From positions 124,001 to 188,000 of the forward strand of contig NZ_JALJCL010000002.1 in the NCBI RefSeq assembly GCF_023698535.1: 64,000 nucleotides of DNA, read 5' to 3'. A model generated the notes under the pieces. It was not told the DNA's origin and did no database searches. It saw nothing but the letters and a program-made list of their open reading frames with translations. Of the stretch, positions 1 through 64,000 are shown one piece after another. This stretch comes from Halorientalis regularis. GTDB taxonomy: Archaea; Halobacteriota; Halobacteria; Halobacteriales; Haloarculaceae. Positions within the stretch are counted from its first letter, which is position 1. Every line of letters starts with the position of its first letter. Made by a program: the position numbers and the translations under genes.

Positions 1-1
1 C

Positions 2-85
2 GGCGCGGCGGCCCTGTCGACCCGGATCCCCGGACTCGGCGTCGCCGTCTCGGTGCTGTTGCGGGTGTACCGGAAGCTCGCCTGA
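2..85 (+). CDS. C-terminal end of a truncated upstream gene, probably membrane protein
   Basis: The reading frame is open from the window edge to a TGA at 83-85, giving 27 residues. The tail is hydrophobic (IPGLGVAVSVLLRVYRKLA) and ends in basic residues, as at the end of a membrane protein whose last helix is followed by a cytoplasmic tail. The family cannot be told from this fragment. purB follows 48 bases later on the same strand. Confidence 0.5.
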   Translation, partial: GAAALSTRIPGLGVAVSVLLRVYRKLA

Positions 86-133
86 TCGGCGGGCTTCGAT
101 ACCCCTTTGGGCCGGCCTCGCCCATCGACGGGT

Positions 134-1522
134 ATGACAGACCGCAGTCCGCTCGCCGCCGTCTCGCCGCTGGACGGGCGGTACGCCCGCTACACCGAAC
201 CGCTCGTTCCCTACGCCAGCGAGCAGGCGCTGATCCGCGCCCGCGTCCAGGTCGAGGTCGAGTACCTGATCACCCTCGCCGACCTGGACGCCACACCCCT
301 CGAGATCGGCCCCGACCAGCGCGCCCACCTGCGGGCGCTCTACGAGGAGTTCGACGAAGACGACGCCGACATCGTCAAAGCCCTCGAAACGCAGGGCTGG
401 AAGGACTACTCGGCGACCAACCACGACGTGAAGGCCGTCGAGTACTTCGTCCGAGAACACCTGCCCGCGGGACTGGACGCCACCCAGTGGATCCACTTCG
501 GCCTCACCAGCGAGGACGTGAACAATCTCGCGCACCGACTGCTGGTCAAACCGGCCGTCGAGGACGTACTGGTGCCCGCCCTCCGTGACGTACGGGACGC
601 GCTGGCCGAGCTGGCCCGCGACCACCGCGACGTGCCGATGCTCGCCCGCACGCACGGCCAGCCAGCGACGCCGACCACGTTCGGCAAGGAGATGGCCGTC
701 TACGCCGCCCGCCTGGGCCGGGCACTCGGGCGAATCGAACGCGCCGCCGCCGGTCTCTCGGGCAAACTCGCCGGAGCGTCGGGCACCTACGCCGCCCACG
801 ACGCGGCCTACCCCGACGTGGACTGGCCCGCCGTCTCCGAGTCGTTCGTCACCGGCCTCGGCCTCGACCACACCGAACTGGCCACACAGGTCAACCCCTG
901 TGACGACCTCGAACGGTTGTTCGACGCGCTCCGTGGCGCGAACAACGTTCTCCTCGATCTGGACCTGGACGTGTGGCTCTACGTCTCCGACCGCTACCTC
1001 GGGCAGGAGGCCACCGCCGGCGAGACCGGCTCGTCGACGATGCCCCACAAGGTCAATCCGATAGACTTCGAGAACAGCGAGGGCAACCTCTCGAAGGCCA
1101 ACTCCGATCTGGTCTTCCTCGGGGATTACGTCACCACCTCGCGGCTCCAGCGTGACCTCTCGGACTCGACGGTCAAGCGCAACGTCGGCGCGGCGCTGGC
1201 CCACTGTCTCATCGGCTACCGGAAGTGCGAGCGCGGACTCGAGAAGGTCGTCCCCAACGAACAGGTCATGCGCGAGGACCTGGAGGCGACGCCGGAGATC
1301 ATCGGCGAAGCCGTCCAGACCATCCTCCGGCGGGAGGGCCACACCGACGCCTACGAGCGGGTGAAGGAACTCACGCGGGGCCGGCGGGTCACCATCGAGG
1401 ACTTCCAGGACCTGTTCGCCGATCTGGACGTGAGCGAGGACGTGCGCGAGGAACTGACCCAACTGACGCCGGCCGGCTACGTCGGTGTGGGCGACGAACT
1501 GGTCGATCAGTTGGGCGACTGA
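134..1522 (+). CDS. purB: Adenylosuccinate lyase
   Basis: Cleaves adenylosuccinate to AMP and also SAICAR to AICAR in purine synthesis, releasing fumarate; cytoplasmic homotetramer in the known family. The 462-residue protein begins with the family-typical LAAVSPLDGRY and carries the fumarate-lyase signature SSTMPHKVNP near residue 300, with GLTSEDVNNLA and ARTHGQPA as further active-site segments. The open frame extends nine codons upstream to a TTG at 107, but the ATG at 134 starts MTDRSPL, which matches the usual N-terminus. The length is normal for the family. It is not obviously in an operon with its downstream neighbour, which starts 54 bases later. Confidence 0.96.
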   Translation: MTDRSPLAAVSPLDGRYARYTEPLVPYASEQALIRARVQVEVEYLITLADLDATPLEIGPDQRAHLRALYEEFDEDDADIVKALETQGWKDYSATNHDVKAVEYFVREHLPAGLDATQWIHFGLTSEDVNNLAHRLLVKPAVEDVLVPALRDVRDALAELARDHRDVPMLARTHGQPATPTTFGKEMAVYAARLGRALGRIERAAAGLSGKLAGASGTYAAHDAAYPDVDWPAVSESFVTGLGLDHTELATQVNPCDDLERLFDALRGANNVLLDLDLDVWLYVSDRYLGQEATAGETGSSTMPHKVNPIDFENSEGNLSKANSDLVFLGDYVTTSRLQRDLSDSTVKRNVGAALAHCLIGYRKCERGLEKVVPNEQVMREDLEATPEIIGEAVQTILRREGHTDAYERVKELTRGRRVTIEDFQDLFADLDVSEDVREELTQLTPAGYVGVGDELVDQLGD

Positions 1523-1576
1523 CAGTGGGCTGTCGGTACCAAACGCATATGCTGGTCGGGCGCAATCACTGAGCAA

Positions 1577-2227
1577 ATGCGATACGTCGAGGGTCTGTTG
1601 ACGCCGGACCGCGGGTGGATTCACCCGATCGAACGGCGCATCCAGCAGGCACCGGGGATCAAGAACGAACGGATCCTCCAGATGGAGCTGCTCGACGACG
1701 GGACGGTGACGACGATGTACGAACTCAGCGGCGACCGGGAGGTCATCGAGTTCGCCGCCGAGTACGTCCCCGAACTCATCACCTACCAGGTCTCGCCGAT
1801 GCAGGACCGCATCATCACCTACGCGCATCTGGAATCCAACGAGATGCTCACTGGCCTGCTGGAGCTTCCCCACACCTACCAGATCGTCCCGGACTTCCCG
1901 ATCGAGTTCGCCAGCAACGGGGGCATCAGGCTGACCATCGTCGGCGACGAGGACCAGATCCGGGAGGCGATGGACGCCGTGCCCGACGGCATCTCGGTCG
2001 AACTCCAGAAGCTCGGCGACTACGCCCCCGAGAACGAACGCCTGCTCTCGCGGCTCACCGACCGCCAGCGCGAGGTCGCCGAAATCGCCGTCGGTATGGG
2101 CTACTACGACACGCCGCGGCAGGTCACGTACGACGACATCGCCGAAGAGGTCGACGTGGCTCCCGGTACCGTCGGCGAGATTCTCAGAAAAGTCGAGTCC
2201 CGTCTGCTGAACGCCCTGCTCGGGTAG
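1577..2227 (+). CDS. Bacterio-opsin activator-type HTH transcriptional regulator
   Basis: A 216-residue predicted DNA-binding regulator. Residues 1-155 form an uncharacterised N-terminal sensor-like domain; the C-terminal 55 residues (LTDRQREVAEIAVGMGYYDTPRQ and onward to VAPGTVGEILRKVESRLL) are the HTH_10 domain named after the bacterio-opsin activator Bat. Such proteins are abundant in haloarchaea and most lack a known ligand or target. A TATA-like stretch containing CAAACGCATATG lies about 26-39 bases upstream of the ATG. It stands between purB and a small divergent membrane-protein gene, which says nothing about its regulon. Confidence 0.85.
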   Translation: MRYVEGLLTPDRGWIHPIERRIQQAPGIKNERILQMELLDDGTVTTMYELSGDREVIEFAAEYVPELITYQVSPMQDRIITYAHLESNEMLTGLLELPHTYQIVPDFPIEFASNGGIRLTIVGDEDQIREAMDAVPDGISVELQKLGDYAPENERLLSRLTDRQREVAEIAVGMGYYDTPRQVTYDDIAEEVDVAPGTVGEILRKVESRLLNALLG

Positions 2228-2446
2228 GAACGGGTCAGCGAAGATCCGTCGTCCAGATAGCGGCTGTTACGCGGTCACGCAGGACCGCCGGGCGTCGCCG
2301 GGCTCCCGGGCGGCGGGCTCCAGTCCGTTCCGCGTCAGTGTAGCGGGTCCGTCGGGAGTCTCCCTGTGTGCTGTGAGGCCGCCGACGCGACCGGCGTTGC
2401 TGTCTCGGAGTCACGGGTCGCGTCGATGCGAGCCGGTAGTATCCGG

Positions 2447-2623
2447 CTATTCGCCAGCGAAGTAACTGGTGAAGAACCCGGACAGGAACGCCGATACTGC
2501 AACCGACAACAGCACCTCCTCCGAGCTGTATCCCTCGTCGGCACCGTCCGACATGACCGCCGTGGCGACGACACTGATCACTAACGAGATGAGTCCGTTG
2601 ACCGTGTGCTTCGTGAACCCCAT
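2447..2623 (-). CDS. Small membrane protein, 58 residues, unknown function
   Basis: The frame opens further upstream, but the ATG at 2623 gives MGFTKHTVNGLISLVISV, a clean start with a membrane helix directly after it. A second helix (VLLSVAVSAFLSGFFTSYFAGE) ends the protein, so the topology is a two-helix hairpin with a short acidic connecting loop (DGADEGYSSEE). It resembles short membrane proteins often found next to regulators in haloarchaea, but I do not recognise a family. It is convergent with the HTH regulator gene; the 220 bases between them hold nothing I can support. Confidence 0.55.
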   Translation of the reverse strand: MGFTKHTVNGLISLVISVVATAVMSDGADEGYSSEEVLLSVAVSAFLSGFFTSYFAGE

Positions 2624-2880
2624 ACCTTGTAGATGTGACCAGGACTGCTTATGTGTTGGCCTCGTACGATCCATCCGGCACCACTCGTCGTCGGTCCCGA
2701 GTCACGCAGGTGTGCGCAGGGTACTCCGTTTCGTAGACGGTGACGTCTGGACGAACGGCGAGGGGGATGGCCACTGGTCGCTCGGACACCGGCGGGTCGG
2801 CGTCTGGCGACTGTGGTGTCTCGGAATCGCCGGCGACACGCGGTGTCTCGAAATCCGGGCACGCAGAACCGGTCGGATCG

Positions 2881-3339
2881 CTATCCGCCCTTGAAACTGC
2901 TCTGTCGCGACCGGATCGACAGTTCTCCCCAGTGGTTGATCGCCCAGTAGCCGAAACCGGTGGCGATCATCCCCGCCGCCAGGAAATAAAAGAGCAGGTG
3001 CGAGGTGACGAGTGCCCCGGGGTTCCTGACCGCGTGCAGGAGGCCCTCACCGCCCAGCGTCAGGACGACGAAGGCAGCGAGCGCCACCCCGCCCGCGCCC
3101 ACGATGACCGTCCGGCCGTCAAGGCTCTGGGTCTCCGCGATGAGGACCGCGCCGACGAACGCCGTCGCCATCCCCAGCACGTACGCCGGGAGCCGGTCGC
3201 TCAGGCCGGCCGCCTCGCCCGACACCAGTGCCACCAGCCCCAGGAACGTCGCCGTCAGGACGAGCGTGCAGGTCGCGATCAGCGCCCCCGCTCGCCCGAT
3301 CGATTCCGCGTCGAACCGTCGCCGCTGTGCCATTGCCAT
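2881..3339 (-). CDS. Four-helix membrane protein, unknown function
   Basis: A 152-residue integral membrane protein. Four hydrophobic segments are visible: ALIATCTLVLTATFLGLVAL, LPAYVLGMATAFVGAVLIA, TVIVGAGGVALAAFVVLTL and SHLLFYFLAAGMIATGFGYW. The N-terminus is basic (AQRRRFDAES). Two in-frame ATGs at 3339 and 3333 are possible; I use the outer one. The 257 bases between this gene and the small membrane gene at 2623 contain only unconvincing frames. Function unknown; the segment GYWAINHWG near the end may be a useful family marker. Confidence 0.7.
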   Translation of the reverse strand: MAMAQRRRFDAESIGRAGALIATCTLVLTATFLGLVALVSGEAAGLSDRLPAYVLGMATAFVGAVLIAETQSLDGRTVIVGAGGVALAAFVVLTLGGEGLLHAVRNPGALVTSHLLFYFLAAGMIATGFGYWAINHWGELSIRSRQSSFKGG

Positions 3340-3472
3340 ATCTATTGCTCTCCGAGCCGCCGACAAAAGCGTTTACGCGGCGTCTGACGGGCGTCTGCCG
3401 CGTGACTGCCGGGCGCTATCAGGACTGGAAACACCGGTCGCTGGAGCGACAGTTCGTCTCGCAGGCGTACAC

Positions 3473-4252
3473 TCACAGCCCGGCCAGACCAGCACCGGCG
3501 AGGCGGACGCCGATGACGAGCAGCATGGTGTAGACGGCAGCGTTTCTGCGACGGGGCGTTATCATCGGGCGGAGTCGCTTGCCCACGGTGACGCCGACGA
3601 GGCCGGGGACCGCGGCGGCCGCCGAGACGGCGAGCAGCGACGACGACCCGTACAGACCAAGCAGCCAGGCGGTCGCGACGCGAACCGTGCCGACGCCGAG
3701 GAAGATCATCGCGACGACGCCGACGAACGTCTCGTGGTCGAGGTCCAGCGACCGCAGGTACGCGACCACCTGGACGCCGACGTTCGAGGCACCGAACACG
3801 AGGCCGGCGGCGACGCCGAGCAGTCCCTTGCGAGCGTGGGTCTCGACGAGGCAGAACGACTCGAACCGCCGCTGGCCGGGGAGGGCGATCCAGGGCTGAC
3901 TGACGGCGACGTAACCAAGCGTGAACAGCCCCAGCCCCGCCGACAGCGGTGCGGCCGGGATCCGCGTCAGAGCGACCATTCCAGCGACGGTCCCGACCGC
4001 CCCCGCGGCGACGAACGCCCAGAACCGCCGGACACAGGAGCGCAGTCCCGCGCGGTCGAGCTCGGTCACGAGCGAGAGGTTCGCGGCTAGGATCGGCAGG
4101 ATGACCACGACGATGGCGGTCCGGGGCTCCAGCAGCGAGGCGAGCGTGGCCGTCGCGACGATGGCGTACCCGAAGCCGGTGACGCCGGTGACCAGCCCAC
4201 CGGCGAAGACGGCGGCGAACACGAGCGCCAGCGTCGTCACGTCGTAGGCCAC
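3473..4252 (-). CDS. TauE/SafE-family membrane permease
   Basis: A 259-residue protein with seven or eight predicted membrane helices and the family-typical N-terminal motif GLVTGVTGFGYAIVATATL. The family exports or imports small anions such as sulfite, sulfoacetate or organic acids. The frame continues upstream through the dapE region, but that part is compositionally a shadow; the GTG at 4252 (VAYDVTTL) leads directly into the first helix. It lies 41 bases after dapE on the same strand, so it may be read as the last gene of the lysine operon. Substrate unknown; a link to diaminopimelate or lysine is inference from position only. Confidence 0.8.
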   Translation of the reverse strand: MAYDVTTLALVFAAVFAGGLVTGVTGFGYAIVATATLASLLEPRTAIVVVILPILAANLSLVTELDRAGLRSCVRRFWAFVAAGAVGTVAGMVALTRIPAAPLSAGLGLFTLGYVAVSQPWIALPGQRRFESFCLVETHARKGLLGVAAGLVFGASNVGVQVVAYLRSLDLDHETFVGVVAMIFLGVGTVRVATAWLLGLYGSSSLLAVSAAAAVPGLVGVTVGKRLRPMITPRRRNAAVYTMLLVIGVRLAGAGLAGL

Positions 4253-4293
4253 GTCGATGGATCGACCGCCCGCCTCAAAAAGACGCGTCCCCG

Positions 4294-5367
4294 TCAGTCG
4301 AGCAGCGACTCGACGGCCGCCGTCGCGATCTCGCCGGCGCGCTCGACCTCGGGGCGGCGGACGTACTCGCGCTCGGCGTGGGCCACTGCGCCCTCGTCGT
4401 CGGCCAAAACGCCCGGACCGAACACGACCGTCGGCGCGTCGGCCGCGAAGTAGGAGGCCTCGGTCGCGGCCCCGAACGGACGGATCTCGCCAGCGCCGGC
4501 CCCCTGGAGCGCACGCACCACGTCGCTGTCTTCGGGCGTGGCGAACGCTTCGAGGAACGGCGTCTCCCGCTCGGTGTACTCGAAAGAGAGCGTCATCGAG
4601 TCGGGAATCCAGGACTGGAGGTGGGCCTCCAGTTGTTCGTGAAAGCCCTGCTGGGTCTCGGGCGGGACGCTCCGCCGGTCGACCGTAATCGCACACTCGG
4701 CTGGGATCTGGTTCGTGGCTTCCCCGCCCTCGATCACGGTGGGTTCGAGCGTCGGCCGTCCCAGGGAGTCGTGTTCCGGCGGGCCGACCGTCTCGTCGTA
4801 CGATTCGATGGCCTGCAGGACGGGCGCGACCGCACGGATCGCACTCGCGCCGCTCTCGGGTTCGGCGGCGTGGGCCGCGACGCCCTCGATGGTGACCGTG
4901 CCCTCGAATCGGCCCTTCGCGGCGTTGCAGATATCCAGCCCCGTGGGCTCGCCGACGATGTAGCCGTCCGCGTCCAGGTCCAGCGCCGCCGCACCCGTCG
5001 AGTACACCTCCTCGTCGGGCGTGACTGCCAGTGTCAGGCGTCCCGATTCGATCTCGGCGTCCAGAAACGCCGCCGACAGCGCCGCAAGCGGTCCCTTCGC
5101 GTCGCAGGACCCGCGACCGCGGACGATCTCGCCGTCGACCTCCACTGGGACGTGGGGCGGCACCGTGTCGATGTGCGTGTTGCAGACGATGTGGGGGCCG
5201 TCGGCCGCACCCTCACGGATCGCCAGCGTGTTGCCGGCGTCGTCGACGCGCGGGTCGACGCCCTCGTCTTCGAGGGTCTCGACCAGGAACTCGCGCATCT
5301 CGGTCACGTCCTCGTGGGACTCGATCCCGACGGCGGTCGCGTGGAAATCGAGGGGGTCGAACGCCAT
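4294..5367 (-). CDS. dapE: Succinyl-diaminopimelate desuccinylase-type M20 peptidase
   Basis: Predicted zinc hydrolase that removes succinate from N-succinyl-LL-diaminopimelate, the step before DapF. Metal-site motifs of the M20 family are visible: NTHIDTVPP (H65, D67), RGSCDAKGP (D89) and TPDEEV (E119/E120), with AHAEREYV near the C-terminus. 357 residues, normal length. Its ATG overlaps the dapF stop by one base (TGATG), indicating translational coupling. M20 members are hard to distinguish (ArgE, DapE, carboxypeptidases); the operon makes DapE the best call. Confidence 0.88.
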   Translation of the reverse strand: MAFDPLDFHATAVGIESHEDVTEMREFLVETLEDEGVDPRVDDAGNTLAIREGAADGPHIVCNTHIDTVPPHVPVEVDGEIVRGRGSCDAKGPLAALSAAFLDAEIESGRLTLAVTPDEEVYSTGAAALDLDADGYIVGEPTGLDICNAAKGRFEGTVTIEGVAAHAAEPESGASAIRAVAPVLQAIESYDETVGPPEHDSLGRPTLEPTVIEGGEATNQIPAECAITVDRRSVPPETQQGFHEQLEAHLQSWIPDSMTLSFEYTERETPFLEAFATPEDSDVVRALQGAGAGEIRPFGAATEASYFAADAPTVVFGPGVLADDEGAVAHAEREYVRRPEVERAGEIATAAVESLLD

Positions 5368-6275
5368 CAGTCGTCACCCGTGACGCCGTCGAGTTCTACG
5401 TCGAAGGTCGTCGGATCGACGACGGTCACGGTGCCGGTGTACTCGCGTTCGACCGGGCCTTGCAAGAGCGCGTCGCGCTCGGTCAGCTGGACGACGAGGC
5501 GACCGCCCGGCGGATGGACCGGGACGCGCTGGCCATGTTCGACCTTGCCGAGGCGTTCGGCGGCGGCGACGATGGCCACCGCGCCCGTCCCACAGGAGTC
5601 GGTTTCGGCCTCGACACCGCGCTCGAAAGTCCGCTGATCGAACCCACGGACCATCCCGTCGGTGTCGTCACTGTCGGCCCGCGGAGCGGCGAAGTTGACG
5701 TTCGCGCCCTCGGGGAACACGTCGGCGCCTCGGACGGCGGGCGCGACGGCTTCCACGTCGACGGCCGTCACGTCGTCGACGAACGCGACGGCGTGGGGGA
5801 CGCCGGTGTTGACCGCCGTGACGGTCGGGCCCTCGACCTCGCGCTCGACGAGCGGTTCGTCGCCGACCACGGGCACGCCGGCGGGATCGAACACGGGTGC
5901 GCCCATCTCGATGGTGACGCCCTGCTCGCCGATCTCGGCGCGGCGCGTGCCGGCCTGCGTGTCGATCATGACCTCGCTGGAGCCGGTGCGCTCGGCGACC
6001 CACTTGGCCGCACAGCGCGCGCCGTTGCCACACATGGCCGCGACGCTCCCGTCGGGCTGGACGAGCGTCATCACGACCCTGGGCGGGGAGTAACCGGCTT
6101 CCAGCGCCAGAAAGAGGACGCCGTCGGCCCCGCGTTTCCGCGCGTTTGGATGGGAGAGACCGGTCTCCCGGTCACAGAGCTCGGCCGCGAACGCCCGGCG
6201 GTCCGGGACGTTCTCGGCCGCGTCGACGATGATGAAGTCGTTGCCCGTGCCGTGGTACTTCTCTACTCCGACCAT
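5367..6275 (-). CDS. dapF: Diaminopimelate epimerase
   Basis: Converts LL- to meso-diaminopimelate without a cofactor, using two cysteines. Both are present in their motifs: MCGNGARC (C82) and DSCGTGAVA (C228). The N-terminus has the typical KYHGTGNDFIIVD. 302 residues. It overlaps the lysA end by 13 bases and the dapE start by one base. In the haloarchaeal pathway its product feeds LysA to give lysine; as these cells lack a diaminopimelate-type wall, lysine is the likely sole end product. Confidence 0.95.
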   Translation of the reverse strand: MVGVEKYHGTGNDFIIVDAAENVPDRRAFAAELCDRETGLSHPNARKRGADGVLFLALEAGYSPPRVVMTLVQPDGSVAAMCGNGARCAAKWVAERTGSSEVMIDTQAGTRRAEIGEQGVTIEMGAPVFDPAGVPVVGDEPLVEREVEGPTVTAVNTGVPHAVAFVDDVTAVDVEAVAPAVRGADVFPEGANVNFAAPRADSDDTDGMVRGFDQRTFERGVEAETDSCGTGAVAIVAAAERLGKVEHGQRVPVHPPGGRLVVQLTERDALLQGPVEREYTGTVTVVDPTTFDVELDGVTGDD

Positions 6276-7510
6276 GTTTCCAGTCCTGTAATGTCGGCGA
6301 CCGCTTCCCGACGCACCGCCAGCCGAGCCTCGTCACCCTCGAGGGCAACGGCCGCCGGCCGTGGCCGGGAGTTGTAGTTGCTGCTCATCTCGTACCCGTA
6401 GGCCCCCGCGTTGCCGACCACGAGCAGGTCGTCCCGCTCGGGGTCCGGCAGGGACCGGTCTTCGCCCAGTACGTCCGCCGTCTCGCAGATGGGCCCGGCC
6501 ACGGTCGCCGACACCGGCTCGCGGGTGCGAGCGTCGGCTGCCAGCGACCGGATCGCGTGGTACGAATCGTACATCGCCGGGCGGACCAGCGTCGTCATCC
6601 CGGCGTCGACGCCGACGACGGTCGTCTCCGGCGTCGGCTTGACCGTGTTGACGCGGGTCAGCAAGACGCCGGCGTCCGCGACGAAGTATCGACCGGGTTC
6701 GATCCCCAGTCTGGCGTCCACGTCACCGAACGCGTCGCGGGTCGCCGCTGCCACCGCGTCCAGATCGAGAGGGGCTTGATCCTCGCGATAGGGGACCCCG
6801 AGCCCGCCACCGACGTTGACGAACTCGATATTGCCTACATCGGCAATTACCGTTCTGGACAGTTCGCCCATCCGTGCGACGAGTTCGCGGTGCGCTTCGA
6901 GGTCCCCGCCGGAGATCCCGCTCCCGGCGTGGGCGTGCAGGCCCACGAGGTCGAATCCGCGGTCGACCGCTTCGGCCGCGAGATCGGGGACCCGATCCAG
7001 CGGGACCCCGAACTTCGGGGCCGCGCCGGTCGAGACTTTCTCGTGGTGTCCGGCTCCCACACCCGGGTTCGCCCGGATACAGAGTCGCCCGGAGAAGCCG
7101 CGCTCGGCGAGTTGATCGAGCGTGTCGGCCGCACCGACGGTCACGATCAGGTCCTCGTCGGCCGCGGTGTCTACCACGTAGTCGAGGTCCCGGGCGGGCG
7201 GGTTGACCGCCGTATAGCGCACGTCCGCGCCGTCGAATCCGGCGGCGAGGGCCCGCTCGACTTCGCCGGCCGATGCACACTCCGCCCCGACGCCGGTGGC
7301 CTCGATGGTCGACAGCACCGGCCGCGTCGTATTTGCTTTGATTGCGTAGCTGATCTCCTCCTCGTCGAAGGCGCTCTGAAGGCGAGCGGCGTTGTCGCGT
7401 ACCCGCTCCAGATCGTAGACGTACAGCGGTGTCTCGTACTCCTCGGCCAGGCCGCGCAGTCGCTCGGCGTCCCAGGCAGACAGCCGGCGGACCGCGGACC
7501 CAGTCGTCAT
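6263..7510 (-). CDS. lysA: Diaminopimelate decarboxylase
   Basis: PLP enzyme that decarboxylates meso-diaminopimelate to L-lysine, the last step of the pathway. The PLP lysine is K58 in YAIKAN; HAHAGSGISGGD, NVGGGLGVPY and GPICETADVLG are the other fold-type III landmarks. 415 residues. The open frame extends far upstream, but the ATG at 7510 overlaps the dapD stop in an ATGA arrangement and gives MTTGSAVRRL, so the upstream part is a shadow of dapD. Confidence 0.95.
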   Translation of the reverse strand: MTTGSAVRRLSAWDAERLRGLAEEYETPLYVYDLERVRDNAARLQSAFDEEEISYAIKANTTRPVLSTIEATGVGAECASAGEVERALAAGFDGADVRYTAVNPPARDLDYVVDTAADEDLIVTVGAADTLDQLAERGFSGRLCIRANPGVGAGHHEKVSTGAAPKFGVPLDRVPDLAAEAVDRGFDLVGLHAHAGSGISGGDLEAHRELVARMGELSRTVIADVGNIEFVNVGGGLGVPYREDQAPLDLDAVAAATRDAFGDVDARLGIEPGRYFVADAGVLLTRVNTVKPTPETTVVGVDAGMTTLVRPAMYDSYHAIRSLAADARTREPVSATVAGPICETADVLGEDRSLPDPERDDLLVVGNAGAYGYEMSSNYNSRPRPAAVALEGDEARLAVRREAVADITGLETWSE

Positions 7511-8337
7511 TCTCGGAGTGCGTCTTCGCGCTCGGTGCCTTCGAGGGTTTCGGTCTCGATGTCGGTCGCGACGACCGCCGGCTTGTAGGCCGCGCCGGGG
7601 ATCAGATCCTCGTCGCTGACCGAGGATTCGACGTAGCGGGCGAACGCCCGGCGCTCGGGCGGCAGTTCGCCGTACAGCACCTGCTCCTCGACCAGATCGT
7701 ACACCGGAATCCGGGGCGTGAGGAGTGTGTTCTCGCCGACGATGGAATTCTCGCCGACCCGGAATCCGGAGGTGACCCGACAGCCCGCGCCCAGCGACAC
7801 GCCGTCCTCGACGATTACCGGACCGTCTTCGACCGGTTCGAGGACGCCGCCGATCAGCGTGTTCGCGCCCAGCTTGACGTCCTCGCCGATCTGGGCACAC
7901 GAACCCACCGTGTCACAGGAGTCCACGAGGGTGCCGTCCCCGACGTGTGCCCCGATGTTGACGAAGGAGGGACTCATCATGATCGCGTCACTGCCCACGT
8001 AGGCACCGCGACGGATGACGGTCCCGTCGGGCGTGTTCCGGGAGCCGCGGTCGCCGATGTCGGCGGTGTCGCGCAGGGGGAGCACGTCGTGGTAGGCCAC
8101 GTCGCCGTACTCGCGGGACTCGATCTCGCGGAGGCCGAAGTTGCACAGGATGCCCTGCTTGACCCACTCGTTGACCTGCCAGTCCCCGCCGGCGGGTTCG
8201 GCGGCGCGCACGTCGCCGGCTTCGAGAGCGTCGAGGAACGCGTCGAGTGTGTCGGCGTCCTCGGCGGTGGCGTCGTCGGCCGTGAGGCCGTCGTCGTAGC
8301 GATTCCACAGGTTTTCGATGTCGGATTGCAGGCTCAT
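7507..8337 (-). CDS. dapD: Tetrahydrodipicolinate N-succinyltransferase
   Basis: Transfers succinate from succinyl-CoA to tetrahydrodipicolinate, committing the pathway to the succinylase branch. 276 residues: a helical N-terminus followed by a left-handed beta-helix of hexapeptide repeats (IRRGAYVGSDAIMMSPSF, VGDGTLVDSCDTVGSC, IGEDVKLGANTLIGG). The segment MMSPSFVNIGA is characteristic of DapD. The ATG at 8337 overlaps the dapB stop (ATGA). The open frame extends about 350 codons further upstream, through dapB and into dapA; that part is shadow. Confidence 0.94.
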   Translation of the reverse strand: MSLQSDIENLWNRYDDGLTADDATAEDADTLDAFLDALEAGDVRAAEPAGGDWQVNEWVKQGILCNFGLREIESREYGDVAYHDVLPLRDTADIGDRGSRNTPDGTVIRRGAYVGSDAIMMSPSFVNIGAHVGDGTLVDSCDTVGSCAQIGEDVKLGANTLIGGVLEPVEDGPVIVEDGVSLGAGCRVTSGFRVGENSIVGENTLLTPRIPVYDLVEEQVLYGELPPERRAFARYVESSVSDEDLIPGAAYKPAVVATDIETETLEGTEREDALRE

Positions 8338-9092
8338 TGGTCGATGACGTTCCCGAAGTCGTACCGCCCGGGGTCCTGGTTTTCGATCCAGACCGCGGCG
8401 TCCAGCGCGCCGGCCGCGAAGACGCTCCGGTCCTCGGCGTGGTGAGACAGCGAGAGCACCTCGTCGTTGCCCGCCGCGATCAGTTCGTGTTCGCCGCGGA
8501 TGTCGCCGGCCCGGCGCGCGAAGACGCCGATTTCGTCCTCGTCTCTCGGGGCGTGGCCCTCCCGGCCGTAGACCGGTTCCACGTCGCGTTCCTCCTGAAC
8601 GGTTTCGAGCATGGTCTTGGCCGTCCCGGAGGGCGCGTCGATCTTTCCGTTGTGATGGGTCTCCATCAGTTCGAGGTCGTACTCCGGTACCGCAGGCAGG
8701 GCCTCGCTGATCGCCCGGAGGAGCGCGTGGACCCCGCGGGCGAAGTTGGTGGCCTTCAGGAGCGGCACGTCCTCGGCGGCGTCGTCCAGCCGAGCGAAGC
8801 CGTCCTCGTCGAACCCGGTGGTGCCGACGACCATGCCGACGCCCGCCTCCGTGCAGGCCTCGGCCAGCGACAGGGTGGCCTCGGGGACGGTGAAGTCGAC
8901 GGCCACGTCGGCGTCGTATTCGGCGAGCGCGTCGGCGGCGTCGGCGGCATCGACGACGGGGACACCCTGCACCTCGTCGGGGCCGTCCACGTCGAAGCCG
9001 ACGACGACCTCGACGTCGTCGCGGTCGGCGGCGGTCTCGATCACGGTCTGGCCCATCCGGCCGGCCGGGCCGTTGACTGCGACCCGTGTCAT
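8334..9092 (-). CDS. dapB: 4-hydroxy-tetrahydrodipicolinate reductase
   Basis: NAD(P)H-dependent reductase, second step of the diaminopimelate pathway. The dinucleotide motif NGPAGRMG is at residues 7-14, and the substrate-site signature ETHHNGKIDAPSGTA covers residues 144-158 with H146/H147 and K150. 252 residues, normal. Its start overlaps the dapA stop in an ATGA arrangement and its stop overlaps the dapD start in the same way. Confidence 0.95.
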   Translation of the reverse strand: MTRVAVNGPAGRMGQTVIETAADRDDVEVVVGFDVDGPDEVQGVPVVDAADAADALAEYDADVAVDFTVPEATLSLAEACTEAGVGMVVGTTGFDEDGFARLDDAAEDVPLLKATNFARGVHALLRAISEALPAVPEYDLELMETHHNGKIDAPSGTAKTMLETVQEERDVEPVYGREGHAPRDEDEIGVFARRAGDIRGEHELIAAGNDEVLSLSHHAEDRSVFAAGALDAAVWIENQDPGRYDFGNVIDQ

Positions 9093-10009
9093 CGCTGGGC
9101 CTCCGCCGGTTCGGGGGCGGTGCCGTCGTCGAGCTCGTCGAGTACCGCGTGGAGCGCGTCGAGCGTCTCGTCGGTGGCCCGCGAGAGCGGCGAGCGCATC
9201 CGGCCCGAGTCGTAGTGGCCGCGGATCTCCATGGCCTCCTTGATCGGGATGGGGTTGCTCTCGGTGAACAGGACCCGGAACAGTTCGCCGAGTTCGTGGT
9301 GGTACTCACGGGCGCGTTCGTAGTCGCCCGAGAGCGCAGCACCGACCAGCGCGCAGGTCCGGGCGGGTTCGACGTTGGCAGAGACGGAGATACAGCCACT
9401 GCCGCCGGTGGCGATGATCGGCAGGGTCATCGCGTCGTCGCCCGAGAGGACCTCGAAGTTCTCCTCGCGCGTGCGCTCGATGACCTCGGTGATGCGATTC
9501 ATGTCACCGGAGGCGGCCTTGTAGCCGACGATGTTTTCGTGTTCGGCCAGCGTCACGGCGGACTCGACGGCGATGTTGCGGCCGGTCCGGGAGGGAACGT
9601 TGTAGATGATCTGCGGGAGGTCGACCGCGTCGGCGACCTGTCGGAAGTGGTGTTCCATGCCGGCGGGTTCGGGCTTGTTGTAGTACGGCGAGATGAGCAG
9701 GAGGCCGTCGGCACCGGCGTCGGCGGCGCGTTCGGAGAGGTCCAGCGCCTCGCGGGTGTTGTTGGAGCCGGAGCCGGCGATCACGGGCACGTCGTCGACG
9801 GCGTCGGTGACGGCCTCGATGACCTCGACGTGCTGGTCGTGCGAGAGCGTCGCGCTCTCGCCGGTGGTGCCCATGGGCACGACGCCGTCGACGCCGCGCT
9901 GTTCGAGCCACTGGGCGTGGTCGCGAAGTGTCTCGAAATCGATGCTCTCGTCTGCGTGGAACGGCGTGGTCATCGCGGGGAACACGCCGGTGAACGTCTC
10001 GTGTGTCAT
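9089..10009 (-). CDS. dapA: 4-hydroxy-tetrahydrodipicolinate synthase
   Basis: First step of the diaminopimelate pathway: condenses pyruvate with aspartate semialdehyde through a Schiff base. A TIM-barrel aldolase of 306 residues with GTTGES at 47-52, the catalytic tyrosine in IIYNVPSRTG (Y136) and the Schiff-base lysine in VGYKAASGD (K164). First gene of the six-gene operon; downstream genes overlap it in sequence. No long leader or attenuator is obvious in the 300 bases upstream. In many organisms DapA is inhibited by lysine; whether this one is cannot be seen. Confidence 0.95.
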   Translation of the reverse strand: MTHETFTGVFPAMTTPFHADESIDFETLRDHAQWLEQRGVDGVVPMGTTGESATLSHDQHVEVIEAVTDAVDDVPVIAGSGSNNTREALDLSERAADAGADGLLLISPYYNKPEPAGMEHHFRQVADAVDLPQIIYNVPSRTGRNIAVESAVTLAEHENIVGYKAASGDMNRITEVIERTREENFEVLSGDDAMTLPIIATGGSGCISVSANVEPARTCALVGAALSGDYERAREYHHELGELFRVLFTESNPIPIKEAMEIRGHYDSGRMRSPLSRATDETLDALHAVLDELDDGTAPEPAEAQR

Positions 10010-10313
10010 TGCTGTGTTGTGTACGGGTTGGGGGGTCGGTCGGAGATCGGTGCGCGCGAGACAACGAACACGGCCCGCGACAGGGGCGCTACGCCCGCCG
10101 TGAGCCTACCGCGCGCGTTTGCGTTTGCTGGTCCCCCGAAAACGGACCGCGCCACACCGGTGGCTGGTCGGCGACCCAGCGAGTTCCAGCGTGGCCCGAT
10201 GCATACACGAGCGACCGTGCGGAGAGAACTTAGTCGTTGCGACACTTCCCCGCCGGTTCGGGACCATCACCCGTCCGGCAGGGTTTATCCGGCGGGGTCT
10301 CCAAACACCGCGT
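10010..10313. other. Divergent intergenic region between dapA and the NYN-domain gene
   Basis: About 300 bases without a credible gene. Short open frames on both strands lack family resemblance and read as arginine/proline-rich composition. It must hold the promoter of the lysine operon on the minus strand; I see no clear TATA box within 40 bases of the dapA start, so that transcript may have a leader. On the plus strand a TATA-like TTTATCC precedes the next gene. Confidence 0.5.
10284..10290 (+). promoter_or_regulatory. TATA-like box for the NYN-domain gene
   Basis: TTTATCC lies 24-30 bases before the ATG at 10314, the spacing expected for a leaderless haloarchaeal transcript, and supports the chosen start. 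Confidence 0.5.
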
Positions 10314-10811
10314 ATGACTGACGTGCATCCCGGGCAGCGCGTGGCGATGCTCGCCGACGCGCAGAACCTCTATCACACCGCCCGGAGTCTCTATACGCGC
10401 AACATCGACTACGCGTCACTGCTGGACGAAGGCGTCAACGGCCGGGAGCTGACGCGTGCGATCGCCTACGTGATCCGCGCCGAGGCAGAAGACGAGGAGA
10501 GTTTCTTCGAGGCGCTGGTCGATATCGGATTCGAGACGAAGATCAAGGACATCAAGACCTTCGGCGACGGGTCGAAGAAGGCCGACTGGGACGTGGGGAT
10601 GAGCCTGGACGCGGTCACGCTGGCCGATCACGTCGATACCGTCGTCCTCTGTACCGGCGACGGCGACTTCTCGCGGCTCTGTCGCCACCTCAAACACGAG
10701 GGCTGCAAGGTCGAGATCATGGCCTTCCGCGAGTCGACCGCCGAGGAACTGATCGAGGCGGCGGACACGTTCCGCGACCTCAGCGAGGAACAGGAGACGT
10801 TCTTGCTCTAG
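10314..10811 (+). CDS. NYN/LabA-like domain protein, putative RNase
   Basis: A 165-residue single-domain protein of the NYN (DUF88, LabA-like) group, which share a PIN-like metal-dependent nuclease fold. The acidic active-site pattern is visible: ADAQNLY (D15, N18), KKADWDVGMSLDA (D91, D93) and CTGDGDFSRL (D116, D118). The substrate is unknown; related proteins act on RNA. The ATG at 10314 has a TATA-like box at the right distance, while the upstream open frame does not look coding. Its stop shares a CTAG with the stop of the convergent gene at 10808. Confidence 0.85.
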   Translation: MTDVHPGQRVAMLADAQNLYHTARSLYTRNIDYASLLDEGVNGRELTRAIAYVIRAEAEDEESFFEALVDIGFETKIKDIKTFGDGSKKADWDVGMSLDAVTLADHVDTVVLCTGDGDFSRLCRHLKHEGCKVEIMAFRESTAEELIEAADTFRDLSEEQETFLL

Positions 10812-10990
10812 ACCGGCTGGCCGCCTTCGGAAGTGCCCAGGAGCACCGATCCGGCCGCCAGCAACAGCGCCGCGATGCTCCCGGCGATGGCCGGCAGCGG
10901 CAACTGCTGGAGACCCGTCCCGAGGATCAGCACCGAACCGATCAGCAGCAAGACCGCACCGACCACGACTTTCATCGAACTCGTTGGCAT
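10808..10990 (-). CDS. Small two-helix membrane protein
   Basis: A 60-residue protein starting MPTSSMKVVVGAVLLL, with two hydrophobic segments (VVVGAVLLLIGSVLILGTGL and LPAIAGSIAALLLAAGSVLLG). The internal ATG at 10975 (MKVVVG) is an alternative start. The last codons share CTAG with the convergent NYN gene. Family not recognised. Confidence 0.6.
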   Translation of the reverse strand: MPTSSMKVVVGAVLLLIGSVLILGTGLQQLPLPAIAGSIAALLLAAGSVLLGTSEGGQPV

Positions 10991-11156
10991 GTTGCCCGAA
11001 GGTATGTAATTCTCGCGTATAAATCCATCCAAAACCACCGGCAGACGAAATGATAACTCGTGACAAGGCACAGTCATCGCGGTGATTGGTAACACGAACC
11101 AATACTTTCGTCGCGGGTGGAAGGTGTTTAGTCGCTGGCTCGGGAACGAGGAGGCG

Positions 11157-11672
11157 ATGAACGACGAGGACGGGCGGATGCTCCGCCGGGTAGCGGATTA
11201 TCAGTTCGGTGCGGATGCGGGCGCGGCGCTGTTCCCGCCGGACGAAGGTCTGGAAATCTATCGGACGACCTCCGGCCGGCCACAGCAGGTGGTCGCCGAC
11301 GCCGGTCGGCTGGTGACCTACGCCGTCGAGGGTCGGTTCACGCTCAGTCCGGCCGGCGCGCGGCGACTGCTCGGCGCGCTCGACGACCCCACACACCGCG
11401 TCGTGGTCGGCGAGGACAGCGACCCGTTCGTCCGGGAGGGGCGCAACACCTTCGCGAAGTTCGTCCAGCGGGCCGATCCGGGCGTCCGGCCGGGCGACGA
11501 GGTGGCGGTCGTCCGCGACGACGACACCCTGCTCGGCGTCGGCCGCGCCGAACTGGCCGGCGAGGACATGCTCGACTTCGAGACGGGGATGGCCGTGTTC
11601 GTGCGCCACGGGGTCGGGCCGGCCGAGGCCGGTGACGGCGATACAGACGCTGAGAGAGAAGAAGCGAGCTAA
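11157..11672 (+). CDS. PUA-domain protein, putative RNA-binding
   Basis: A 171-residue protein whose C-terminal half (from HRVVVGEDSDPFVREGRNTFAK, with RPGDEVAVVR, LLGVGRAEL and GMAVFVRHGVG) is a PUA domain, as found in archaeosine transglycosylases and rRNA/tRNA modifying enzymes. The N-terminal half has no catalytic motif I recognise; similar stand-alone archaeal PUA proteins are thought to act in RNA modification or translation. Start ATG at 11157 is preceded by GGAGG; the frame is open 25 codons further upstream. It is followed by two strong hairpins and then the NAC gene. Confidence 0.8.
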   Translation: MNDEDGRMLRRVADYQFGADAGAALFPPDEGLEIYRTTSGRPQQVVADAGRLVTYAVEGRFTLSPAGARRLLGALDDPTHRVVVGEDSDPFVREGRNTFAKFVQRADPGVRPGDEVAVVRDDDTLLGVGRAELAGEDMLDFETGMAVFVRHGVGPAEAGDGDTDAEREEAS

Positions 11673-11689
11673 GCGAGGCGGTAGCGGAG

Positions 11690-11711
11690 GCGGGGCGGTT
11701 GCGGGGCGGTT
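11690..11711 (+). repeat. Tandem 11-base G-rich repeat
   Basis: GCGGGGCGGTT occurs twice back to back, and the following 45 bases contain further GCGGTTGCGG variants. It sits just after the PUA gene and before the terminator-like hairpin; G-rich tracts like this could form a quadruplex on the plus strand or transcript. Confidence 0.55.
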
Positions 11712-11757
11712 GCGGATGCTGTGCGGTGGCGGTTGCGGAGACGGCCAGCGCAGCACC

Positions 11758-11790
11758 GGAACTCGCGCCGTGCGCGAGTTCCGCTTTTTT
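11758..11790 (+). terminator. Hairpin followed by T6, intrinsic-terminator-like
   Basis: A perfect 11-base stem (GGAACTCGCGC, loop CGT, GCGCGAGTTCC) is followed after GC by six T residues at 11785-11790. Archaeal RNA polymerase terminates mainly at oligo-T; the stem makes this unusually bacterial in appearance. It lies 86 bases after the PUA gene. Confidence 0.65.
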
Positions 11791-11798
11791 CGCCCACG

Positions 11799-11841
11799 TT
11801 TTTTCACGAGGGGGTCGCCCCACGACCCGCTCGTGAAAAAA
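11799..11841. repeat. Long palindromic element upstream of nac
   Basis: TTTTTTCACGAG pairs with CTCGTGAAAAAA at the outer ends and GGGTCG pairs with CGACCC inside, leaving the loop CCCCA and one G-G mismatch: 18 paired positions of a 43-base element. It has oligo-T on the 5' side on both strands. Position suggests termination from either direction or regulation of the NAC gene 45 bases downstream. Confidence 0.7.
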
Positions 11842-11885
11842 GGTGGTGCGAAGAGATTTTGAGTGCAGGGCGCGACCTCCTGGGT

Positions 11886-12275
11886 ATGTTCGGAGGAGGC
11901 GGCTTCGATCCGCAGAAGATGCAACAGATGATGGACCAGTTCGGCATCGACATCGACGAACTCGACGCCGAGGAGGTGATCATCCGCACGGCCGACGAGG
12001 AACTCGTGTTCACCGACGCCGAGGTCCAGCGGATGGACGCCCAGGGACAGGAGACCTACCAGGTCATCGGGACGCCCGAGAGCCGCGAGCCCGGCGAGGC
12101 GTCGGCGGTCGAGAGCGGTGACGGCGACTCGGGCGAGAGCGGTGGCGGCGGCGGCATTCCCGACGCCGACATCGAGATCGTCGCCAACCGCGCCGGCGTG
12201 ACCGAGGACGACGCTCGCGAGGCCCTCGAAGCGGAGGACGGCGACCTCGCGGCGGCCGTCGAGCGCCTGGAGTAA
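11886..12275 (+). CDS. nac: Nascent polypeptide-associated complex protein
   Basis: Archaeal NAC, a homodimeric ribosome-associated chaperone that binds nascent chains. 129 residues: N-terminal [20 protein letters not shown], a NAC beta-barrel core ([18 protein letters not shown] to TYQVIG), an acidic glycine-rich linker, and a C-terminal UBA domain ([20 protein letters not shown]). This order is typical. A T-rich stretch GATTTTGAG ends about 25 bases before the ATG, consistent with a leaderless mRNA. The tRNA methyltransferase gene starts two bases after the stop, so the two are probably co-transcribed. Confidence 0.95.
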
Positions 12276-12276
12276 C

Positions 12277-12996
12277 GTGGCGCTGTTGCTGGTCCGGGAC
12301 GACCGCGAGTACCTCCTGGAACGGGGCGAGCGTCTGGAGACGGACCTGGGCATCCTCGAAGTGCCCGAGGACGCCGCGGCGGGGGAGGTCGTCACGACGC
12401 ACCTCGACGAGGGGTTCACGGTCCGTGAGCTGCGGGGCCCGGACTGTTTCAACCACTTCGAGCGCACGGGCGCGCCGATGATGCCACGCGACGTGGGGCT
12501 GATCATGGGCCACACCGGGGTCTCCGAGAGCGACACGGTACTTGACGCGGGGACGGGGACCGGCGTCCTCGCGGCGTACATGGGCCGGGCGGGGGCCGAC
12601 GTGATCACCTACGAGCAGGACGCCGAGTTCGCCGACGTGGCCCGCGAGAACATGGAACTGGCCGGCGTCGACGAGCAGGTCGACGTGCGGACGGGCGACG
12701 TGACGGAGAACCTGGATGTGGGACCGGTAGACGTGCTGACGCTGGACACGGAGGACGCGGCGACGGTGGTCGAACACGCCGCGGACCTGCTGACGCCGGG
12801 CGGGTGTCTGGCGGTGTACTCGCCGTTCGTCGAGCAGGCTCGCGAGGTCGCCCGGACGGCGCGCGGCGTCGGGCTAGAGGGGGTCGAGACGCTGGAGACG
12901 ATCCAGCGGGAGATGGACTTCGACGACCGGGGGTCCCGGCCCTCGACGGCAGGGGTCGGCCACACCGGCTTCCTGACGTTCGCCCGGCGAGAGTGA
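12277..12996 (+). CDS. tRNA (adenine-N1)-methyltransferase, TrmI family
   Basis: SAM-dependent enzyme that in archaea methylates A57/A58 of the tRNA T loop. 239 residues with an N-terminal beta domain (LVRDDREYLLERGERLETDLG) and a Rossmann fold with motif I LDAGTGTGVLAAYMG at 89-103, preceded by PQ-site-like MMPRDVGLIMGHTG. The GTG start at 12277 follows the nac stop by one base. A small gene follows three bases after its stop. Family assignment is strong; the exact target adenosines are inferred from characterised archaeal TrmI. Confidence 0.9.
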   Translation: MALLLVRDDREYLLERGERLETDLGILEVPEDAAAGEVVTTHLDEGFTVRELRGPDCFNHFERTGAPMMPRDVGLIMGHTGVSESDTVLDAGTGTGVLAAYMGRAGADVITYEQDAEFADVARENMELAGVDEQVDVRTGDVTENLDVGPVDVLTLDTEDAATVVEHAADLLTPGGCLAVYSPFVEQAREVARTARGVGLEGVETLETIQREMDFDDRGSRPSTAGVGHTGFLTFARRE

Positions 12997-12999
12997 GCC

Positions 13000-13398
13000 A
13001 TGCCCGACCGACGCGACCCGGATCGGCAGGGGATTCTCGGGGCGGTCGACGGCGCGCTCACGATGGCGACCGCGCCCGCCGTGGAGACCGCCGCCAATCT
13101 GCTCGTGGACCTCGATGATGCGCGCCTTCGGCTGCGGTCTGTCGGCGGGCCCGTCCACATCGAAATCGACCGGTTCCGCGAGGCCGTCCGGATCGTCCGG
13201 ACCGAGGGAGCGACACTGGAACGACTCGACGCGACGCTACGGGCCGGCGGGTACACCGCGGCGGTGTACGTCGGGGAGACCCGGGTGGCGTTGCTCGGTG
13301 TCGGTGCCGATCCGGGACGCGTGAGCCGGTGGCTCGGTGACGGGCGGACCGAGTTGCTGGCCCGCGGGGTCGTTACGGCGGCCGTTCGCCACCGCTAA
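13000..13398 (+). CDS. Conserved-looking protein of unknown function, 132 residues
   Basis: Starts three bases after the trmI-type gene and is read in the same direction, so probably in the nac operon. No membrane segment or zinc motif. A central region (VHIEIDRFREAVRIVR and LDATLRAGGYTAAVYVGETRVALLG) suggests an alpha/beta domain. No catalytic residues are recognisable and I do not assign a function. Its stop (TAA) overlaps the stop of the convergent gene by three bases. Confidence 0.65.
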   Translation: MPDRRDPDRQGILGAVDGALTMATAPAVETAANLLVDLDDARLRLRSVGGPVHIEIDRFREAVRIVRTEGATLERLDATLRAGGYTAAVYVGETRVALLGVGADPGRVSRWLGDGRTELLARGVVTAAVRHR

Positions 13399-13994
13399 CG
13401 GACGGATTTGACCAGGGTGAGCAATTCCTGCCGGAAGGAGTTCGGGTCGATGTCGATGCCGGGGATCGAGATGCCCAGCAGGTCCGACAGCGACGCCGCG
13501 GGGTAGGCACCGCCGGCCAGCCGGAATTCGCCGCCGTTGGACCAGACGGCGAGGTACCCCTCGACGGGCACGTCGACGACGCTGGTCTCGATGGACGCCT
13601 CGTAGGCCTGCAACGAGGCGCGGTCACCGGTCTCGACGCGGATGCGGTCGTGGCCGGCCTTCGATATTTCGCCGAAACCGCGATCCTGCAGTCGGTTCTT
13701 GAACACGCTGTTTGCCTGCGTGCGGACGGTCGTGAAGACGGCCGCCGGGCCGACGGTCGGGGGAAGCGAGGGGGTAAACTCCAGTCGGGTCGCGAAGAAA
13801 AAGCGCCACATGCGGTCGACGGAACCACCGGTGAGCGTGCTGACCGTGGACCGGAGGTTTTCGTCGTCGTAGACGGCGGTGTGACCGACGACGCGGGCGA
13901 CCGGTAGTTCGAAAACGGTCTCGCTCGACCTGTCGGTGACGGCCCAGCCATCGAGTTCGTCGTCGGGTACCCGTGGGGTCCCGTCACCGCTCAT
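13395..13994 (-). CDS. Conserved haloarchaeal protein, unknown function
   Basis: A 199-residue soluble protein. Landmarks are FELPVARVVGHTAVYDD, VDRMWRFFFATRLEFTPSLP and LAVWSNGGEFRLAGGAYP. I recall this arrangement in a widespread haloarchaeal family (possibly DUF6517), but the number is from memory. No cysteine pairs or membrane helix. Located three bases downstream of the TFS gene on the same strand, so likely co-transcribed with it. Confidence 0.7.
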   Translation of the reverse strand: MSGDGTPRVPDDELDGWAVTDRSSETVFELPVARVVGHTAVYDDENLRSTVSTLTGGSVDRMWRFFFATRLEFTPSLPPTVGPAAVFTTVRTQANSVFKNRLQDRGFGEISKAGHDRIRVETGDRASLQAYEASIETSVVDVPVEGYLAVWSNGGEFRLAGGAYPAASLSDLLGISIPGIDIDPNSFRQELLTLVKSVR

Positions 13995-13997
13995 GCG

Positions 13998-14321
13998 TCA
14001 GTGATCGTCCTCACGCCACTTGTGTTCACACTCGGTGCAGGTGAAGAATCGCGTCTCGCTCTCGTCGGCCGCGCGGATCTGTTTCATCTCCCAGAACGCG
14101 CGGTCGTTGCCACACTCGGGACACTTGGCTCCGGTCGTCGGGCCCATATCCTCGGCGTCGACCTCCGAGGTGTCGATCACCTCACTTTCTTCCTGGGACT
14201 GGGTGGAAGTCATCGCCGCTTCCTTCTCCGAGTCACGAGGCGTCTCGTACCCACAGCTCCCGCAGATCCACATTCCGTCGTCGGTTTTCATCATCGAACC
14301 GCACTCGTCACAGAACTCCAT
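13998..14321 (-). CDS. tfs: Transcription factor S (TFIIS/RPB9-like)
   Basis: Archaeal TFS stimulates RNA cleavage by backtracked RNA polymerase. 107 residues with two zinc ribbons: C4, C7, C20, C23 in the N-terminal ribbon and C67, C70, C95, C98 in the C-terminal one. The catalytic acidic pair of the TFIIS hairpin is present as RAADESETRFF (D86, E87). The acidic linker between ribbons fits a haloarchaeal protein. Full-length and intact, so cleavage activity is expected. Confidence 0.95.
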   Translation of the reverse strand: MEFCDECGSMMKTDDGMWICGSCGYETPRDSEKEAAMTSTQSQEESEVIDTSEVDAEDMGPTTGAKCPECGNDRAFWEMKQIRAADESETRFFTCTECEHKWREDDH

Positions 14322-14463
14322 GTTAGCTACCAGTTACAGGATGCCCCCCTAAAACCCCCTCGGATCCCACAGACGTGGCGCCGCGATCCGGGCCCGCGAC
14401 CGGCGCGGGACCGCGACCCCGGATCACAACGATCAAACGGAGAGCGCCCTCGTGTGTGGACAG

Positions 14464-15756
14464 ATGTTCGGGACGGACCGTCGGGTGCTGGTGCTGGCGC
14501 TGGCACGGATGGCCGACGCGGTGGCCAACTCCTTTCTGATCGTCGTCCTGCCGCTGTTCATCGCCAGCGGCGGTGTCGACATCACGGGACTGGTCGGCTC
14601 GACGGTGCCGGTCGTCGGCCTCCTCGTCACCGAGGAACTCCTGATCGGCGTCGTCCTCTCGCTCTTTGGCCTGCTCAACAGCGTCGGGCAACCGTTCACC
14701 GGCCGGCTCTCCGACCGAACCGGCAAGCGGAAACTGTACGTCCTGCTGGGGCTGGCACTGCTGGCGGTCGCGTCGCTGGGCTACCTGTACACGGACAGTT
14801 ACACCGTCATCGTCAGTCTCCGGATGTTACAGGGCGTCGGTGCGGCGTTCACGATTCCCTGCACCATCGCGCTGGTGAACGAACTCGCGACCGAGACCAG
14901 TCGCGGCGGGAACTTCGGCGTGTTCAACACCTTCCGCCTGCTCGGCTTCGGGTTCGGCCCCGTCGTCGCCGGAACGGTCGTCGAGGCCGGCCCCTACCGG
15001 CTCCCGGCCGCCGGCGGTCTCTCGGGGTTCGACGCCGCCTTCCTCGTCGCCGTCGTCGGGGCGCTGGTGAGCTTCGGGCTGGTGAGTCTCCTGGTCTCGG
15101 ACCCGGAGGAGACGAGAGCGACCGCTGGCGAGGAACTCGACCTCGCGATCAGAGATCCGAACGGCCGACACCTGCTCGATCCGGTCTTCGCCATCGCAGT
15201 CGCGACGCTGTGTCTCTCGGTAGGGATCGCGCTCTTCGCGACGCTCCAGGGTCGGATCAACGCCCGGCTCGGACAGGCCCCGGTTCTGTTCGGCCTCCAG
15301 TTCGCCGCGGTCGTCATCGCCAACGTCGTCTTCCAGATTCCCATCGGCCGGGCCAGCGACCGGTACGGTCGTCGCCCCTTCCTGCTGGTCGGGTCGGCCC
15401 TGCTCGCGCCCGCGGTCCTCGCGCAGGGGCTCGTGACCACACCAGCGGGAATGCTCGCCGCCCGGACGCTCCACGGCGTCGCGGTCGGGATGGTGTACGC
15501 GCCGGGACTGGCGCTGGCCGGCGATCTCACCGGGGAGGGCCAGTCCGGGACGAAGCTCTCCCTGCTGACGATGGCGTTCGGTCTCGGGACGGCGCTCGGG
15601 CCACTCGTGTCGGGCTACCTCGTCCGCTTTGGCTTCGTCGTCCCCTTCGCATTCGGCGGTGCACTCGGCCTGGTGGCGCTGGGACTGGTCTACACCCAGG
15701 TCGAGGAGACGCTCCCGGATGCCGGCGGTAAGACGGACGCAGTGCCGCAGGACTGA
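14464..15756 (+). CDS. Major facilitator superfamily transporter
   Basis: A 430-residue protein with about 12 predicted membrane helices. The MFS loop 2-3 signature appears as GRLSDRTGKRKLY and again in the second half as GRASDRYGRRPFL, showing the internal duplication. Haloarchaeal relatives are often annotated as drug or sugar efflux pumps; the substrate cannot be told. Starts at ATG 14464; a GTG four codons upstream (14452) is possible. Stands alone between convergently oriented neighbours. Confidence 0.9.
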   Translation: MFGTDRRVLVLALARMADAVANSFLIVVLPLFIASGGVDITGLVGSTVPVVGLLVTEELLIGVVLSLFGLLNSVGQPFTGRLSDRTGKRKLYVLLGLALLAVASLGYLYTDSYTVIVSLRMLQGVGAAFTIPCTIALVNELATETSRGGNFGVFNTFRLLGFGFGPVVAGTVVEAGPYRLPAAGGLSGFDAAFLVAVVGALVSFGLVSLLVSDPEETRATAGEELDLAIRDPNGRHLLDPVFAIAVATLCLSVGIALFATLQGRINARLGQAPVLFGLQFAAVVIANVVFQIPIGRASDRYGRRPFLLVGSALLAPAVLAQGLVTTPAGMLAARTLHGVAVGMVYAPGLALAGDLTGEGQSGTKLSLLTMAFGLGTALGPLVSGYLVRFGFVVPFAFGGALGLVALGLVYTQVEETLPDAGGKTDAVPQD

Positions 15757-15783
15757 GGGGGCGGCGGAGAAGAGTGGGGGGAC

Positions 15784-16677
15784 TCAGTTGTTGGCCTGCC
15801 AGTCGTCGCAGGCTTCCATGTCGTTCATGACCTCGGTGTGGAGGGTGCAGGCGGGCCGGATCTCGCCGTCGGCCCGGACGTACTGGAAGTGCTCGCAGTT
15901 GCCACAGTAGGCGTCGGGTTGACCGCGAGTCTCGGCGGCCTCGACCACCTCGTCGGGCACCGGTTCGGCGTCGTCCATCCCGCCCTGCTGAGCGGCCGCG
16001 CCGCCGTCGCTCGCGGCAGTCTGGCCGCCCGTGGGTGTGTGGGTCTCCTCGCGGGCGTAGAGCACGTCATCCTTGTCGGCGCTGTTGGTCTGGGTCTGGA
16101 CTTCGCCGTCGGGGTTCTGCCCGAACAGGCCGATCCCACCCAGCCCGGGGACGGAACCGGAGACTTCGAGGATGCGGGTCGTCCCTTCGTCGGTCACTTC
16201 CATGCGGACCGTGCCGCCGGGGTCGGTGCGGGTCTTGAAGTTGGCGACGGCGACGAACAGACACCAGAACAGCGTGATCGTCCCGAGGAAGTAGACGACG
16301 ACCACGGGCAGGGTGAGGTCCGGGCCGCTCCCGGAGCCGACCCACTGGTAGGGGTAGGCCTCCCGGAAGAGGACGACGCCGAACACCGAGAGGCTCGCGC
16401 CGATCACGGCCGCCGCCCGGGCGCGCTGGGAGGCGGGGAGGACGGCGAAGCTCCCGAGGAACGCCGCCGGCAACCCCAGCCCCGCGAGGACGCCGGCCAG
16501 TTCCCGCGCGCCGAAGGTCGTGAGGCCGAACTGGTCGGCCAGCCCGGTCGTCGCGACGACGATGGCGGTGACGACCATCACTGCCCCGAGACCGAACAGC
16601 GACAGGCCGAGGAATCGCCGGCGTCGACCCGCGACACCGCCGACGCCGCCGTCGTAGACGTCCGTCAGGTTTGCCAT
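15784..16677 (-). CDS. Membrane protein with C-terminal cysteine motif
   Basis: 297 residues: a short N-terminus (MANLTDVYDGG), four hydrophobic helices up to about residue 145, a soluble middle and a C-terminal metal-site-like segment (YCGNCEHFQYVRADG, then ACTLHTEVMNDMEACDDW). It corresponds, from memory, to the haloarchaeal family listed as DUF7139; function unknown. The start is set at ATG 16677, with a T-rich box (GGGTTGTTTTGTGG) about 26-35 bases upstream on the minus strand; the nine codons upstream are unlikely to be coding. Confidence 0.78.
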   Translation of the reverse strand: MANLTDVYDGGVGGVAGRRRRFLGLSLFGLGAVMVVTAIVVATTGLADQFGLTTFGARELAGVLAGLGLPAAFLGSFAVLPASQRARAAAVIGASLSVFGVVLFREAYPYQWVGSGSGPDLTLPVVVVYFLGTITLFWCLFVAVANFKTRTDPGGTVRMEVTDEGTTRILEVSGSVPGLGGIGLFGQNPDGEVQTQTNSADKDDVLYAREETHTPTGGQTAASDGGAAAQQGGMDDAEPVPDEVVEAAETRGQPDAYCGNCEHFQYVRADGEIRPACTLHTEVMNDMEACDDWQANN

Positions 16678-16737
16678 GCGGGGCGGTACGTGACCAGTCC
16701 ACAAAACAACCCGTCAGACACGCGGCAGACGGCCCGG

Positions 16738-17661
16738 TCAGTATCCCCGGAGCGTCTCGACACTGATCGGGACGTAGTGGTTGTCGCCCTCTATCGTCGG
16801 GCCGTCCGGTGAGACTCTGAGGTGGTATTGATGCTCCGCATCGACCGAGTACACCAGCGTGCCGCTGACTTCTTCACCGGGTTCGAGACGGATGTCGTTC
16901 TCGTAGATATGAAACACGTCGTTGTCGACGCCCGGGTCGTACCCGACGATATCCGCCCGGAAGCTCGGAGAGTACACGTCGTTGTGGTCTGCGGTGACGA
17001 GTGCGACGACGCCCCCGCTTCGCCCCTCGACCATGACCGAATCGTTGCCGACGTTCTCGAAGGTCACGGACACGAGAAGAAACACCTGGTCGGTGGGCGT
17101 CACGGGTGTCGAGTCCCCGACGGGGTCGGCACCCAGGAGCGCTCGCGCGCCGGTGACGTTGGCCCGGAGCTTCCCTTCTTGATGTGCGTTCACGACGAAC
17201 GACTCGTTCATCTCGTGGGTGACGTTCCCGCGCTCGGCAGGCTCGTTCAGCTCCGCGGCGACGAGCCACATCGAGGACGCCGCCGCGACGAGGACGACGA
17301 CTGCAACGACCGGCCCGCGGAGTTCGACGCCCCCGCGCCGTTGGAGTTGCGCCCGGAGCGGCGGGAGCGCGAGCAGGCCCGCGCCCACGGCGAGCGCGCC
17401 GGGGAGGGGTGACTTGAGCGCGGTGACGAGCCCGAACAGGAGCAAGAAGGCACTCACGATCCAGACCACGAGTCGCCGCGCGGAAACGTCGATCCGCAGT
17501 CGCCGTCGCGTCGGCGGGAAGACGTACAGCCCCAGCAACACGACGACGATACCGACCGGCGGTGCACTGATTAAAAAGAGCAGACCGAGTGCGAGCACCA
17601 GTAGTCCGCCGACGTATGCCAGCCGTCCTTTGAGATTCCAACGCACGGGCGAAGGTGGCAT
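16738..17661 (-). CDS. Membrane-anchored protein with extracellular beta domain
   Basis: 307 residues. Roughly the first 130 hold four to five hydrophobic helices (LAYVGGLLVLALGLLFLIS, VGIVVVLLGLYVF, LVVWIVSAFLLLFGLV, VVAVVVLVAAASSMWLVAA). The remainder looks like an exported beta-sandwich with several N-glycosylation sequons (NVTHEMNES, NVTGAR, NDS) and VSVTFENVGNDSV, the kind of phrase seen in DUF4352-like domains. Function unknown. Divergent from the phosphate permease. Confidence 0.7.
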   Translation of the reverse strand: MPPSPVRWNLKGRLAYVGGLLVLALGLLFLISAPPVGIVVVLLGLYVFPPTRRRLRIDVSARRLVVWIVSAFLLLFGLVTALKSPLPGALAVGAGLLALPPLRAQLQRRGGVELRGPVVAVVVLVAAASSMWLVAAELNEPAERGNVTHEMNESFVVNAHQEGKLRANVTGARALLGADPVGDSTPVTPTDQVFLLVSVTFENVGNDSVMVEGRSGGVVALVTADHNDVYSPSFRADIVGYDPGVDNDVFHIYENDIRLEPGEEVSGTLVYSVDAEHQYHLRVSPDGPTIEGDNHYVPISVETLRGY

Positions 17662-17810
17662 ATCCGGCGACTAAAAGCCTGTTACTCGGTATCTGTGCGT
17701 TCCGAGACGGCGAGCGGCCGTCGATTGCCCCGCTGTCGAGCCAGCGCTGGCCGTCGACAGACCGAAGACCCGGGGGATGGAACTCCACGTCACCGAGGGC
17801 GAATTTCAGC

Positions 17811-19058
17811 ATGGTGTCGGCACTCGTCGTCGTCGGCCTGCTCGTCGCAGCGTTCGTCGGCTACAACATCGGTGGCTCGTCGACCGGGGTCGCGTTCGGC
17901 CCGGCGGTCGGCAGTCGGATCGTGCGGAAGACCACTGCGGCGGCGCTTTTCACCCTCTTTGCATTCGTCGGGGCCTGGACCGTCGGGCGCAACGTCATCG
18001 ACACCATGAGCGACGGGATCGTCCCCGCCGCGCAGTTCTCACCGACGGCCAGCGTGGGCGTTCTCTTTTTTACCGGGCTCGCACTCCTGATCTCGAACAT
18101 CTATGGCGTCCCCGCTTCCACGTCGATGACCGCGGTCGGTGCCATCGTCGGGCTGGGGCTGGCGACCGGGACGCTCGACGCGGCACTGATGTTCACCATC
18201 GTCTCGGCGTGGATCGTCGCCCCCCTGATCGGCTTCGCCGTCGGTGCCGTCATCGGCCGCTATCTCTACCCCCATCTGGACGCCCGCCTCTCCTTTGGCC
18301 GGATGCGCGACCCGCTGCTCCGGATCGACCGATCCGGACCCGTCCCACGACCCGGACTCAACGAGAACGCCTCCCGGCGGGACCTGATCGGTGCCGCCCT
18401 CGTCCTCCTGATCGCCTGCTACATGGGCTTTTCCGCGGGGGCCTCGAACGCGGCCAACGCCGTCGCACCGCTGGTCGGCAACGGCTCGATCACCATGAAC
18501 CAGGGCATCCTGCTGGCGGTCGGAACTATCGGCCTCGGCGGGTTCACCATCGCCCGGCGGACACTGGCGACCGTCGGCGACGACATCACCGACCTGCCGA
18601 TCCTGGCGGCACTGATCGTCTCGCTCGTCGGCGCGACGATCATCACCGTCCTCTCGCAACTGGGCATCCCGGCGAGTCTCGCGGTGAGTACCACCTGCTG
18701 TATCATCGGGCTGGGCTGGGGTCGGGCCAGCCGGACCGCGACGCTGGCGGAACTGGCGACGCCGAAGCCCCCGGGCGAAGGGGAGACCGAACTGGCGACC
18801 GGCTCGCTGACCGCGTCACCGGCCGCCGAGGAAGGTGCCGGACCGACGGTCGGGGACCTCGCGACCGGCGAGGCCGAAGCACCCACGGGACCGCCAGAAG
18901 ATGTCGCGGTTCCCGGGATCGGGACAGAAGAACCCGAAGAAGTGACGGCCGAGAGCCTGTTCGATCCGGCGGCCACGGCCAGAATCGTCACGCTGTGGAT
19001 CCTCTCGCCCGTGCTGTCGGTCGTCGGCTCCTACCTCCTGTTCGCGCTCATTCTGTGA
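17811..19058 (+). CDS. Inorganic phosphate transporter, PiT family
   Basis: A 415-residue permease with about ten membrane helices. The PiT signature is duplicated: FVGYNIGGSSTGVAFGPAVG near the N-terminus and GFSAGASNAANAVAPLVG in the second half. PiT proteins move metal-phosphate with protons or, in halophiles, probably sodium. A long acidic loop lies before the last helix. The ATG at 17811 is the natural start as the helix follows at once. Followed 36 bases later by a universal stress protein gene, a common haloarchaeal pairing for transporters. Confidence 0.93.
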   Translation: MVSALVVVGLLVAAFVGYNIGGSSTGVAFGPAVGSRIVRKTTAAALFTLFAFVGAWTVGRNVIDTMSDGIVPAAQFSPTASVGVLFFTGLALLISNIYGVPASTSMTAVGAIVGLGLATGTLDAALMFTIVSAWIVAPLIGFAVGAVIGRYLYPHLDARLSFGRMRDPLLRIDRSGPVPRPGLNENASRRDLIGAALVLLIACYMGFSAGASNAANAVAPLVGNGSITMNQGILLAVGTIGLGGFTIARRTLATVGDDITDLPILAALIVSLVGATIITVLSQLGIPASLAVSTTCCIIGLGWGRASRTATLAELATPKPPGEGETELATGSLTASPAAEEGAGPTVGDLATGEAEAPTGPPEDVAVPGIGTEEPEEVTAESLFDPAATARIVTLWILSPVLSVVGSYLLFALIL

Positions 19059-19094
19059 CCCAACAGGTTTGTCGGCGTCCGTCGTAGGGCGAGT

Positions 19095-19508
19095 ATGCGC
19101 GTTCTCGTCCCGATGGACGACTCCGAGATGGCCGAACGGGCGCTCGAATACGCTCTCGACGTGTTCGACGACGCCGAGATCACCGTACTGACGGTCGTCG
19201 GCGAGCCGTCGATCATGTGGGGTGAGGCGGCGGCGATCGCGATCGCCGACGATATGCAGGAAGCAGCCGAGGAACACGGCCAGACGGTCGCGGACCGCGC
19301 CCACGAGATCGCGGCCGACCACGACGCCGAGGTGGACGTGACGGTTCTGACGGGTCATCCAGCGCGGGCGATCCTCGACGCCGCCGAGGACCACGACACG
19401 GTCGTCGTCGGGAGTCACGGCGGTTCCGTCGCGGACCGGCTGGTGATCGGGAACGTCGCCGAGAAAGTGTTCCGCCGAGCGCCGATTCCGGTGACAGTCG
19501 TCCGGTGA
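19095..19508 (+). CDS. Universal stress protein, UspA family
   Basis: A 137-residue single Usp domain beginning MRVLVPMDDSEMAERALEYAL and ending with the nucleotide-binding pattern VGSHGGSVADRLVIGNVAEK, which matches the G-x2-G-x9-G(S/T)-like loop of ATP-binding Usp proteins, although asparagine stands where S/T is usual. It follows the PiT gene closely and may modulate that permease; this is inference from position. Confidence 0.92.
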   Translation: MRVLVPMDDSEMAERALEYALDVFDDAEITVLTVVGEPSIMWGEAAAIAIADDMQEAAEEHGQTVADRAHEIAADHDAEVDVTVLTGHPARAILDAAEDHDTVVVGSHGGSVADRLVIGNVAEKVFRRAPIPVTVVR

Positions 19509-19527
19509 GCGTAATGGGACCGAACGC

Positions 19528-20874
19528 TCAGGACAGCAGTGTCGAACCGTCGAAGGCGGTCCGGTCGTACTCGATGTCGAGCAGGTCCATCAGCGTCGGG
19601 GTGATGTCCAGCAGGTCGGCGTCGTCGATGCGTGCGTCGGGGTCGTCGACGAACAGACAGGCGTTGTCGAAGCTGTGCATGCCGTTGCGCGGCCCCTTCC
19701 CGAAGACGTCGTCGTCGCCCTTGAACCCGGACTTGAGATCGAAGCCGTGGTTCGGGACGACCACGAGGTCGGGCGCGATGTCGTCGTGGTCGCCGCGGAA
19801 GGCGTCTTCCCGGGTGACCACGCGGTCGGCGACCTTCCGGCCGTCGGGGCCCTCCAGCGCTTCGAGTTCGGCTTTGAGTTCGTCCCGGACGGCCTCGTAC
19901 TCGTCCTCGGGGACGCTCCCGCGAGGTTCCCGGTCTTCGAGGTTGATGTAGAAGCGGCCGGGGATCAGCGAGTAGGCCGTGCTGTCCTCGGCGATGTCGC
20001 CCAGTTTGTCGTGATCGTCGTCCTCGTAGCTGAGCCAACCGTTCTGGGCGAGCCACTCGTTGCAGTGGACCTCGTAGTTCAGCGTGGTGAAGCCGTGGTC
20101 GGAGGCGACGACCATCGTCACGTCGTCGGGGAGCAGCTCGCGCATCTCGCCGAGGTACCGGTCGACTTTCCGGTAGAACTCGAGGAACTCCTCCTTGTAC
20201 TCGCCGTCGTTCTCGTAGTCCTCGAACAGGAAGTGGTTGACCCGGTCGGTCGTCATGTAGACGCCGAAAAACAGGTCCCAGTCGTCCTGCTCGATGTAGT
20301 TTTTGAACGCCTCGTGGTTGCGGTCGATGGTCTCGTGGGCGTCCGCGATGAAGTCGGACTTGTCGTCGTCGTGCCCGAGCTTGGCGTTGACGTCGATGCG
20401 GTAGTCGATGTCGTCGAGGTAGTCCCGGAGGTCGTCGGGGTAGGCCGCCTTGTCGATGCCGGGCGAGAGAAAGCCCGAGACCATCCGCTGCACGTCACGC
20501 TGGGGCGGGAACGTGACGGGGACGTTCATCACCGTCGCCTGCCGGTCGGCGTCGTGGACGCGGTCCCAGATCCGGGTGGCCTGTACGTCCCGACCCATCG
20601 GGACGTACGTGTCGTAGGACCCCACTTCCCGGTCCTGGAAGCCGTAGACGCCGGTCTCGCCGGGGTTGACGCCGGTCGTCAGCGACGGCCAACAGGCGCT
20701 CGATTCGGGGGGCACGATACTGTCGATGGCCCCCGCGCTACCCTCCTCCGCGAGTGCGGCGAGGTTCTCGAACTCGTCGAAATGCTCCGCGAGCATGCTG
20801 TACGGTACCCCGTCGATACCGAAGAAGGCAACACGGGGACCGTCGTCGCCACGAAGCCGGTCGAACAGACCCAT
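19528..20874 (-). CDS. Alkaline phosphatase-superfamily phosphodiesterase/pyrophosphatase
   Basis: A 448-residue metalloenzyme of the type I phosphodiesterase/nucleotide pyrophosphatase group. Visible metal and nucleophile segments: FFGIDGVPYSM, PPESSACWPSLTTGVNPGETG with the nucleophilic Ser/Thr region, VNHFLFEDY, and VVASDHGFTTLNYE. No signal peptide, so it is probably cytoplasmic, unlike many family members. The start is ATG 20874 (MGLFDRLRGD); the frame runs 54 codons further but that part is not coding-like. A 12-base palindrome lies at the promoter position upstream. Substrate unknown. Confidence 0.88.
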   Translation of the reverse strand: MGLFDRLRGDDGPRVAFFGIDGVPYSMLAEHFDEFENLAALAEEGSAGAIDSIVPPESSACWPSLTTGVNPGETGVYGFQDREVGSYDTYVPMGRDVQATRIWDRVHDADRQATVMNVPVTFPPQRDVQRMVSGFLSPGIDKAAYPDDLRDYLDDIDYRIDVNAKLGHDDDKSDFIADAHETIDRNHEAFKNYIEQDDWDLFFGVYMTTDRVNHFLFEDYENDGEYKEEFLEFYRKVDRYLGEMRELLPDDVTMVVASDHGFTTLNYEVHCNEWLAQNGWLSYEDDDHDKLGDIAEDSTAYSLIPGRFYINLEDREPRGSVPEDEYEAVRDELKAELEALEGPDGRKVADRVVTREDAFRGDHDDIAPDLVVVPNHGFDLKSGFKGDDDVFGKGPRNGMHSFDNACLFVDDPDARIDDADLLDITPTLMDLLDIEYDRTAFDGSTLLS

Positions 20875-20899
20875 ACCGCTCGTTACCGGGAGCGGGCAC

Positions 20900-20911
20900 A
20901 AGAAGCTTCTT
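20900..20911 (-). promoter_or_regulatory. 12-base palindrome at promoter position of the phosphatase gene
   Basis: AAGAAGCTTCTT is a perfect palindrome 26-37 bases before the start at 20874, where the TATA box of a leaderless gene would be. It could be an operator or only a chance feature of an A/T-rich promoter. Confidence 0.4.
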
Positions 20912-20960
20912 TTCGCGGTGGAATATCGGCGGCCGTCCGGGACACCGGCAAAACCTGTCC

Positions 20961-21065
20961 TTACTCCCGCTCGATGTCGTCGTCCGACGGCTCCTCGTTG
21001 GACTCGAAGTTCTCGGGGACCACCGTCACGTGACACATACCGACGGACTGTCGTTCGGTCGACAT
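20961..21065 (-). CDS. 34-residue small protein, unrecognised
   Basis: An ATG at 21065 opens a frame MSTERQSVGMCHVTVVPENF, continuing with an acidic tail (SNEEPSDDDIERE) to a TAA at 20961. A clear A/T-rich promoter (TAATTATTA on the minus strand) lies 29-37 bases upstream. The acidic composition and GC-ending codons look coding. An internal ATG (MCHVTVV) is an alternative start. It lies between the phosphatase and pyrophosphatase genes, all on the minus strand. No function can be given. Confidence 0.5.
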   Translation of the reverse strand: MSTERQSVGMCHVTVVPENFESNEEPSDDDIERE

Positions 21066-21358
21066 CACGTCCGAACGTACGACCGCGACACCCTAATAAT
21101 TACCCATAATCATAATACATCGGCGGACGGTCGGGCGATAACTGAGAGGTATCGGCGGGGTGTCAGGGGTCGCGTCGTCGGCGAGCCACGCAGGTCGGGA
21201 CGGGCCGAGAGCGACGGAGCCGTCGGCCGGTCGCCCGTTATCCCGGCATCCGTTGCCGGAATCTCGGGGGCAGCTGGCCGTCGAGGACCGGCCGGCGGGG
21301 AGAAACGATTCACACACTGCTCGTGGGCGGTCTGTGAACCGAAAATGGAGGGGTTCGG
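21066..21358. other. Intergenic region with strong A/T-rich promoter
   Basis: About 290 bases. The part at 21091-21120 is sharply A/T-rich in an otherwise GC-rich region and serves as promoter for the small minus-strand ORF. The rest, up to the pyrophosphatase stop, contains open frames of proline/arginine-rich shadow type only; I see no further gene. Confidence 0.5.
21094..21102 (-). promoter_or_regulatory. TATA box for the 34-residue ORF
   Basis: TAATTATTA on the minus strand, 29-37 bases before the ATG at 21065, is one of the strongest TATA-like elements in the window. Confidence 0.55.
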
Positions 21359-21889
21359 TTAGAAGTTCTCCTCGTAGAGGTCCATCGCGTGTTCGATGGC
21401 GTCTTTGGCGGCCTGCTTGTCCTCCCAGCCCTGCGTCTCGACTTCCTTGCCTTCCTCGAGGTTCTTGTAGGTCGCGAAGAACTCGTCGATCTCGTCGAGT
21501 TGCTGCTGGGGGATGTCCGAGAGGTTCTGGATGTGATCGAAGCGCGGGTCCTCGGTGGGGACGGCGATGACCTTGTCGTCTTGTTCGCCGTCGTCGTCCA
21601 TCTTCATCAGCGCGACCGGGCGGGCTTCGATGATACAGCCGGGGAACGTCTGGTCCTCGACGAGGACGAGCACGTCGAAGGGGTCCTCGTCGTCGTAGTA
21701 GGACTGCGGAATGAACCCGTAGTCGGAGGGGTAGTGGACGTTGCTGTGGAGGACCCGGTCCAGCACCACGCCGGGAACGTCCTTGTCGTACTCGTACTTG
21801 TTGCGCTCGCCTTTCAGGCACTCGACGACCGCGTAGATCTCTTCGGGCGGGTTCGGCCCAGTTTCGAGGTCGTTCCAGAGGTTCGTCAT
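21359..21889 (-). CDS. ppa: Inorganic pyrophosphatase, family I
   Basis: Hydrolyses pyrophosphate released by biosynthesis; cytoplasmic hexamer in archaeal relatives. 176 residues with the family I signature DDEDPFDVLVL, the segment KYEYDKD, HYPSDYGFIPQSYY, and MKMDDDGEQDDKVIAV. The ATG at 21889 begins MTNLWNDLETGPNPPE, the standard N-terminus; 45 upstream codons of the frame are rejected. A T-rich box (GTACTTTTTGG on the minus strand) sits about 30 bases upstream. Confidence 0.96.
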   Translation of the reverse strand: MTNLWNDLETGPNPPEEIYAVVECLKGERNKYEYDKDVPGVVLDRVLHSNVHYPSDYGFIPQSYYDDEDPFDVLVLVEDQTFPGCIIEARPVALMKMDDDGEQDDKVIAVPTEDPRFDHIQNLSDIPQQQLDEIDEFFATYKNLEEGKEVETQGWEDKQAAKDAIEHAMDLYEENF

Positions 21890-22207
21890 CACCTGCCCGT
21901 GCGACAGCGGGCCAAAAAGTACTTTCGTAATCCGTGTCCAACGGTAGACGAGCGCCGGTTCTCCATCGACGACCGAACCCGTCGCACGCGAGCGGACCCG
22001 TGTGGACCGGGTGTCCGTCATCACTGGCTTGTATCGTGCACTAATAAGAGATCAGACATGAGAATGCCTGAAACGCCCCACCAGCGTACAACAATATTCA
22101 TTCCGACACGAATCTGCAAGGAGAAATCACGCGACGCTGGCCTCGAATCCGGAGGAACTCCGTTCGAGTTAACAAGGGTTAAATGCCTTGATGACATTTA
22201 TCTAAGC
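21890..22207. other. Divergent promoter region between ppa and padR-type gene
   Basis: About 320 bases. Contains the ppa promoter at its left side and a relatively A/T-rich stretch (about 22025-22207) with the regulator promoter and two inverted repeats on the right. No gene is supported. Confidence 0.6.
22178..22199 (+). promoter_or_regulatory. TATA box and candidate PadR operator
   Basis: GGTTAAATG at 22178-22186 is a TATA-like box 22-30 bases before the ATG at 22208. Overlapping it, AAATGCC and GACATTT (22181-22187 and 22193-22199) form a 7-base inverted repeat with one mismatch and a 5-base spacer, close to the ATGT-N8-ACAT pattern known for PadR repressors. A second repeat TTAAC-AAGG-GTTAA spans 22169-22182. 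Autorepression is a reasonable inference. Confidence 0.5.
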
Positions 22208-22567
22208 ATGTCAGAGACACAAACTGTGGAGGCTGACCTGGAGGTCGCGCGCGAACTCACGGCGTTTCAGCGGAACATTCTGGTCATTCTGAGTGAGGAA
22301 CCCCGATACGGTCTCGCTATCAAGCGCGAACTCGAGACTTACTACGACTCGGAAGTCAATCACGGGCGGCTCTATCCCAACCTCGACGACCTCGTCGAGA
22401 TGGGCCTCGTCGAGAAGAGCGAACTCGACAAGCGGACCAACCAGTACTCGTTGACCGAGGCCGGTCACGACGTGCTCCTCGACCAGCTATCCTGGGTGTT
22501 CGGCCGCTTCGTCACGGACGACAGTCGCGCCGACGAGCTCGAAGCGCTCATCGACGAGCAGCGCTAG
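22208..22567 (+). CDS. PadR-family transcriptional regulator
   Basis: A 119-residue winged-helix protein. The N-terminal half has the PadR core (LTAFQRNILVILSEEPRYGLAIKRELE, then VNHGRLYPNLDDLVEMGLVEK and the wing RTNQYSLTEAG), and the C-terminal helix is short, as in the PadR-s2/s1 small groups. Ligand unknown. A candidate autoregulatory operator overlaps its promoter. Its TAG stop shares CTAG with the stop of the convergent gene at 22564. Confidence 0.88.
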   Translation: MSETQTVEADLEVARELTAFQRNILVILSEEPRYGLAIKRELETYYDSEVNHGRLYPNLDDLVEMGLVEKSELDKRTNQYSLTEAGHDVLLDQLSWVFGRFVTDDSRADELEALIDEQR

Positions 22568-23187
22568 ACGGAGTCAGCGACGTCGAGTGTGAGCGCGACC
22601 GAACGGTCGATTCGGTCACGCTGTTTCTCGCTCGGCCACGCGTTGCGCGGGAAGTACTCGGTTACGAACTCCTCTATTTGGTCGTCGGTCGCGGAGTCGA
22701 TGGGCTGGGCGTAGTGGTTGTGCATGAACTCCGCCAGCGCGGCGGCGTTCTCGCCGTGGACCGCGCCGTGTTCCTCGGCGACGGTCTCGGCGATTTGACG
22801 GTTGCGTTCCGCGACAGTGTCCCAGTCCTCGCTGTCACCGGGGCCATCAAGCGGTCGCTCGATGCCCCGGTCTACGTCCTCGACGGCGTCCATCTGGACC
22901 ACGCCGTCGTCGAGCCACTCCTCGGGGTGAAGCACCAGCGTGTCGTGGGCGTCGTCCTCGCGGACGCGGGCGGTGAACTCGTACTCGGCGAGCAGGTTGG
23001 CCCGTCGCTCCCGGTAGGCCGCCGCTTCCCCCTCGTCGACGGCCTCGCGTGCGAGCCGAGTCAGTCGTTCGACTTCGTCGAGTACGTCCTGTGGTACCTC
23101 GGCGGATTCGTCGGCCGCGTCGTCCCCCTGTTCGTCGTCCAGTCGCGCGACCGGCGCGTCCTCGGGGTCGGGTGTCTCGTCAGTCAT
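22564..23187 (-). CDS. rnhA operon protein, unknown function
   Basis: A 207-residue strongly acidic soluble protein, matching what is annotated in haloarchaea as rnhA operon protein (from memory DUF7108). The N-terminal 40 residues are disordered-looking (DEQGDDAADESAE); the remainder is helical with LTRLAREAVDEGEAAAYRERR and EEFVTEYFPRNAWPSEKQRD. No catalytic motif. It overlaps the end of rnhA by eight bases and must be co-translated with it. A link to RNase H function is inference from the conserved pairing. Confidence 0.82.
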   Translation of the reverse strand: MTDETPDPEDAPVARLDDEQGDDAADESAEVPQDVLDEVERLTRLAREAVDEGEAAAYRERRANLLAEYEFTARVREDDAHDTLVLHPEEWLDDGVVQMDAVEDVDRGIERPLDGPGDSEDWDTVAERNRQIAETVAEEHGAVHGENAAALAEFMHNHYAQPIDSATDDQIEEFVTEYFPRNAWPSEKQRDRIDRSVALTLDVADSV

Positions 23188-23773
23188 CGTCGAGTGCGTC
23201 GTTTGCAAGTTCGTCGGCGCGTTCGTTTATCTCCCGCGGTACGTGGGTCAGCGTCCAGTCGTCGAAGCGCGCCAGCAGTTCTCGGACCGTCACCCGGTGT
23301 TCGCGCAGTTGCGGGTCGTTGGCGTCGTACTCCCCGCGGACCTGCTTGACGATCAACTCGGAATCGCCCCGCACCTCCACGGTGTCGAACCCGAAGTCCC
23401 GGGCCACTTCCAGCGCCTTCGTCAGCGCCTCGTACTCGGCCTGATTGTTGGTGGCTCGGCCGATCCGCTCGCCGCCTTCGGTGACGATGCCGTCGTCCGT
23501 GACGACGACCCAGCCGACAGCCGCCGGCCCGGGATTGCCGCGGCAGGCCCCGTCGAAGTAGACGTGTGCACGGCCGCCCCCGTCCTGAAGGAGCGCCTCG
23601 ATGGCCTCGGGGGACTCCCCCTGCACGACGACCTTGTCGTCGTAGGCGACGGCCGTGGCACCCCCGTGGGTGGCCCGCCAGCACTCGTGCTCCGTGTTCC
23701 CTTCCTGCACGTCGACGCCGGCCTCGGCCAACCGCTCGCGGGCCTCGGCCACGTCACACTCGATGACCGGCAT
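23180..23773 (-). CDS. rnhA: Ribonuclease HI with N-terminal extension domain
   Basis: Cleaves RNA in RNA-DNA hybrids. 197 residues. The catalytic domain starts near residue 68 with YFDGACRGNPGPAAVGW (D74), followed by NNQAEYEAL (E113), VRGDSELIVKQV (D137) and EINERADELAN (D187), so all four acidic residues are present. Residues 1-66 form a separate small domain (EARERLAEAGVDVQEGNTEHECWRA is its start); this extra domain is seen in halobacterial RNase HI. Followed at once by its operon partner. Confidence 0.93.
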   Translation of the reverse strand: MPVIECDVAEARERLAEAGVDVQEGNTEHECWRATHGGATAVAYDDKVVVQGESPEAIEALLQDGGGRAHVYFDGACRGNPGPAAVGWVVVTDDGIVTEGGERIGRATNNQAEYEALTKALEVARDFGFDTVEVRGDSELIVKQVRGEYDANDPQLREHRVTVRELLARFDDWTLTHVPREINERADELANDALDDD

Positions 23774-23900
23774 CGAACTCCACTCACCAGTGCCCGGGCT
23801 TACCGTTTGTGGTCGCCGCCGAGCGGCGGCGAGCCTCCATCCGGTGCAGAAATAGCCGAAAGCAAGCGGTAACGGCCCGGAGAAAGTGTCTGACGCACGC

Positions 23901-23961
23901 AGTACGAACCATAAGATATTTGTCCAAGAGTTTAAGTCGTCACGTCGTACTACTATAAAAG
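23901..23961 (+). promoter_or_regulatory. Promoter region of the first TFB gene with inverted repeat
   Basis: AGTACGA (23901-23907) and TCGTACT (23945-23951) form a perfect 7-base inverted repeat around TTTAAGT (23931-23937), which is 29-35 bases before the ATG and fits as the TATA box. A second, stronger-looking TATAAAA at 23955-23961 is too close to the ATG to direct this transcript. Confidence 0.4.
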
Positions 23962-23965
23962 TGCG

Positions 23966-24931
23966 ATGACACGGTCCACCCGTCAGCGGGAGCGCGAGCG
24001 CGAGGCCGAGACCGAATCAACCGATCAGGAGGGGGTACGTGCCTGTCCGGAGTGTGACTCGGACAACCTGGTCAAGGACGCCGATCGCGGCGAACTGATA
24101 TGTGACGACTGTGGTCTGGTCGTCGAGGAGGAGAACATCGACCCTGGGCCGGAGTGGCGGGCGTTCAACCACCAGGAACGACAGGAGAAATCACGGGTCG
24201 GGGCCCCGACGACGAAGACGATGCACGACAAGGGGCTGACGACCACCATCGACTGGAAGGACAAAGACGCCTACGGGCGCTCGATCTCCTCGAAAAAACG
24301 GAGCCAGATGCATCGCCTGCGGAAGTGGCAGGAACGCATCCGGACCAAAGACGCCGGCGAACGGAACTTGCAGTTCGCTCTCTCGGAGATCGACCGCATG
24401 GCCTCCGCGCTCGGCGTGCCTCGGTCGGTCCGGGAGGTGGCCTCGGTCATCTATCGGCGGGCGCTGAGCGAGGACCTCATTCGGGGACGCTCCATCGAGG
24501 GCGTCGCCACGTCGGCGCTGTACGCGGCCTGCCGGAAGGAAGGCATCCCGCGGAGTCTCGAAGAGATTTCGGAAGTCTCCCGGGTCGAACGCAAAGAGAT
24601 CGGCCGAACCTACCGATACATCAGCCAGGAACTCGGCCTGGAGATGGAACCGGTCGACCCGAAAAAGTACGTCCCGCGCTTCTGTTCCGAACTCGATCTC
24701 AGCGAGGAAGTCCAGTCCAAGGCCAACGAGATCATCGAGACCACCGCCGAGAAGGGCCTGCTCTCGGGGAAATCGCCGACCGGTTACGCGGCCGCCGCCA
24801 TCTACGCCGCCTCCCTGCTCTGTAACGAAAAAAAGACCCAGCGGGAAGTGGCGGACGTGGCCCAGGTCACCGAGGTCACCATCCGGAACCGCTACCAGGA
24901 ACAGATCGAGGCGATGGGCATCCACAGCTAG
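23966..24931 (+). CDS. tfb: Transcription initiation factor IIB (TFB), first copy
   Basis: Bridges TBP-bound promoter DNA to RNA polymerase. 321 residues: N-terminal zinc ribbon (C27, C30, C46, C49), B-reader/linker region including [16 protein letters not shown], and two cyclin repeats (one from [15 protein letters not shown], the other from [17 protein letters not shown]) ending with the HTH segment [18 protein letters not shown]. Complete, so expected to be functional. Haloarchaea carry several TFB paralogues that set regulons; a second copy lies at 47313 in this window. Confidence 0.95.
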
Positions 24932-24992
24932 GGCGGCGTCCCAGCGCCCGGACGGGACAGATTCTTGGCACGGAGCCACCAAGGACAGACAG

Positions 24993-26249
24993 ATGCGGCT
25001 CGACGAGTTCATCGAGGACTTCCAGCGCGACGACTCGGCCGACCTGCGCCGGCTGGCCGAGGAGAAGTCCTACGCGATCACCGAGTACCTGGACGACGTG
25101 GAGCGCCAGCTCGACGAGACCGTCCAGGGCGACGCCCTCTTCGGGTCGACGGCCCCCTCGATCTTCGTCGGGCGGTCGAACTATCCCGACGTGTCGACCG
25201 GCCTGCTCTCGCCGGTGGCCGGCCCCGAGACCGACCCGACCGACTACGTGACCAGCGGCGAGTGGTACCAGCAGGGCTACTCCATCGACGACGTGTTTCA
25301 GCGCCGGACGGGCCTGCTCAACTCGACCCGTTCCGCCAGCGTGAACGTCGAGGACGTGTGGGACGGCTTCGTCGGCGTCCAGCGCGAGGTCGCCATCGCC
25401 GACGAACCCGTCGACGTGGAGATCGGCCTCGACGGCCAGCCCGATCTGGACGTGGATCTGGACGACATCGGCGCACCGCGTGGCCCTCGCGCCCGCGCCC
25501 GTGACGCCGAACTCGCGGAGAACCCCTCCGTCCCACTGGAAGTCGAGAAGACGCTCGAAGACGACGACTGGCGGGCCGACGGGGCGATGACCTACCTCTA
25601 CCGTCGGGGATTCGACGTGTACGAGATCAACAAGATACTCTCGGCCGGCGCGCTGGGGCAGGGCGCGAACCGCCGGCTCGTCCCGACCCGCTGGTCGATC
25701 ACCGCCGTCGACGACACCGTCGGCCAGTACCTCCGGGGGACCATCCGCAACGTCAACTCCATCGACCGGACGGAGGTCCGGGTCAACGAGTACATGGGCA
25801 ACACCTACTGGGTCATCATGACGCCCGGCCAGTGGGAGTTCGAACTCGTGGAGCTGAAAGCGCCCGGGAGCATCTGGAACCCCGACCCCGAGGCCGGCAT
25901 GTACATGGCCGCCGACAGCGAGGGCTACGAGGGCCGCACCGACTACGTCGACGAGACCTCCGGCGCGTACTACGCCACTCGGCTCGCCGTTCTCGAACAC
26001 CTGCAGGAACGCGGCCGACAGGCCAAGGTCCTCGTGGTCCGGCACGCTTCCCCCGAGTACTGGGCCCCCGTCGGCGTCTGGCAGATTCGCGAGGGCGTCC
26101 GGCACGCCTTCGAGCAGGAACTGGGCGAGGCCGAGAGCTTCCGGGACGCGCTGACCGAACTCGCGCCACACTTCCCCGTCTCGCTGGCGCAGTTGCGCCG
26201 CAAGTCCGAGCTGGTGTCGGGGTTGCAGGCACAGATCACGGACTTCTGA
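24993..26249 (+). CDS. nreA: Nre-family DNA repair protein with PIP box
   Basis: NreA proteins act in archaeal DNA repair, shown for Haloferax relatives with UvrABC-related pathways, and bind PCNA. 418 residues. Family segments include FGSTAPSIFVGRSNYPDV, YQQGYSIDDVFQRRTGLLNS, ANRRLVPTRWSITAVDDT and SGAYYATRLAVLEHL. The last seven residues, QAQITDF, fit a C-terminal PCNA-interacting (PIP) motif. No zinc finger precedes the core, favouring NreA over NreB. Alone on the plus strand after tfb. Confidence 0.9.
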   Translation: MRLDEFIEDFQRDDSADLRRLAEEKSYAITEYLDDVERQLDETVQGDALFGSTAPSIFVGRSNYPDVSTGLLSPVAGPETDPTDYVTSGEWYQQGYSIDDVFQRRTGLLNSTRSASVNVEDVWDGFVGVQREVAIADEPVDVEIGLDGQPDLDVDLDDIGAPRGPRARARDAELAENPSVPLEVEKTLEDDDWRADGAMTYLYRRGFDVYEINKILSAGALGQGANRRLVPTRWSITAVDDTVGQYLRGTIRNVNSIDRTEVRVNEYMGNTYWVIMTPGQWEFELVELKAPGSIWNPDPEAGMYMAADSEGYEGRTDYVDETSGAYYATRLAVLEHLQERGRQAKVLVVRHASPEYWAPVGVWQIREGVRHAFEQELGEAESFRDALTELAPHFPVSLAQLRRKSELVSGLQAQITDF

Positions 26250-26307
26250 ACCGTCGCGCTCGCGCCACGCCGACAGAGTGAAGCGCGCGCCGTGAGTACC
26301 GGCGCGC

Positions 26308-26574
26308 ATGGTCGCGCCCTCGGTTCCGTCGCCTGCAGCCCTCCCTGCCGGTCCGCTGGTCGTCCCCGGCGTTCCAGGTGCGCCGGAACTGTTCGTCATC
26401 CTGCTGATCGCGATCCTCCTCTTTGGCCTCCCGCTGGTACTCGTCGCCGGCGGGTACTTCTATCTCCGCCGGGACGAGAGTATCGAAGAACTGGAGCAAC
26501 GGATCGCCGACCTCGAAGCCGAACGGGCGGCTGGCAACGACGAACCCGCCGGGACGGACGACGAGCAGTCCTAG
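26308..26574 (+). CDS. Small single-pass membrane protein with coiled-coil tail
   Basis: 88 residues: a proline/alanine-rich start, one hydrophobic helix (ELFVILLIAILLFGLPLVLV), then an acidic coiled-coil-like tail (RDESIEELEQRIADLEAERAA). The helix start PELFVILLIAILLFG recalls TatA, but the basic amphipathic helix of TatA is absent, so I do not call it that. Its TAG stop shares CTAG with the convergent DUF302 gene. Confidence 0.65.
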   Translation: MVAPSVPSPAALPAGPLVVPGVPGAPELFVILLIAILLFGLPLVLVAGGYFYLRRDESIEELEQRIADLEAERAAGNDEPAGTDDEQS

Positions 26575-27008
26575 AGGTTCTCGAAGGCTTCGTCGACGAG
26601 TTCGCCAGTCGTCGCGACGATGTCGGCCCACGCCTCGTCGTCTTCGGCCAGGCCGAGCAGGCGGGCGACGCGCATGATCGAGAGGTGGTACACTTCCTGT
26701 GTCCCGGGTTCGGCTTCGCGGACGATCACGTTACACGGCATCAGCCCGCCGAGTTCGATGCACTCGTCGAGCGCGCGGTCGGCCACCTCCGGGTTGCAGG
26801 CCCCGAGGACGTAGTAGGGGTCGCGGTCGGCACCGATCTTTTCGGCCAGCATGTCCGAGACGGAGAACTCGACGGCGACGCCAAAGCCGGCGTCGGCGAA
26901 GGTCTCTCGGGTGTGCTCGATGGCCTCGTCGTGGTCCATCGAAAGCGTCGCGCGTTTCTCGCCGATGTCACCGGACTCGATCAGACTGGGATCTACGGGT
27001 AGCGTCAT
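26571..27008 (-). CDS. DUF302-domain protein
   Basis: A 145-residue protein matching the DUF302 fold: DHDEAIEHTRETFADAGFGVAVEF near the N-terminus and YVLGACNPEVADRALDECIELGGLMPCNVIVRE in the middle, the latter with two cysteines of the kind seen in many family members. Often proposed to bind a small ligand or metal and found near redox systems; function unproven. Start ATG 27008 has a T-rich box (GCTTTTTGCCC) about 27-35 bases upstream on the minus strand. Confidence 0.88.
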   Translation of the reverse strand: MTLPVDPSLIESGDIGEKRATLSMDHDEAIEHTRETFADAGFGVAVEFSVSDMLAEKIGADRDPYYVLGACNPEVADRALDECIELGGLMPCNVIVREAEPGTQEVYHLSIMRVARLLGLAEDDEAWADIVATTGELVDEAFENL

Positions 27009-27141
27009 CGTCGAAGATCGATCGTCTGCGGGCAAAAAGCTACCTGAACCACGCGTCGAGGCGGCCCCGGACTCGTTCTCGGTATCGTCGTGGGACGGAG
27101 GTCGGGACACTCCGGAAGAGGCCGCTCACTCCCGTCGATGC

Positions 27142-28845
27142 TTACTGTCCGGTAGAGTCGGCTAGCCCTGCCGGCGACTGGTCACCAGTGACCGAGGCCG
27201 TCAGGTCCGTCGGCGCACCAGTGATCACGAGCCGGAACCCATCGCCGTACTCCAGATCGACCGTGACGTCCCAGCCCTGCGTCCGGACCAGCATCTCCAG
27301 GTTCGGGAGGATCATACCGGTGTCCGCGTCGGGAACGGCCCTGCCGTACTGGAAGAACGCTTCCACGTCCGTCTCGTCCGGGGTGTCGCCGTCGTCGACG
27401 ATCTCGAATCCGTCGTCCCGGAGTGTGACGGTGACAGTCGCTGCGTCGTTGTACGCGGCGAACTCGAACCCGTACCGGAGTATCTTGCGGAGGCGGCCCT
27501 CGTCCGCCCGGATACTGCCGTCACCGCTCACAGCGAGTTCGAGGTCGCCCGTCTCGGCGTCGGTGAACGCATCCCTGGCCACCGTGGCGAACGGAACCGA
27601 CTGCACATCCTCGACCGTCTGTCCCTCCCTGGCCAAGACCGAGAGGTCGTCCACGGTGTCGGCCATCGAGCGCGAGCTCTCCGAAGCCTTGACCAGCGAC
27701 TCGTTGGCTTCCTGCACGTTTCCGTTCCCCAGCGCTCTGTCCGCGTGTGCCAACCGGCCTTCGACGACCTGCAGCGTGTTGAGGAGGTTGTGCCTGATGG
27801 CCGCCGCGAACCCTTCGAGCTGTGCGTTGTGTCGCTTCAGCTCCCGGCGTCGCGTTTCCGCTTCCGTCACGTCCGTGAACACCACCGACCGAACGATGTT
27901 CGTCTGCCCGAGCGTCGCGGATATATCGTTGATCAGGTAGTACCGCGTGTCACCGTCGCGGTTCCATTCGAGGACCTGCTCCGTATCGCCGAGCCGTTCG
28001 GCCGCCGCCGGGAAGACCGAATCGAACGGTTCTCCGGTGGCGTCGGCGAGCATGGGGAACTCCCGGTCGGCCCGGTCACTGGTGCGCTGTATCCGACCCT
28101 CGGGACCGATGTGGACGATCGCTTCGTCGACGTCCTTCGCGAGCTGGACGGCGAAAAACCGGTCTTTGAACAGGTAAAGGACGCCGACTGCGAACACGGC
28201 GACACCGAGTGGTTCGTAGTTGACGTCCAGCAACACGTCGGTCGCGAACCCCGTGACGTCGAGTGCGACCGGGACAGCAGTCGCGGCCCCGAGGACGGCG
28301 AGCGGTGTCGTGTCGTAGTTCGCCTCCAGAAACATCTCGTAGAGCATGAACAGTCCGACGCTGGCCAGCGAGTAAGCGATGCCCGAGACGAGCCAGTGGA
28401 TGATCCCGTGTTCGACCGCCAAGTGTAGGAACGGCGTCGCGGTCAGTTCGGTCGCGAAGTACAGCCCGTGGATCGGGTTCGTCAGTTTGATTCCGACGAT
28501 CACCAGATACACGGCGACGGCGGTGTCCCGGTAAAGCCGATTCTTGTGGAACGACCGACCGGTGTAGGCCGAACAGAAGTACAACCACGCGCCGACCGTC
28601 GCCAGGCCGACGATGAGGCTGAGTTCGTACATCCAGTAAGCGACGGCTGGACTCGGAACGACGAGCAGCCCCAGCTCGAAAAACGCCCACCCGCCGGTGG
28701 TGGCCAGCAAGGCGACCAGCCCACGGCTCGTTTCGTCGTCCTCGATCTTCCTGGCCCGCATCGCAGCGACGAGACACACGACCGTCGCAGCGCCAAACAT
28801 CAGGAAATACCCGAGAAATTGCCAGGACCAATCCGTAGGTAGCAT
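27142..28845 (-). CDS. 7TM-PAS histidine kinase-like sensor with degenerate ATP-binding domain
   Basis: 567 residues: seven N-terminal membrane helices to about residue 228 (histidine kinase N-terminal 7TM type), a PAS-like domain (about 235-330), a phosphoacceptor helix with AIRHNLLNTLQVVEGRL (H352), and a C-terminal HATPase-like domain. In the last domain the usual N-box asparagines are missing (RLRKILRYGFEFAAYN), the G1 motif reads DDGDTPDET and the G2 glycines are gone (DADTGMILPNLEM), although the fold seems kept. It may sense without autophosphorylating. No response regulator is adjacent. A minus-strand TATA-like CAAATACTAATG lies about 24-35 bases upstream. Confidence 0.85.
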   Translation of the reverse strand: MLPTDWSWQFLGYFLMFGAATVVCLVAAMRARKIEDDETSRGLVALLATTGGWAFFELGLLVVPSPAVAYWMYELSLIVGLATVGAWLYFCSAYTGRSFHKNRLYRDTAVAVYLVIVGIKLTNPIHGLYFATELTATPFLHLAVEHGIIHWLVSGIAYSLASVGLFMLYEMFLEANYDTTPLAVLGAATAVPVALDVTGFATDVLLDVNYEPLGVAVFAVGVLYLFKDRFFAVQLAKDVDEAIVHIGPEGRIQRTSDRADREFPMLADATGEPFDSVFPAAAERLGDTEQVLEWNRDGDTRYYLINDISATLGQTNIVRSVVFTDVTEAETRRRELKRHNAQLEGFAAAIRHNLLNTLQVVEGRLAHADRALGNGNVQEANESLVKASESSRSMADTVDDLSVLAREGQTVEDVQSVPFATVARDAFTDAETGDLELAVSGDGSIRADEGRLRKILRYGFEFAAYNDAATVTVTLRDDGFEIVDDGDTPDETDVEAFFQYGRAVPDADTGMILPNLEMLVRTQGWDVTVDLEYGDGFRLVITGAPTDLTASVTGDQSPAGLADSTGQ

Positions 28846-29178
28846 CGTTCTCTAGTTGGGCCAGACAACATTAGTATTTGCTCCGCTATTTCATTGTATG
28901 ATAATCGAAAGTGCCGTCCAGAGTTCCTGAGAATGCAGAAAACTTCGTTCGAAATCAGTTGTCGAAATATACTATCGAGATAGAGTCGTGGGTCGAGAGT
29001 CGTCGTGCCCCCGTACGTAGGGGGCGCGATATGTCGGAATACGAGACAACTATTGGGTGGAGCGAACCGAGACGGTACTCGGTCGGTCCTGGGTAGTGGA
29101 TCGGTTCGGTCCGTCGGTGACGCCGGAAGTGGTGAACGATGTCCACGTTTGGCCGGGCATTCGACCGAAAGCCGGGGA
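28846..29178. other. A/T-rich intergenic region with hairpin
   Basis: About 330 bases between the sensor kinase start and the DUF5789 stop. The part from 28860 to about 29000 is markedly richer in A/T than its surroundings. It carries the kinase promoter and a perfect hairpin at 29007-29025. A 61-codon plus-strand frame exists but has no coding character that I trust. A non-coding RNA or relic of an insertion is possible. Confidence 0.45.
29007..29025. repeat. Perfect GC hairpin in A/T-rich spacer
   Basis: GCCCCC and GGGGGC pair over six bases with loop GTACGTA, which is itself almost self-complementary. It has no following oligo-T, so it is not a standard terminator. Confidence 0.5.
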
Positions 29179-29466
29179 TTACTCGGCGGTCGGGACGGGG
29201 CCGGTGCCGACGACCTCGCGGACCGATTCCTCGAACTCTTGGCGGCGCTGGAAGTAGGTCTCCTCGACTTCGTCGAGTACGTCGCCGAGGTCGCGGGGGC
29301 CGTCGGGCGTCCGGATGGTCGTGTCGCCCTCGCGCTGCTGGATGTAGCTCTTTTTCGCGCCCCACATCAGTCGCGCCGAGACCTGCGCCAGCGGCACACC
29401 CTCGACTGGTTCGCCGTCACCGAGCTCGACGGCAGGCCCCTCGTCTTCGGATTCGTCCTCAGCCAT
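29179..29466 (-). CDS. DUF5789 family protein
   Basis: A 95-residue acidic soluble protein of a family restricted to haloarchaea. Typical phrases are VELGDGEPVEGVPLAQVSARL, GDTTIRTPDGPRDLGDVL and a C-terminal EFEESVREVVGTGPVP. Function unknown. Start set at ATG 29466; a box AACTAATC sits 24-34 bases upstream on the minus strand. It lies downstream of cetZ on the same strand but with its own promoter-like element. Confidence 0.85.
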   Translation of the reverse strand: MAEDESEDEGPAVELGDGEPVEGVPLAQVSARLMWGAKKSYIQQREGDTTIRTPDGPRDLGDVLDEVEETYFQRRQEFEESVREVVGTGPVPTAE

Positions 29467-29554
29467 GACTGGCACTTCTCGGGGGCGCTGATTAGTTGTT
29501 TCGAAGAGCTACGAGACAGACACCAGCGTCGAAAAATCCGACAGGCGGCCGGGG

Positions 29555-30634
29555 CTACATCAGGTCGTCGAGTTCGTCGTTCTGGAAGGCGTCTTCGGCG
29601 CTCTCCTGAGGGTCCTCCTGCTGTTTGCTGGCCTCGCGGGCCCGGTCCATGAACTCCTGGACGCGCTGGGAGCGTTCGACGCCGCCCAGCAGGACCAGCG
29701 CGGCGATGCGCTCGCTACTGAGTGGGAAGTCGCCACCCCGAACTTCGAGGCTACCGGTCTCCTCTTCGAGCCACTTGCGGGCGCGTTCGACACCTTTGCG
29801 GGCGATGCGGTCGGGGTGGCCGGCGATCACGAGGAGGGCTTTGTCGGCTTCGACGGCCTGGGGGAGGGAGGTGCCGGTGAGGAGGGCTTTCCGCGCGGTG
29901 GAGGTGATGGCGTTGATGTTCTCGCCGGCGTCCTCGTCGGCCAGCGCGGAGGCGTAGCCCAGCGAGGCGATGCCCCCGTTTTTGAGCGTGTTGATGATCT
30001 CGCTGGAGTCGACGACCGATTCGCCGACGCCTTCGACGATCTCACCGGCCGCCAGCAACAGGCCGACGCGTTCGGCGATGCGGTCGTTGATCGCCGCGAA
30101 CCCTTCCTCGATGCTCTCCTCGGAGGTCTTCCAGGCGTCGTTGTCGATGACGAGGACGGAGTCGGCTTCCCTGGTGAATGTCTTCAGCGAGCGGCCGGCG
30201 TTGGCCTGGTAGATCGCACCCTCGTCGCGGCCGGGGAGGACCGCGAGGCCGTAGATCGGCATCGTGTAGACGCGTTTGAGTTCGCGGGCGAGCATGGGCG
30301 CGCCGCCGCTCCCGGTGCCACCGCCGAGGCCGGCGACGACGAAGACGGCGTCGGCTTCGCTGGTGACACGGCCGTCGAGTTCGTCCATGACCTCGGTGGC
30401 CTCTGCCTGCATGATCTCGGCCCCGAGTTCGTTGTCGCCACCGACGCCGTGTCCTTTCACCCGGTCCTGCCCGATCAGCATCGTGTCGATGTCGAGATTC
30501 TGGAGGTCCGCACGCGCCGTGTTGACCGCGAAGGCACCCTGGACCGCCTCGAATCCGCGGTCGTAGTCGAATTCCGCGAGGGCCTGCGCGATCTTCCCTC
30601 CTGCTTGTCCGACACCAATCAGGACGACTTTCAT
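29555..30634 (-). CDS. cetZ: CetZ tubulin-like cytoskeletal GTPase
   Basis: CetZ proteins are FtsZ/tubulin-superfamily GTPases that shape haloarchaeal cells and affect motility rather than division. 359 residues: N-terminal nucleotide-binding IGVGQAGGKIAQALAEF, the tubulin signature GLGGGTGSGGAP (GGGTGSG at 104-110), and an acidic C-terminal tail (QQEDPQESAEDAFQNDELDD). The GVGGDNELG and VNTARADLQNL segments distinguish it from FtsZ. Start ATG 30634 has a TATA-like TTTGATTAG about 23-32 bases upstream. Which CetZ paralogue it is cannot be decided here. Confidence 0.93.
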   Translation of the reverse strand: MKVVLIGVGQAGGKIAQALAEFDYDRGFEAVQGAFAVNTARADLQNLDIDTMLIGQDRVKGHGVGGDNELGAEIMQAEATEVMDELDGRVTSEADAVFVVAGLGGGTGSGGAPMLARELKRVYTMPIYGLAVLPGRDEGAIYQANAGRSLKTFTREADSVLVIDNDAWKTSEESIEEGFAAINDRIAERVGLLLAAGEIVEGVGESVVDSSEIINTLKNGGIASLGYASALADEDAGENINAITSTARKALLTGTSLPQAVEADKALLVIAGHPDRIARKGVERARKWLEEETGSLEVRGGDFPLSSERIAALVLLGGVERSQRVQEFMDRAREASKQQEDPQESAEDAFQNDELDDLM

Positions 30635-30681
30635 ATCATCACCAACGTGAGTCCGACTAATCAAAGGTGGGGGCGGGCCGA

Positions 30682-32172
30682 CTACCGCTTCATATCGAGA
30701 TCGAAGTCGAAGACCAGCTCGTTGCGCCCCGCCTCGGCCGGAATCCCGAGTTCGGCGTTGATCTGGTTGCTGATGTTGATGTATCCGTAGACTTCGCCAC
30801 AATCCTTGGCACTCCCGACGGCGAAGTCGTTGGAGACGACGGTGGTCTCGTTGGCGTCGTTCAACCGCATGCCCGAGACGAGGTCGGTCGACGAGCTCGG
30901 TGATTTCGGCTCGTAACTTTTCTCCGTCGAGAGCCGCAGCGGGACGTTCGGGATGTGGCAGGTGTCGTCCGAGATCGGGTCACCGCGTTGCGCCCACGGG
31001 ACGCCGACGTGGTCGACGTTCCAGACGGTGACGTTTATCTCGGCGGTGCCCTGGCCGGTGATCTCACCCGTCGTCAGGTCGAACGTGCCCGACACCCCGT
31101 CGGTCGTGGTGATGTTGGCGGCGTAGTATGCGGCACCGACCGCCGTGTCGGTGATCGACCCGGTGACCCGCGAGGTCTGGAACTCGCCCTCCCAGGTGTC
31201 GGTCTCCGCCGAGACGTTGCCGGTCAGGACGATGCACGGGTCGATGGGCAGGTAGTCCGGGTGTTGCTGGACGTACTCGCCGGTCGGCTTGAAGTTCCGA
31301 CACTCGGTGAAGTCGATCACGAACGAGTCGTTGCCGATCCCGGTGTGCAGATACCCGGTCTCGCCTTCCACGTATCCCCTGAACGACGACGGTCGGAAGG
31401 GCAACACCGTCCCGCCGTCGCCGCCGTCCGACTCGTTCACGACGCTCACGCTCGTCGTGGCGGTGTCGTTGGCGGTCGTGACCGTCGCGGTGTACTCGCC
31501 CGCGTCGCCGGGCTGTGGCGTCCACGACAGGGAGACGGTGGTAGTCGCCCCGGCCGCGAGATCGACCTGCCGGCTGTCCGCGGACTGGCCGTCGACGGTG
31601 AGTTCCACAGTCCCCGTTCCGTCTCCGGAACCGGTGTTCTCGACTGTCGCGACGACGGTGAGCGTCGCCGTCTCCTCGACCGGGGAATTCGTGTCCGTGA
31701 CCGTCGGCACCAGAACCACGCTGGCCTGCTCGTCACCGGTATCGCCATCGCCAGTGTCGTCGCCATCGTCGGGTTCGCTGTCGCCGTCGTCACCGAAGTC
31801 GGACGACGGTGCGTCGTCGCCGTCCGTGCCACCGAAGGAGGGGGCGTCGTCGCCGTCACCGAACCCGAAAATCGGCGCGTCACCGTCATCGCCGCCGAAG
31901 CTAAAACCCGGTTCGTCGTCCCCGCCACCGAAGCTGAAGCCCGGTTCGTCACGGTCGTCACCGCCGAAATCGAAGTCGGGACTCCCGTCGGCGAACTCGA
32001 AGTCGACCGACGAGTCGGGACCGGCGTCGAAGTCGAACTGTCGTTCCGTACTGTCGGCGTCGCCGTCGTCGACCTGTGCGACTGCCGTGCCGATACCGGC
32101 GGTCGCGACGAGCGCGGCCGTGAACAGCGTCACCAACGTCACCGTTACCGTGTGGATGTCTGTGTCGTGCAT
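30682..32172 (-). CDS. Secreted protein with FG-rich acidic repeats and CARDB-like domain
   Basis: 496 residues. A Sec-type signal peptide (MHDTDIHTVTVTLVTLFTAA, cleavage near AVAQ at 31-33) is followed by an acidic low-complexity region at about 47-149 with imperfect repeats of the type DDEPGFSFGG, then a CARDB-like beta-sandwich (about 150-265: ATVENTGSGDGTGTVELTVDG). The C-terminal 230 residues hold four cysteines and many N-glycosylation sequons (NVSAET, NITTTD, NVTVW, NETTV, NISNQ). No PGF-CTERM or transmembrane anchor is seen, so it may be released or held by partners. Divergent from the pilus-like locus, with palindromes in between. Function unknown. Confidence 0.75.
   Translation of the reverse strand: MHDTDIHTVTVTLVTLFTAALVATAGIGTAVAQVDDGDADSTERQFDFDAGPDSSVDFEFADGSPDFDFGGDDRDEPGFSFGGGDDEPGFSFGGDDGDAPIFGFGDGDDAPSFGGTDGDDAPSSDFGDDGDSEPDDGDDTGDGDTGDEQASVVLVPTVTDTNSPVEETATLTVVATVENTGSGDGTGTVELTVDGQSADSRQVDLAAGATTTVSLSWTPQPGDAGEYTATVTTANDTATTSVSVVNESDGGDGGTVLPFRPSSFRGYVEGETGYLHTGIGNDSFVIDFTECRNFKPTGEYVQQHPDYLPIDPCIVLTGNVSAETDTWEGEFQTSRVTGSITDTAVGAAYYAANITTTDGVSGTFDLTTGEITGQGTAEINVTVWNVDHVGVPWAQRGDPISDDTCHIPNVPLRLSTEKSYEPKSPSSSTDLVSGMRLNDANETTVVSNDFAVGSAKDCGEVYGYINISNQINAELGIPAEAGRNELVFDFDLDMKR
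31726..32034 (-). repeat. Imperfect repeats coding for D/F/G-rich segment
   Basis: Within the secreted protein, units such as EPGFSFGG, APIFGFGDG and APSFGGTDG recur about every 10-12 residues, embedded in aspartate. The nucleotide sequence repeats as well, with CCGAAGCTGAAGCCCGG-like blocks, so expansion by slippage or recombination is likely. Confidence 0.65.
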
Positions 32173-32227
32173 GGCTGGTAAGTCCCCGCGAGAGCGCCTC
32201 GCGTGCGTCGGAGCCCGCACCGAGCGG

Positions 32228-32257
32228 TTTGTTACTATCGCTGTAGCGCGTAACTAA
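32228..32257. promoter_or_regulatory. Nested palindrome between secreted protein and pilus-like operon
   Basis: TTTGTTAC and GTAACTAA form 8-base arms with one mismatch; between them CGCT-GT-AGCG is a perfect inner palindrome. It lies 56-85 bases upstream of the minus-strand gene and 67-96 upstream of the plus-strand one. A/T content on the left could serve as the minus-strand TATA. Confidence 0.45.
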
Positions 32258-32277
32258 CACCGAACCGGGTATTCAAT

Positions 32278-32290
32278 CTTGGGACCCAAG
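32278..32290 (+). promoter_or_regulatory. Palindrome upstream of the pilus-like operon
   Basis: CTTGGG-A-CCCAAG is a perfect 6-base inverted repeat around one base, 34-46 bases before the ATG at 32324 and just upstream of TTGAAATAC (about -22 to -30), the likely TATA box. Position fits an operator or activator site. Confidence 0.45.
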
Positions 32291-32323
32291 CGTTGAAATA
32301 CCGGTACGGGACCAGCCACGATT

Positions 32324-32926
32324 ATGGACGAAGACGACGTGGAAGCACGGCTCGAAGCGGTCGAACGGGCGCTCGCCGACGGGGAGACGGACCTGGCGGC
32401 GGTCGCCGAGGCCGCCGAACGCGAGCGCGAACTCGACGAACTGCGGGGGCGGGTCGACGACCTCGAATCCCAGCTTACGGACCTGGCTGCCAGCGTCCAG
32501 GCAGTGCGCGGGTACGTCGGCAACGTCCGAACCGTCAACCGCGACGTGGAGCGCCGGGCCGACACCGCCCTCGCCAAGGTCGAAGAACTGGAGCGTCACG
32601 GGACCGACCGCAACCGCCGGTATCCGCACGACGACGCCGATGAAACGGGCCAGCACGATGGCCAGTCACGAGTCGACGGAAGAGACGACGACTCGCCCGA
32701 ATCACCCGGAGATATCGCACGTCGGATCACCGGTCGAGACGAGAGCAAGCAGGAACGACGGCCACCGTGTGACGGGAGCGGTCGTGGCGGCGTGAGACGA
32801 CAGCCAGACCGATCCGAGAGGCGCGCGCATCCACGGGATCGGAGCGATACCGCAACCGGCCCGGGACGGCACGACGACGACGAGAACGGGGGCGGCTTCC
32901 TCTCCGACTTGCGTGACGCGCTCTGA
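32324..32926 (+). CDS. Coiled-coil protein heading the pilus-like locus
   Basis: 200 residues. The first 95 are a heptad-rich coiled coil (EARLEAVERALADGETDLAA, ELDELRGRVDDLESQLTDLA) with no membrane segment; the rest is charged and disordered, ending GGGFLSDLRDAL. I believe it belongs to the haloarchaeal coiled-coil family DUF7310 (number from memory). Its TGA overlaps the ATG of the next gene (TGATG). As the first gene of the locus it may be a cytoplasmic adaptor for the ATPase or platform; that is inference from position. Confidence 0.72.
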   Translation: MDEDDVEARLEAVERALADGETDLAAVAEAAERERELDELRGRVDDLESQLTDLAASVQAVRGYVGNVRTVNRDVERRADTALAKVEELERHGTDRNRRYPHDDADETGQHDGQSRVDGRDDDSPESPGDIARRITGRDESKQERRPPCDGSGRGGVRRQPDRSERRAHPRDRSDTATGPGRHDDDENGGGFLSDLRDAL

Positions 32927-33420
32927 TGCTCCGAGTGGTCGTGGCGGTCGTTCTCGCGTCGGCACTGCTCGCGGCCAGTCTGCCGGGGATCGAGCTGGCA
33001 GCCCGTGAGCGCAGTGAGGCGACGCTCACGGCCGACGCTGACCGGCTCCGGACGGCCATCGCGGACCTCCGGCACCGTGAGACCGCTGTAGGCAACGGGC
33101 CTGGTGCGCGCCGGGTCGTCACGGTCGAGATTCCGGCACGATTCCGGACGACCACCGGTGTCACAGCGCTCTCGCTCGGCGGCGCCCCGGAGCAGGCGCG
33201 TTCGGTCAGTCGATCAGCCGTCGATCTCGCGTGGCGAGTTCATGGCGGCGAGGTCAAGACGCGGCGACTCCCCGGGGTCCGGGTAGCCCACTATCGAGAT
33301 GGCCGTATCCGCGACGAGCCGCTGGTTCTGGAATCGCCGGGTCAACACCGGATCGCGTTGACGCGCATCGAACGCGACGGCGAGCGACTGATCGCGGTCC
33401 GGCGGCTCCCCGAGATTTAA
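32926..33420 (+). CDS. Small membrane-anchored protein of pilus-like locus
   Basis: 164 residues with one N-terminal hydrophobic helix (MLRVVVAVVLASALLAASLP), then GIELAARERSEATLTADADRL, a pattern like the N-terminal alpha-helix of pilin-like proteins, followed by a beta-rich domain (RRVVTVEIPARF, HRIALTRIERDGERLIAV). Probably DUF7311 (from memory). No class III peptidase site (K/R-G before the helix) is evident, so I call it pseudopilin-like only tentatively. A TATA-like palindrome for the next gene overlaps its stop codon. Confidence 0.7.
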   Translation: MLRVVVAVVLASALLAASLPGIELAARERSEATLTADADRLRTAIADLRHRETAVGNGPGARRVVTVEIPARFRTTTGVTALSLGGAPEQARSVSRSAVDLAWRVHGGEVKTRRLPGVRVAHYRDGRIRDEPLVLESPGQHRIALTRIERDGERLIAVRRLPEI

Positions 33421-33423
33421 ATC
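33414..33423 (+). promoter_or_regulatory. Internal promoter before the secretion ATPase gene
   Basis: GATTTAAATC is a perfect 10-base palindrome with TTTAAA 26-31 bases before the ATG at 33447, ideal for a leaderless start. It overlaps the end of the preceding gene. Confidence 0.55.
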
Positions 33424-33446
33424 CGGGAACGGGACGAGCGACGGCT

Positions 33447-35354
33447 ATGGGAGTACTCAGTCGCGTCCGCGGTGGTGACGACGAGACGGGCTGTCGCTGT
33501 ACACCGTCGTTCGACGATGACAGACTGGTTATCGACGCCGGAGACTGCCCGGGCGGAGGGCTGCTCGCGACCGAACCGACCTGTCGGGCCGCGGTCGTCG
33601 ACGCGCTCTGCGAGCGAGACGCCGACGCCATCTGTACCCGGGCCGCGGGCGTCGAGCGGGCCTACGAGGGGGCGGCGGCGGCCACGCTCGTTGCTGCCGG
33701 TCGGTTCGCCGACGCGGCCGCGTTCCACGACGAAGCCATCGCCGACCGGGCACGCCGCGATCCGCTCGGGGCTGCCCGGGCCGCCACGGGGCGGGCGGGG
33801 CCAGTCGCGACACTGGCGGCCGAGACCGGGCTGGCCGAAGTGGCCACACAGGCCGGCGGATACGAGGAGCTGCTGGCCCCCGCGGTCGGGCCGACTATCA
33901 GCCGGTCGCGGGTGCGACTCCAGCCGCCCGCGACGGCCAGGTTCGCGTCGCGAGAGAATCTGGAGACGGGAGCAGTCGCTCGGATCTACGCGGAACCGGA
34001 CCGTGAGCGCCGGCTCTACCATCTCGAACCGGTCGAACACGGGTTCGGTCGGGCAGCGACCGAACGGCTGGTCACAGCCTACGACCGGCTGGCCAGCGGT
34101 GCGGTGACCGGCGGCGAGCGTGCGCCAGGTCGCGCGGTCCGGCGCGTGGTCGACGACGAGTCCGCGCTGGACGCGACCGTCGGAGAACTGGAGCGCGTCC
34201 TCGAAAAACACACACAGGGCCACGGCGTCCTCACCGATCTGTTCGCCGACGAGCGAGTCACGGACGTGTTCGTGACGGCACCAGCGGCGAGCAATCGGAT
34301 CCGCGTTCGCGTCGACGGCGAGACGTTGACGACGAACGTTCGGCTCACCGAGGGCGGTATCGAGGCACTGGCCTCGCGGTTCCGACGCGAGAGCGGGCGG
34401 GCCTTCTCGCGGGCCAGTCCGGCGCTCGACGCGACGGCGACGGTCGCGGACCGACGCGTCCGGGTCGCCGGCGTCACCGAACCGGTCAGCGATGGGATCG
34501 CCTTCACCTTCCGCGCCCACGAGCGGCAAGCGTGGACGCTCCCGGCCCTGATCGACAACGGGACGCTCACCGCGAACGCGGCCGCGTTGCTCTCGCTGGC
34601 CGTCGAGCGCGATGCCGCGACCCTGCTGGCCGGGACCCGCGGTGCCGGGAAGACCACGATGCTCGGTGCCCTGCTGTGGGAACTGTCAGCCGAGATCAGG
34701 ACCGTGGTCATCGAGGACACGCCGGAATTACCGGTCGGGCAGTTACAGGCCGCCGGCCGGGACGTGCAGTCGCTTCGAACCGGGGACGACGATAGCGGAG
34801 CACTCGCCCCGGCCGAAGCGCTCCGGACCGCGCTCAGACTCGGCGAGGGCGCACTGGTCGTCGGCGAGGTTCGCGGCGAGGAGGCGGGTGTCCTCTACGA
34901 GGCGATGCGGGTCGGCGCGAGCGGGAGCGCGGTGCTGGGAACGATCCACGGCGACGGCGGCGCGGCCGTCCGCGAGCGCGTCGTCACCGACCTGGGCGTC
35001 CCGGAGTCCTCCTTCGGCGCGACCGACCTGCTGGTGACGCTGGAACCCTACGAGTCACCGACCGGTCGCGCCCGGCGGGTCAAACGGATCGAGGAGGTCG
35101 TCACCGCCGACGGCGTCGGCTTCGAGACGCTGTTCGAACTTGATTCCGGAGAGCTGAGTTCGACCGGGCGAATCGAGCGCGGGAACAGCCGACTGATCGA
35201 CGGGCTGGTCCGTTCGACCGAGAGCTACGCGGCCGTCCGGAACGGCCTCGATGAACGGACCGACTGGCTGGCCGACCTCGCCGACGGCGGCCGCACCGAT
35301 CCGGAGACGATCCGGCAGGCTCACGCCCGACGAAGAGCGGAGCGGACAGCATGA
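33447..35354 (+). CDS. Type II/IV secretion system ATPase (TadA/PilB/GspE-like)
   Basis: Hexameric motor expected to power pilus assembly or secretion at the cytoplasmic membrane. 635 residues. Catalytic domain: Walker A GTRGAGKTT (396-404), Asp box VVIEDTPELPV (E423, D424), Walker B-type ALVVGEVRGEE (469-479) and His box TIHGDGG (H501). Residues 240-350 are the usual N2-like domain (TDLFADERVTDVFVTAP). The first 65 residues contain six cysteines (C16, C18, C34, C46, C55, C63), suggesting a metal or disulfide-bonded module not typical of this family. Overlaps the platform gene by four bases (ATGA). Confidence 0.92.
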   Translation: MGVLSRVRGGDDETGCRCTPSFDDDRLVIDAGDCPGGGLLATEPTCRAAVVDALCERDADAICTRAAGVERAYEGAAAATLVAAGRFADAAAFHDEAIADRARRDPLGAARAATGRAGPVATLAAETGLAEVATQAGGYEELLAPAVGPTISRSRVRLQPPATARFASRENLETGAVARIYAEPDRERRLYHLEPVEHGFGRAATERLVTAYDRLASGAVTGGERAPGRAVRRVVDDESALDATVGELERVLEKHTQGHGVLTDLFADERVTDVFVTAPAASNRIRVRVDGETLTTNVRLTEGGIEALASRFRRESGRAFSRASPALDATATVADRRVRVAGVTEPVSDGIAFTFRAHERQAWTLPALIDNGTLTANAAALLSLAVERDAATLLAGTRGAGKTTMLGALLWELSAEIRTVVIEDTPELPVGQLQAAGRDVQSLRTGDDDSGALAPAEALRTALRLGEGALVVGEVRGEEAGVLYEAMRVGASGSAVLGTIHGDGGAAVRERVVTDLGVPESSFGATDLLVTLEPYESPTGRARRVKRIEEVVTADGVGFETLFELDSGELSSTGRIERGNSRLIDGLVRSTESYAAVRNGLDERTDWLADLADGGRTDPETIRQAHARRRAERTA

Positions 35355-37105
35355 CGGTCGCCATCGAGCGAGTCGTCCGACTGCTCGCGCAGTGCTATCC
35401 GTGGCCGGCCGAGGGGAGCGCCGACCTCGATCGGGCACTCGGATTCCTCGCCTCGGATCTGTCCCCCGAGACCGTCGTCCGTGCGGGGTACGGGGCCGCG
35501 CTACTGTGTGTCCCCGTGGTCGTCCTCGCGGGCGTCGTCGCACCGGCAGGGACGGTACCGCTCGTCCTCGGCTGTGGTGGAGCGGGCGCGCTGGCCGTCG
35601 TCCACGCGGTCCACAGCGCACCCCACGCGCTCGCGACGGCTCGGCGGACACGCGCGCTCGGGGAAGCACCGGCGCTGGTGAGCCGGGCCGTCCTCCGAAT
35701 GCGAGTGACGCCGGCGACTGAGACGGCAGCGGCCTTCGCGGCCGAGACCGGACAGGGGCCGCTCGCGGACAGTCTCGGCGAGCACGTGCGCCGCGCCGCC
35801 GGGTCGGCGGGCTCGGGCTTTCCCTCGTTCACGGCGGAGTGGGACGAGTGGTTCCCGGCATTGCGGCGCGCGCTCTTGCTCGTCGAATCCGCGGGCACCG
35901 CGCCCGAAGGTGAGCGCGAACGCGCCCTCGACCGCGGGATGTCGGCGGTGCTCGACGGCACCCGCGACCGGATGGCGGAGTTCGCCTCGAGCCTGCAGGG
36001 GCCGGCCACGGGGCTGTACGCCTTCGGCGTCTTGCTCCCGCTCGCGCTGGTCGCGATGTTGCCCGCGGTCCGGACGGCGGGCGCGTCCGTCCCGCTCGCG
36101 GCCGTCGTCGTACTCTACGACCTCGCACTGCCGGCCGTTCTCGTGGCCGCGAGCGCGTGGCTCCTGGTGCGCCGGCCGGTCACCTTCCCGCCGCCGTCGG
36201 TCGGACGAGATCATCCGGACGTACCGAGTCGACGGTGGCCAGCGCTGGCCGCTGGACTCGCGGTCGGCGCGACCGGGTGGGTCCTGGCCAGCAGGCTCGT
36301 CGCGTCGTGGGCGGGGCCCCTCGCGGCTGTCGGCGCTGGCTGTGGCGGGGCGCTCGTGGTCTCCTACCGACCGATCACCGCCGTCCGTGAGCGGGTTCGG
36401 GCCGTCGAGGAGGGCCTCGCCGACGCGCTCTACCAGATCGGGCGGCGCGTGGAGGAGGGGGAGGCGGTCGAGCGCGCCGTCGCGACCGCCGCCGAGGAGG
36501 TAGCCGACCCGACCGGCGCAGTTCTGCGGGCGGCCGCCCAGCGACAGCGCCGGCTCAAAGTCGGTGTCCGCGAGGCGTTCCTCGGTGAACACGGCGCGCT
36601 GGCTGACATCCCGAGTCCGCAGGTGCGGAGTACCGCCACCCTCCTGGCGCTGGCCGCCAGCGAAGGCCAGCCCGCGGGCCGCGCGATCGTTGCGATGGCC
36701 GACAACGTCGAGGAACTCGCGGCGGTCGAGCGCGACGCACGCCACGAGATCGGGACGGTAACCGGCACGCTGGCCAACACGGCCGCGCTGTTCGGGCCGC
36801 TGGTCGGGGGCGCGACCGTCGCATTGGCCGCCGGGATGGACGCGAGCGGGACGTTCGCGGTTGGGGCTGTGGGAGCCTCTGGGACGGTGGGCACAGCGGG
36901 AGCAGCGTCCGGGCCGTCGACGGCCGGCCTCGGACTCGCGGTCGGTGCGTACGCGCTCGTCCTCGCGGCGATCCTGACGACGCTCGCAACGGGGCTGGCC
37001 CACGGCCTCGACCGCGCGCTGGTCGGCTACCGCGTCGGGTGGGCGCTGCTCGTCGCGACCGCGACCTACCTGGCCGCGATCCACGCCGTGGGGCTGTTCG
37101 TCTGA
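35351..37105 (+). CDS. TadC/PilC-like membrane platform protein
   Basis: 584 residues with two type II secretion F domains, each followed by membrane helices: the first soluble part at about 100-200 (LVSRAVLRMRVTPATETAAAF) and the second at about 340-480 (GLADALYQIGRRVEEGEAVERA, ALAASEGQPAGRAIVAMA). About eight or nine helices in total, matching archaeal PilC/FlaJ-type proteins that anchor the ATPase and extract pilin subunits. A glycine/alanine-rich stretch near 495-530 precedes the last helices. Translationally coupled to the ATPase. Confidence 0.9.
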   Translation: MTVAIERVVRLLAQCYPWPAEGSADLDRALGFLASDLSPETVVRAGYGAALLCVPVVVLAGVVAPAGTVPLVLGCGGAGALAVVHAVHSAPHALATARRTRALGEAPALVSRAVLRMRVTPATETAAAFAAETGQGPLADSLGEHVRRAAGSAGSGFPSFTAEWDEWFPALRRALLLVESAGTAPEGERERALDRGMSAVLDGTRDRMAEFASSLQGPATGLYAFGVLLPLALVAMLPAVRTAGASVPLAAVVVLYDLALPAVLVAASAWLLVRRPVTFPPPSVGRDHPDVPSRRWPALAAGLAVGATGWVLASRLVASWAGPLAAVGAGCGGALVVSYRPITAVRERVRAVEEGLADALYQIGRRVEEGEAVERAVATAAEEVADPTGAVLRAAAQRQRRLKVGVREAFLGEHGALADIPSPQVRSTATLLALAASEGQPAGRAIVAMADNVEELAAVERDARHEIGTVTGTLANTAALFGPLVGGATVALAAGMDASGTFAVGAVGASGTVGTAGAASGPSTAGLGLAVGAYALVLAAILTTLATGLAHGLDRALVGYRVGWALLVATATYLAAIHAVGLFV

Positions 37106-37108
37106 ACG

Positions 37109-37116
37109 CTTAAGTA
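37109..37116 (+). promoter_or_regulatory. Promoter before the anchored-protein half of the pilus-like locus
   Basis: CTTAAGTA is 24-31 bases before the ATG at 37140 in a 34-base gap after the platform gene, and suggests a separate leaderless transcript for the four downstream genes. Confidence 0.5.
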
Positions 37117-37139
37117 CCGAGAGGGGACCACCCCTGTCC

Positions 37140-37610
37140 ATGTTCGATGCACCGGTCGACACCTGGTATCTCTGGCTCGGCGTCGCGACGGCGAGCGCGC
37201 TCGCGTTTGGGGTGGCGGTCGCACTCCCGACGACGGTTCCACCGGACGCCCAGCGAGCGGCGGCGACGGTCGACGCTGTGGCGACCAGTCCCCACAACGC
37301 GACTGGCGAACACGGCGTGGACGCGACGGCGGTCGAGATCGGCAGCCGTCGCATCGCCCTGCGGAACGACGGCGGCACCGCGCACGCGGCGTTCGCCTAC
37401 GGTCCCGTCACACCGGTCCGGAACGGGACGGCGCTCGCGGCGGTCCTCCGTGGCGAACCGCCAGCGAAAGTGTTTCAGAACGCCACGGCGTTCCGGGCGG
37501 CTGCAGCGGAGGCACGGAACCGAACTCGCGCGTGGCGAGCGACGGCAGGCCGACTCGTCGTTCGGCGCGTCACCTGGGAGGGGGTCGATGTCACGCTCGT
37601 CGGCGCGTAG
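37140..37610 (+). CDS. Anchored extracellular protein of pilus-like locus
   Basis: 156 residues: MFDAPVDTWYLWLGVATASA leads into one membrane helix (WLGVATASALAFGVAVAL), and the rest (VEIGSRRIALRNDGGTAHAAF, PVTPVRNGTALAAVL) is a small exported beta domain with N-glycosylation sequons. Resembles what I recall as DUF7283. No catalytic residues. Ends 23 bases inside the next gene, so they are co-translated. Confidence 0.75.
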   Translation: MFDAPVDTWYLWLGVATASALAFGVAVALPTTVPPDAQRAAATVDAVATSPHNATGEHGVDATAVEIGSRRIALRNDGGTAHAAFAYGPVTPVRNGTALAAVLRGEPPAKVFQNATAFRAAAAEARNRTRAWRATAGRLVVRRVTWEGVDVTLVGA

Positions 37611-37977
37611 GGGACAGGTCGAGCCGGTCGCGGCCATCGCCGCGGTGTTCGCGCTCGGCGTCGGGCTGACGATCTACGCGGGCGCGGTCGACGACGCACT
37701 CCCGGGCACCGAGCCCCGGAACGTCGCCCAGCCCACACTGTCGGCCGTCGAGGACGCCGTCGAGACCAGCGGTGTGATCCGGCCGGACCGGTTGAGCCGC
37801 GTGCAATCCGCGGCACCGGCGGGACGGCGGCTGAACGTGACACTGACCGCCGGCGACCGACGGTGGACTCGGGGTGCATCGCCGCCGGAGTCTGCACAGC
37901 GAGCGAGTGCCAGAGTGAGTATTGCCCTCGGATCGGGACGGGTCCAGCCGGGGCGGCTCACAGTGAGGGTGTGGTGA
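37588..37977 (+). CDS. Pseudopilin-like protein with RGQVEP start
   Basis: 129 residues. The N-terminus SRSSARRGQVEPVAAIAAVF begins with basic residues, then a glycine and glutamate before a hydrophobic helix (VAAIAAVFALGVGLTIYAGAV). This arrangement, with a glutamate near the start of the helix, recalls TadE/TadF and type IV pilin N-termini. The remainder is short and polar. Probably DUF7285 (from memory). Its TGA overlaps the next ATG (TGATG). Confidence 0.75.
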   Translation: MSRSSARRGQVEPVAAIAAVFALGVGLTIYAGAVDDALPGTEPRNVAQPTLSAVEDAVETSGVIRPDRLSRVQSAAPAGRRLNVTLTAGDRRWTRGASPPESAQRASARVSIALGSGRVQPGRLTVRVW

Positions 37978-38876
37978 TGCGAGCGATCAGCACGGTACTC
38001 GACACGGCCTTCTTCCTCCTGCTCGTCGGGGTTGCGGTCGGCACCCTCGCACTCGTCACGAGTCCGGCACCGCCGGCGAGCGCCGACACGGCCGACGGCG
38101 TGGCCGACACGCTCACGACGAGTGCGGCGACGGTCCACTACACGCTCGCGCCGGGCGCACGGCACGCGTCGTCACGAGTCGTCGAGTTCCCGATAACGGA
38201 GGGTGCGGCCTTCCAGCGGACGGCCCACGGTACGCTCGCGAGCCACCTCTCGACGGCCGCGCTCGGCAGTCTCGTCGTTCGCGGCCGGCGCGTCACCCGC
38301 ACACGGGCGGACTTCCAGCGGGCGGTGGCAAACGCGACCCGAAACCTGACCCGAGGACGGACTCACCTCGCACAGATTCGCGCACGCTGGGAGCCGTATC
38401 CCGGCGCGCCGATCCGGGGCGCGTACACCGTCGGTCCCGCGCCGCCACCGGCCGAGACCGTCCACGCCGAGGCGGTCGTCGTGGCGAGTGGCCTCCCGTC
38501 TGCCCGCGGCTCTGCACGGCGAGTGACGGCCGGGAACGGGACGAACGCCACCTTCGAGCGAGTGGGGGCGGTCGTGGCACAGCGGATCGTTCGGGGGCTG
38601 TTCCCGCCGGACCACACCCGGAGTGCGCTGCTGGGCGACTATCCCGTCGAGGGACTCGTTACCTACCGATACGAGCGGCTGGGGCGGTTCCTCGGCACGA
38701 GCGTGACGGCCCCGGCAGTCGCCGACAACGCCACGAAAGCCAACGACAGGCTCACGACGGCGCTGGGTGAGCGACTGGCCGCGGACATGCGCACCCGCTT
38801 CCAGTCGCCCCGGGACGCGGCTGAGTCGGTGTCGGTCGGAGAGGTCCGGATCACCGTCCGGACGTGGTCGCCGTGA
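37977..38876 (+). CDS. Pilin-like exported protein with RAISTVLD start
   Basis: 299 residues. The N-terminus MRAISTVLDTAFFLLLVGVA resembles archaeal pilins, which begin RAVSPVIGVILMVAITV after processing, here without the lysine/arginine-glycine cleavage site. The exported part is about 270 residues, with sequons (NATRNLT, NGTNATF) and the conserved-looking LLGDYPVEGLVTYRYERLGRFL. Probably DUF7284 (from memory). Ends in a GTGA overlap with the large last gene. Confidence 0.75.
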   Translation: MRAISTVLDTAFFLLLVGVAVGTLALVTSPAPPASADTADGVADTLTTSAATVHYTLAPGARHASSRVVEFPITEGAAFQRTAHGTLASHLSTAALGSLVVRGRRVTRTRADFQRAVANATRNLTRGRTHLAQIRARWEPYPGAPIRGAYTVGPAPPPAETVHAEAVVVASGLPSARGSARRVTAGNGTNATFERVGAVVAQRIVRGLFPPDHTRSALLGDYPVEGLVTYRYERLGRFLGTSVTAPAVADNATKANDRLTTALGERLAADMRTRFQSPRDAAESVSVGEVRITVRTWSP

Positions 38877-41800
38877 CCCGGAGCACCGATTTCCGGGACG
38901 ACGACCGTGGATGGCTCCCGTTCGCGCTGGTCGGCGTCGTCCTGCTGGTCGGGAGCGTGGCGCTGTTCGTGGGGCTCCAGCCGGATCGACCGGCCGCGGA
39001 CCCGGCGACGGATGTGGCCGTCGACCGTGTCGTCGGCGAGACACAGACGGCGATCCGGACGGCGGTCGTCGAGGCCGGTGACGCCGCGGCGCGGAACCCG
39101 GTTCTCGACCGGGCGAACACGACTGCGGGACGAGTCCTCTCCGACGAAACGCCGTTCCGGGACGCCCTGCGCATCCGGATTTACCTGCGAGCGAGGGAGC
39201 GACTGGACGAGCTGACGATCAGGCGCGGCGACGTGACGGCGACCGCCTCACTTCCGGCGACGCCGAACGCCAGCAGTCTGGCGGCGGCGACGGAGCGAGT
39301 CCACGTCGAAACGGCAAACGACAACCGGACGCGGCTGAGAGTGCGCGTCGAGAACGTGACCGTGACCACAAAGCGTGGGACCGAGACGGTCGTCCACCGG
39401 ACGGTGAGCCCGACGGTCGTGGTCCGGACGCCGGTGCTCGCCGTTCACGAGCGCGTCGGTCGCTTCGACCGACGGCTGAACGCGGAGATCGGACGATCAG
39501 GCCTCACCACTCGGTTGACGACACAGCTGTACGCTTTGGTCTGGGCGCGTGGCTACGTGCAGTACAGTTCCGGCGGGGCCGCCATCGAGAACGTGCTGGC
39601 GAACCGCCACGTCGAGATCACGACCAACGGCGCGATCCTGCGCGAACAGCGCCGCCTGTTCGGCCGAAGCGACGCGGCCGGCCGTCGGGCGATGGACCGG
39701 GCGATGGTCGGCGTCGCCACGACCGACCTGCTTCGCGGTGCGGGAATCCCGGGCGGCTACGTCAAGACACTGTTCCGGGGTGGGCGGCCGGGACCGAACG
39801 TCCCCGTCGATATTCCCTCCCTCGACACGAGCACCGGGGCACCCGACCCCGGGGACCGGATGACCGTCGGCGTCAACAGCACCGCCGACCGGGGGCTGGC
39901 CCGGGCCGCCGCGCCAGTAAGCCTCCGGTCGCTCGTCCGGTCGATTTACAGCGCCGAAGTCGAGACGATCAGCGAGGTAGATCGGACCAGCGGGTCCCTG
40001 CCGAGTTGCTGGTCCATCCAGCCCGAGGGCTGGTGGCGACTCGACTACGAGAGCGTCGATGGGGGCGATCCGGTAGTAAAAGGGGCGACCGAGGCGAGTC
40101 CGTCGATTCCGGACGGCTGGCACGCGTTGGACACGTACGGGCGACGGATGAGACAGGAACGGACGAAGTTCTGCCACTGGGTCGACGGTAACGAGACGAC
40201 CGTCACGGCGGTGAGCGACACGTTCCGATTCGACGTGGGGATGGCGCTGATCGGCCGCCACGCCCACACCGAATACGCACCGGCTCGCGGGGTCGAAACC
40301 GTTCACGAAGCCGGCGCGGGGCCGCTCGACGGCCCGAACCTGGCCAACGTCAGTCGGCGGGCGCGACTGCGACTCGTCGAGGGACGGGGTGGCCCGGACG
40401 AACTCGCGAAGACTGCGGTCATGGAGGGAAAAAATATCACCGGTCGCCGGACCATTCAGGGACGAGTTCCGGACGGGATTCGCCGGTGGCTACTGGCCGA
40501 CCTCGCGGCCTTCCGGGACCGGGTCGCGAACGTCTCCGTGACCGTCGAGCGCGGCCGTGCCGGTGCGTTCGAGGCGAACCCGGCGGCCGAACTACACCGG
40601 AAGCTCGCCGGACTGGTGAATCCACCGAGCGAGTACGGAAGCGTCGCCGAGAAGGCACGGTTCGCCGCCCGGGGCGTGTTCGTCGAACGGACGCGGCAAC
40701 TCCTCGATGAACGGGCCGACAGACAGGAGCAGCGGAGTCGGAACCTCGGTGCGGCGGTCGGGAGTGCTGGCGGGGGCTCGACGGAACTGCTCGGGGCGGC
40801 ACTGGAAAACCGGAGCGGTGTCGGGACAGCGGTCGAAGCCGGTATCGACGGAGTCGACATCACCGCCGTCGAGGGGTCTCCGGCGTATCTGACCGTCGCG
40901 GAAGTCGGCCCGAAGTACGCCGACTCGTTGCCAGATGATGCGCGCATCAGTCCCCTGGCGGCGAAAAATATCAACCTGTTCGCGTCGCCACACGGCGACG
41001 TTGCGGACACCCTGCTCGGGAGCGTCGATCTCGGGTCGACGGTCAGCCTCCGGACGGCCGCCCGGACCCTCCACGCGACCCGGGCGGCCAGCGAACTGAC
41101 GACCGAGAACGAGACGCTGGATCGCGCGCTCGACCGGAAATCGAGGTCACTCGACGGGGTGGTCCGGCGAACGGTCGGGGACGCCCGGAACCTGCTCGGG
41201 GATCAGCTGGCCGAGTTCGGGATCGGTGACAACGAGACCGAGCGCCGTCGCATCGTGGACGACGCGCTCGCACAGTGGGAGGGGCCGGGCGCGAAAGCGC
41301 TGGCGCTGACGAACGGGTCGGCCGCGGCGGCTATCGCCGACCGAGCGGTCGGTCACAACGAGACGCGGGAAGACAGCATCCGGGCGACGCTCCAGTTGCG
41401 CTTGCACGCGACGGCGACCGGCGAGGACACGCGGGTCTCGCGGGCGAAGATCAGCACGACCGCGGAGTTGCTCCGGCAAAAAGTCAAGCTGGGACTGGCC
41501 GCCGGCATCGAGAACGCGACCCGAGAGGGTGCGAGTCGACTCACCGACAAACTCGACGAGCGACTGACGCGGGCAGTGAGCAGAGTCCCGGCGGGTCTTC
41601 CCATCGTCCCAGTCGGCCCGGCGTGGTGGGTGACGGTGAACGCCTGGATCGTCGACGTTCGCGGTGGATACGACCGCTTCGCAGTTCGGGCGGCGACCGG
41701 TCCGGCCAGTGGCCCCGGCGGTTCGCTCACCTACGTGCGGGACGGCGGCGTCGCGAACGTCGACTACGACGGCGACGGGCGAGCCGAACGGCTCGGGCAC

Positions 41801-41986
41801 GCCGACCGGATCTCCTTCGCGTCCCGGACCGGCATCGTCATCGCGGTCCCACCGGGCCCGCAGGGCGTCGGCGACAAGAACGGGAACGTAGACGAGCGAT
41901 CCGCGAGCTGGACCGACTGGCAGGCCGTCCGCCCCGGGCGGGACAGCGGTCCGGCAGTCCCGAACACCTGGCCCGACCGTCGGTGA
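38873..41986 (+). CDS. Giant anchored surface protein of pilus-like locus
   Basis: About 1,037 residues. The N-terminus STDFRDDDRGWLPFALVG has an RG-x2-P motif before a single membrane helix (FALVGVVLLVGSVALFVGL), like the smaller upstream protein. The long exported part is rich in N-glycosylation sequons (NTTAG, NVTVT, NSTADR, NETTVT, NVSRR) and helical segments. Near the C-terminus DYDGDGRAE and DKNGNVDE look like calcium-binding loops. GTG at 38873 gives a GTGA overlap; GTG 38864 is an alternative. Probably DUF7286 (from memory). Could be the structural or adhesive component; no enzyme motif found. Confidence 0.8.
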   Translation: MTRSTDFRDDDRGWLPFALVGVVLLVGSVALFVGLQPDRPAADPATDVAVDRVVGETQTAIRTAVVEAGDAAARNPVLDRANTTAGRVLSDETPFRDALRIRIYLRARERLDELTIRRGDVTATASLPATPNASSLAAATERVHVETANDNRTRLRVRVENVTVTTKRGTETVVHRTVSPTVVVRTPVLAVHERVGRFDRRLNAEIGRSGLTTRLTTQLYALVWARGYVQYSSGGAAIENVLANRHVEITTNGAILREQRRLFGRSDAAGRRAMDRAMVGVATTDLLRGAGIPGGYVKTLFRGGRPGPNVPVDIPSLDTSTGAPDPGDRMTVGVNSTADRGLARAAAPVSLRSLVRSIYSAEVETISEVDRTSGSLPSCWSIQPEGWWRLDYESVDGGDPVVKGATEASPSIPDGWHALDTYGRRMRQERTKFCHWVDGNETTVTAVSDTFRFDVGMALIGRHAHTEYAPARGVETVHEAGAGPLDGPNLANVSRRARLRLVEGRGGPDELAKTAVMEGKNITGRRTIQGRVPDGIRRWLLADLAAFRDRVANVSVTVERGRAGAFEANPAAELHRKLAGLVNPPSEYGSVAEKARFAARGVFVERTRQLLDERADRQEQRSRNLGAAVGSAGGGSTELLGAALENRSGVGTAVEAGIDGVDITAVEGSPAYLTVAEVGPKYADSLPDDARISPLAAKNINLFASPHGDVADTLLGSVDLGSTVSLRTAARTLHATRAASELTTENETLDRALDRKSRSLDGVVRRTVGDARNLLGDQLAEFGIGDNETERRRIVDDALAQWEGPGAKALALTNGSAAAAIADRAVGHNETREDSIRATLQLRLHATATGEDTRVSRAKISTTAELLRQKVKLGLAAGIENATREGASRLTDKLDERLTRAVSRVPAGLPIVPVGPAWWVTVNAWIVDVRGGYDRFAVRAATGPASGPGGSLTYVRDGGVANVDYDGDGRAERLGHADRISFASRTGIVIAVPPGPQGVGDKNGNVDERSASWTDWQAVRPGRDSGPAVPNTWPDRR

Positions 41987-42094
41987 TCGGCCCCGCGCCA
42001 GGCGACGAGACGGGAGCGCCGCTGACCCGGCATCGCGACGGTGACTGCCCCCGACTTCGCCATGTTCAAGCCGGGCGACTGCGAGGCGTGACAC

Positions 42095-43261
42095 ATGACA
42101 CGCTCCGTCTGGCTGAAAGCCGACGACGAAGTCGGCGACTGGGAGACACGCAAACGCCGCATCACGGCCGGCCTGGAGGCCGGCGTCGACTGGGTGCTGG
42201 TCGACGAGTCCGACGTGGACCGTGTCCGCGAACTCGGGGAAGTGAACGTCGCGGCCTTCTCGAACGGCGACGTTCACGTGATGGAAGCCGAGGAGGACGA
42301 CACGGAAGCCGACGCCGTCGTCGTCGGCAAGGACGGCGAAGGCGACGGCACCGTCGACCTGCCCACGGACTTCTCGGGCTCGGCCGATCTCTCCTCGCTG
42401 CGCTCGAACGGCGACAGCCCGCAGGGTGGCTACGTCCGCATCCTGAACGAGGACTACGAAGCCTTCGCCCAGGCGGTCGCCGAAGAAGCCGAGTACACCC
42501 TCGTCATCGGCGAGGACTGGCAGATTATTCCCCTGGAGAACCTCATCGCCCGCATCGGCGAGGAGACCGACCTGATCGCCGGCGTCCAGACCGCCGAGGA
42601 GGCCCGCACCGCCTTCGAGACGCTGGAACTGGGCTCGGACGGCGTCCTGCTCGACACCGACGACCCCGACGAGATTCGGAAGACGGTCGAGGTCCGCGAC
42701 GAGAGCCAGCGCGAGTCCGTCGACCTCCAGTGGGCCGAGATCACGGCCATCGAACAGACGGGCTCCGCCGACCGGGTCTGTGTCGACACGGGCAACCTCA
42801 TGGAACACGACGAGGGGATGCTCGTCGGCTCGATGTCCCGCGGTCTCTTCTTCGTCCACGCCGAGACGGCCGAATCTCCCTACGTCGCCTCCCGTCCCTT
42901 CCGGGTCAACGCCGGCGCGGTCCACGCCTACGTCCGCACGCCCGACGGCGGAACGAAGTACCTCTCGGAACTGCGCAGCGGCGACGAGGTGCAAGTCGTC
43001 GACACCGAAGGCAACACCCGCGAAGCCATCGTCGGCCGCGTGAAAATCGAGAAACGACCCATGTTCCGGGTCCAGGCCGAGACGGCGGAGGGCGACCGCA
43101 TCGAGACCCTGCTCCAGAACGCAGAGACGATCAAGGTGGCCACGAGCGAGGGCCGGAAAGCCGTCACCGACCTTGAAGCCGGCGACGAACTGAAGGTGTT
43201 CTACGAGGACACCGCCCGCCACTTCGGCGAGGCCGTCGACGAGAGCATCATCGAAAAGTAG
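42095..43261 (+). CDS. 3-dehydroquinate synthase type II
   Basis: The archaeal alternative to AroB: oxidative deamination and cyclisation of 2-amino-3,7-dideoxy-D-threo-hept-6-ulosonate to 3-dehydroquinate, using NAD. 388 residues, full-length; typical phrases are MTRSVWLKADDEVGDWETRK, GVLLDTDDPDEIRKT, VDTGNLMEHDEGMLVGSMS and RPFRVNAGAVHAYV. The next shikimate enzyme, type I dehydroquinase, is encoded nearby at 45419 on the other strand. Not in an operon with the upstream pilus-like locus by any visible overlap. Confidence 0.95.
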   Translation: MTRSVWLKADDEVGDWETRKRRITAGLEAGVDWVLVDESDVDRVRELGEVNVAAFSNGDVHVMEAEEDDTEADAVVVGKDGEGDGTVDLPTDFSGSADLSSLRSNGDSPQGGYVRILNEDYEAFAQAVAEEAEYTLVIGEDWQIIPLENLIARIGEETDLIAGVQTAEEARTAFETLELGSDGVLLDTDDPDEIRKTVEVRDESQRESVDLQWAEITAIEQTGSADRVCVDTGNLMEHDEGMLVGSMSRGLFFVHAETAESPYVASRPFRVNAGAVHAYVRTPDGGTKYLSELRSGDEVQVVDTEGNTREAIVGRVKIEKRPMFRVQAETAEGDRIETLLQNAETIKVATSEGRKAVTDLEAGDELKVFYEDTARHFGEAVDESIIEK

Positions 43262-43378
43262 TCGATCGTTTTTCCGTGGCAGGGTTCGGATTCTAACGTT
43301 GTTTTCAGTGGGCCCGATGTAACTAACGATGTTTCCGCTACCTCTGGGTTTTTGGACTTCCGTAACGATAAGTGATTG

Positions 43379-44893
43379 ATGGCACAGACACCACAGACCG
43401 AGCGATCCGAACCGGAGCTATCCGCGGACGCGGACTGGAACTGCCTGTACGTCGACGGGAACTGGCACGGCCCGGGCGACCGTGACACGATCTCAGTCGA
43501 GGACCCCTCCACACGCGAGGAGTGGACGCGGGTACCCGCAGGCACGACGGAGGACGTGGACGACGCCTACGCAGCGGCGAAAAGCGCCCAGGAGCGCTGG
43601 GCCGAGAAGAGCCCCGACCAGCGCGCCGAGGTCGTCCAGACGGTCTACGCGCTGATGGACGAGTACGAGGACGAACTCACCGAATTGCTCATGGCCGAGT
43701 CGGGCAGCGCCCAGCTCAAGAGCAACGTCGAACTCCAGACGGCCGCGGGCGGCGTCGCCGAGGCGGCGACCTACCCCTCACGGGCCGGCGGCGACATCCG
43801 GGATTCGACCATCGAGGGCAAGGAGAACCTCGTCAAGCGAGAACCAGCGGGCGTCGTCGCGGTCATCCCGCCGTGGAACTTCCCTTTCCACCTGGCGATC
43901 CGTGCGGTCGCGCCCGCCGTCGCGCTGGGTAACGGCGTGGTCATCAAGCCCGCCTCGGACACGCCGGTCACGAGCGGGCTGGCCATCGCCAAGCTGTTCG
44001 AGATGGCCGGGGCACCGCCGGGCCTGGTCAACTGCGTCCCCGGCAGAGGGTCCGAGATCGGTGACCGCGTGGCCGGCCACCCCGACGTGGACGTGGTTGC
44101 CTTCACCGGTTCCACCGAAGTCGGTCGCCACGTCGCGAAACAGGCCGTCGACTCGCTGGCCTTCCCCGCGATGGAACTGGGTGGGAACGGCCCCAACGTC
44201 GTCCTCGAAGACGCGGATCTGGACAACGCCCTCTCGGGGAGCGCCTTCGGCAGTTTCTCCCACCAGGGACAGGTCTGTATCTCGATCAATCGCCACCTGG
44301 TCCACGAGTCCATCTACGACGAGTTCGTCGAGGGCATGGTCGAGAAAGCCGAGATGCTCCCGGCCGGCAGCGTCCACGACGGCAACATCGTCGGCCCGAT
44401 CATCAACGAGACCCAGCGCGACCAGATCCTCCAGTTCGTCGAGGAAACGGTCGAGCAGGGCGCGACGCTGGAGACGGGCGGCGACACGGTTCCCGTCGAC
44501 GGTGTCGAGGACTCGCTGGTCGTCGAACCCACCGTCCTCTCGGACGCGACCAACGAGATGACCGCGGCCTGTAACGAACACTTCGGGCCGGTCGCACCGA
44601 TCATCCCCTTCTCGGACGACGAGGAGGCCATCGAACTGGCCAACGACACGGAGTACGGGCTGGCGGCCTCGGTCTGGTCGGGCGACCGCAACCGCGCAGA
44701 GGACGTGGCCGACGGCATCGACGCGGGGATGGTCCACATCAACGATCAGCCGATCAACGAGGAAGCCAACGTGCCCTTCGGCGGCATGAAAGCCTCCGGC
44801 ATCGGCCGGTTCCACGGCGACGCGATCATGCGGGAACTGACCGAGACGAAGTGGATCTCGGTCCAGCGCGAGCCGCGCCAGTTCCCGATGTAG
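43379..44893 (+). CDS. Aldehyde dehydrogenase
   Basis: NAD(P)-dependent oxidation of an aldehyde to an acid. 504 residues. Conserved residues visible: IPPWNFPFH (N167), VVIKPAS (K190), GSTEVGR, MELGGNGP (general base E266) and QGQVCISINR (nucleophile C300). The resemblance is to benzaldehyde/vanillin-type dehydrogenases, but the substrate is not determined. The ATG at 43379 is directly preceded by an in-frame TTG; I take the ATG. T-rich GGTTTTTGG lies about 25-33 bases upstream. Confidence 0.93.
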   Translation: MAQTPQTERSEPELSADADWNCLYVDGNWHGPGDRDTISVEDPSTREEWTRVPAGTTEDVDDAYAAAKSAQERWAEKSPDQRAEVVQTVYALMDEYEDELTELLMAESGSAQLKSNVELQTAAGGVAEAATYPSRAGGDIRDSTIEGKENLVKREPAGVVAVIPPWNFPFHLAIRAVAPAVALGNGVVIKPASDTPVTSGLAIAKLFEMAGAPPGLVNCVPGRGSEIGDRVAGHPDVDVVAFTGSTEVGRHVAKQAVDSLAFPAMELGGNGPNVVLEDADLDNALSGSAFGSFSHQGQVCISINRHLVHESIYDEFVEGMVEKAEMLPAGSVHDGNIVGPIINETQRDQILQFVEETVEQGATLETGGDTVPVDGVEDSLVVEPTVLSDATNEMTAACNEHFGPVAPIIPFSDDEEAIELANDTEYGLAASVWSGDRNRAEDVADGIDAGMVHINDQPINEEANVPFGGMKASGIGRFHGDAIMRELTETKWISVQREPRQFPM

Positions 44894-44914
44894 GGCCGGC
44901 CGACGACTCGCCGT

Positions 44915-45325
44915 TCAGTTTTTTTCAGGCCCGCCGTCCAGTTCCGTCGAACACCAGTGACAGAACTCCAGATCGGAGTCGACCTCGCGCCCACAACTGG
45001 GACACTGCGTCCCGTCGGCGACGCGCTGATTGGCCTCGTTGTCCCGCGAGGCCAGGATGTACGCGTCGACCATGTTCATGCCCGTCACGGCCGAGAGCGC
45101 GACCACCGCCCGGAGCGGCATGGCGCGGGACATCTGCATCAGCGAGTCGACGGTCAGCGTCGTCGGGTAGACCCCGTCGGGGATCATGAGCGAGCCGGTG
45201 AGAATGATGAGTCCGAACCACAGGAGCGCACGCGCCCACTCCCGCAGGTAGACGTGGCCGAGTCCCGGATAGACGAGTCCCAGCACGGCGGCGAGTAGCG
45301 GCCGCTTTCGGGCGCTATCTAGCAC
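44915..45325 (-). CDS. Membrane protein with C-terminal zinc ribbon
   Basis: 136 residues: two or three helices (PLLAAVLGLVYPGLGHVYL, ALLWFGLIILTGSLMI, AVVALSAVTGMNMVDAYIL) and a C-terminal zinc ribbon CPSCGREV-to-CHWCSTEL. The start PLLAAVLGLVYPGLGHVYLRE is the kind of segment seen in TM2/DUF5683-like proteins. GTG start at 45325 with TTGTTAAG about 25-33 bases upstream on the minus strand as TATA-like box. Function unknown. Confidence 0.75.
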   Translation of the reverse strand: MLDSARKRPLLAAVLGLVYPGLGHVYLREWARALLWFGLIILTGSLMIPDGVYPTTLTVDSLMQMSRAMPLRAVVALSAVTGMNMVDAYILASRDNEANQRVADGTQCPSCGREVDSDLEFCHWCSTELDGGPEKN

Positions 45326-45418
45326 TGTCCCGGCATTCTGTGACGGGCGGTTGTTAAGCTTCCGCCTTCGATGAACGGTGTCTCCGGCCGTTCTCGGGCG
45401 GTTCGGTGCGACGTTCGG

Positions 45419-46108
45419 TCAGTCTTCGGTCGGCTTCGACTCCAGCTCGGCGACGAGTCGGCGCAGGGTCGCGAGGTCGTACTGCCCGGGCGCGGTCGCC
45501 TCGGCCGGATCGACGGGCGCGTAGCCGATCTTCGACCCGTACAGCGGCGCGACCGCCCGGGAGTGACGGCCGGGTTCGCCCATCGCCATCGTCGCGACCC
45601 GGTCGCCGGCAGCCGCGGAGGCCCGGGTCGCCGCCAGCAGTTCGAGCACGTCGTCGGTCGAGCGGGCCGTCACCGCCAGTTTGCCCACGTCGCCGTACTC
45701 GCAGGCCCGGTCGAGCAACTGCCGGAGTTTGGGGGGTTCGGGCGTCTTCGCGAAGTCGTGGGTCGACACGATGACGGCGGCCCCGTGATCGCGGGCGTGG
45801 TCGATCACGCGTCCACCGTCGCCCTCGGAGGCGGTCCTGAGTTCCACGTCGACGGCTTCGACCGCGGGGTGTTCGGCGGCGGCACAGAGCGCGTCGAGGC
45901 GGGCGTCGCCGTCGTCGGCCTCCCCGCCCTCGAAGTCCGCGCGGTTGGTCACGATCAGCGGCAACTCCCCGTCGTAGTCGGCGAGTGCCGCGAGCGGGTC
46001 CGTCGCGAGGTCCATGCGGAACTCGACGGCGTCTGCGTCTTCGCGGGCGGCCGGCTCGTCCCCCAGATCGGCCGTGGCCGCCGCCAGCACGAACGATTCG
46101 AAGTCCAT
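45419..46108 (-). CDS. aroD: 3-dehydroquinate dehydratase, type I
   Basis: Dehydrates 3-dehydroquinate to 3-dehydroshikimate through a Schiff base. 229 residues with VEFRMD (E29, R31), VSTHDF (H117) and GKLAVTARS (Schiff-base K143), plus MGEPGRHSRAVAPLYGS near the end. Start ATG 46108, with TTTTTATTC about 21-32 bases upstream on the minus strand; the 13 codons before it are excluded. Functionally linked with the dehydroquinate synthase at 42095. Confidence 0.94.
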   Translation of the reverse strand: MDFESFVLAAATADLGDEPAAREDADAVEFRMDLATDPLAALADYDGELPLIVTNRADFEGGEADDGDARLDALCAAAEHPAVEAVDVELRTASEGDGGRVIDHARDHGAAVIVSTHDFAKTPEPPKLRQLLDRACEYGDVGKLAVTARSTDDVLELLAATRASAAAGDRVATMAMGEPGRHSRAVAPLYGSKIGYAPVDPAEATAPGQYDLATLRRLVAELESKPTED

Positions 46109-46183
46109 ACCTCCGGTCAGTCCGAGTCCGAATAAAAACCTGTCCACTTGGCGGTTCGAGTCGGGTTGGGCTCCCGGCGGCCG

Positions 46184-47227
46184 TCAGTACGGTTCGTGGG
46201 TCGCCAGATAGCGGTGGCCGTCGTCGGGCCGCTCGCTCGCCACGTCGGCGACGGTGTACAGCTGGATCTCCCGTTCGTTTCTGGTCGTCACGGGGAACTC
46301 GTAGTTCGCGGCCTCGTAGCCCGGCGGGTCGCCCTCGGCGCGGCGGCGCTCGACGAACTCGCGGTGGGCGTCGAGGCGGTCGCTGGCGAGCCGTTCCGAG
46401 AGTTCGGGGACTCGCTCGACGCTCTCGCCGATGGCGTCGGCGAAGGCCGGATCGAGTTCGTAGCCCACGGAGTCGCGGCCGGCGACCATCGCCGCGATGG
46501 TCGTCGTCCCCGTCCCGAGGAACGGATCGAGGACCGAGTCCCCGTAGGTGGAGAACATCCGGATCAGGCGGAGCGGGATTTCGAGGGGATAGGCTGCGGA
46601 CCGCTCGCGCGTCCCGTCGCCGTCGAGGTGCTGGTCCTCGCCCAGAATCTCCCAGCAGTCCGAGAACCACTCGTTGCGCTCCTCCCAGAAGTAGGCGCTC
46701 TCGTACCGCTCGTCGTCCCCCGGCGGGAACTCCCGGAGATCGCCGTTGCGAAAGACGAGGACGTGTTCGTGTTCCAGCGTCGGGTAGGCGTTCGGCGGCA
46801 GGGTGCCCGACCCCATGAACTTGCTCGGGCTGTTGGTGGGTTTCCGCCAGAGGATCTCCGGGAGGCTGGTGAACCCGTGGTCGCGCATCCGGGTGACGAT
46901 CTCGGTGTGGTTGGGCCACAGCTGGAACTGGCCGTCCACGGTACGAGTCGCGTCACCGACGTTGATGCAGGCGATGCCGCCCGGAGCCAGGACGCGTTCG
47001 AGTTCGGCCCAGACGGTGTCGAGCGCGTCGTGCATCAGCTGGAAGGCGCGGTCGCCGTCACCCTCGTCGAGCGCGGTCTCGACCGCGGGGTCCAGGTCCG
47101 CGAACAGGGCGTCCCACTGCTCGACCAGGGGGTAGGGGGGCGAGGTCACGACGAGGTCGACAGCGTCGTCCTCGACGGCGGCCAGCGTGCGCGCGTCGTC
47201 GAGGACGACCCTGTGCTCGGTCTCCAT
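46184..47227 (-). CDS. zim: DNA (cytosine-N4) methyltransferase, probable CTAG methylase
   Basis: 347 residues. Motif IV TSPPYP is at 28-33 and motif I DPFLGTGTTTIAA at 234-246, the order of class beta amino-methyltransferases; SPPY favours N4-cytosine or N6-adenine, with m4C likely. No endonuclease gene is near. Haloarchaea share an orphan m4C enzyme named Zim that modifies CTAG; length and sequence style agree with it, but the identification is from memory. CTAG is strongly avoided in this window. It follows the second TFB gene on the same strand. Confidence 0.75.
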   Translation of the reverse strand: METEHRVVLDDARTLAAVEDDAVDLVVTSPPYPLVEQWDALFADLDPAVETALDEGDGDRAFQLMHDALDTVWAELERVLAPGGIACINVGDATRTVDGQFQLWPNHTEIVTRMRDHGFTSLPEILWRKPTNSPSKFMGSGTLPPNAYPTLEHEHVLVFRNGDLREFPPGDDERYESAYFWEERNEWFSDCWEILGEDQHLDGDGTRERSAAYPLEIPLRLIRMFSTYGDSVLDPFLGTGTTTIAAMVAGRDSVGYELDPAFADAIGESVERVPELSERLASDRLDAHREFVERRRAEGDPPGYEAANYEFPVTTRNEREIQLYTVADVASERPDDGHRYLATHEPY

Positions 47228-47312
47228 GCGGGTGGCCACGAACGGCCCCCTTTCGACTCTTGTGGTCCTGTCGCTCCGGAGTCGGCGACTGCGGGAGAAA
47301 AGCGCCAGTCAG

Positions 47313-48284
47313 TCAGGCCATCGGGAGGTCCTGCTCGGCTTCCAGCAGTTCGTGGTAGCGGTTGCGGATGGTGACTTCGCTGATGTCTGCGACCTCGGAG
47401 ACGGCGGCCTGCGTGGTCTTCTCGTTGGTCAGCAGGGCGGCCGCGTAGACGGCGGCGGCGGCGAGTCCGACCGGGGACTTCCCGGAGTGGACGCCCTTCT
47501 CCTTGGCGTTCTGGAGGAGCTGGCGGGCGCGGTGTTCGGCCTCGTCGGAGAGTTCCAGCGACGAGGCAAAGCGGGGCACGTAGCTCTCGGGGTCGGCCGG
47601 CTTCACTTCGAGGCCGAGTTCGCGCACGACGTAGCGGTACGTGCGGGCGATCTCGCTCTTCTCGACCCGCGAAACGTCCGTGATCTCGTCGAGGCTCCGG
47701 GGGACGCCGGCCTGGCGCGCGGCGGCGTAGACCGAGGCAGTGGAGACGCCTTCGATGGAGCGACCGGGGAGGAGGTCCTCGTCCAGCGCGCGGCGGTAGA
47801 TGACGGAGGCGGTCTCGCGGACGTTCTCGGGCAGGCCCAGCGCAGAGGCCATGCGGTCGATCTCACCGAGGGCCTGCTTGAGGTTGCGTTCCTTGGAGTC
47901 GCGGGTCCGGAACCGCTCGTTCCACTTCCGGAGCCGCTGCATCTTCTGGCGCTGGCGACTGCCCAGGGAGTTACCGTAGGCGTCCTTGTCGCGCCAGTCG
48001 ATGTTGGTCGAGAGCCCCTTGTCGTGCATCATGTTGGTTGTCGGGGCTCCGACGCGCGATTTCTCGTCTTTCTCGCTGGCGTCGAACGCGCGCCACTCGG
48101 GGCCGCGGTCGATCTCGTCTTCCTCGACGACCAGTCCGCAGTCCTCACACACCGTCTCGCCGTGTTCGTTGTCCATGACGAGGTGACCCCCACACTCCGG
48201 GCAATCTACCGCTTCGGCCTCGTCGGTCTCCTCCGCTGTCGTCTCGTCGGTCGTGCGCGTTCGCGCTCTCGTGTTCTCGCTCAT
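47313..48284 (-). CDS. Transcription initiation factor IIB (TFB), second copy
   Basis: 323 residues, complete: zinc ribbon (C28, C31, C46, C49), linker with [16 protein letters not shown], and two cyclin repeats (from [15 protein letters not shown] and from FASSLELSDEAEHRARQ) ending [20 protein letters not shown]. It is clearly paralogous to the copy at 23966 but diverges in the linker and recognition-helix regions, as expected for TFBs with different promoter sets. A TATA-like ATTTAAAT is about 90 bases upstream, giving a leadered mRNA. The methyltransferase gene follows 85 bases after its stop. Confidence 0.94.
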   Translation of the reverse strand: MSENTRARTRTTDETTAEETDEAEAVDCPECGGHLVMDNEHGETVCEDCGLVVEEDEIDRGPEWRAFDASEKDEKSRVGAPTTNMMHDKGLSTNIDWRDKDAYGNSLGSRQRQKMQRLRKWNERFRTRDSKERNLKQALGEIDRMASALGLPENVRETASVIYRRALDEDLLPGRSIEGVSTASVYAAARQAGVPRSLDEITDVSRVEKSEIARTYRYVVRELGLEVKPADPESYVPRFASSLELSDEAEHRARQLLQNAKEKGVHSGKSPVGLAAAAVYAAALLTNEKTTQAAVSEVADISEVTIRNRYHELLEAEQDLPMA

Positions 48285-48367
48285 TGGTACGAAGGCGGAT
48301 GCTATCCGGGCAGGTGTGACCTGAAAATTCCCGGACAGTCGTAGGTAGCAAATACATTACGGCGAAA

Positions 48368-48380
48368 CTTATTTAAATGT
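48368..48380 (-). promoter_or_regulatory. TATA box of the second TFB gene
   Basis: ACATTTAAATAAG on the minus strand, 84-96 bases before the start at 48284. It implies a 5' leader of about 60 bases, unusual among the mostly leaderless genes here. Confidence 0.45.
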
Positions 48381-48515
48381 TTCGGTGCCGTTCGCTGTTC
48401 TCCGGGTAGCAGGTTCTACGTATCTGATTTCGACCGGATAGTTGGAGTATTAATATGTTGTTACAGTGTGACACCCCACACCCTCAGCGACCCGCTCAAA
48501 AAGCGGTCGGCCACG

Positions 48516-49829
48516 TCACTCGATGGCGCGTTCGACGTGGTCGACGACGTAGTCCGCGAACTCCTCGCCGGCCTGCTGGTCGAACTGACTGCGCAGGTAG
48601 CGGAAGGAGAGGTTGACTTCGCCCTGGAAGGTCGCGACGCCGATAGAGACCGGCGTGCCTCGCCAGGCCGGCGGCGAGAACCACGGCCGCTCCTCGGCGT
48701 CGGGTTCGAGCGAGGGCATCGCCGGAATCCGGCCGAGGTTCGACAGCATCGCAGTGTCGAGCAGGCGTCGCCCGGGGCCACGGAGCAGGCGCGGCAGCTG
48801 GCGTTTCAGCTCCACCGGCGTCCCCGGCGGCAACATCTCGAGGATCTTGTAGAGGGCGGCTGCCCGGTCGCGCTCGGTGAGTTCCTCGGTCTGCTCGCCG
48901 ATCTCTCGGGCCGCCGTCATGTGATCCGTTCGGTCCCGGGTCCGGGTCTCGACGCTCTCGAACATCGAGTACATCCCGGCGACCTGGTAGAACCAGTCGT
49001 CTGGCCGGAGGTTGATCGGCATCATGACGCTGATCTTCCGGGCGGACTTCCCGTGGTCCTCGTTCCACTCCGCGATGGCCATGTGCAGCGCCGCCTGCAA
49101 CACGTCGTTGACGGACACGCCGTCGGGCCGGTTGCCGATGAGCCGCGCCGTGAGGTCGGCGTCGAGTTTGCGCCGGGCGAACCGCCAGCCCGCCTCGTCC
49201 GTGCCGCCGACCCGTGCGATCCGGGTCGGCGAGTCGACCACGTTCTGGAGGTGCCGCGTCGCCGAATCGACCACGTTCAGCCCGTCGTCCAGCGACGAGG
49301 GGCGCAGGTCGTCGAGCATCGACCGCGACTCCCGGAAGCTCACGGAATCCTGCATCGGTTCGTCGCCGCGGTACGCCTCACAGAGCGCCTGGGCGATCCG
49401 CAGGGTACCCACGCCGTCGGCGGCGACGTGATTCATGCTCACCAGTATCCGGTCGCCGCCGTCGATCCCCGCACCTCTGACGACCAGCACCCGAAACGGC
49501 GGTTCCTCGATCAGATCGAACCGTCGGTAGTAGAGCTGATTCTGGATCTCCTCGAGGTCCCGCCCACTTCCGTCGATCGCACCGACCTCGACCTCGTACT
49601 CGTCGTCGGGAAGCTCCCACTCGAAGCGGGTCGACGAGAGGTCGCTCGGCTGCTTGCGGGCCCCGGCTATCGGATGGACCGCACAGGCCGTCGCCGCGGC
49701 CTCACCCAGCCGGTCGACATCGACCGTCACCGTCGTTTCGAGTTCGGCCTGGATGTTCCAGGGCTGGAACTCGTGTTCGATGTGATGCACCGACTCCTCG
49801 ATCATCGAGAACGGAACTGTCGTGCTCAC
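48516..49829 (-). CDS. Stand-alone condensation-domain acyltransferase-like protein
   Basis: 437 residues of the CoA-dependent acyltransferase/condensation superfamily (as in NRPS condensation domains, PapA5 and wax-ester synthases). The active-site HHxxxDG motif appears as NHVAADG at 133-139: the catalytic second histidine (H134) and the aspartate are kept, the first histidine is asparagine. VSVNDVLQAALHMAIAEW and ISVMMPINLRPDD are typical of the fold's C-terminal half. No NRPS or carrier protein is near. GTG start at 49829. Likely makes an ester or amide of an unknown lipid or metabolite. Confidence 0.78.
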   Translation of the reverse strand: MSTTVPFSMIEESVHHIEHEFQPWNIQAELETTVTVDVDRLGEAAATACAVHPIAGARKQPSDLSSTRFEWELPDDEYEVEVGAIDGSGRDLEEIQNQLYYRRFDLIEEPPFRVLVVRGAGIDGGDRILVSMNHVAADGVGTLRIAQALCEAYRGDEPMQDSVSFRESRSMLDDLRPSSLDDGLNVVDSATRHLQNVVDSPTRIARVGGTDEAGWRFARRKLDADLTARLIGNRPDGVSVNDVLQAALHMAIAEWNEDHGKSARKISVMMPINLRPDDWFYQVAGMYSMFESVETRTRDRTDHMTAAREIGEQTEELTERDRAAALYKILEMLPPGTPVELKRQLPRLLRGPGRRLLDTAMLSNLGRIPAMPSLEPDAEERPWFSPPAWRGTPVSIGVATFQGEVNLSFRYLRSQFDQQAGEEFADYVVDHVERAIE

Positions 49830-49980
49830 CGGTTCTCACCCCGTTTCTGACCCCACATACACGAGAGAACACCGTGGCCGCACATAAATTCACACCAAAC
49901 GCTTCGATTTTTGGGACCCGGCGGCCTGAGAGCGGGGTTCGGGCACAACGCACAAGATCACCCCCGCCCCAGGGCTCGAC

Positions 49981-50487
49981 ATGCATGTCGCAGTCGGCAG
50001 CGAGAATCCGGTGAAGATGGCCGCGACCAGACGAGCGCTCCCGGAGACGGTCGCCGAACCCGTCGGCGTCGAGTCGGGCGTCCCCGAACAGCCCCGCGGA
50101 CGCGACCAGACGATCGGCGGCGCACGGAACCGCGCCGAAGCCGCGCTGGCCGCGACCGACGCGGAACTCGGCGTCGGCATCGAGGGCGGCGTCGCCCGCG
50201 TCGAGGGAACCGAGGGCCTCTTTCTGATCATGTGGGCCGCGGTCACCGACGGGGAGCGCTGGGGCGTCGGCGGCGGGCCGAGCCTCCGACTCCCCGAGGA
50301 CGTGGCCGCCCGCGTCGCGGACGGGGCCGAACTCGGGCCGGTGATGGACGACCTGCTCGACACAGAGGGCGTGGCCGAGCGAGAAGGTGCGGCGGGTGTC
50401 CTCACCGGCGAACGGATCGACCGCGAGTCGGCGCTTGTCCACGCCGTCGCGAGCGCCGCTGGCCCGTTCGTGACCGAGCGGTACTAG
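49981..50487 (+). CDS. DUF84-family inosine/xanthosine triphosphatase
   Basis: 168 residues, similar to YjjX-type enzymes that hydrolyse non-canonical ITP/XTP. Family phrases: MHVAVGSENPVKMAATRRAL, the QPRGRDQTIGGARNRAEAAL phosphate-binding region and GIEGGVARVEG. Its TAG stop shares CTAG with the convergent glycosyltransferase gene. Housekeeping role in cleaning nucleotide pools is the established function of the family. Confidence 0.9.
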   Translation: MHVAVGSENPVKMAATRRALPETVAEPVGVESGVPEQPRGRDQTIGGARNRAEAALAATDAELGVGIEGGVARVEGTEGLFLIMWAAVTDGERWGVGGGPSLRLPEDVAARVADGAELGPVMDDLLDTEGVAEREGAAGVLTGERIDRESALVHAVASAAGPFVTERY

Positions 50488-52343
50488 GCCGCTTCGTCAC
50501 CGGCATCTGCGGCACTCGCGCTCGCCTCCTCGGTCTCGGCCACCGCAGTGGTCAGGGAGACGTTGAGCCAGGCCATCGCGGTCAGTCCGCCGGCGATGGT
50601 GACCAGGTTCTTGACCGCGTGGTCGACGATCGCGATGCCGAGCGCGACCAGCGCCGTCAGTGCGGGATTGGCGGTCAGGCCGACGACGATGATGGTGAAC
50701 GCACCCTCGTACAGCCCGATCCCACCCGGCGAGAGCGGGAGGATCTTCGCGAGGTTCCCCACGCTGACCGCGAAGAAGGCCACTGCGGTCAGGTACGGCG
50801 TCACCTCGATCCCGAAGGCCGCGAACACGAGCAGCGCGGTCACCACGTCCAGCGTCCAGATGGCCAGACTCCCGAAGCCGACCCGGAGGAAGGCCCCGCG
50901 GTCGCTGACGACCCGCTCCACGTCGCCGACGAACCGCTCGATCACGCCCGCGACGTACTCGGCGTAGGAGTCGTTGCTGATGGCCCGGACGCCCCGGCGC
51001 ACCAGATTCGTGTCCCGGCGCGCGTTGACGACGATGACCGCAACCGCGATGATGGCGACCAGCCCGACGCCGGCCGCGACCTGCATCGCCGTGCCGGCCG
51101 CCGCCGCGGGGTTCAGCGTCTCCCCGCCGATAGTGACCGTGCCAACGTCCGCCGCGATGGCCGCGGCGACTTCCTCGGTCCCGCCCGTGGCGACGAGCCC
51201 CAGGAGGACGCTCCCGCCCAGCACCGTGATCGCCAGCAGGTCGAACACCCGCTCGACGGCCAGCGACGCGAACCCGGTGGGGTACGGAATGGAGCGTCTG
51301 GCTTTCACCACGTAGGCCCGCACCGCGTCGCCGGCCCGCGCCGGGAACACGAGGTTGCCGGTCTGACTGATGAAGATCGCCCCGGTCAGGAACCAGATGT
51401 CGCCCTCGTAGTCGAGCCGCGACAGGATGTCCCGGTAGCGCAGGCCACGGAGGGGCCACGAGAGCAGGTAGACCACCGCCGAGACCGCGACCAGCGCCGG
51501 GTCGGCTCCGGTGATCGCGTCCAGCACGGCCGCGGGTTCCAGATAGACGAGCATGAGCGCCAGCGCGACGAACACCAGCACCGACCCGGCGGTCATGCTC
51601 ACCCGCCGAGTCAGGCGTGGGCTCACGCTCAGTTGCCACCAGGTCCGGACGATCTGACTGCCCATCCCGAACACGTCCCGGACGAGGTCGACCTTCGAGT
51701 CGCCCTGTGGCGTCCACTCGACGGGAAACTCCGCGACACGGTAGCCGGCCCGCTGAGCCCGAACGAGGATTTCGGTGTCCCAGAACCAGTGGTCGTCCTC
51801 CACGTCGTCCAGCAGGTCCAGCAGGGCCCCGCGGTCGAACGCCTTGAACCCACACTGGTGATCGAGCAGATCCGAGCGGAGAAAGAGGCGCACGAGGCGG
51901 TTGTACCCCTTCGAGGGGATGCCCCGCCTGGCCGGGCGGTCGGCGTCGGCTCCCGGGACCCACCGCGAGCCGGTCGCCACGTCGTACTCGCCGGAGCGAA
52001 CGCGCTCGACCAGTTCTTCGAGGTGGCGCATGTCGGTCGCGAGGTCGGTGTCGAAGTAGACGAGGGTCTGGCCCTCGGCGGCGCGGAACGCCTGTCCGAG
52101 GGCTTTCCCCCGGCCAAGGCGGTCGTCGCTGTGGTAGTGACGGACGCGGTCGTCGTCGCTTGCCAGTCGGTCGGCGATCTCGGGCGTCCGATCCGAACAG
52201 CCGTCCTCGGCGACGATGACCTCGAAGGACTCGGCGGGCAGAAAGGACTCGAGCGTCTCGAGGGTGATCTCGACCGTGTCCGCCAGGGTCGCCGCCTCGT
52301 CGTAGGCGGGGAGGACGACGCTCACCTCCCGAGTCGGACTCAT
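50484..52343 (-). CDS. AglD-like glycosyltransferase fused to membrane domain
   Basis: 619 residues. Residues 1-240 are a GT2 domain of the dolichol-phosphate glucose/mannose synthase kind (VVLPAYDEAATLADT, AEDGCSDRTPEI, metal-binding FDTD with DTD at 98-100, GRGKALGQAF). Residues 280-600 are a UPF0104/flippase-like membrane domain with about eight helices (SRLDYEGDIWFLTGAIFISQ, SPGGIGLYEGAF). The architecture matches Haloferax AglD, which adds the last hexose of the S-layer N-glycan. No other agl genes are near. Start ATG 52343; the 30 upstream codons are shadow. Confidence 0.88.
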   Translation of the reverse strand: MSPTREVSVVLPAYDEAATLADTVEITLETLESFLPAESFEVIVAEDGCSDRTPEIADRLASDDDRVRHYHSDDRLGRGKALGQAFRAAEGQTLVYFDTDLATDMRHLEELVERVRSGEYDVATGSRWVPGADADRPARRGIPSKGYNRLVRLFLRSDLLDHQCGFKAFDRGALLDLLDDVEDDHWFWDTEILVRAQRAGYRVAEFPVEWTPQGDSKVDLVRDVFGMGSQIVRTWWQLSVSPRLTRRVSMTAGSVLVFVALALMLVYLEPAAVLDAITGADPALVAVSAVVYLLSWPLRGLRYRDILSRLDYEGDIWFLTGAIFISQTGNLVFPARAGDAVRAYVVKARRSIPYPTGFASLAVERVFDLLAITVLGGSVLLGLVATGGTEEVAAAIAADVGTVTIGGETLNPAAAAGTAMQVAAGVGLVAIIAVAVIVVNARRDTNLVRRGVRAISNDSYAEYVAGVIERFVGDVERVVSDRGAFLRVGFGSLAIWTLDVVTALLVFAAFGIEVTPYLTAVAFFAVSVGNLAKILPLSPGGIGLYEGAFTIIVVGLTANPALTALVALGIAIVDHAVKNLVTIAGGLTAMAWLNVSLTTAVAETEEASASAADAGDEAA

Positions 52344-52539
52344 TGCCCGTCTTTCCACCAGCGCGCAAAAGTACCTTCTGTTAGCCCGCGGGCCGTCGCG
52401 GCGGACGACGTCCCGGACCACCTGCCCCGCCACCGTCGCCGCCGCGGGCAGGGCCGCCGTCGTAAAAACCTACCCCGTCCGTTCTTTCGGGTCGGGAACC
52501 GCCGTCACTTTTTCACGCCCACGAGTCGCACGGTCGGGT

Positions 52540-52725
52540 ATGAACGAGGCGTTCGTTCAACTCCTGTGTCCCGCGTGTGAGAAAGACTGGGAGGACGGGC
52601 CGACCGACCTCCCGGCGGCGGACGACGGATTCACCTGCCCGGACTGTGGCACCGAGCGCCGGACCGCCGAGTTCATGCGTACCGACCGCGATCTTGAGCT
52701 GCTCAAGGAGATGCAGACCGCCTGA
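52540..52725 (+). CDS. Small zinc-ribbon protein
   Basis: 61 residues with CPACEKDWE and CPDCGTERR, a typical C-x2-C pair zinc ribbon, and the C-terminal FMRTDRDLELLKEMQ. I recall this as haloarchaeal DUF7836. A T-rich ACTTTTTC is about 28-37 bases upstream of the ATG. Function unknown; possibly a nucleic acid or protein-binding ribbon. Confidence 0.82.
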   Translation: MNEAFVQLLCPACEKDWEDGPTDLPAADDGFTCPDCGTERRTAEFMRTDRDLELLKEMQTA

Positions 52726-52796
52726 GCGGCTCCTTTTTGACGCCGAACCGGTCCGTACCGTTAAGTGCGCGATCGCCCACCTGCCCCACGAGTGAC

Positions 52797-53612
52797 ATGT
52801 CCAGCGGACGGCGACGGACCGGCGCCGAGCCGAACACGGCGCTGGGGCGATTCCTGACCGACGCCGGCATCAGCGGTATCAGCGCGTTTCTCGGCATCAT
52901 GGCCGTCTACCTGGTGTTGTTCGCGCTCTTTGTCCTCCAGTTGTTCGAGATCCTCACCGGCGGGACGAGGGCGGCCGGCGCGGCCGCCGGGTCGTCACCC
53001 GTCGGTGCGTTCTACGGGCTCTGGGGGTTGCTCGTCGCGCTGATTATCGGCCTGCTCGTCGGCGTCTTTCTAACCTTTTTCTTCGCCGTCTTCGTGTTCG
53101 TGAGTCTCCACAGTGTCGATATCGAGTTCGTTCTCTCTGCCACGGGATCGGTCGACCCCTTCGTCGGCCTGCTTCCGGTCTCGTCGACCGTCACGGGGAC
53201 CGGTACCCTCCCGATCACGGCCGAGACGCTCGCGATACCGTTCGCCGAACTCGGCCTCGTCCTCCCGCCGCTCGTCCTCTTCTGGTACGGGGCCGTCGTC
53301 GGCGCCGGGACGCGGAGCGTGCCCGACCTGCTGGGGAAACCGGTCGCGCTCGTCCTCGGCTACGGGCTCGCGACCGCGGTCGCGACCCTCGGCGCGACGT
53401 GGCTATTCAACCTCGTCGTCGCGGACCTGTTCGTGGCGATCCTGTCCGTCTTTCCCGTCGTCCAGTCGGCGGAACTGACGGTCGTCCTCCGGGACTTCCC
53501 GCGGACTGCCCTCCGGATGTGCGTGGGCTATCCGCTGGTGTTCGGCGGTGCCGGCGCACTCGTCGGTCTCGTCAGCGACCGACTGCGTGACGACGAGGAC
53601 GAGTTCGCCTGA
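52797..53612 (+). CDS. Multi-pass membrane protein, unknown function
   Basis: 271 residues with five or six membrane helices, for example ISGISAFLGIMAVYLVLFAL, LLVALIIGLLVGVFLTFFFA, LVLPPLVLFWYGAVVGAG and LVLGYGLATAVATLGATWLF. N-terminus basic, C-terminus acidic. ATG 52797 with TTAAGTGC about 29-37 bases upstream supports this start. No family recognised. Convergent with the radical SAM gene. Confidence 0.75.
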   Translation: MSSGRRRTGAEPNTALGRFLTDAGISGISAFLGIMAVYLVLFALFVLQLFEILTGGTRAAGAAAGSSPVGAFYGLWGLLVALIIGLLVGVFLTFFFAVFVFVSLHSVDIEFVLSATGSVDPFVGLLPVSSTVTGTGTLPITAETLAIPFAELGLVLPPLVLFWYGAVVGAGTRSVPDLLGKPVALVLGYGLATAVATLGATWLFNLVVADLFVAILSVFPVVQSAELTVVLRDFPRTALRMCVGYPLVFGGAGALVGLVSDRLRDDEDEFA

Positions 53613-53626
53613 GGGCTTCCGGTCGA

Positions 53627-55348
53627 TCAGTCGGCGCTCTCGCGACTCCCGAGGGCCACGAACCGGTCCAGCTCCGCGTCCGGCGCGACCCCGCCGACCG
53701 ACTCGTGTGGCCGGTCGACGACGATGTTCCCGGCGGTCTGATCGCCGATCCCCGGAATCTCGGTCAACTCGTCCATGGAGGCGGCGTTGAGATCCAGCGG
53801 GTAGGGTACCCCCGAGACCGAGCGGTAGCCGTGGTCGGTGACCGCCACGTCGATGGTCCGGCCGAGTTTCCGCTCGCCCGGAATCCCGACGAGCAGGGGA
53901 TACGTCCCCAGTTGTCGACCGAACGTGTAGCCGTCCTCGTGATACTCCAGGTGCACGTCGGGGAGGACCGTGCCCGGCGGCGCGACCCGCTGGAGCATCG
54001 GGTTGTCGATGGTCTCGCGGACCTCGCTTTTGTACTGTTTGAACTGCTGTTTGTGGTCGTGGGCGATCTCCGCGCCGGTGTCGGCCATGTCGGTCCCCTC
54101 GAAGGCCATCACCTGCCGGATGTTCACCCGCCGGAGCATCAGCCCCTCGTCGTACACCCGCTGGAGGAACTGCTTGTTGTGCTCGAAGGTCTCGGCGCGT
54201 TCGCCCTTCAGTCCGTGGACGAGGTTGATCCCGGGCAGGAGTTTCGGGAGCCGCGGACTGGCGTCACTCCCGAAGTTGGGTGCCGTTTCGGGGTCGCCAC
54301 CCGGCCGGAACCCGGCTTCCTCGTTGACGATCTTCACCGCCCGGAAACACTCCTCGGCAGTGACGTTCAGGTTGTTCTCGTCCTGCACGAGTGGGTCCGC
54401 GGATTCCAGCCCGAACGCGGCCGTGTCGCCGGGTGTGTTGTGTTCGGCGATGATCCGGATGCCCTCCCTGGACTTCTCGGGCCACTTCACCACCGTGATC
54501 GGGTTCATATTGTCCAGATGTAGGGTGTCAAGATCGGGGGCGACCTCGCGGATGCCGCTGTAGAGGGTCCGCAGTGCGTCGGGGTTCGGAGCCTCGCCGT
54601 CGCCGCCGTAGGCGAGGATGTCGGCCTGCCGGCCCAGACGGAAGTCGGACACGCCGTAGTCCGCGAGGGCGGCCACCTCGTCGACGACGCTCTCGGGCGG
54701 CCGGAAGTCCGGATCGCCGTACATCGGTTCCGTGCAGAACGAACACCGATACGGACAGCCCCGCGAGGTCTCCAGTTCCGCGAGGATGTACTCGGGGTGG
54801 TTGGGGTGTTGCTCGACGACGAACGCGCCCTGCTTCGCCCAGCGGGTCTCCTCGGGGACGCCCCGGTAGCGGTCCTCGAACCCTTCGAGTCCGTTGTGGA
54901 CCAGATCGTAGGCCGCCGCCTCCACGTCGGCCATCGCGAGGAAGTCGAAGTCCAGGTCGTCGCGGGCGGTCTCGGAGGCCCCCTCGTTCGCCTCGCCGAC
55001 GCCGAAGCGGACGGGGCCGCCCATCATCGAGATGCCCTCGGCGGTCCAGGCGATCCGGCGCACTTCGTCGGGTTCGGCGGGCGTCCCCCCGACGTAGTTC
55101 CCTGGGACGGTCATCCCGCCGACGTAGATCAGCAGGTCCGCGTCCTCCACGTCGCGCCACCGCGAGCCCTCTTCTCGGAGCGCGTCGATAGTGTGGTAGG
55201 TGATGCGCTCGCGGGGGACGCCGGCGTCGACCAGCGCCCCGGCGGTATAGCGGGGGTACGTCGAGATGTAGGGGGGCACGCCGAAGTGTGCCGGCTCGTC
55301 GACGTAGCCGTCGACGATGGTCACGTCGATCTCGGCCGGGTCTGTCAT
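53627..55348 (-). CDS. Radical SAM protein with N-terminal B12-like and C-terminal HhH domains
   Basis: 573 residues. Radical SAM cluster motif SRGCPYRCSFC (C198, C202, C205). The N-terminal 190 residues (DVTIVDGYVDEPAHFGVPPY, DLLIYVGGMTVPG) look like the cobalamin-binding-type domain of MiaB/elp3-like and archaeal radical SAM families. The C-terminal part ends with helix-hairpin-helix LNAASMDELTEIPGIGDQTA, a non-specific nucleic acid-binding unit, pointing to RNA or DNA as substrate. ATG 55348 has GTTATACG at about -23 to -30. Widespread in archaea, with no proven reaction. Confidence 0.87.
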   Translation of the reverse strand: MTDPAEIDVTIVDGYVDEPAHFGVPPYISTYPRYTAGALVDAGVPRERITYHTIDALREEGSRWRDVEDADLLIYVGGMTVPGNYVGGTPAEPDEVRRIAWTAEGISMMGGPVRFGVGEANEGASETARDDLDFDFLAMADVEAAAYDLVHNGLEGFEDRYRGVPEETRWAKQGAFVVEQHPNHPEYILAELETSRGCPYRCSFCTEPMYGDPDFRPPESVVDEVAALADYGVSDFRLGRQADILAYGGDGEAPNPDALRTLYSGIREVAPDLDTLHLDNMNPITVVKWPEKSREGIRIIAEHNTPGDTAAFGLESADPLVQDENNLNVTAEECFRAVKIVNEEAGFRPGGDPETAPNFGSDASPRLPKLLPGINLVHGLKGERAETFEHNKQFLQRVYDEGLMLRRVNIRQVMAFEGTDMADTGAEIAHDHKQQFKQYKSEVRETIDNPMLQRVAPPGTVLPDVHLEYHEDGYTFGRQLGTYPLLVGIPGERKLGRTIDVAVTDHGYRSVSGVPYPLDLNAASMDELTEIPGIGDQTAGNIVVDRPHESVGGVAPDAELDRFVALGSRESAD

Positions 55349-55455
55349 GCGCGACCCTTGCCCGTCGACGCGTATAACGGTGTCTGACTCGCCGCTCGCG
55401 CTCGCCACCGCCGCCGACCCCCACGCTCTTGAAACCGCCCCACGAACCTCCGGTC

Positions 55456-56280
55456 ATGCCCGCCACGGTCTCCTGGCGGTACGACTACAGCACCGAGCCG
55501 TGGCTCCGCTGGCTCGTCCGGGCCGGAATGGCGGCCGTCTTCGGCGTCTACGCCGGCATGCTAGCACTCGGCGCGCTCGGCCTGGTCCTCGTGTTTTTCG
55601 TCGGGAGTACCGAGGTGCGCCTGCTCGTCGTCGTCCTCGCGCTGATCGGGGGCCCGTTCTCGCTGTTGTACCTCCTGCCGATGCTCACCGACCGGTCCCA
55701 GCGGAACCTCCCATTTATCGGTCGCGAGCCGACGATCCCCGGTCGGGAGCGGGTCCTGGCCGGTATCGTCGGCGGCCCGACGCTCGCGGCTGCACTGGTG
55801 ATCGACCAGCGGCTGGCGGGCGGGCTGTTCGCCGTCGGCTTCCTCGCAGGTGCGGTGGGGGTGGCCTGCTCGACACACGGCGAGATCGACCCCGAATCGG
55901 GGACGGCGAGCAACGACTACCGCGAATGGGACCTCTCGCGGGTCACCGACTACAGCACCCGCCGGATCGGCCCGCTCGTGGTCGTCTCGCTGTCTGCATC
56001 CGGGCCGGGGAGTTTCGGTGCGGTCCCCTCGTGGCTCCTCGTGCCCGCGACCGTCGCCGACGACGCGACGGCCGCGCTCGATGAAATCCTCGACACGACC
56101 GAAGACGATCCGGCGCGGGACCCCAATCCTGCAGTTCGGGCCGTCGCCGGCTCGTTTGCGGTCCTGCTCGTGATCGGTGCGGTTGCACTGACCCGGCTGG
56201 GCGGCCCGGTCGGCTGGTGGGCCGCGGCGGTCACGGGACTGTTCGCCGTGGTCTTCCTCGTCGTCGCCCGCGAGGGTTAG
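55456..56280 (+). CDS. Membrane protein, unknown function
   Basis: 274 residues with five or six helices (MAAVFGVYAGMLALGALGLVLVFF, LLVVVLALIGGPFSLLYLLP, RVLAGIVGGPTLAAALVI, AVLLVIGAVALTRLGG, WWAAAVTGLFAVVFLVV) and a soluble segment between 160 and 220. ATG 55456 begins MPATVSWRYDYSTEPW. Divergent from the radical SAM gene by 107 bases. Stop codon overlaps the convergent DUF429 gene (TTAG). Confidence 0.75.
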   Translation: MPATVSWRYDYSTEPWLRWLVRAGMAAVFGVYAGMLALGALGLVLVFFVGSTEVRLLVVVLALIGGPFSLLYLLPMLTDRSQRNLPFIGREPTIPGRERVLAGIVGGPTLAAALVIDQRLAGGLFAVGFLAGAVGVACSTHGEIDPESGTASNDYREWDLSRVTDYSTRRIGPLVVVSLSASGPGSFGAVPSWLLVPATVADDATAALDEILDTTEDDPARDPNPAVRAVAGSFAVLLVIGAVALTRLGGPVGWWAAAVTGLFAVVFLVVAREG

Positions 56281-57068
56281 ACGTAGATGTGCCCCTCAGT
56301 CGAGTCCCACGGCCGATCCGGCTCGAAGTCGGCCTCGCGGGCCCGATACGTCGCGAGCGCGGCGACTACCGCGTCCAGCGCGTCCCCGCCCGCATCGTCG
56401 ATCAACGCGGCGCGGACGCCCCGGGAGAACGCGAGGGGCGTCTCGACTTCCAGTCCCTCGACGATGGTCCGGCGGCGCTCCCGCGCAGGCTGGCCGCCGT
56501 CCTTGTACTCGGCGGCGGGGAGGTCACACCGGGCCAGCGTCGCCGCCGGGTACACCTCACAGAGGGACGTGTCGCCACCGTCCTGCATCGGGCGAACGGC
56601 CACCGCGTCGGTGCGGGAAAGCGGCGCGAGCACGTCCCGGATGCCGAAGAAGGTCTGTTTCCAGACGTGACTCCCGTAGGGACAGAGCGCGCCGACGGGG
56701 CCGTCGGTCTCCCGGCGGAGGTCGGCCCGCTCGCCGTCCGTCGCCTCTCGGGCACGAGCGCGGCACGTCGCCTGGAATCCGTCGGCGTCGGTCGCGGCCG
56801 TGGCGACCCACTCGACGCTCGCGGCCCAGCTATCGCACTGGTGGACGGTCGCGGGCACGCCGAAGGGGAAGTCCAGACCGACCGTCTCGGCGTCCCGGAG
56901 GAACGCGCTCAACTGGCCCAGACAGGGGGCACGCTCGGCGACGCCGAAGCGGTCGGCCGCCGAGTCACAGGACTCGATCCGGAGTTCGTCGTCTCTCGCC
57001 GTGGCCTCGGCGATCCAGATGTTGTGGCCGGCCTGGGCCGCGCCGCTGAAATCGACGCCGTGGAGCAT
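56277..57068 (-). CDS. DUF429-domain protein, predicted RNase H-fold nuclease
   Basis: 263 residues. Begins MLHGVDFSGAAQAGHNIW, where the VDFSGA aspartate is the expected first catalytic acid of this actin/RNase H-like fold; VGLDFPFGVP gives the second acid and DDAGGDALDAVVAALAT the last one. DUF429 proteins are predicted nucleases without assigned substrates. Start ATG 57068; nine upstream codons excluded. Confidence 0.85.
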   Translation of the reverse strand: MLHGVDFSGAAQAGHNIWIAEATARDDELRIESCDSAADRFGVAERAPCLGQLSAFLRDAETVGLDFPFGVPATVHQCDSWAASVEWVATAATDADGFQATCRARAREATDGERADLRRETDGPVGALCPYGSHVWKQTFFGIRDVLAPLSRTDAVAVRPMQDGGDTSLCEVYPAATLARCDLPAAEYKDGGQPARERRRTIVEGLEVETPLAFSRGVRAALIDDAGGDALDAVVAALATYRAREADFEPDRPWDSTEGHIYV

Positions 57069-57131
57069 ACCCCGGGATGGGTGCGACGGAGGCAAAAAGC
57101 CGGGGCATTGATAGGCGAGGCCACCCTAGCG

Positions 57132-57296
57132 ATGGATATGCCCAAAACGCTCGAAGTCACGTGTACGAGCGGGGACTGTGAGCTCGACATGTTCGAGATG
57201 CACTACACCTACGACATGCCCGACGACGTGGGGATCACGGACTTCTCGTGCCCGTACTGTGGCGAGACGGAGGGGCTGGAGGAAATCGAACTATGA
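57132..57296 (+). CDS. Small zinc-ribbon protein coupled to Hsp20 gene
   Basis: 54 residues: CTSGDCELDMFEMHYTYD and CPYCGETEGLEEIEL give two cysteine pairs for one zinc. Probably haloarchaeal DUF7559 (from memory). The ATG at 57132 and one at 57138 are both possible. Its TGA overlaps the Hsp20 gene ATG (ATGA), so the two are translationally coupled, which hints at a role with the chaperone. Confidence 0.8.
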   Translation: MDMPKTLEVTCTSGDCELDMFEMHYTYDMPDDVGITDFSCPYCGETEGLEEIEL

Positions 57297-57784
57297 TCCG
57301 GGAACTCGGCCGCTCGATCGGTAACACGGTCATGGAGACCGTCGGCCGCGCGGCGAGTCGCGTCCAGGAGCGCCGGCCGCTCCCGGTCGACCTGCTCGAA
57401 TCCGAGGACGCATTCCTGGCGGTGTTCGACGCGCCCGGCGCGACCAGCAGCGACGTACAGGTCCGCTTCGACGACAACGCCGTCGAGGTCCGGATCGACC
57501 GCTTCCGGGACTTCTACGAGGGGTTCGAGATGCTCGTCCCCGGCCGCGGCCTCGCGCTCGACGGCCGCGTCACCCTCCCCACCGAGGCCGCCGTCGACCC
57601 GACTGGGGCCGACGCCACCCTCCGGCGCAACGGGACGCTCGAAGTCCGCATCCCCAAGCACGAGGACGCCAGCGAGATGCACGCCGAGGAGGAGTCGACC
57701 GCGGTCGAAGACGTCGAAACCGCTGAGGAGTCGGCCGACGACACCGACGCGGCCACGGACGAACCGGACGCGAGCGACGCGTAG
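57293..57784 (+). CDS. Hsp20/alpha-crystallin family small heat shock protein
   Basis: 163 residues. The alpha-crystallin domain runs from about residue 30 to 125 (LPVDLLESEDAFLAVFDAPGA, VEVRIDRFRDFY, VTLPTEAAVDPTGADATLRRNGTLEVRIPK); the ungapped GTLEVRIPK is the typical last strand. The C-terminal 38 residues are acidic and lack the usual I-x-I motif, so oligomerisation may differ from standard sHsps. ATGA-coupled to the zinc-ribbon gene. Confidence 0.9.
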   Translation: MIRELGRSIGNTVMETVGRAASRVQERRPLPVDLLESEDAFLAVFDAPGATSSDVQVRFDDNAVEVRIDRFRDFYEGFEMLVPGRGLALDGRVTLPTEAAVDPTGADATLRRNGTLEVRIPKHEDASEMHAEEESTAVEDVETAEESADDTDAATDEPDASDA

Positions 57785-58912
57785 TCACTCGACGGTCATC
57801 CCCTCGACGACCGGGAACTGCTCGTCCCCGTCGAACCGCGTCGGATCGAACTCGCCGATCCCATCGTCGCCCAGCATCACCCCGGCAACTGTCCTCCCCA
57901 GCGCCGGCGCACGCATGAAGCCGTGGCCGTGCCACCCCGCCGCGACGAAGAAGCCCGAGTCGATCTCGCCGACCAGCGGGTCCCGATCCGGCGTGGCGGT
58001 ACAGAGCCCGGCCCAGGAGCGCTCGACCGCGGATGGTCGCGTCTCCCCGGGGGCCAGCGCCGCGTCGACGCGCTCGATAGCGCTGGCGAGGAAGGGCTCG
58101 TCGGCCGTCCGGTCCCAGTCTTCGGGGTCGAAGTCGCGTTTCTCCACGCCGTCGCCGACGAGCAGGCTACCCTCGCGCGCTCTCCAGTAGAACCCCGCGG
58201 TCGCGTCGTACAGCGTCGGGACGCGCTCGCTCGCCGGAATCGGCTCGGTGACCAGCGCCTGCACCCGGTAGGCCTTGATCGGCACGGCGACGCCGGCGTC
58301 GGCCAGCAGCGAGCGCGTGTGTGCACCGGCCGCGACCAGCACCGCGTCGAATTCGACGGTGCCGTCGGGCGTCACGACCGCGGGACCGTCGGTCAAGCCG
58401 ACCTCGGTCTCGGTCCGGATCGCCGCGCCGGCCTCGCGGGCCCGCTCGGCCATCACGGCAGCGTACTCGGCCGGGTCGGCACAGCCCGCGTCCCGTGCGA
58501 CCGCGGCGACGGCCACATCGTCGGTCCGCAGTGCGGGAAACTCGGCGGCCAGCGCCCCCGGATCGAGCAGTTCGACGGCACGACCCCGCTCGCGCATCCG
58601 GGGCACCTGCTCCCTGATGGCCTCGGCTCGCGTCTCGTCGCCCTCGCGGGCGAGCCAGACGTAGGGCCGTTCGGCGACGGAAAACCGTGTCTCGGCCGCG
58701 AGTTCGCGAAAGCGGGCCATCGCCCGCGCGGCGACCGCGGCGTCGGTCCGGCCGGCGAAGGCGTCGTAGCAGATGCCCGCCGCACGGCCCGTGCTCTCGG
58801 CCGCGATGGCCCCGCGCTCGAACAGCGTCACGTCAACGCCGCGGTCGGCGAGGGCGCGGGCCGCGGTCACGCCCACCGCGCCGCCGCCGACAACGGCGAC
58901 TGAGTCGGTCAT
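57785..58912 (-). CDS. FAD-dependent amino acid oxidoreductase (DAO family)
   Basis: 375 residues. N-terminal FAD-binding VVGGGAVGVTAARALADRGV (residues 5-24), then GRAAGICYDAF, AALAEFPALR-like substrate domain, and C-terminal VAAGWHGHGFMRAPALGR, in which GWHGHGF is typical for sarcosine/glycine oxidase and D-amino-acid dehydrogenase relatives. Substrate not determinable. The stop directly abuts the convergent Hsp20 gene. Confidence 0.88.
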   Translation of the reverse strand: MTDSVAVVGGGAVGVTAARALADRGVDVTLFERGAIAAESTGRAAGICYDAFAGRTDAAVAARAMARFRELAAETRFSVAERPYVWLAREGDETRAEAIREQVPRMRERGRAVELLDPGALAAEFPALRTDDVAVAAVARDAGCADPAEYAAVMAERAREAGAAIRTETEVGLTDGPAVVTPDGTVEFDAVLVAAGAHTRSLLADAGVAVPIKAYRVQALVTEPIPASERVPTLYDATAGFYWRAREGSLLVGDGVEKRDFDPEDWDRTADEPFLASAIERVDAALAPGETRPSAVERSWAGLCTATPDRDPLVGEIDSGFFVAAGWHGHGFMRAPALGRTVAGVMLGDDGIGEFDPTRFDGDEQFPVVEGMTVE

Positions 58913-58937
58913 TGGTGACGCTGGGGCGCGACCGCAC

Positions 58938-59390
58938 TTAGCCTCGGCGTCGGCGGACGGCGTCGACCAGCCCGACCAGCGTCAGGCTCCCGAACACGGC
59001 GAGGCTCGCGTAGAAGACGGTGATCCCGTCGGGATCGACACCTGCTCGCCGCAGGACACCGCCGGCCAGCACGGCGAGGTCGTCCAGCACGACGAGGGGG
59101 AAAAACAGCGACAGGACGAGGACGCCCGCGACGCCGAAGGAGATCCGGCGGGCGGTCGCCTCGTCGACGCTCCCCCGGCGCTGGTGGTACGCCGAGTAGA
59201 CGATGACCGCGAACCCGAGACAGAACACCGCGACGGCAGCGATCCGGAAGGAGACGAAGATGAACAGTTCGGCCGCCCACGCGGCTGTCGCGGCCAACCC
59301 CGGCGACGTTTCGAGGACGCCGGCCAGCAGCGTCAGGAGAAGACCGGCGACGCCGACGACGCCGGCGACGCGGGCCCGCCCGACGCTCAT
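58938..59390 (-). CDS. Four-helix membrane protein
   Basis: 150 residues with helices at VAGVVGVAGLLLTLLAGVLE, LFIFVSFRIAAVAVFCLGFAVI, ISFGVAGVLVLSLFFPLVVL and VFYASLAVFGSLTLVGLVDA. Start overlaps the stop of the upstream gene on the same strand (ATGA), so it is co-translated with it. Unknown function. Confidence 0.72.
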   Translation of the reverse strand: MSVGRARVAGVVGVAGLLLTLLAGVLETSPGLAATAAWAAELFIFVSFRIAAVAVFCLGFAVIVYSAYHQRRGSVDEATARRISFGVAGVLVLSLFFPLVVLDDLAVLAGGVLRRAGVDPDGITVFYASLAVFGSLTLVGLVDAVRRRRG

Positions 59391-60163
59391 CGTCCGAGCG
59401 CGTCGAGGCCGCGGGCCGGGTACGCGACCACAGTGTCGGCCCCAGCCTCGGGGAGCCGTTCGACCCGATTCTCGACCGTCTCGCCGTCACCGACCAGGGC
59501 GTAATCCCTGACGGCCTGTGTGAGGACGTCTCTGGCCCGGCCGGTCGCCGTCGCGTCCGTCGCGGCGTCGTCGGGGAGTGCCGCCCTGACCGGTCCACGA
59601 CGCGCCGCGTAGGCCCCGACCGCGTCGAGGATGGCGTCCTCGTCGTCGGTGACGACCGTCGGCGCGTAGACGGCCAGTTGCCCGTCGAACCCGGCCGCCC
59701 GGAGCGCGTGCAGGTCCCGCTCGGTCGACCGGGAGAGCAACTCGAGCTGCGGTCCGCCGGCTGCCAGCGCGACCCGTTCGACGCTCTCGGTGCCGACCCA
59801 GGCGTCGGGCGCGCGGTCGCGTGCCACACCGAGTCGCGGCGCGACTGCCCGCCCCTGTTCGGTCGCGGTCAGGTACATGGGGTTGCCCGCGACCAGAATC
59901 CGGCCGATACCGTCGGCCACCCAGTCCCACGACCCGTCGTCGCCGAGCGGGTCGAAGCCGTCGGCCTTGATCGGCGTCGTGGCCCGGACCTCGCGGTCGG
60001 CGGCCAGATCGGCCAGTACCTCGGCGTCGGGAAGCTGGTCCCGGCCCTCGTAGTCGACGACCGCGTCGACCGGGAGCGACGCCGCTCGTGACACGTCGAT
60101 CTCCGTGGGTTTCAATCCGACCGCGTCGATGCCGGGCCTCGCCAGCACGCCCTCAGTTAACAT
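59387..60163 (-). CDS. Luciferase-like/TIM-barrel-like protein, conserved in haloarchaea
   Basis: 258 residues. Sequence pattern (VGLKPTEIDVSRAASLPVDAVVDYEG, FDPLGDDGSWDWVADGIGRI, DLHALRAAGFDGQLAVYAPTV, ADTVVAYPARGLDALG) recalls F420-dependent luciferase-type TIM barrels, but is shorter. From memory listed as DUF7388. No cofactor motif is certain. Start ATG 60163; upstream 20 codons excluded. Confidence 0.68.
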   Translation of the reverse strand: MLTEGVLARPGIDAVGLKPTEIDVSRAASLPVDAVVDYEGRDQLPDAEVLADLAADREVRATTPIKADGFDPLGDDGSWDWVADGIGRILVAGNPMYLTATEQGRAVAPRLGVARDRAPDAWVGTESVERVALAAGGPQLELLSRSTERDLHALRAAGFDGQLAVYAPTVVTDDEDAILDAVGAYAARRGPVRAALPDDAATDATATGRARDVLTQAVRDYALVGDGETVENRVERLPEAGADTVVAYPARGLDALGR

Positions 60164-60265
60164 AGTCTCCGGCCGGCCGCGTTCCCACGACCCGTTGTGC
60201 GCCAGTGTGGGAGTGGCCCGCAAAACGCTGTCGTTTCCTTGCTGGAGCGCGGTCGCTCCGGGCGG

Positions 60266-60865
60266 CTACATCGGGAGATCGGCGTCCGGATCCACTTCCC
60301 GATCCGCCTCCGGCGGCATCTCCCAGTCGGTCGTGAGTTCGAGCAACTGCACGAGGATGCGGGCGGTCGCACCCCAGACCGTGTAGCCGTCGACGTGGAA
60401 GAAGTGCAGGCGGATGTCGCCGTAGTGGGGGTGGTCCCGGCGCTCGGACTCGTAGTTGTCCAGGTCGGTGAGGTCCGCGACCGCGAGGACGGCGATTTCG
60501 GCGACCTCGCGCTCGTCGGGGACGTACTCCTGATCGGGGATTCTCGCGACGAACGGCCGGACGGAGTACCGGGTTACGGTGCTGATGTCGTCGAGGCGGC
60601 CGACGATGTCGGCCTGAGCGGGGTCGAGTCCGATCTCCTCGTTGGCCTCCCGGAGCGCGGTCGCCTCCAGGTCCCGGTCGCTGGGTTCGCGACCACCGCC
60701 GGGGAAGCTCATCTGACCCGGATGCTCCCCGAGGTGGTCCGCCCGCTTGGTGAACAACAGGTGTTCACCGCCGTCACGGGCGATGATCGGCGCGAGCACG
60801 GCGGCCTCGCGCTCCTCGTCGTTTATTCCGGTCGCCCGGAAGTTCCCGACCCGCTCCAGGTCCAT
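60266..60865 (-). CDS. Nudix hydrolase, CoA pyrophosphatase type
   Basis: 199 residues. The CoA-type signature KRADHLGEHPGQMSFPGGG (40-58) comes just before the Nudix catalytic part REANEEIGL (72-80), as in UPF0035/NudL enzymes that split CoA and acyl-CoA at the pyrophosphate. A TATA-like GTAAATTAA 26-34 bases upstream selects the ATG at 60865 over the one at 60874. Confidence 0.92.
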   Translation of the reverse strand: MDLERVGNFRATGINDEEREAAVLAPIIARDGGEHLLFTKRADHLGEHPGQMSFPGGGREPSDRDLEATALREANEEIGLDPAQADIVGRLDDISTVTRYSVRPFVARIPDQEYVPDEREVAEIAVLAVADLTDLDNYESERRDHPHYGDIRLHFFHVDGYTVWGATARILVQLLELTTDWEMPPEADREVDPDADLPM

Positions 60866-60890
60866 ACCCGTCATGTGGGCCCCCGCGCTC

Positions 60891-60899
60891 TTAATTTAC
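60891..60899 (-). promoter_or_regulatory. TATA box for Nudix gene
   Basis: GTAAATTAA on the minus strand, 26-34 bases before the ATG at 60865, fits a leaderless transcript and decides between two in-frame ATGs. Confidence 0.55.
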
Positions 60900-60922
60900 C
60901 CGGGGACACCGGTGTCCGTGAG

Positions 60923-61393
60923 TCATGCTAGCGCGTCGTCGAGCCGGTCTCGCGCCGCCGCCAGGTCGACCGGCCCCCACACTTCGAGTTCGTAGCTCAC
61001 GTCGAGCAGTTCCCGCATCCGCTCGTCGTCCCCGTCGGCGACGGCCCGGGCCGTGTCCGCACGGAAGCGTTCCTCCGCGGCCGCCCCCAGCTGCTCGCGG
61101 TCGACCGTCCGGTCGGGCACGTCGAGGATGTGGGGCAGGTCCGTCGCGTCCTCGGGGAGTTCCGGGAACGCCACCGGCCCGGGCACCAGCCACGCCTCGT
61201 CGGCCGCCGCCGGCTCGAACCCGACCAGGTGATAGGTCTCGCGGGCCGCGGCGATGTCGTCCTCGAACGCCGCCGGCGCCAGATCCTCACCCTGCCGGTA
61301 GGCCAGTTCCACCAGCGCCTGCCCGAGTTCCCCGGGCGTCAGCGCGTCGAACAGGTCGACGACCCCCGCCAACTCGTCGCCCGTCACGTCCAT
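60923..61393 (-). CDS. Conserved haloarchaeal protein, unknown function
   Basis: 156-residue acidic soluble protein. MDVTGDELAGVVDLFDALTP begins it, followed by LGQALVELAYRQGEDLAP, YHLVGFEPAAADEAWLVPGPVAF-like segment and a helical C-terminus. From memory this is DUF7109. No motif suggests a reaction. Start ATG 61393 chosen over the in-frame codon at 61414 as it matches the family-like N-terminus. It lies upstream of the Nudix gene on the same strand, which however has its own TATA box. Confidence 0.75.
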   Translation of the reverse strand: MDVTGDELAGVVDLFDALTPGELGQALVELAYRQGEDLAPAAFEDDIAAARETYHLVGFEPAAADEAWLVPGPVAFPELPEDATDLPHILDVPDRTVDREQLGAAAEERFRADTARAVADGDDERMRELLDVSYELEVWGPVDLAAARDRLDDALA

Positions 61394-61464
61394 GCCCCGA
61401 CCCGCGAGTGGCACCCCCTTTACTCTGACGGGGCCGCCGACAACTCCTCGTATCAGGGCCCAGG

Positions 61465-61474
61465 TTTATTATAC
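61465..61474 (+). promoter_or_regulatory. TATA box for REC-PAS gene
   Basis: TTTATTATAC at 25-34 bases before the GTG at 61499 is a strong leaderless promoter and supports GTG as the start codon. Confidence 0.6.
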
Positions 61475-61498
61475 AGTATTCCTAACTTGTAACGAACT

Positions 61499-62278
61499 GT
61501 GTACGCACCGACCGACGACCGGGTACAGGTGCTCCACGTCGACGACGAGGTTAGCCTCCTCGATCTGACCCAGGAGTGTCTGGAGCGGGCGTCGGACCGG
61601 CTCGACGTGGTCCGGGAGACCACCGCGGCGGCCGGACTGGACCGGCTCGCGGAGTCGGCAGTCGACTGCGTCCTCAGCGACTACGACATGCCCGGGATGG
61701 ACGGGCTGGCCTTCCTCGACCGCGTCCGCGAGGAATACGACGACCTCCCGTTTATCCTCTACACCGGGAAGGGCAGCGAGGAGATCGCCAGCGAGGCCAT
61801 CTCCGCGGGCGTGACCGACTACCTCCAGAAGGAGTCCGGCATCGACCACTACGACGTGCTGGCCAACAAGATCGAGACGGCCGTGGCGCGCCACCGGACC
61901 GAACGGGAACTGCGCGCGACCAAAGAGCAGTACCAGCGCCTCGTCGAACAGAACGTCGTCGGGATCTACCTCATCCAGAACGGCGAGTTCCGGTTCGTCA
62001 ACGAGAAACTCGCCGCCATCCACGGCTACGACCGGTCGGAGATGATCGGCATGTCACCGCTGACGGTCGTCGCCGAGTCCGACCGCGACCGCGTCCGCCG
62101 GAACCTCCAGGTGCGACTGGCCGGCGGCCGCGAGGAACTGAACTACCGGATCGTCGGGAAGCACCGCGACGGCTCGACGCTCGACCTGGAACTCCACGGC
62201 GGCCGGATCGAGTACGAGGGTGGCCCCGCGGTGATGGGTGTCGTCGTGAACTGGTCGGAGCGGGACGGCGAGGTGTGA
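61499..62278 (+). CDS. Response regulator with PAS domain and no output kinase
   Basis: 259 residues. Receiver domain 8-125: HVDDEVSLLDL (D15, D16), phosphoacceptor D61 in SDYDMPGMDG, T89 in LYTGKGS and K111 in YLQKESG, all intact. PAS domain about 143-255 (YQRLVEQNVVGIYLIQNGEF, NEKLAAIHGYDRSEMIGMSP). No HTH or kinase domain follows, so output is probably by protein-protein contact. No kinase gene is adjacent. GTG start. Confidence 0.9.
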   Translation: MYAPTDDRVQVLHVDDEVSLLDLTQECLERASDRLDVVRETTAAAGLDRLAESAVDCVLSDYDMPGMDGLAFLDRVREEYDDLPFILYTGKGSEEIASEAISAGVTDYLQKESGIDHYDVLANKIETAVARHRTERELRATKEQYQRLVEQNVVGIYLIQNGEFRFVNEKLAAIHGYDRSEMIGMSPLTVVAESDRDRVRRNLQVRLAGGREELNYRIVGKHRDGSTLDLELHGGRIEYEGGPAVMGVVVNWSERDGEV

Positions 62279-62285
62279 CCGCCGG

Positions 62286-63383
62286 TCACCGATCGGTCGC
62301 GCGGGCAAGCCCCTGCCGGGCGGCCCGTTCGACCGTCGCGGGATCGAGGTCCGTCTCCGCCCAGGCGGGGAGTCGCGTGTCCGCCGCTGGCGGGGCGACG
62401 GCCTCGGCGTACGTGGCGACCTGCTCGCGCTCGCCGGCGGCGTCGAACGCGAACCCGTTGAACGCCGCGTCGGTTTCGTACTGTGCGACGAGGTCGTCCG
62501 CGACCGCCCGGTAGCGCTCGCGCAGCCGGTCGTAGTCGGGATCGACGCCCGCGTCCTCGACGGCGTGGAACAGTGCGGTGGCGACCTCGCGACACATGTC
62601 GCCCAGGCCCTGCGGGCCGCCGACCGCGCGGTGGTCGTGTTCGTGCCGTCCGAGGTCGACCTGTGCGGTGCCGGAGAAGCCGGCGACGTCGAAGGCGTCA
62701 CCGAGCGTCCCGACTTCCAGCCCCCAGCCCCGCTGGGCGCGCAGTTGGCGAACCAGGTCGCTCGTGGCCGCGAACTCGCCGGCCAGCGCGTAGCGGAAAC
62801 TCGCCAGGTAATCCACGATGGGCGCGTCGTCGTCCGCGGCGAGGGCCCGGACCAGCGGCGTGTAGAACAGTCGAAAGAGCCGGCCGTACAGCCGGTCGTT
62901 CTCGACGCGGGCGTAGTAGCCCTTCGAGAAGTCGTAGCCACGGGCGAGCGGAAAGAGGAGGCGCGGGACGTGGGCCCGCGAGTAGGTCGTCGCGTCGGCG
63001 TCGTGGACCGCGACGTACTCTTCCTGTGTGGCGAGTCCCAGCGCCAGCCACACGTCCCGCCCCTTCCCGGCGGGACCGTTCAGCCCATGCTCGCCGAGGG
63101 TATCCTGGACCTCCGGGGCGTTGCACCACAGCACGTCGGGGCCGAGTTCGAAGGAGTCGAGCCAGCGGGCGACGGTGTCGACACGCTCCTCGCTGGCCCG
63201 GAGCGCGACGATTACGCGGGCGGGGTCGACCCGATCCAGCGTCGTCAACACTCGCTCGGCCGCGAGGCTGGCGTGTTCCCGCTCGGTCAGGGGGACGACG
63301 ACCGCGGCGCTCTCGGTCGGAGCCTCCGGAACGCGGTCGGCGAACGCGTGGAGCGTCGCCACCCGCTCCTGGACGTATTCCAT
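62286..63383 (-). CDS. Family 2 glycosyltransferase, phosphoglycerate-sugar synthase-like
   Basis: 365 residues. After an N-terminal MEYVQERVATLHAFADRVPE, a GT-A fold appears with VVPLTEREHA, GKGRDVWLALGLA and the metal-binding EYVAVHDADATTY (DAD). The closest pattern I know is glucosyl-3-phosphoglycerate synthase (GT81) and mannosyl-glycerate-type enzymes for compatible solutes or lipid sugars. The A/T-rich GGGTTTTTTCGG at about -26 to -31 selects ATG 63383. Substrate uncertain. Confidence 0.8.
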   Translation of the reverse strand: MEYVQERVATLHAFADRVPEAPTESAAVVVPLTEREHASLAAERVLTTLDRVDPARVIVALRASEERVDTVARWLDSFELGPDVLWCNAPEVQDTLGEHGLNGPAGKGRDVWLALGLATQEEYVAVHDADATTYSRAHVPRLLFPLARGYDFSKGYYARVENDRLYGRLFRLFYTPLVRALAADDDAPIVDYLASFRYALAGEFAATSDLVRQLRAQRGWGLEVGTLGDAFDVAGFSGTAQVDLGRHEHDHRAVGGPQGLGDMCREVATALFHAVEDAGVDPDYDRLRERYRAVADDLVAQYETDAAFNGFAFDAAGEREQVATYAEAVAPPAADTRLPAWAETDLDPATVERAARQGLARATDR

Positions 63384-63527
63384 CGACGCGTCGTACGGAC
63401 TGGCCCCGAAAAAACCCGCCGTTCTCGGCCGTGTGTCGCTTGCCCGATCGGCCCCAGGACGCGCCGTCGAACGCGCGTCCGACACGTCGGCGCGGGCTTT
63501 TTAACGAGCCCACGAGTATGGCCGGCT

Positions 63528-63698
63528 ATGGAATCCGTCCGCAAGGGACTACGCTCGGGCGACATCGAGAAAGACACTTACGAGCGACTCACCTGTGCGG
63601 CGTGTGGGGAGCAACTCGGAACCGAAAACGACCCCGACGAACTCAACACGATCAGGTTCTGTCCGAGCTGTGACCGCGAGTGGAAGAAAGTCGGCTAG
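63528..63698 (+). CDS. HVO_0649-type small zinc-finger protein
   Basis: 56 residues: a helical start MESVRKGLRSGDIEKDTYER, then CAACGEQLGT and CPSCDREWKKVG, a single zinc ribbon. Matches, from memory, the haloarchaeal HVO_0649 family. TTTTTAACG is 24-31 bases upstream of the ATG, as for a leaderless gene. Function unknown. Confidence 0.8.
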   Translation: MESVRKGLRSGDIEKDTYERLTCAACGEQLGTENDPDELNTIRFCPSCDREWKKVG

Positions 63699-64000
63699 TC
63701 ACTCGAAGACGGCGTCGAACGCGCTCGCGCCCAGCGGTTCGAACGTGCCCGCCGCGACGTTCTCCGCGACGTGGTCGGGCGAGCCCATCCCGACCAGCGA
63801 ACTCGTCACACCGGGAGCGCTCCGCGCGAAGTTGATCGCCCGCTGGGCCCGCGTCTCGCCGTCCAGTTTCGCTTCGACCGAGCCGGGCATCTCCGTGGCC
63901 AGCCGCCCCTGCATGATCGACGCGCTCGTGAACACGTCCAGCCCCGCCTCGTTCGCGAACCACAGCGCCGACTGTGGCCCCTCCGCACCGTCGTGTGATT
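63699..64000 (-). CDS. Aldo/keto reductase, C-terminal part
   Basis: The frame is open to the window edge; about 100 residues are seen, ending at a TGA at 63699. The visible part includes ALWFANEAGLDVFTSASIMQ, ETRAQRAINFARSAPGVTSS and GMGSPDHVAENV, the last segments of a NADPH-dependent aldo/keto reductase (the SPGVTS-like motif binds the cofactor). The N-terminal portion with the catalytic tetrad lies outside the window. Substrate unknown. Confidence 0.8.
   Translation of the reverse strand, partial: SHDGAEGPQSALWFANEAGLDVFTSASIMQGRLATEMPGSVEAKLDGETRAQRAINFARSAPGVTSSLVGMGSPDHVAENVAAGTFEPLGASAFDAVFE

Follow-up and report, generated by a model that had tools for sequence, protein, structure and literature searches.

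A gene in the window, a 64,000-nucleotide stretch of the Halorientalis regularis genome, encodes an apparently secreted protein with an aromatic-acidic tract near its N-terminus, and ten such tracts were found in the genus. Judged from sequence, what these tracts have in common is a single kind of aromatic residue set in an acidic chain, and not the FG motif. A cohesive gel, proposed in an earlier note on this DNA, is still our best guess for the tract: at a probability of roughly 0.4, the tract may be a disordered sticker-and-spacer segment and the protein a salt-dependent glue of the cell surface or matrix.

The FG-rich repeats to which that note drew attention (window 31726-32034) fall within a minus-strand gene and correspond to residues ~47-149 of its 496-aa product. 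They are real: FSFG, FGFG and SFGG are all present, and the 117-residue tract contains 7 FG and 4 FxFG motifs together with 25 Gly, two Arg, no Lys and no Trp or Tyr, with Asp and Glu making up 36%. Compared with composition-preserving shuffles, the FG count was higher (nominal p=0.0115), as was the number of Phe-x-Phe pairs (nominal p=0.005), and the Phe residues were more evenly spaced (nominal p=0.011). Among the 22 protein-like frames of the window, a small set for background comparison, this protein had the highest Phe content in its best 80-residue stretch (16%, next 10%); for total aromatics including Trp and Tyr, two other frames exceeded it (18.8% and 17.5%). A wider background of loci was set aside as biased, these loci having been fetched with tract proteins or FG patterns. 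The CARDB domain reached 40 bits, above the Pfam gathering score (cut-off 22.7). Start codons and tract ends were set by eye. The signal-like start, likewise recognized by eye, suggests that the protein is secreted, as had been proposed.

Positions of the window gene, its flanking genes and the tractless family members (window coordinates unless a locus is named)
Feature	Position	Strand	Basis
Whole gene, 496 aa	30682..32172	-	open frame and translation; paralogues in same genome
Signal-peptide-like start, residues 1-33	32074..32172	-	by-eye judgement
Aromatic-acidic tract, residues 34-150 (14 Phe, 42 Asp/Glu)	31723..32073	-	composition and spacing counts
CARDB domain, residues 154-234	31471..31713	-	Pfam PF07705, E 4.8e-10
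C-terminal domain with four Cys, residues ~257-496 (~240 residues)	30685..31404	-	alignment A1, invariant Cys; no Pfam family
Flank, outside system: CetZ	29555..30640	-	Pfam CetZ_C and Tubulin; DUF7310 neighbour in 7/7 congeners
Flank, outside system: DUF7310 and DUF7311 genes	32324..33420	+	Pfam; synteny
Tractless members	L039:3489-6164:+, L044:5279-7381:+, L049:2804-5065:-, L046:2809-5115:-		N-terminal domain with FFFFGE stretch

A 16-row profile of the C-terminal domain identified 16 family members and one remnant in five of eight Halorientalis genomes; G001, G003 and G006 gave no match to this profile. Ten members carry a tract, four have a different N-terminus (G000 C40, and one each in G002, G004 and G005), and two are cut by contig ends (G007 C81 and C20). 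The tractless members share an N-terminal domain with FFFFGE (FYFFFGE-like in one) where the tract would be. Among named records, a tract profile matched H. persicus (NZ_FOCX01000016.1) and H. pallida; the H. pallida gene holds a further Phe tract with 17 aromatics, cut by a contig end and kept outside the ten-tract counts. The tract profile A3 matched 3 of 382 genomes, all Halorientalis. It failed to pick up the tract of G007, and the lack of hits elsewhere is therefore only weak evidence of absence. A search of viral contigs gave 14 pattern matches and no relative, and plasmids gave no match; in both collections, records near the window's genome were perhaps left out.

In the nine Phe tracts all 131 aromatic residues are Phe, and each tract has 26-44% Asp/Glu, 0-3 Lys plus Arg and 0-10 Ile/Leu/Val/Met. 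The tenth (G005, L046) is a Trp tract in which all 11 aromatics are Trp and Asp/Glu reach 50%. Together the ten tracts span 26-50% Asp/Glu, with 0-3 Lys/Arg each and 0-10 Ile/Leu/Val/Met per tract, and an aromatic recurs about every 9-13 residues along an acidic Gly/Pro/Asp chain. The emphasis of the earlier note on FG did not carry over to the family: FG exceeded shuffles (p<0.05) in three of the nine Phe tracts (window, G000_C6a and G007_C83) and not in the other six, and G004_C62, whose repeat unit reads PDFSGIGDDGEA, for that reason has a single FG in 144 residues. Phe-x-Phe pairs exceeded shuffles in seven of nine Phe tracts (p<0.05). In eight of the nine, the Phe residues were more evenly spaced than in shuffles (p ≤ 0.011), the exception being G007_C83 (p=0.16). 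Ten Phe columns are invariant across five aligned N-termini despite a differing repeat unit. The Trp tract does not share the even spacing: its Trp residues are mostly paired, with one gap of 34 residues. A Trp-Trp tract pattern matched 6 of 382 genomes. Among the five loci outside G005 that were read, only L137 had two WW[DE] in one frame, which spans 304 residues and has no acidic repeat in the part viewed. The earlier note also suggested that length may vary between strains; in our sample of one genome per species, variation was seen between genes and species, at 5 to 11 aromatic clusters per tract.

The acidity of the tracts raises a further proposal of that note, calcium binding. Clusters of Asp might bind calcium or magnesium, so that the tract gels or folds with metal, and 26-50% Asp/Glu would suit such a role. 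Two of ten tracts showed nominal enrichment of a loose RTX-like GG.G.D motif (p ~0.035), and one of ten showed it for a stricter version (p 0.038). Standard calcium motifs were otherwise mostly not enriched, however: EF-hand/dockerin-like and thrombospondin-3-like motifs rose above shuffles in none of the ten tracts. Metal alone also leaves the single-aromatic rule unexplained. We consider a cation-binding chain very unlikely.

At the DNA level the window tract is mildly repetitive, with 33-bp periods, in line with what had been noted. The four complete units listed for the window carry synonymous differences; G000_C6a and G004_C62 each contain several units with nearly the same DNA sequence. 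Units thus persist and have also been duplicated recently. Tandem duplication by itself gives even spacing, which counts against the glue reading. It is also central to an alternative in which a halophilic surface protein carries the tract as a plain acidic spacer or solubility linker, the aromatics of the tract being inherited from a founding unit and mattering little. The near-identical units agree with this alternative, as do the four of 16 members that lack the tract and the loss or absence of the gene in congeners. However, Phe columns persist where the unit type and the residues beside them change, and in the window most Phe are kept in units that have diverged at synonymous codons. A Trp-only tract in a syntenic gene, described below, is not derivable from a Phe unit by duplication alone. 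We regard the plain spacer as unlikely.

G005 and G007 share a gene order in one orientation: zinc-type dehydrogenase, 7TM histidine kinase, tract gene and tractless paralogue, the last of which runs off the contig in G007. The tract gene at this position is Trp-only in G005 and Phe-only in G007. The C-terminal domains of the two proteins are sisters in the tree (support 0.889), and the parts behind the tract aligned at 49% over 609 residues. In G000, G002 and G004 the dehydrogenase, the kinase and the paralogue are present and the tract gene between them is absent. Such a pair at one syntenic position, one tract Phe-only and the other Trp-only, offers a natural experiment that is already set up. 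A bolder proposal sees the tracts as the equivalent of the FG phase outside the cell in archaea: built on one aromatic and acid, they would be soluble in dilute water and cohesive in brine, and syntenic genes would have swapped Phe and Trp wholesale and kept acid and architecture. We hold this to be rather doubtful; if true, the target of selection would be aromatic cohesion rather than the FG motif. Chance low complexity is unlikely to be the whole story, given the invariant Phe columns, the even spacing, the synonymous divergence and the syntenic Phe/Trp pair. Orthologues without Phe periodicity, which the earlier note had named as the sign of such chance, were for the most part not found, nine of ten tracts being Phe-only and eight of those nine more even than shuffles. 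They were found in part: the Trp-only tract is uneven, 4 of the 16 members begin with another N-terminus, and the only remnant at the window's own locus, in G007, is tractless.

The syntenic pair also bears on a docking role. Each aromatic cluster might be a short linear motif for a folded partner and not for other tracts, which would make the segment a multivalent docking peptide; candidate partners are the S-layer, the sugar coat or a neighbouring DUF6230-like secreted protein. That the clusters are repeated and of a fixed kind fits this proposal. So does the presence, in all five carrier genomes, of a DUF6230-like gene 486-508 bp downstream of a family member (in G007, a member whose N-terminus is cut off). 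The DUF6230 matches lie below the Pfam cut-off (26.1 and 21.9 bits vs 27.5). This second locus is steadier than that of the window gene. However, such genes are also present in the three congeners without the family. A switch from Phe-only to Trp-only tracts, and from PGFSFGGGDDE-like units to units like PDFSGIGDDGEA, would have to be matched by a change in the partner. Docking is, in our estimate, about as unlikely as the plain spacer. At one locus, a secreted-looking DUF6230-like gene (L092:8828-9553:+) and a gene with five PKD matches (L092:10326-12314:+) come after the tract gene.

An acidic chain poor in Lys and Arg that bears a single, evenly spaced aromatic is consistent with a sticker-and-spacer segment, and the salt-dependent glue remains the reading we prefer. 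The stickers would be one kind of aromatic, Phe or, in one relative, Trp, set on the acidic chain near the N-terminus of the secreted protein. At low salt, the acidic residues would hold the chain in solution and in an extended state; at molar concentrations, their charge would be screened and aromatic contacts would be stronger, so that chains could cohere. The CARDB domains may serve as a stalk, the four-Cys C-terminal domain may anchor the protein to the surface or to a partner, and cohered tracts would then cross-link surface or matrix. The sequences themselves show the tract, its recurrence with aromatic and acid combined, the syntenic Phe/Trp pair, the four Cys and the gene neighbourhood; secretion, disorder, cohesion and a surface role we infer. 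AlphaFold2, run on one sequence, placed no helix or strand in the tract, with block pLDDT of 36-53, while CARDB reached 85. For the mature protein mean pLDDT was 42.6, and most of the C-terminal domain was low too, so the low values in the tract are weak evidence of disorder.

Two reports suggest that cohesion of the tract should depend on salt. For a Nup98-type FG chain, cohesion per repeat is given as 255, 283 and 379 J/mol at 150, 300 and 600 mM NaCl (PMC9579204); the highly charged spacers of yeast Nsp1 are described as counteracting cohesion (PMC8245513), which counts against the glue reading. Carrying the rising trend on to 3-4 M is our extrapolation from values measured up to 600 mM NaCl. 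Against the same reading stand the spacing of G007_C83, no more even than shuffles, and the uneven Trp tract. So do the tractless members and the window locus, where each of the seven congeners examined has either no copy of the gene or a remnant. A natural family with a single aromatic sticker on a strongly acidic chain, apparently extracellular in brine, would test which of sticker identity, spacing, charge and salt governs cohesion. Should the function prove ordinary, what remains is a genus-restricted secreted family with a four-Cys domain missing from Pfam.

CetZ adjoins the DUF7310/DUF7311 pair in all seven other Halorientalis genomes, and only in the window's genome does a tract gene interrupt this arrangement (window 29555-33420). 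In six of the seven congeners the CetZ match is separated from the DUF7310 match by 81-132 bp, and this gap held no recognisable relative of the window protein. The seventh, G007, has a 123-aa frame at this locus (L089:2320-2691:-) in which a signal-like start is fused to the last ~73 residues of the tract protein; tract and CARDB are gone. Absence in six congeners and a remnant in the seventh indicate that, on this synteny, the window gene is a lineage-specific and dispensable member of the family.

The C-terminal domain has four Cys that are invariant across 16 alignment rows, and the 14 full-length proteins contain exactly four Cys each, all within this domain. Two disulfides are therefore likely. 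In a Pfam search of the domain, four families matched one member each (best E 0.057), and PDB chains gave no match to the domain profile up to E 10. Predicted with AlphaFold2 from two sequences, the domain had a mean pLDDT of 30.7 and no usable model. A suspicion by eye that the domain is kin to the DUF6230-like neighbour was dropped, since hhalign of A1 against A7 gave a probability of 0.04% over one column. Class-wide, the domain was found in 16 of 391 genomes and 8 of 86 genera. Thirteen loci outside the genus were screened, and the five that passed filters and were read had 0 or 1 FG each. In the window's genome, three paralogues (L038, L039; G000 C6 and C40) have 88-91% DNA identity in the C-terminal domain, and these domains cluster by genome in the tree, a pattern suggestive of gene conversion or of a recent duplication.

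The best-studied cohesive FG repeats are those of nuclear pores, and these avoid charge. The cohesive FG domains of Nup98 are described as depleted of charge, with about one motif per 12 residues (PMC8245513). Like FG nucleoporins of the Nup98 (GLFG) and Nsp1 (FSFG) types, the tracts are Phe-Gly-rich, have a spacing near 12 residues (Nup98 figures, PMC8245513) and hold few other hydrophobics. Unlike them, the tract protein appears to be secreted and archaeal, one member is Trp-only, and FG is not conserved. All ten tracts, at 26-50% Asp/Glu, depart from Nup98-type charge depletion, and the genome is archaeal and lacks a nucleus, the signal-like start again being judged by eye. Kinship with nucleoporins was rejected on acidity and on the lack of FG conservation. 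Among the matches listed in a search of titles and abstracts, a search to which most subscription journals are external, no such protein was described. The words archaea, bacteria and prokaryot- are absent from the main text of a review of FG-repeat proteins (PMC8311347), and origin-of-nucleus papers, in the passages concerned, treat FG repeats in nuclear pores (PMC6449795, PMC10732040).

The protein resembles CARDB-containing haloarchaeal surface proteins in its CARDB repeats. When the window protein served as query, 85 of 145 relatives gave matches, among those listed mostly over the CARDB part; unlike in the tract family, most of these matches extend neither to the tract nor to the C-terminal domain. 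At least 130 of 391 genomes contained a DNA pattern representing three FG/FxFG motifs, and a reversed control also matched, in smaller number. Forty loci (L094-L133) were screened for acidic frames containing at least three F(x)FG, and 13 passed: five of the tract family, three unlikely frames, and five of one other genus with DFGFG and a KaiC-like core. Strongly acidic stretches (44-49% Asp/Glu) with 10-11% Phe were also seen in haloarchaeal frames at L112, L113 and L119. The five frames, from five genomes of the other genus (L129, L130, L131, L132 and L133; genus g53, family f4), have an acidic leader with repeated DFGFG and 11-17 FG per whole frame. Pfam confirmed the KaiC domain in the one submitted (L129:1330-2598:-). 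These KaiC-type ATPases share with the tract proteins an acidic Gly-rich chain, and they differ in being unrelated proteins with no signal peptide by eye. With these DFGFG leaders, acidic FG tracts seem to have arisen, convergently, at least twice in haloarchaea.
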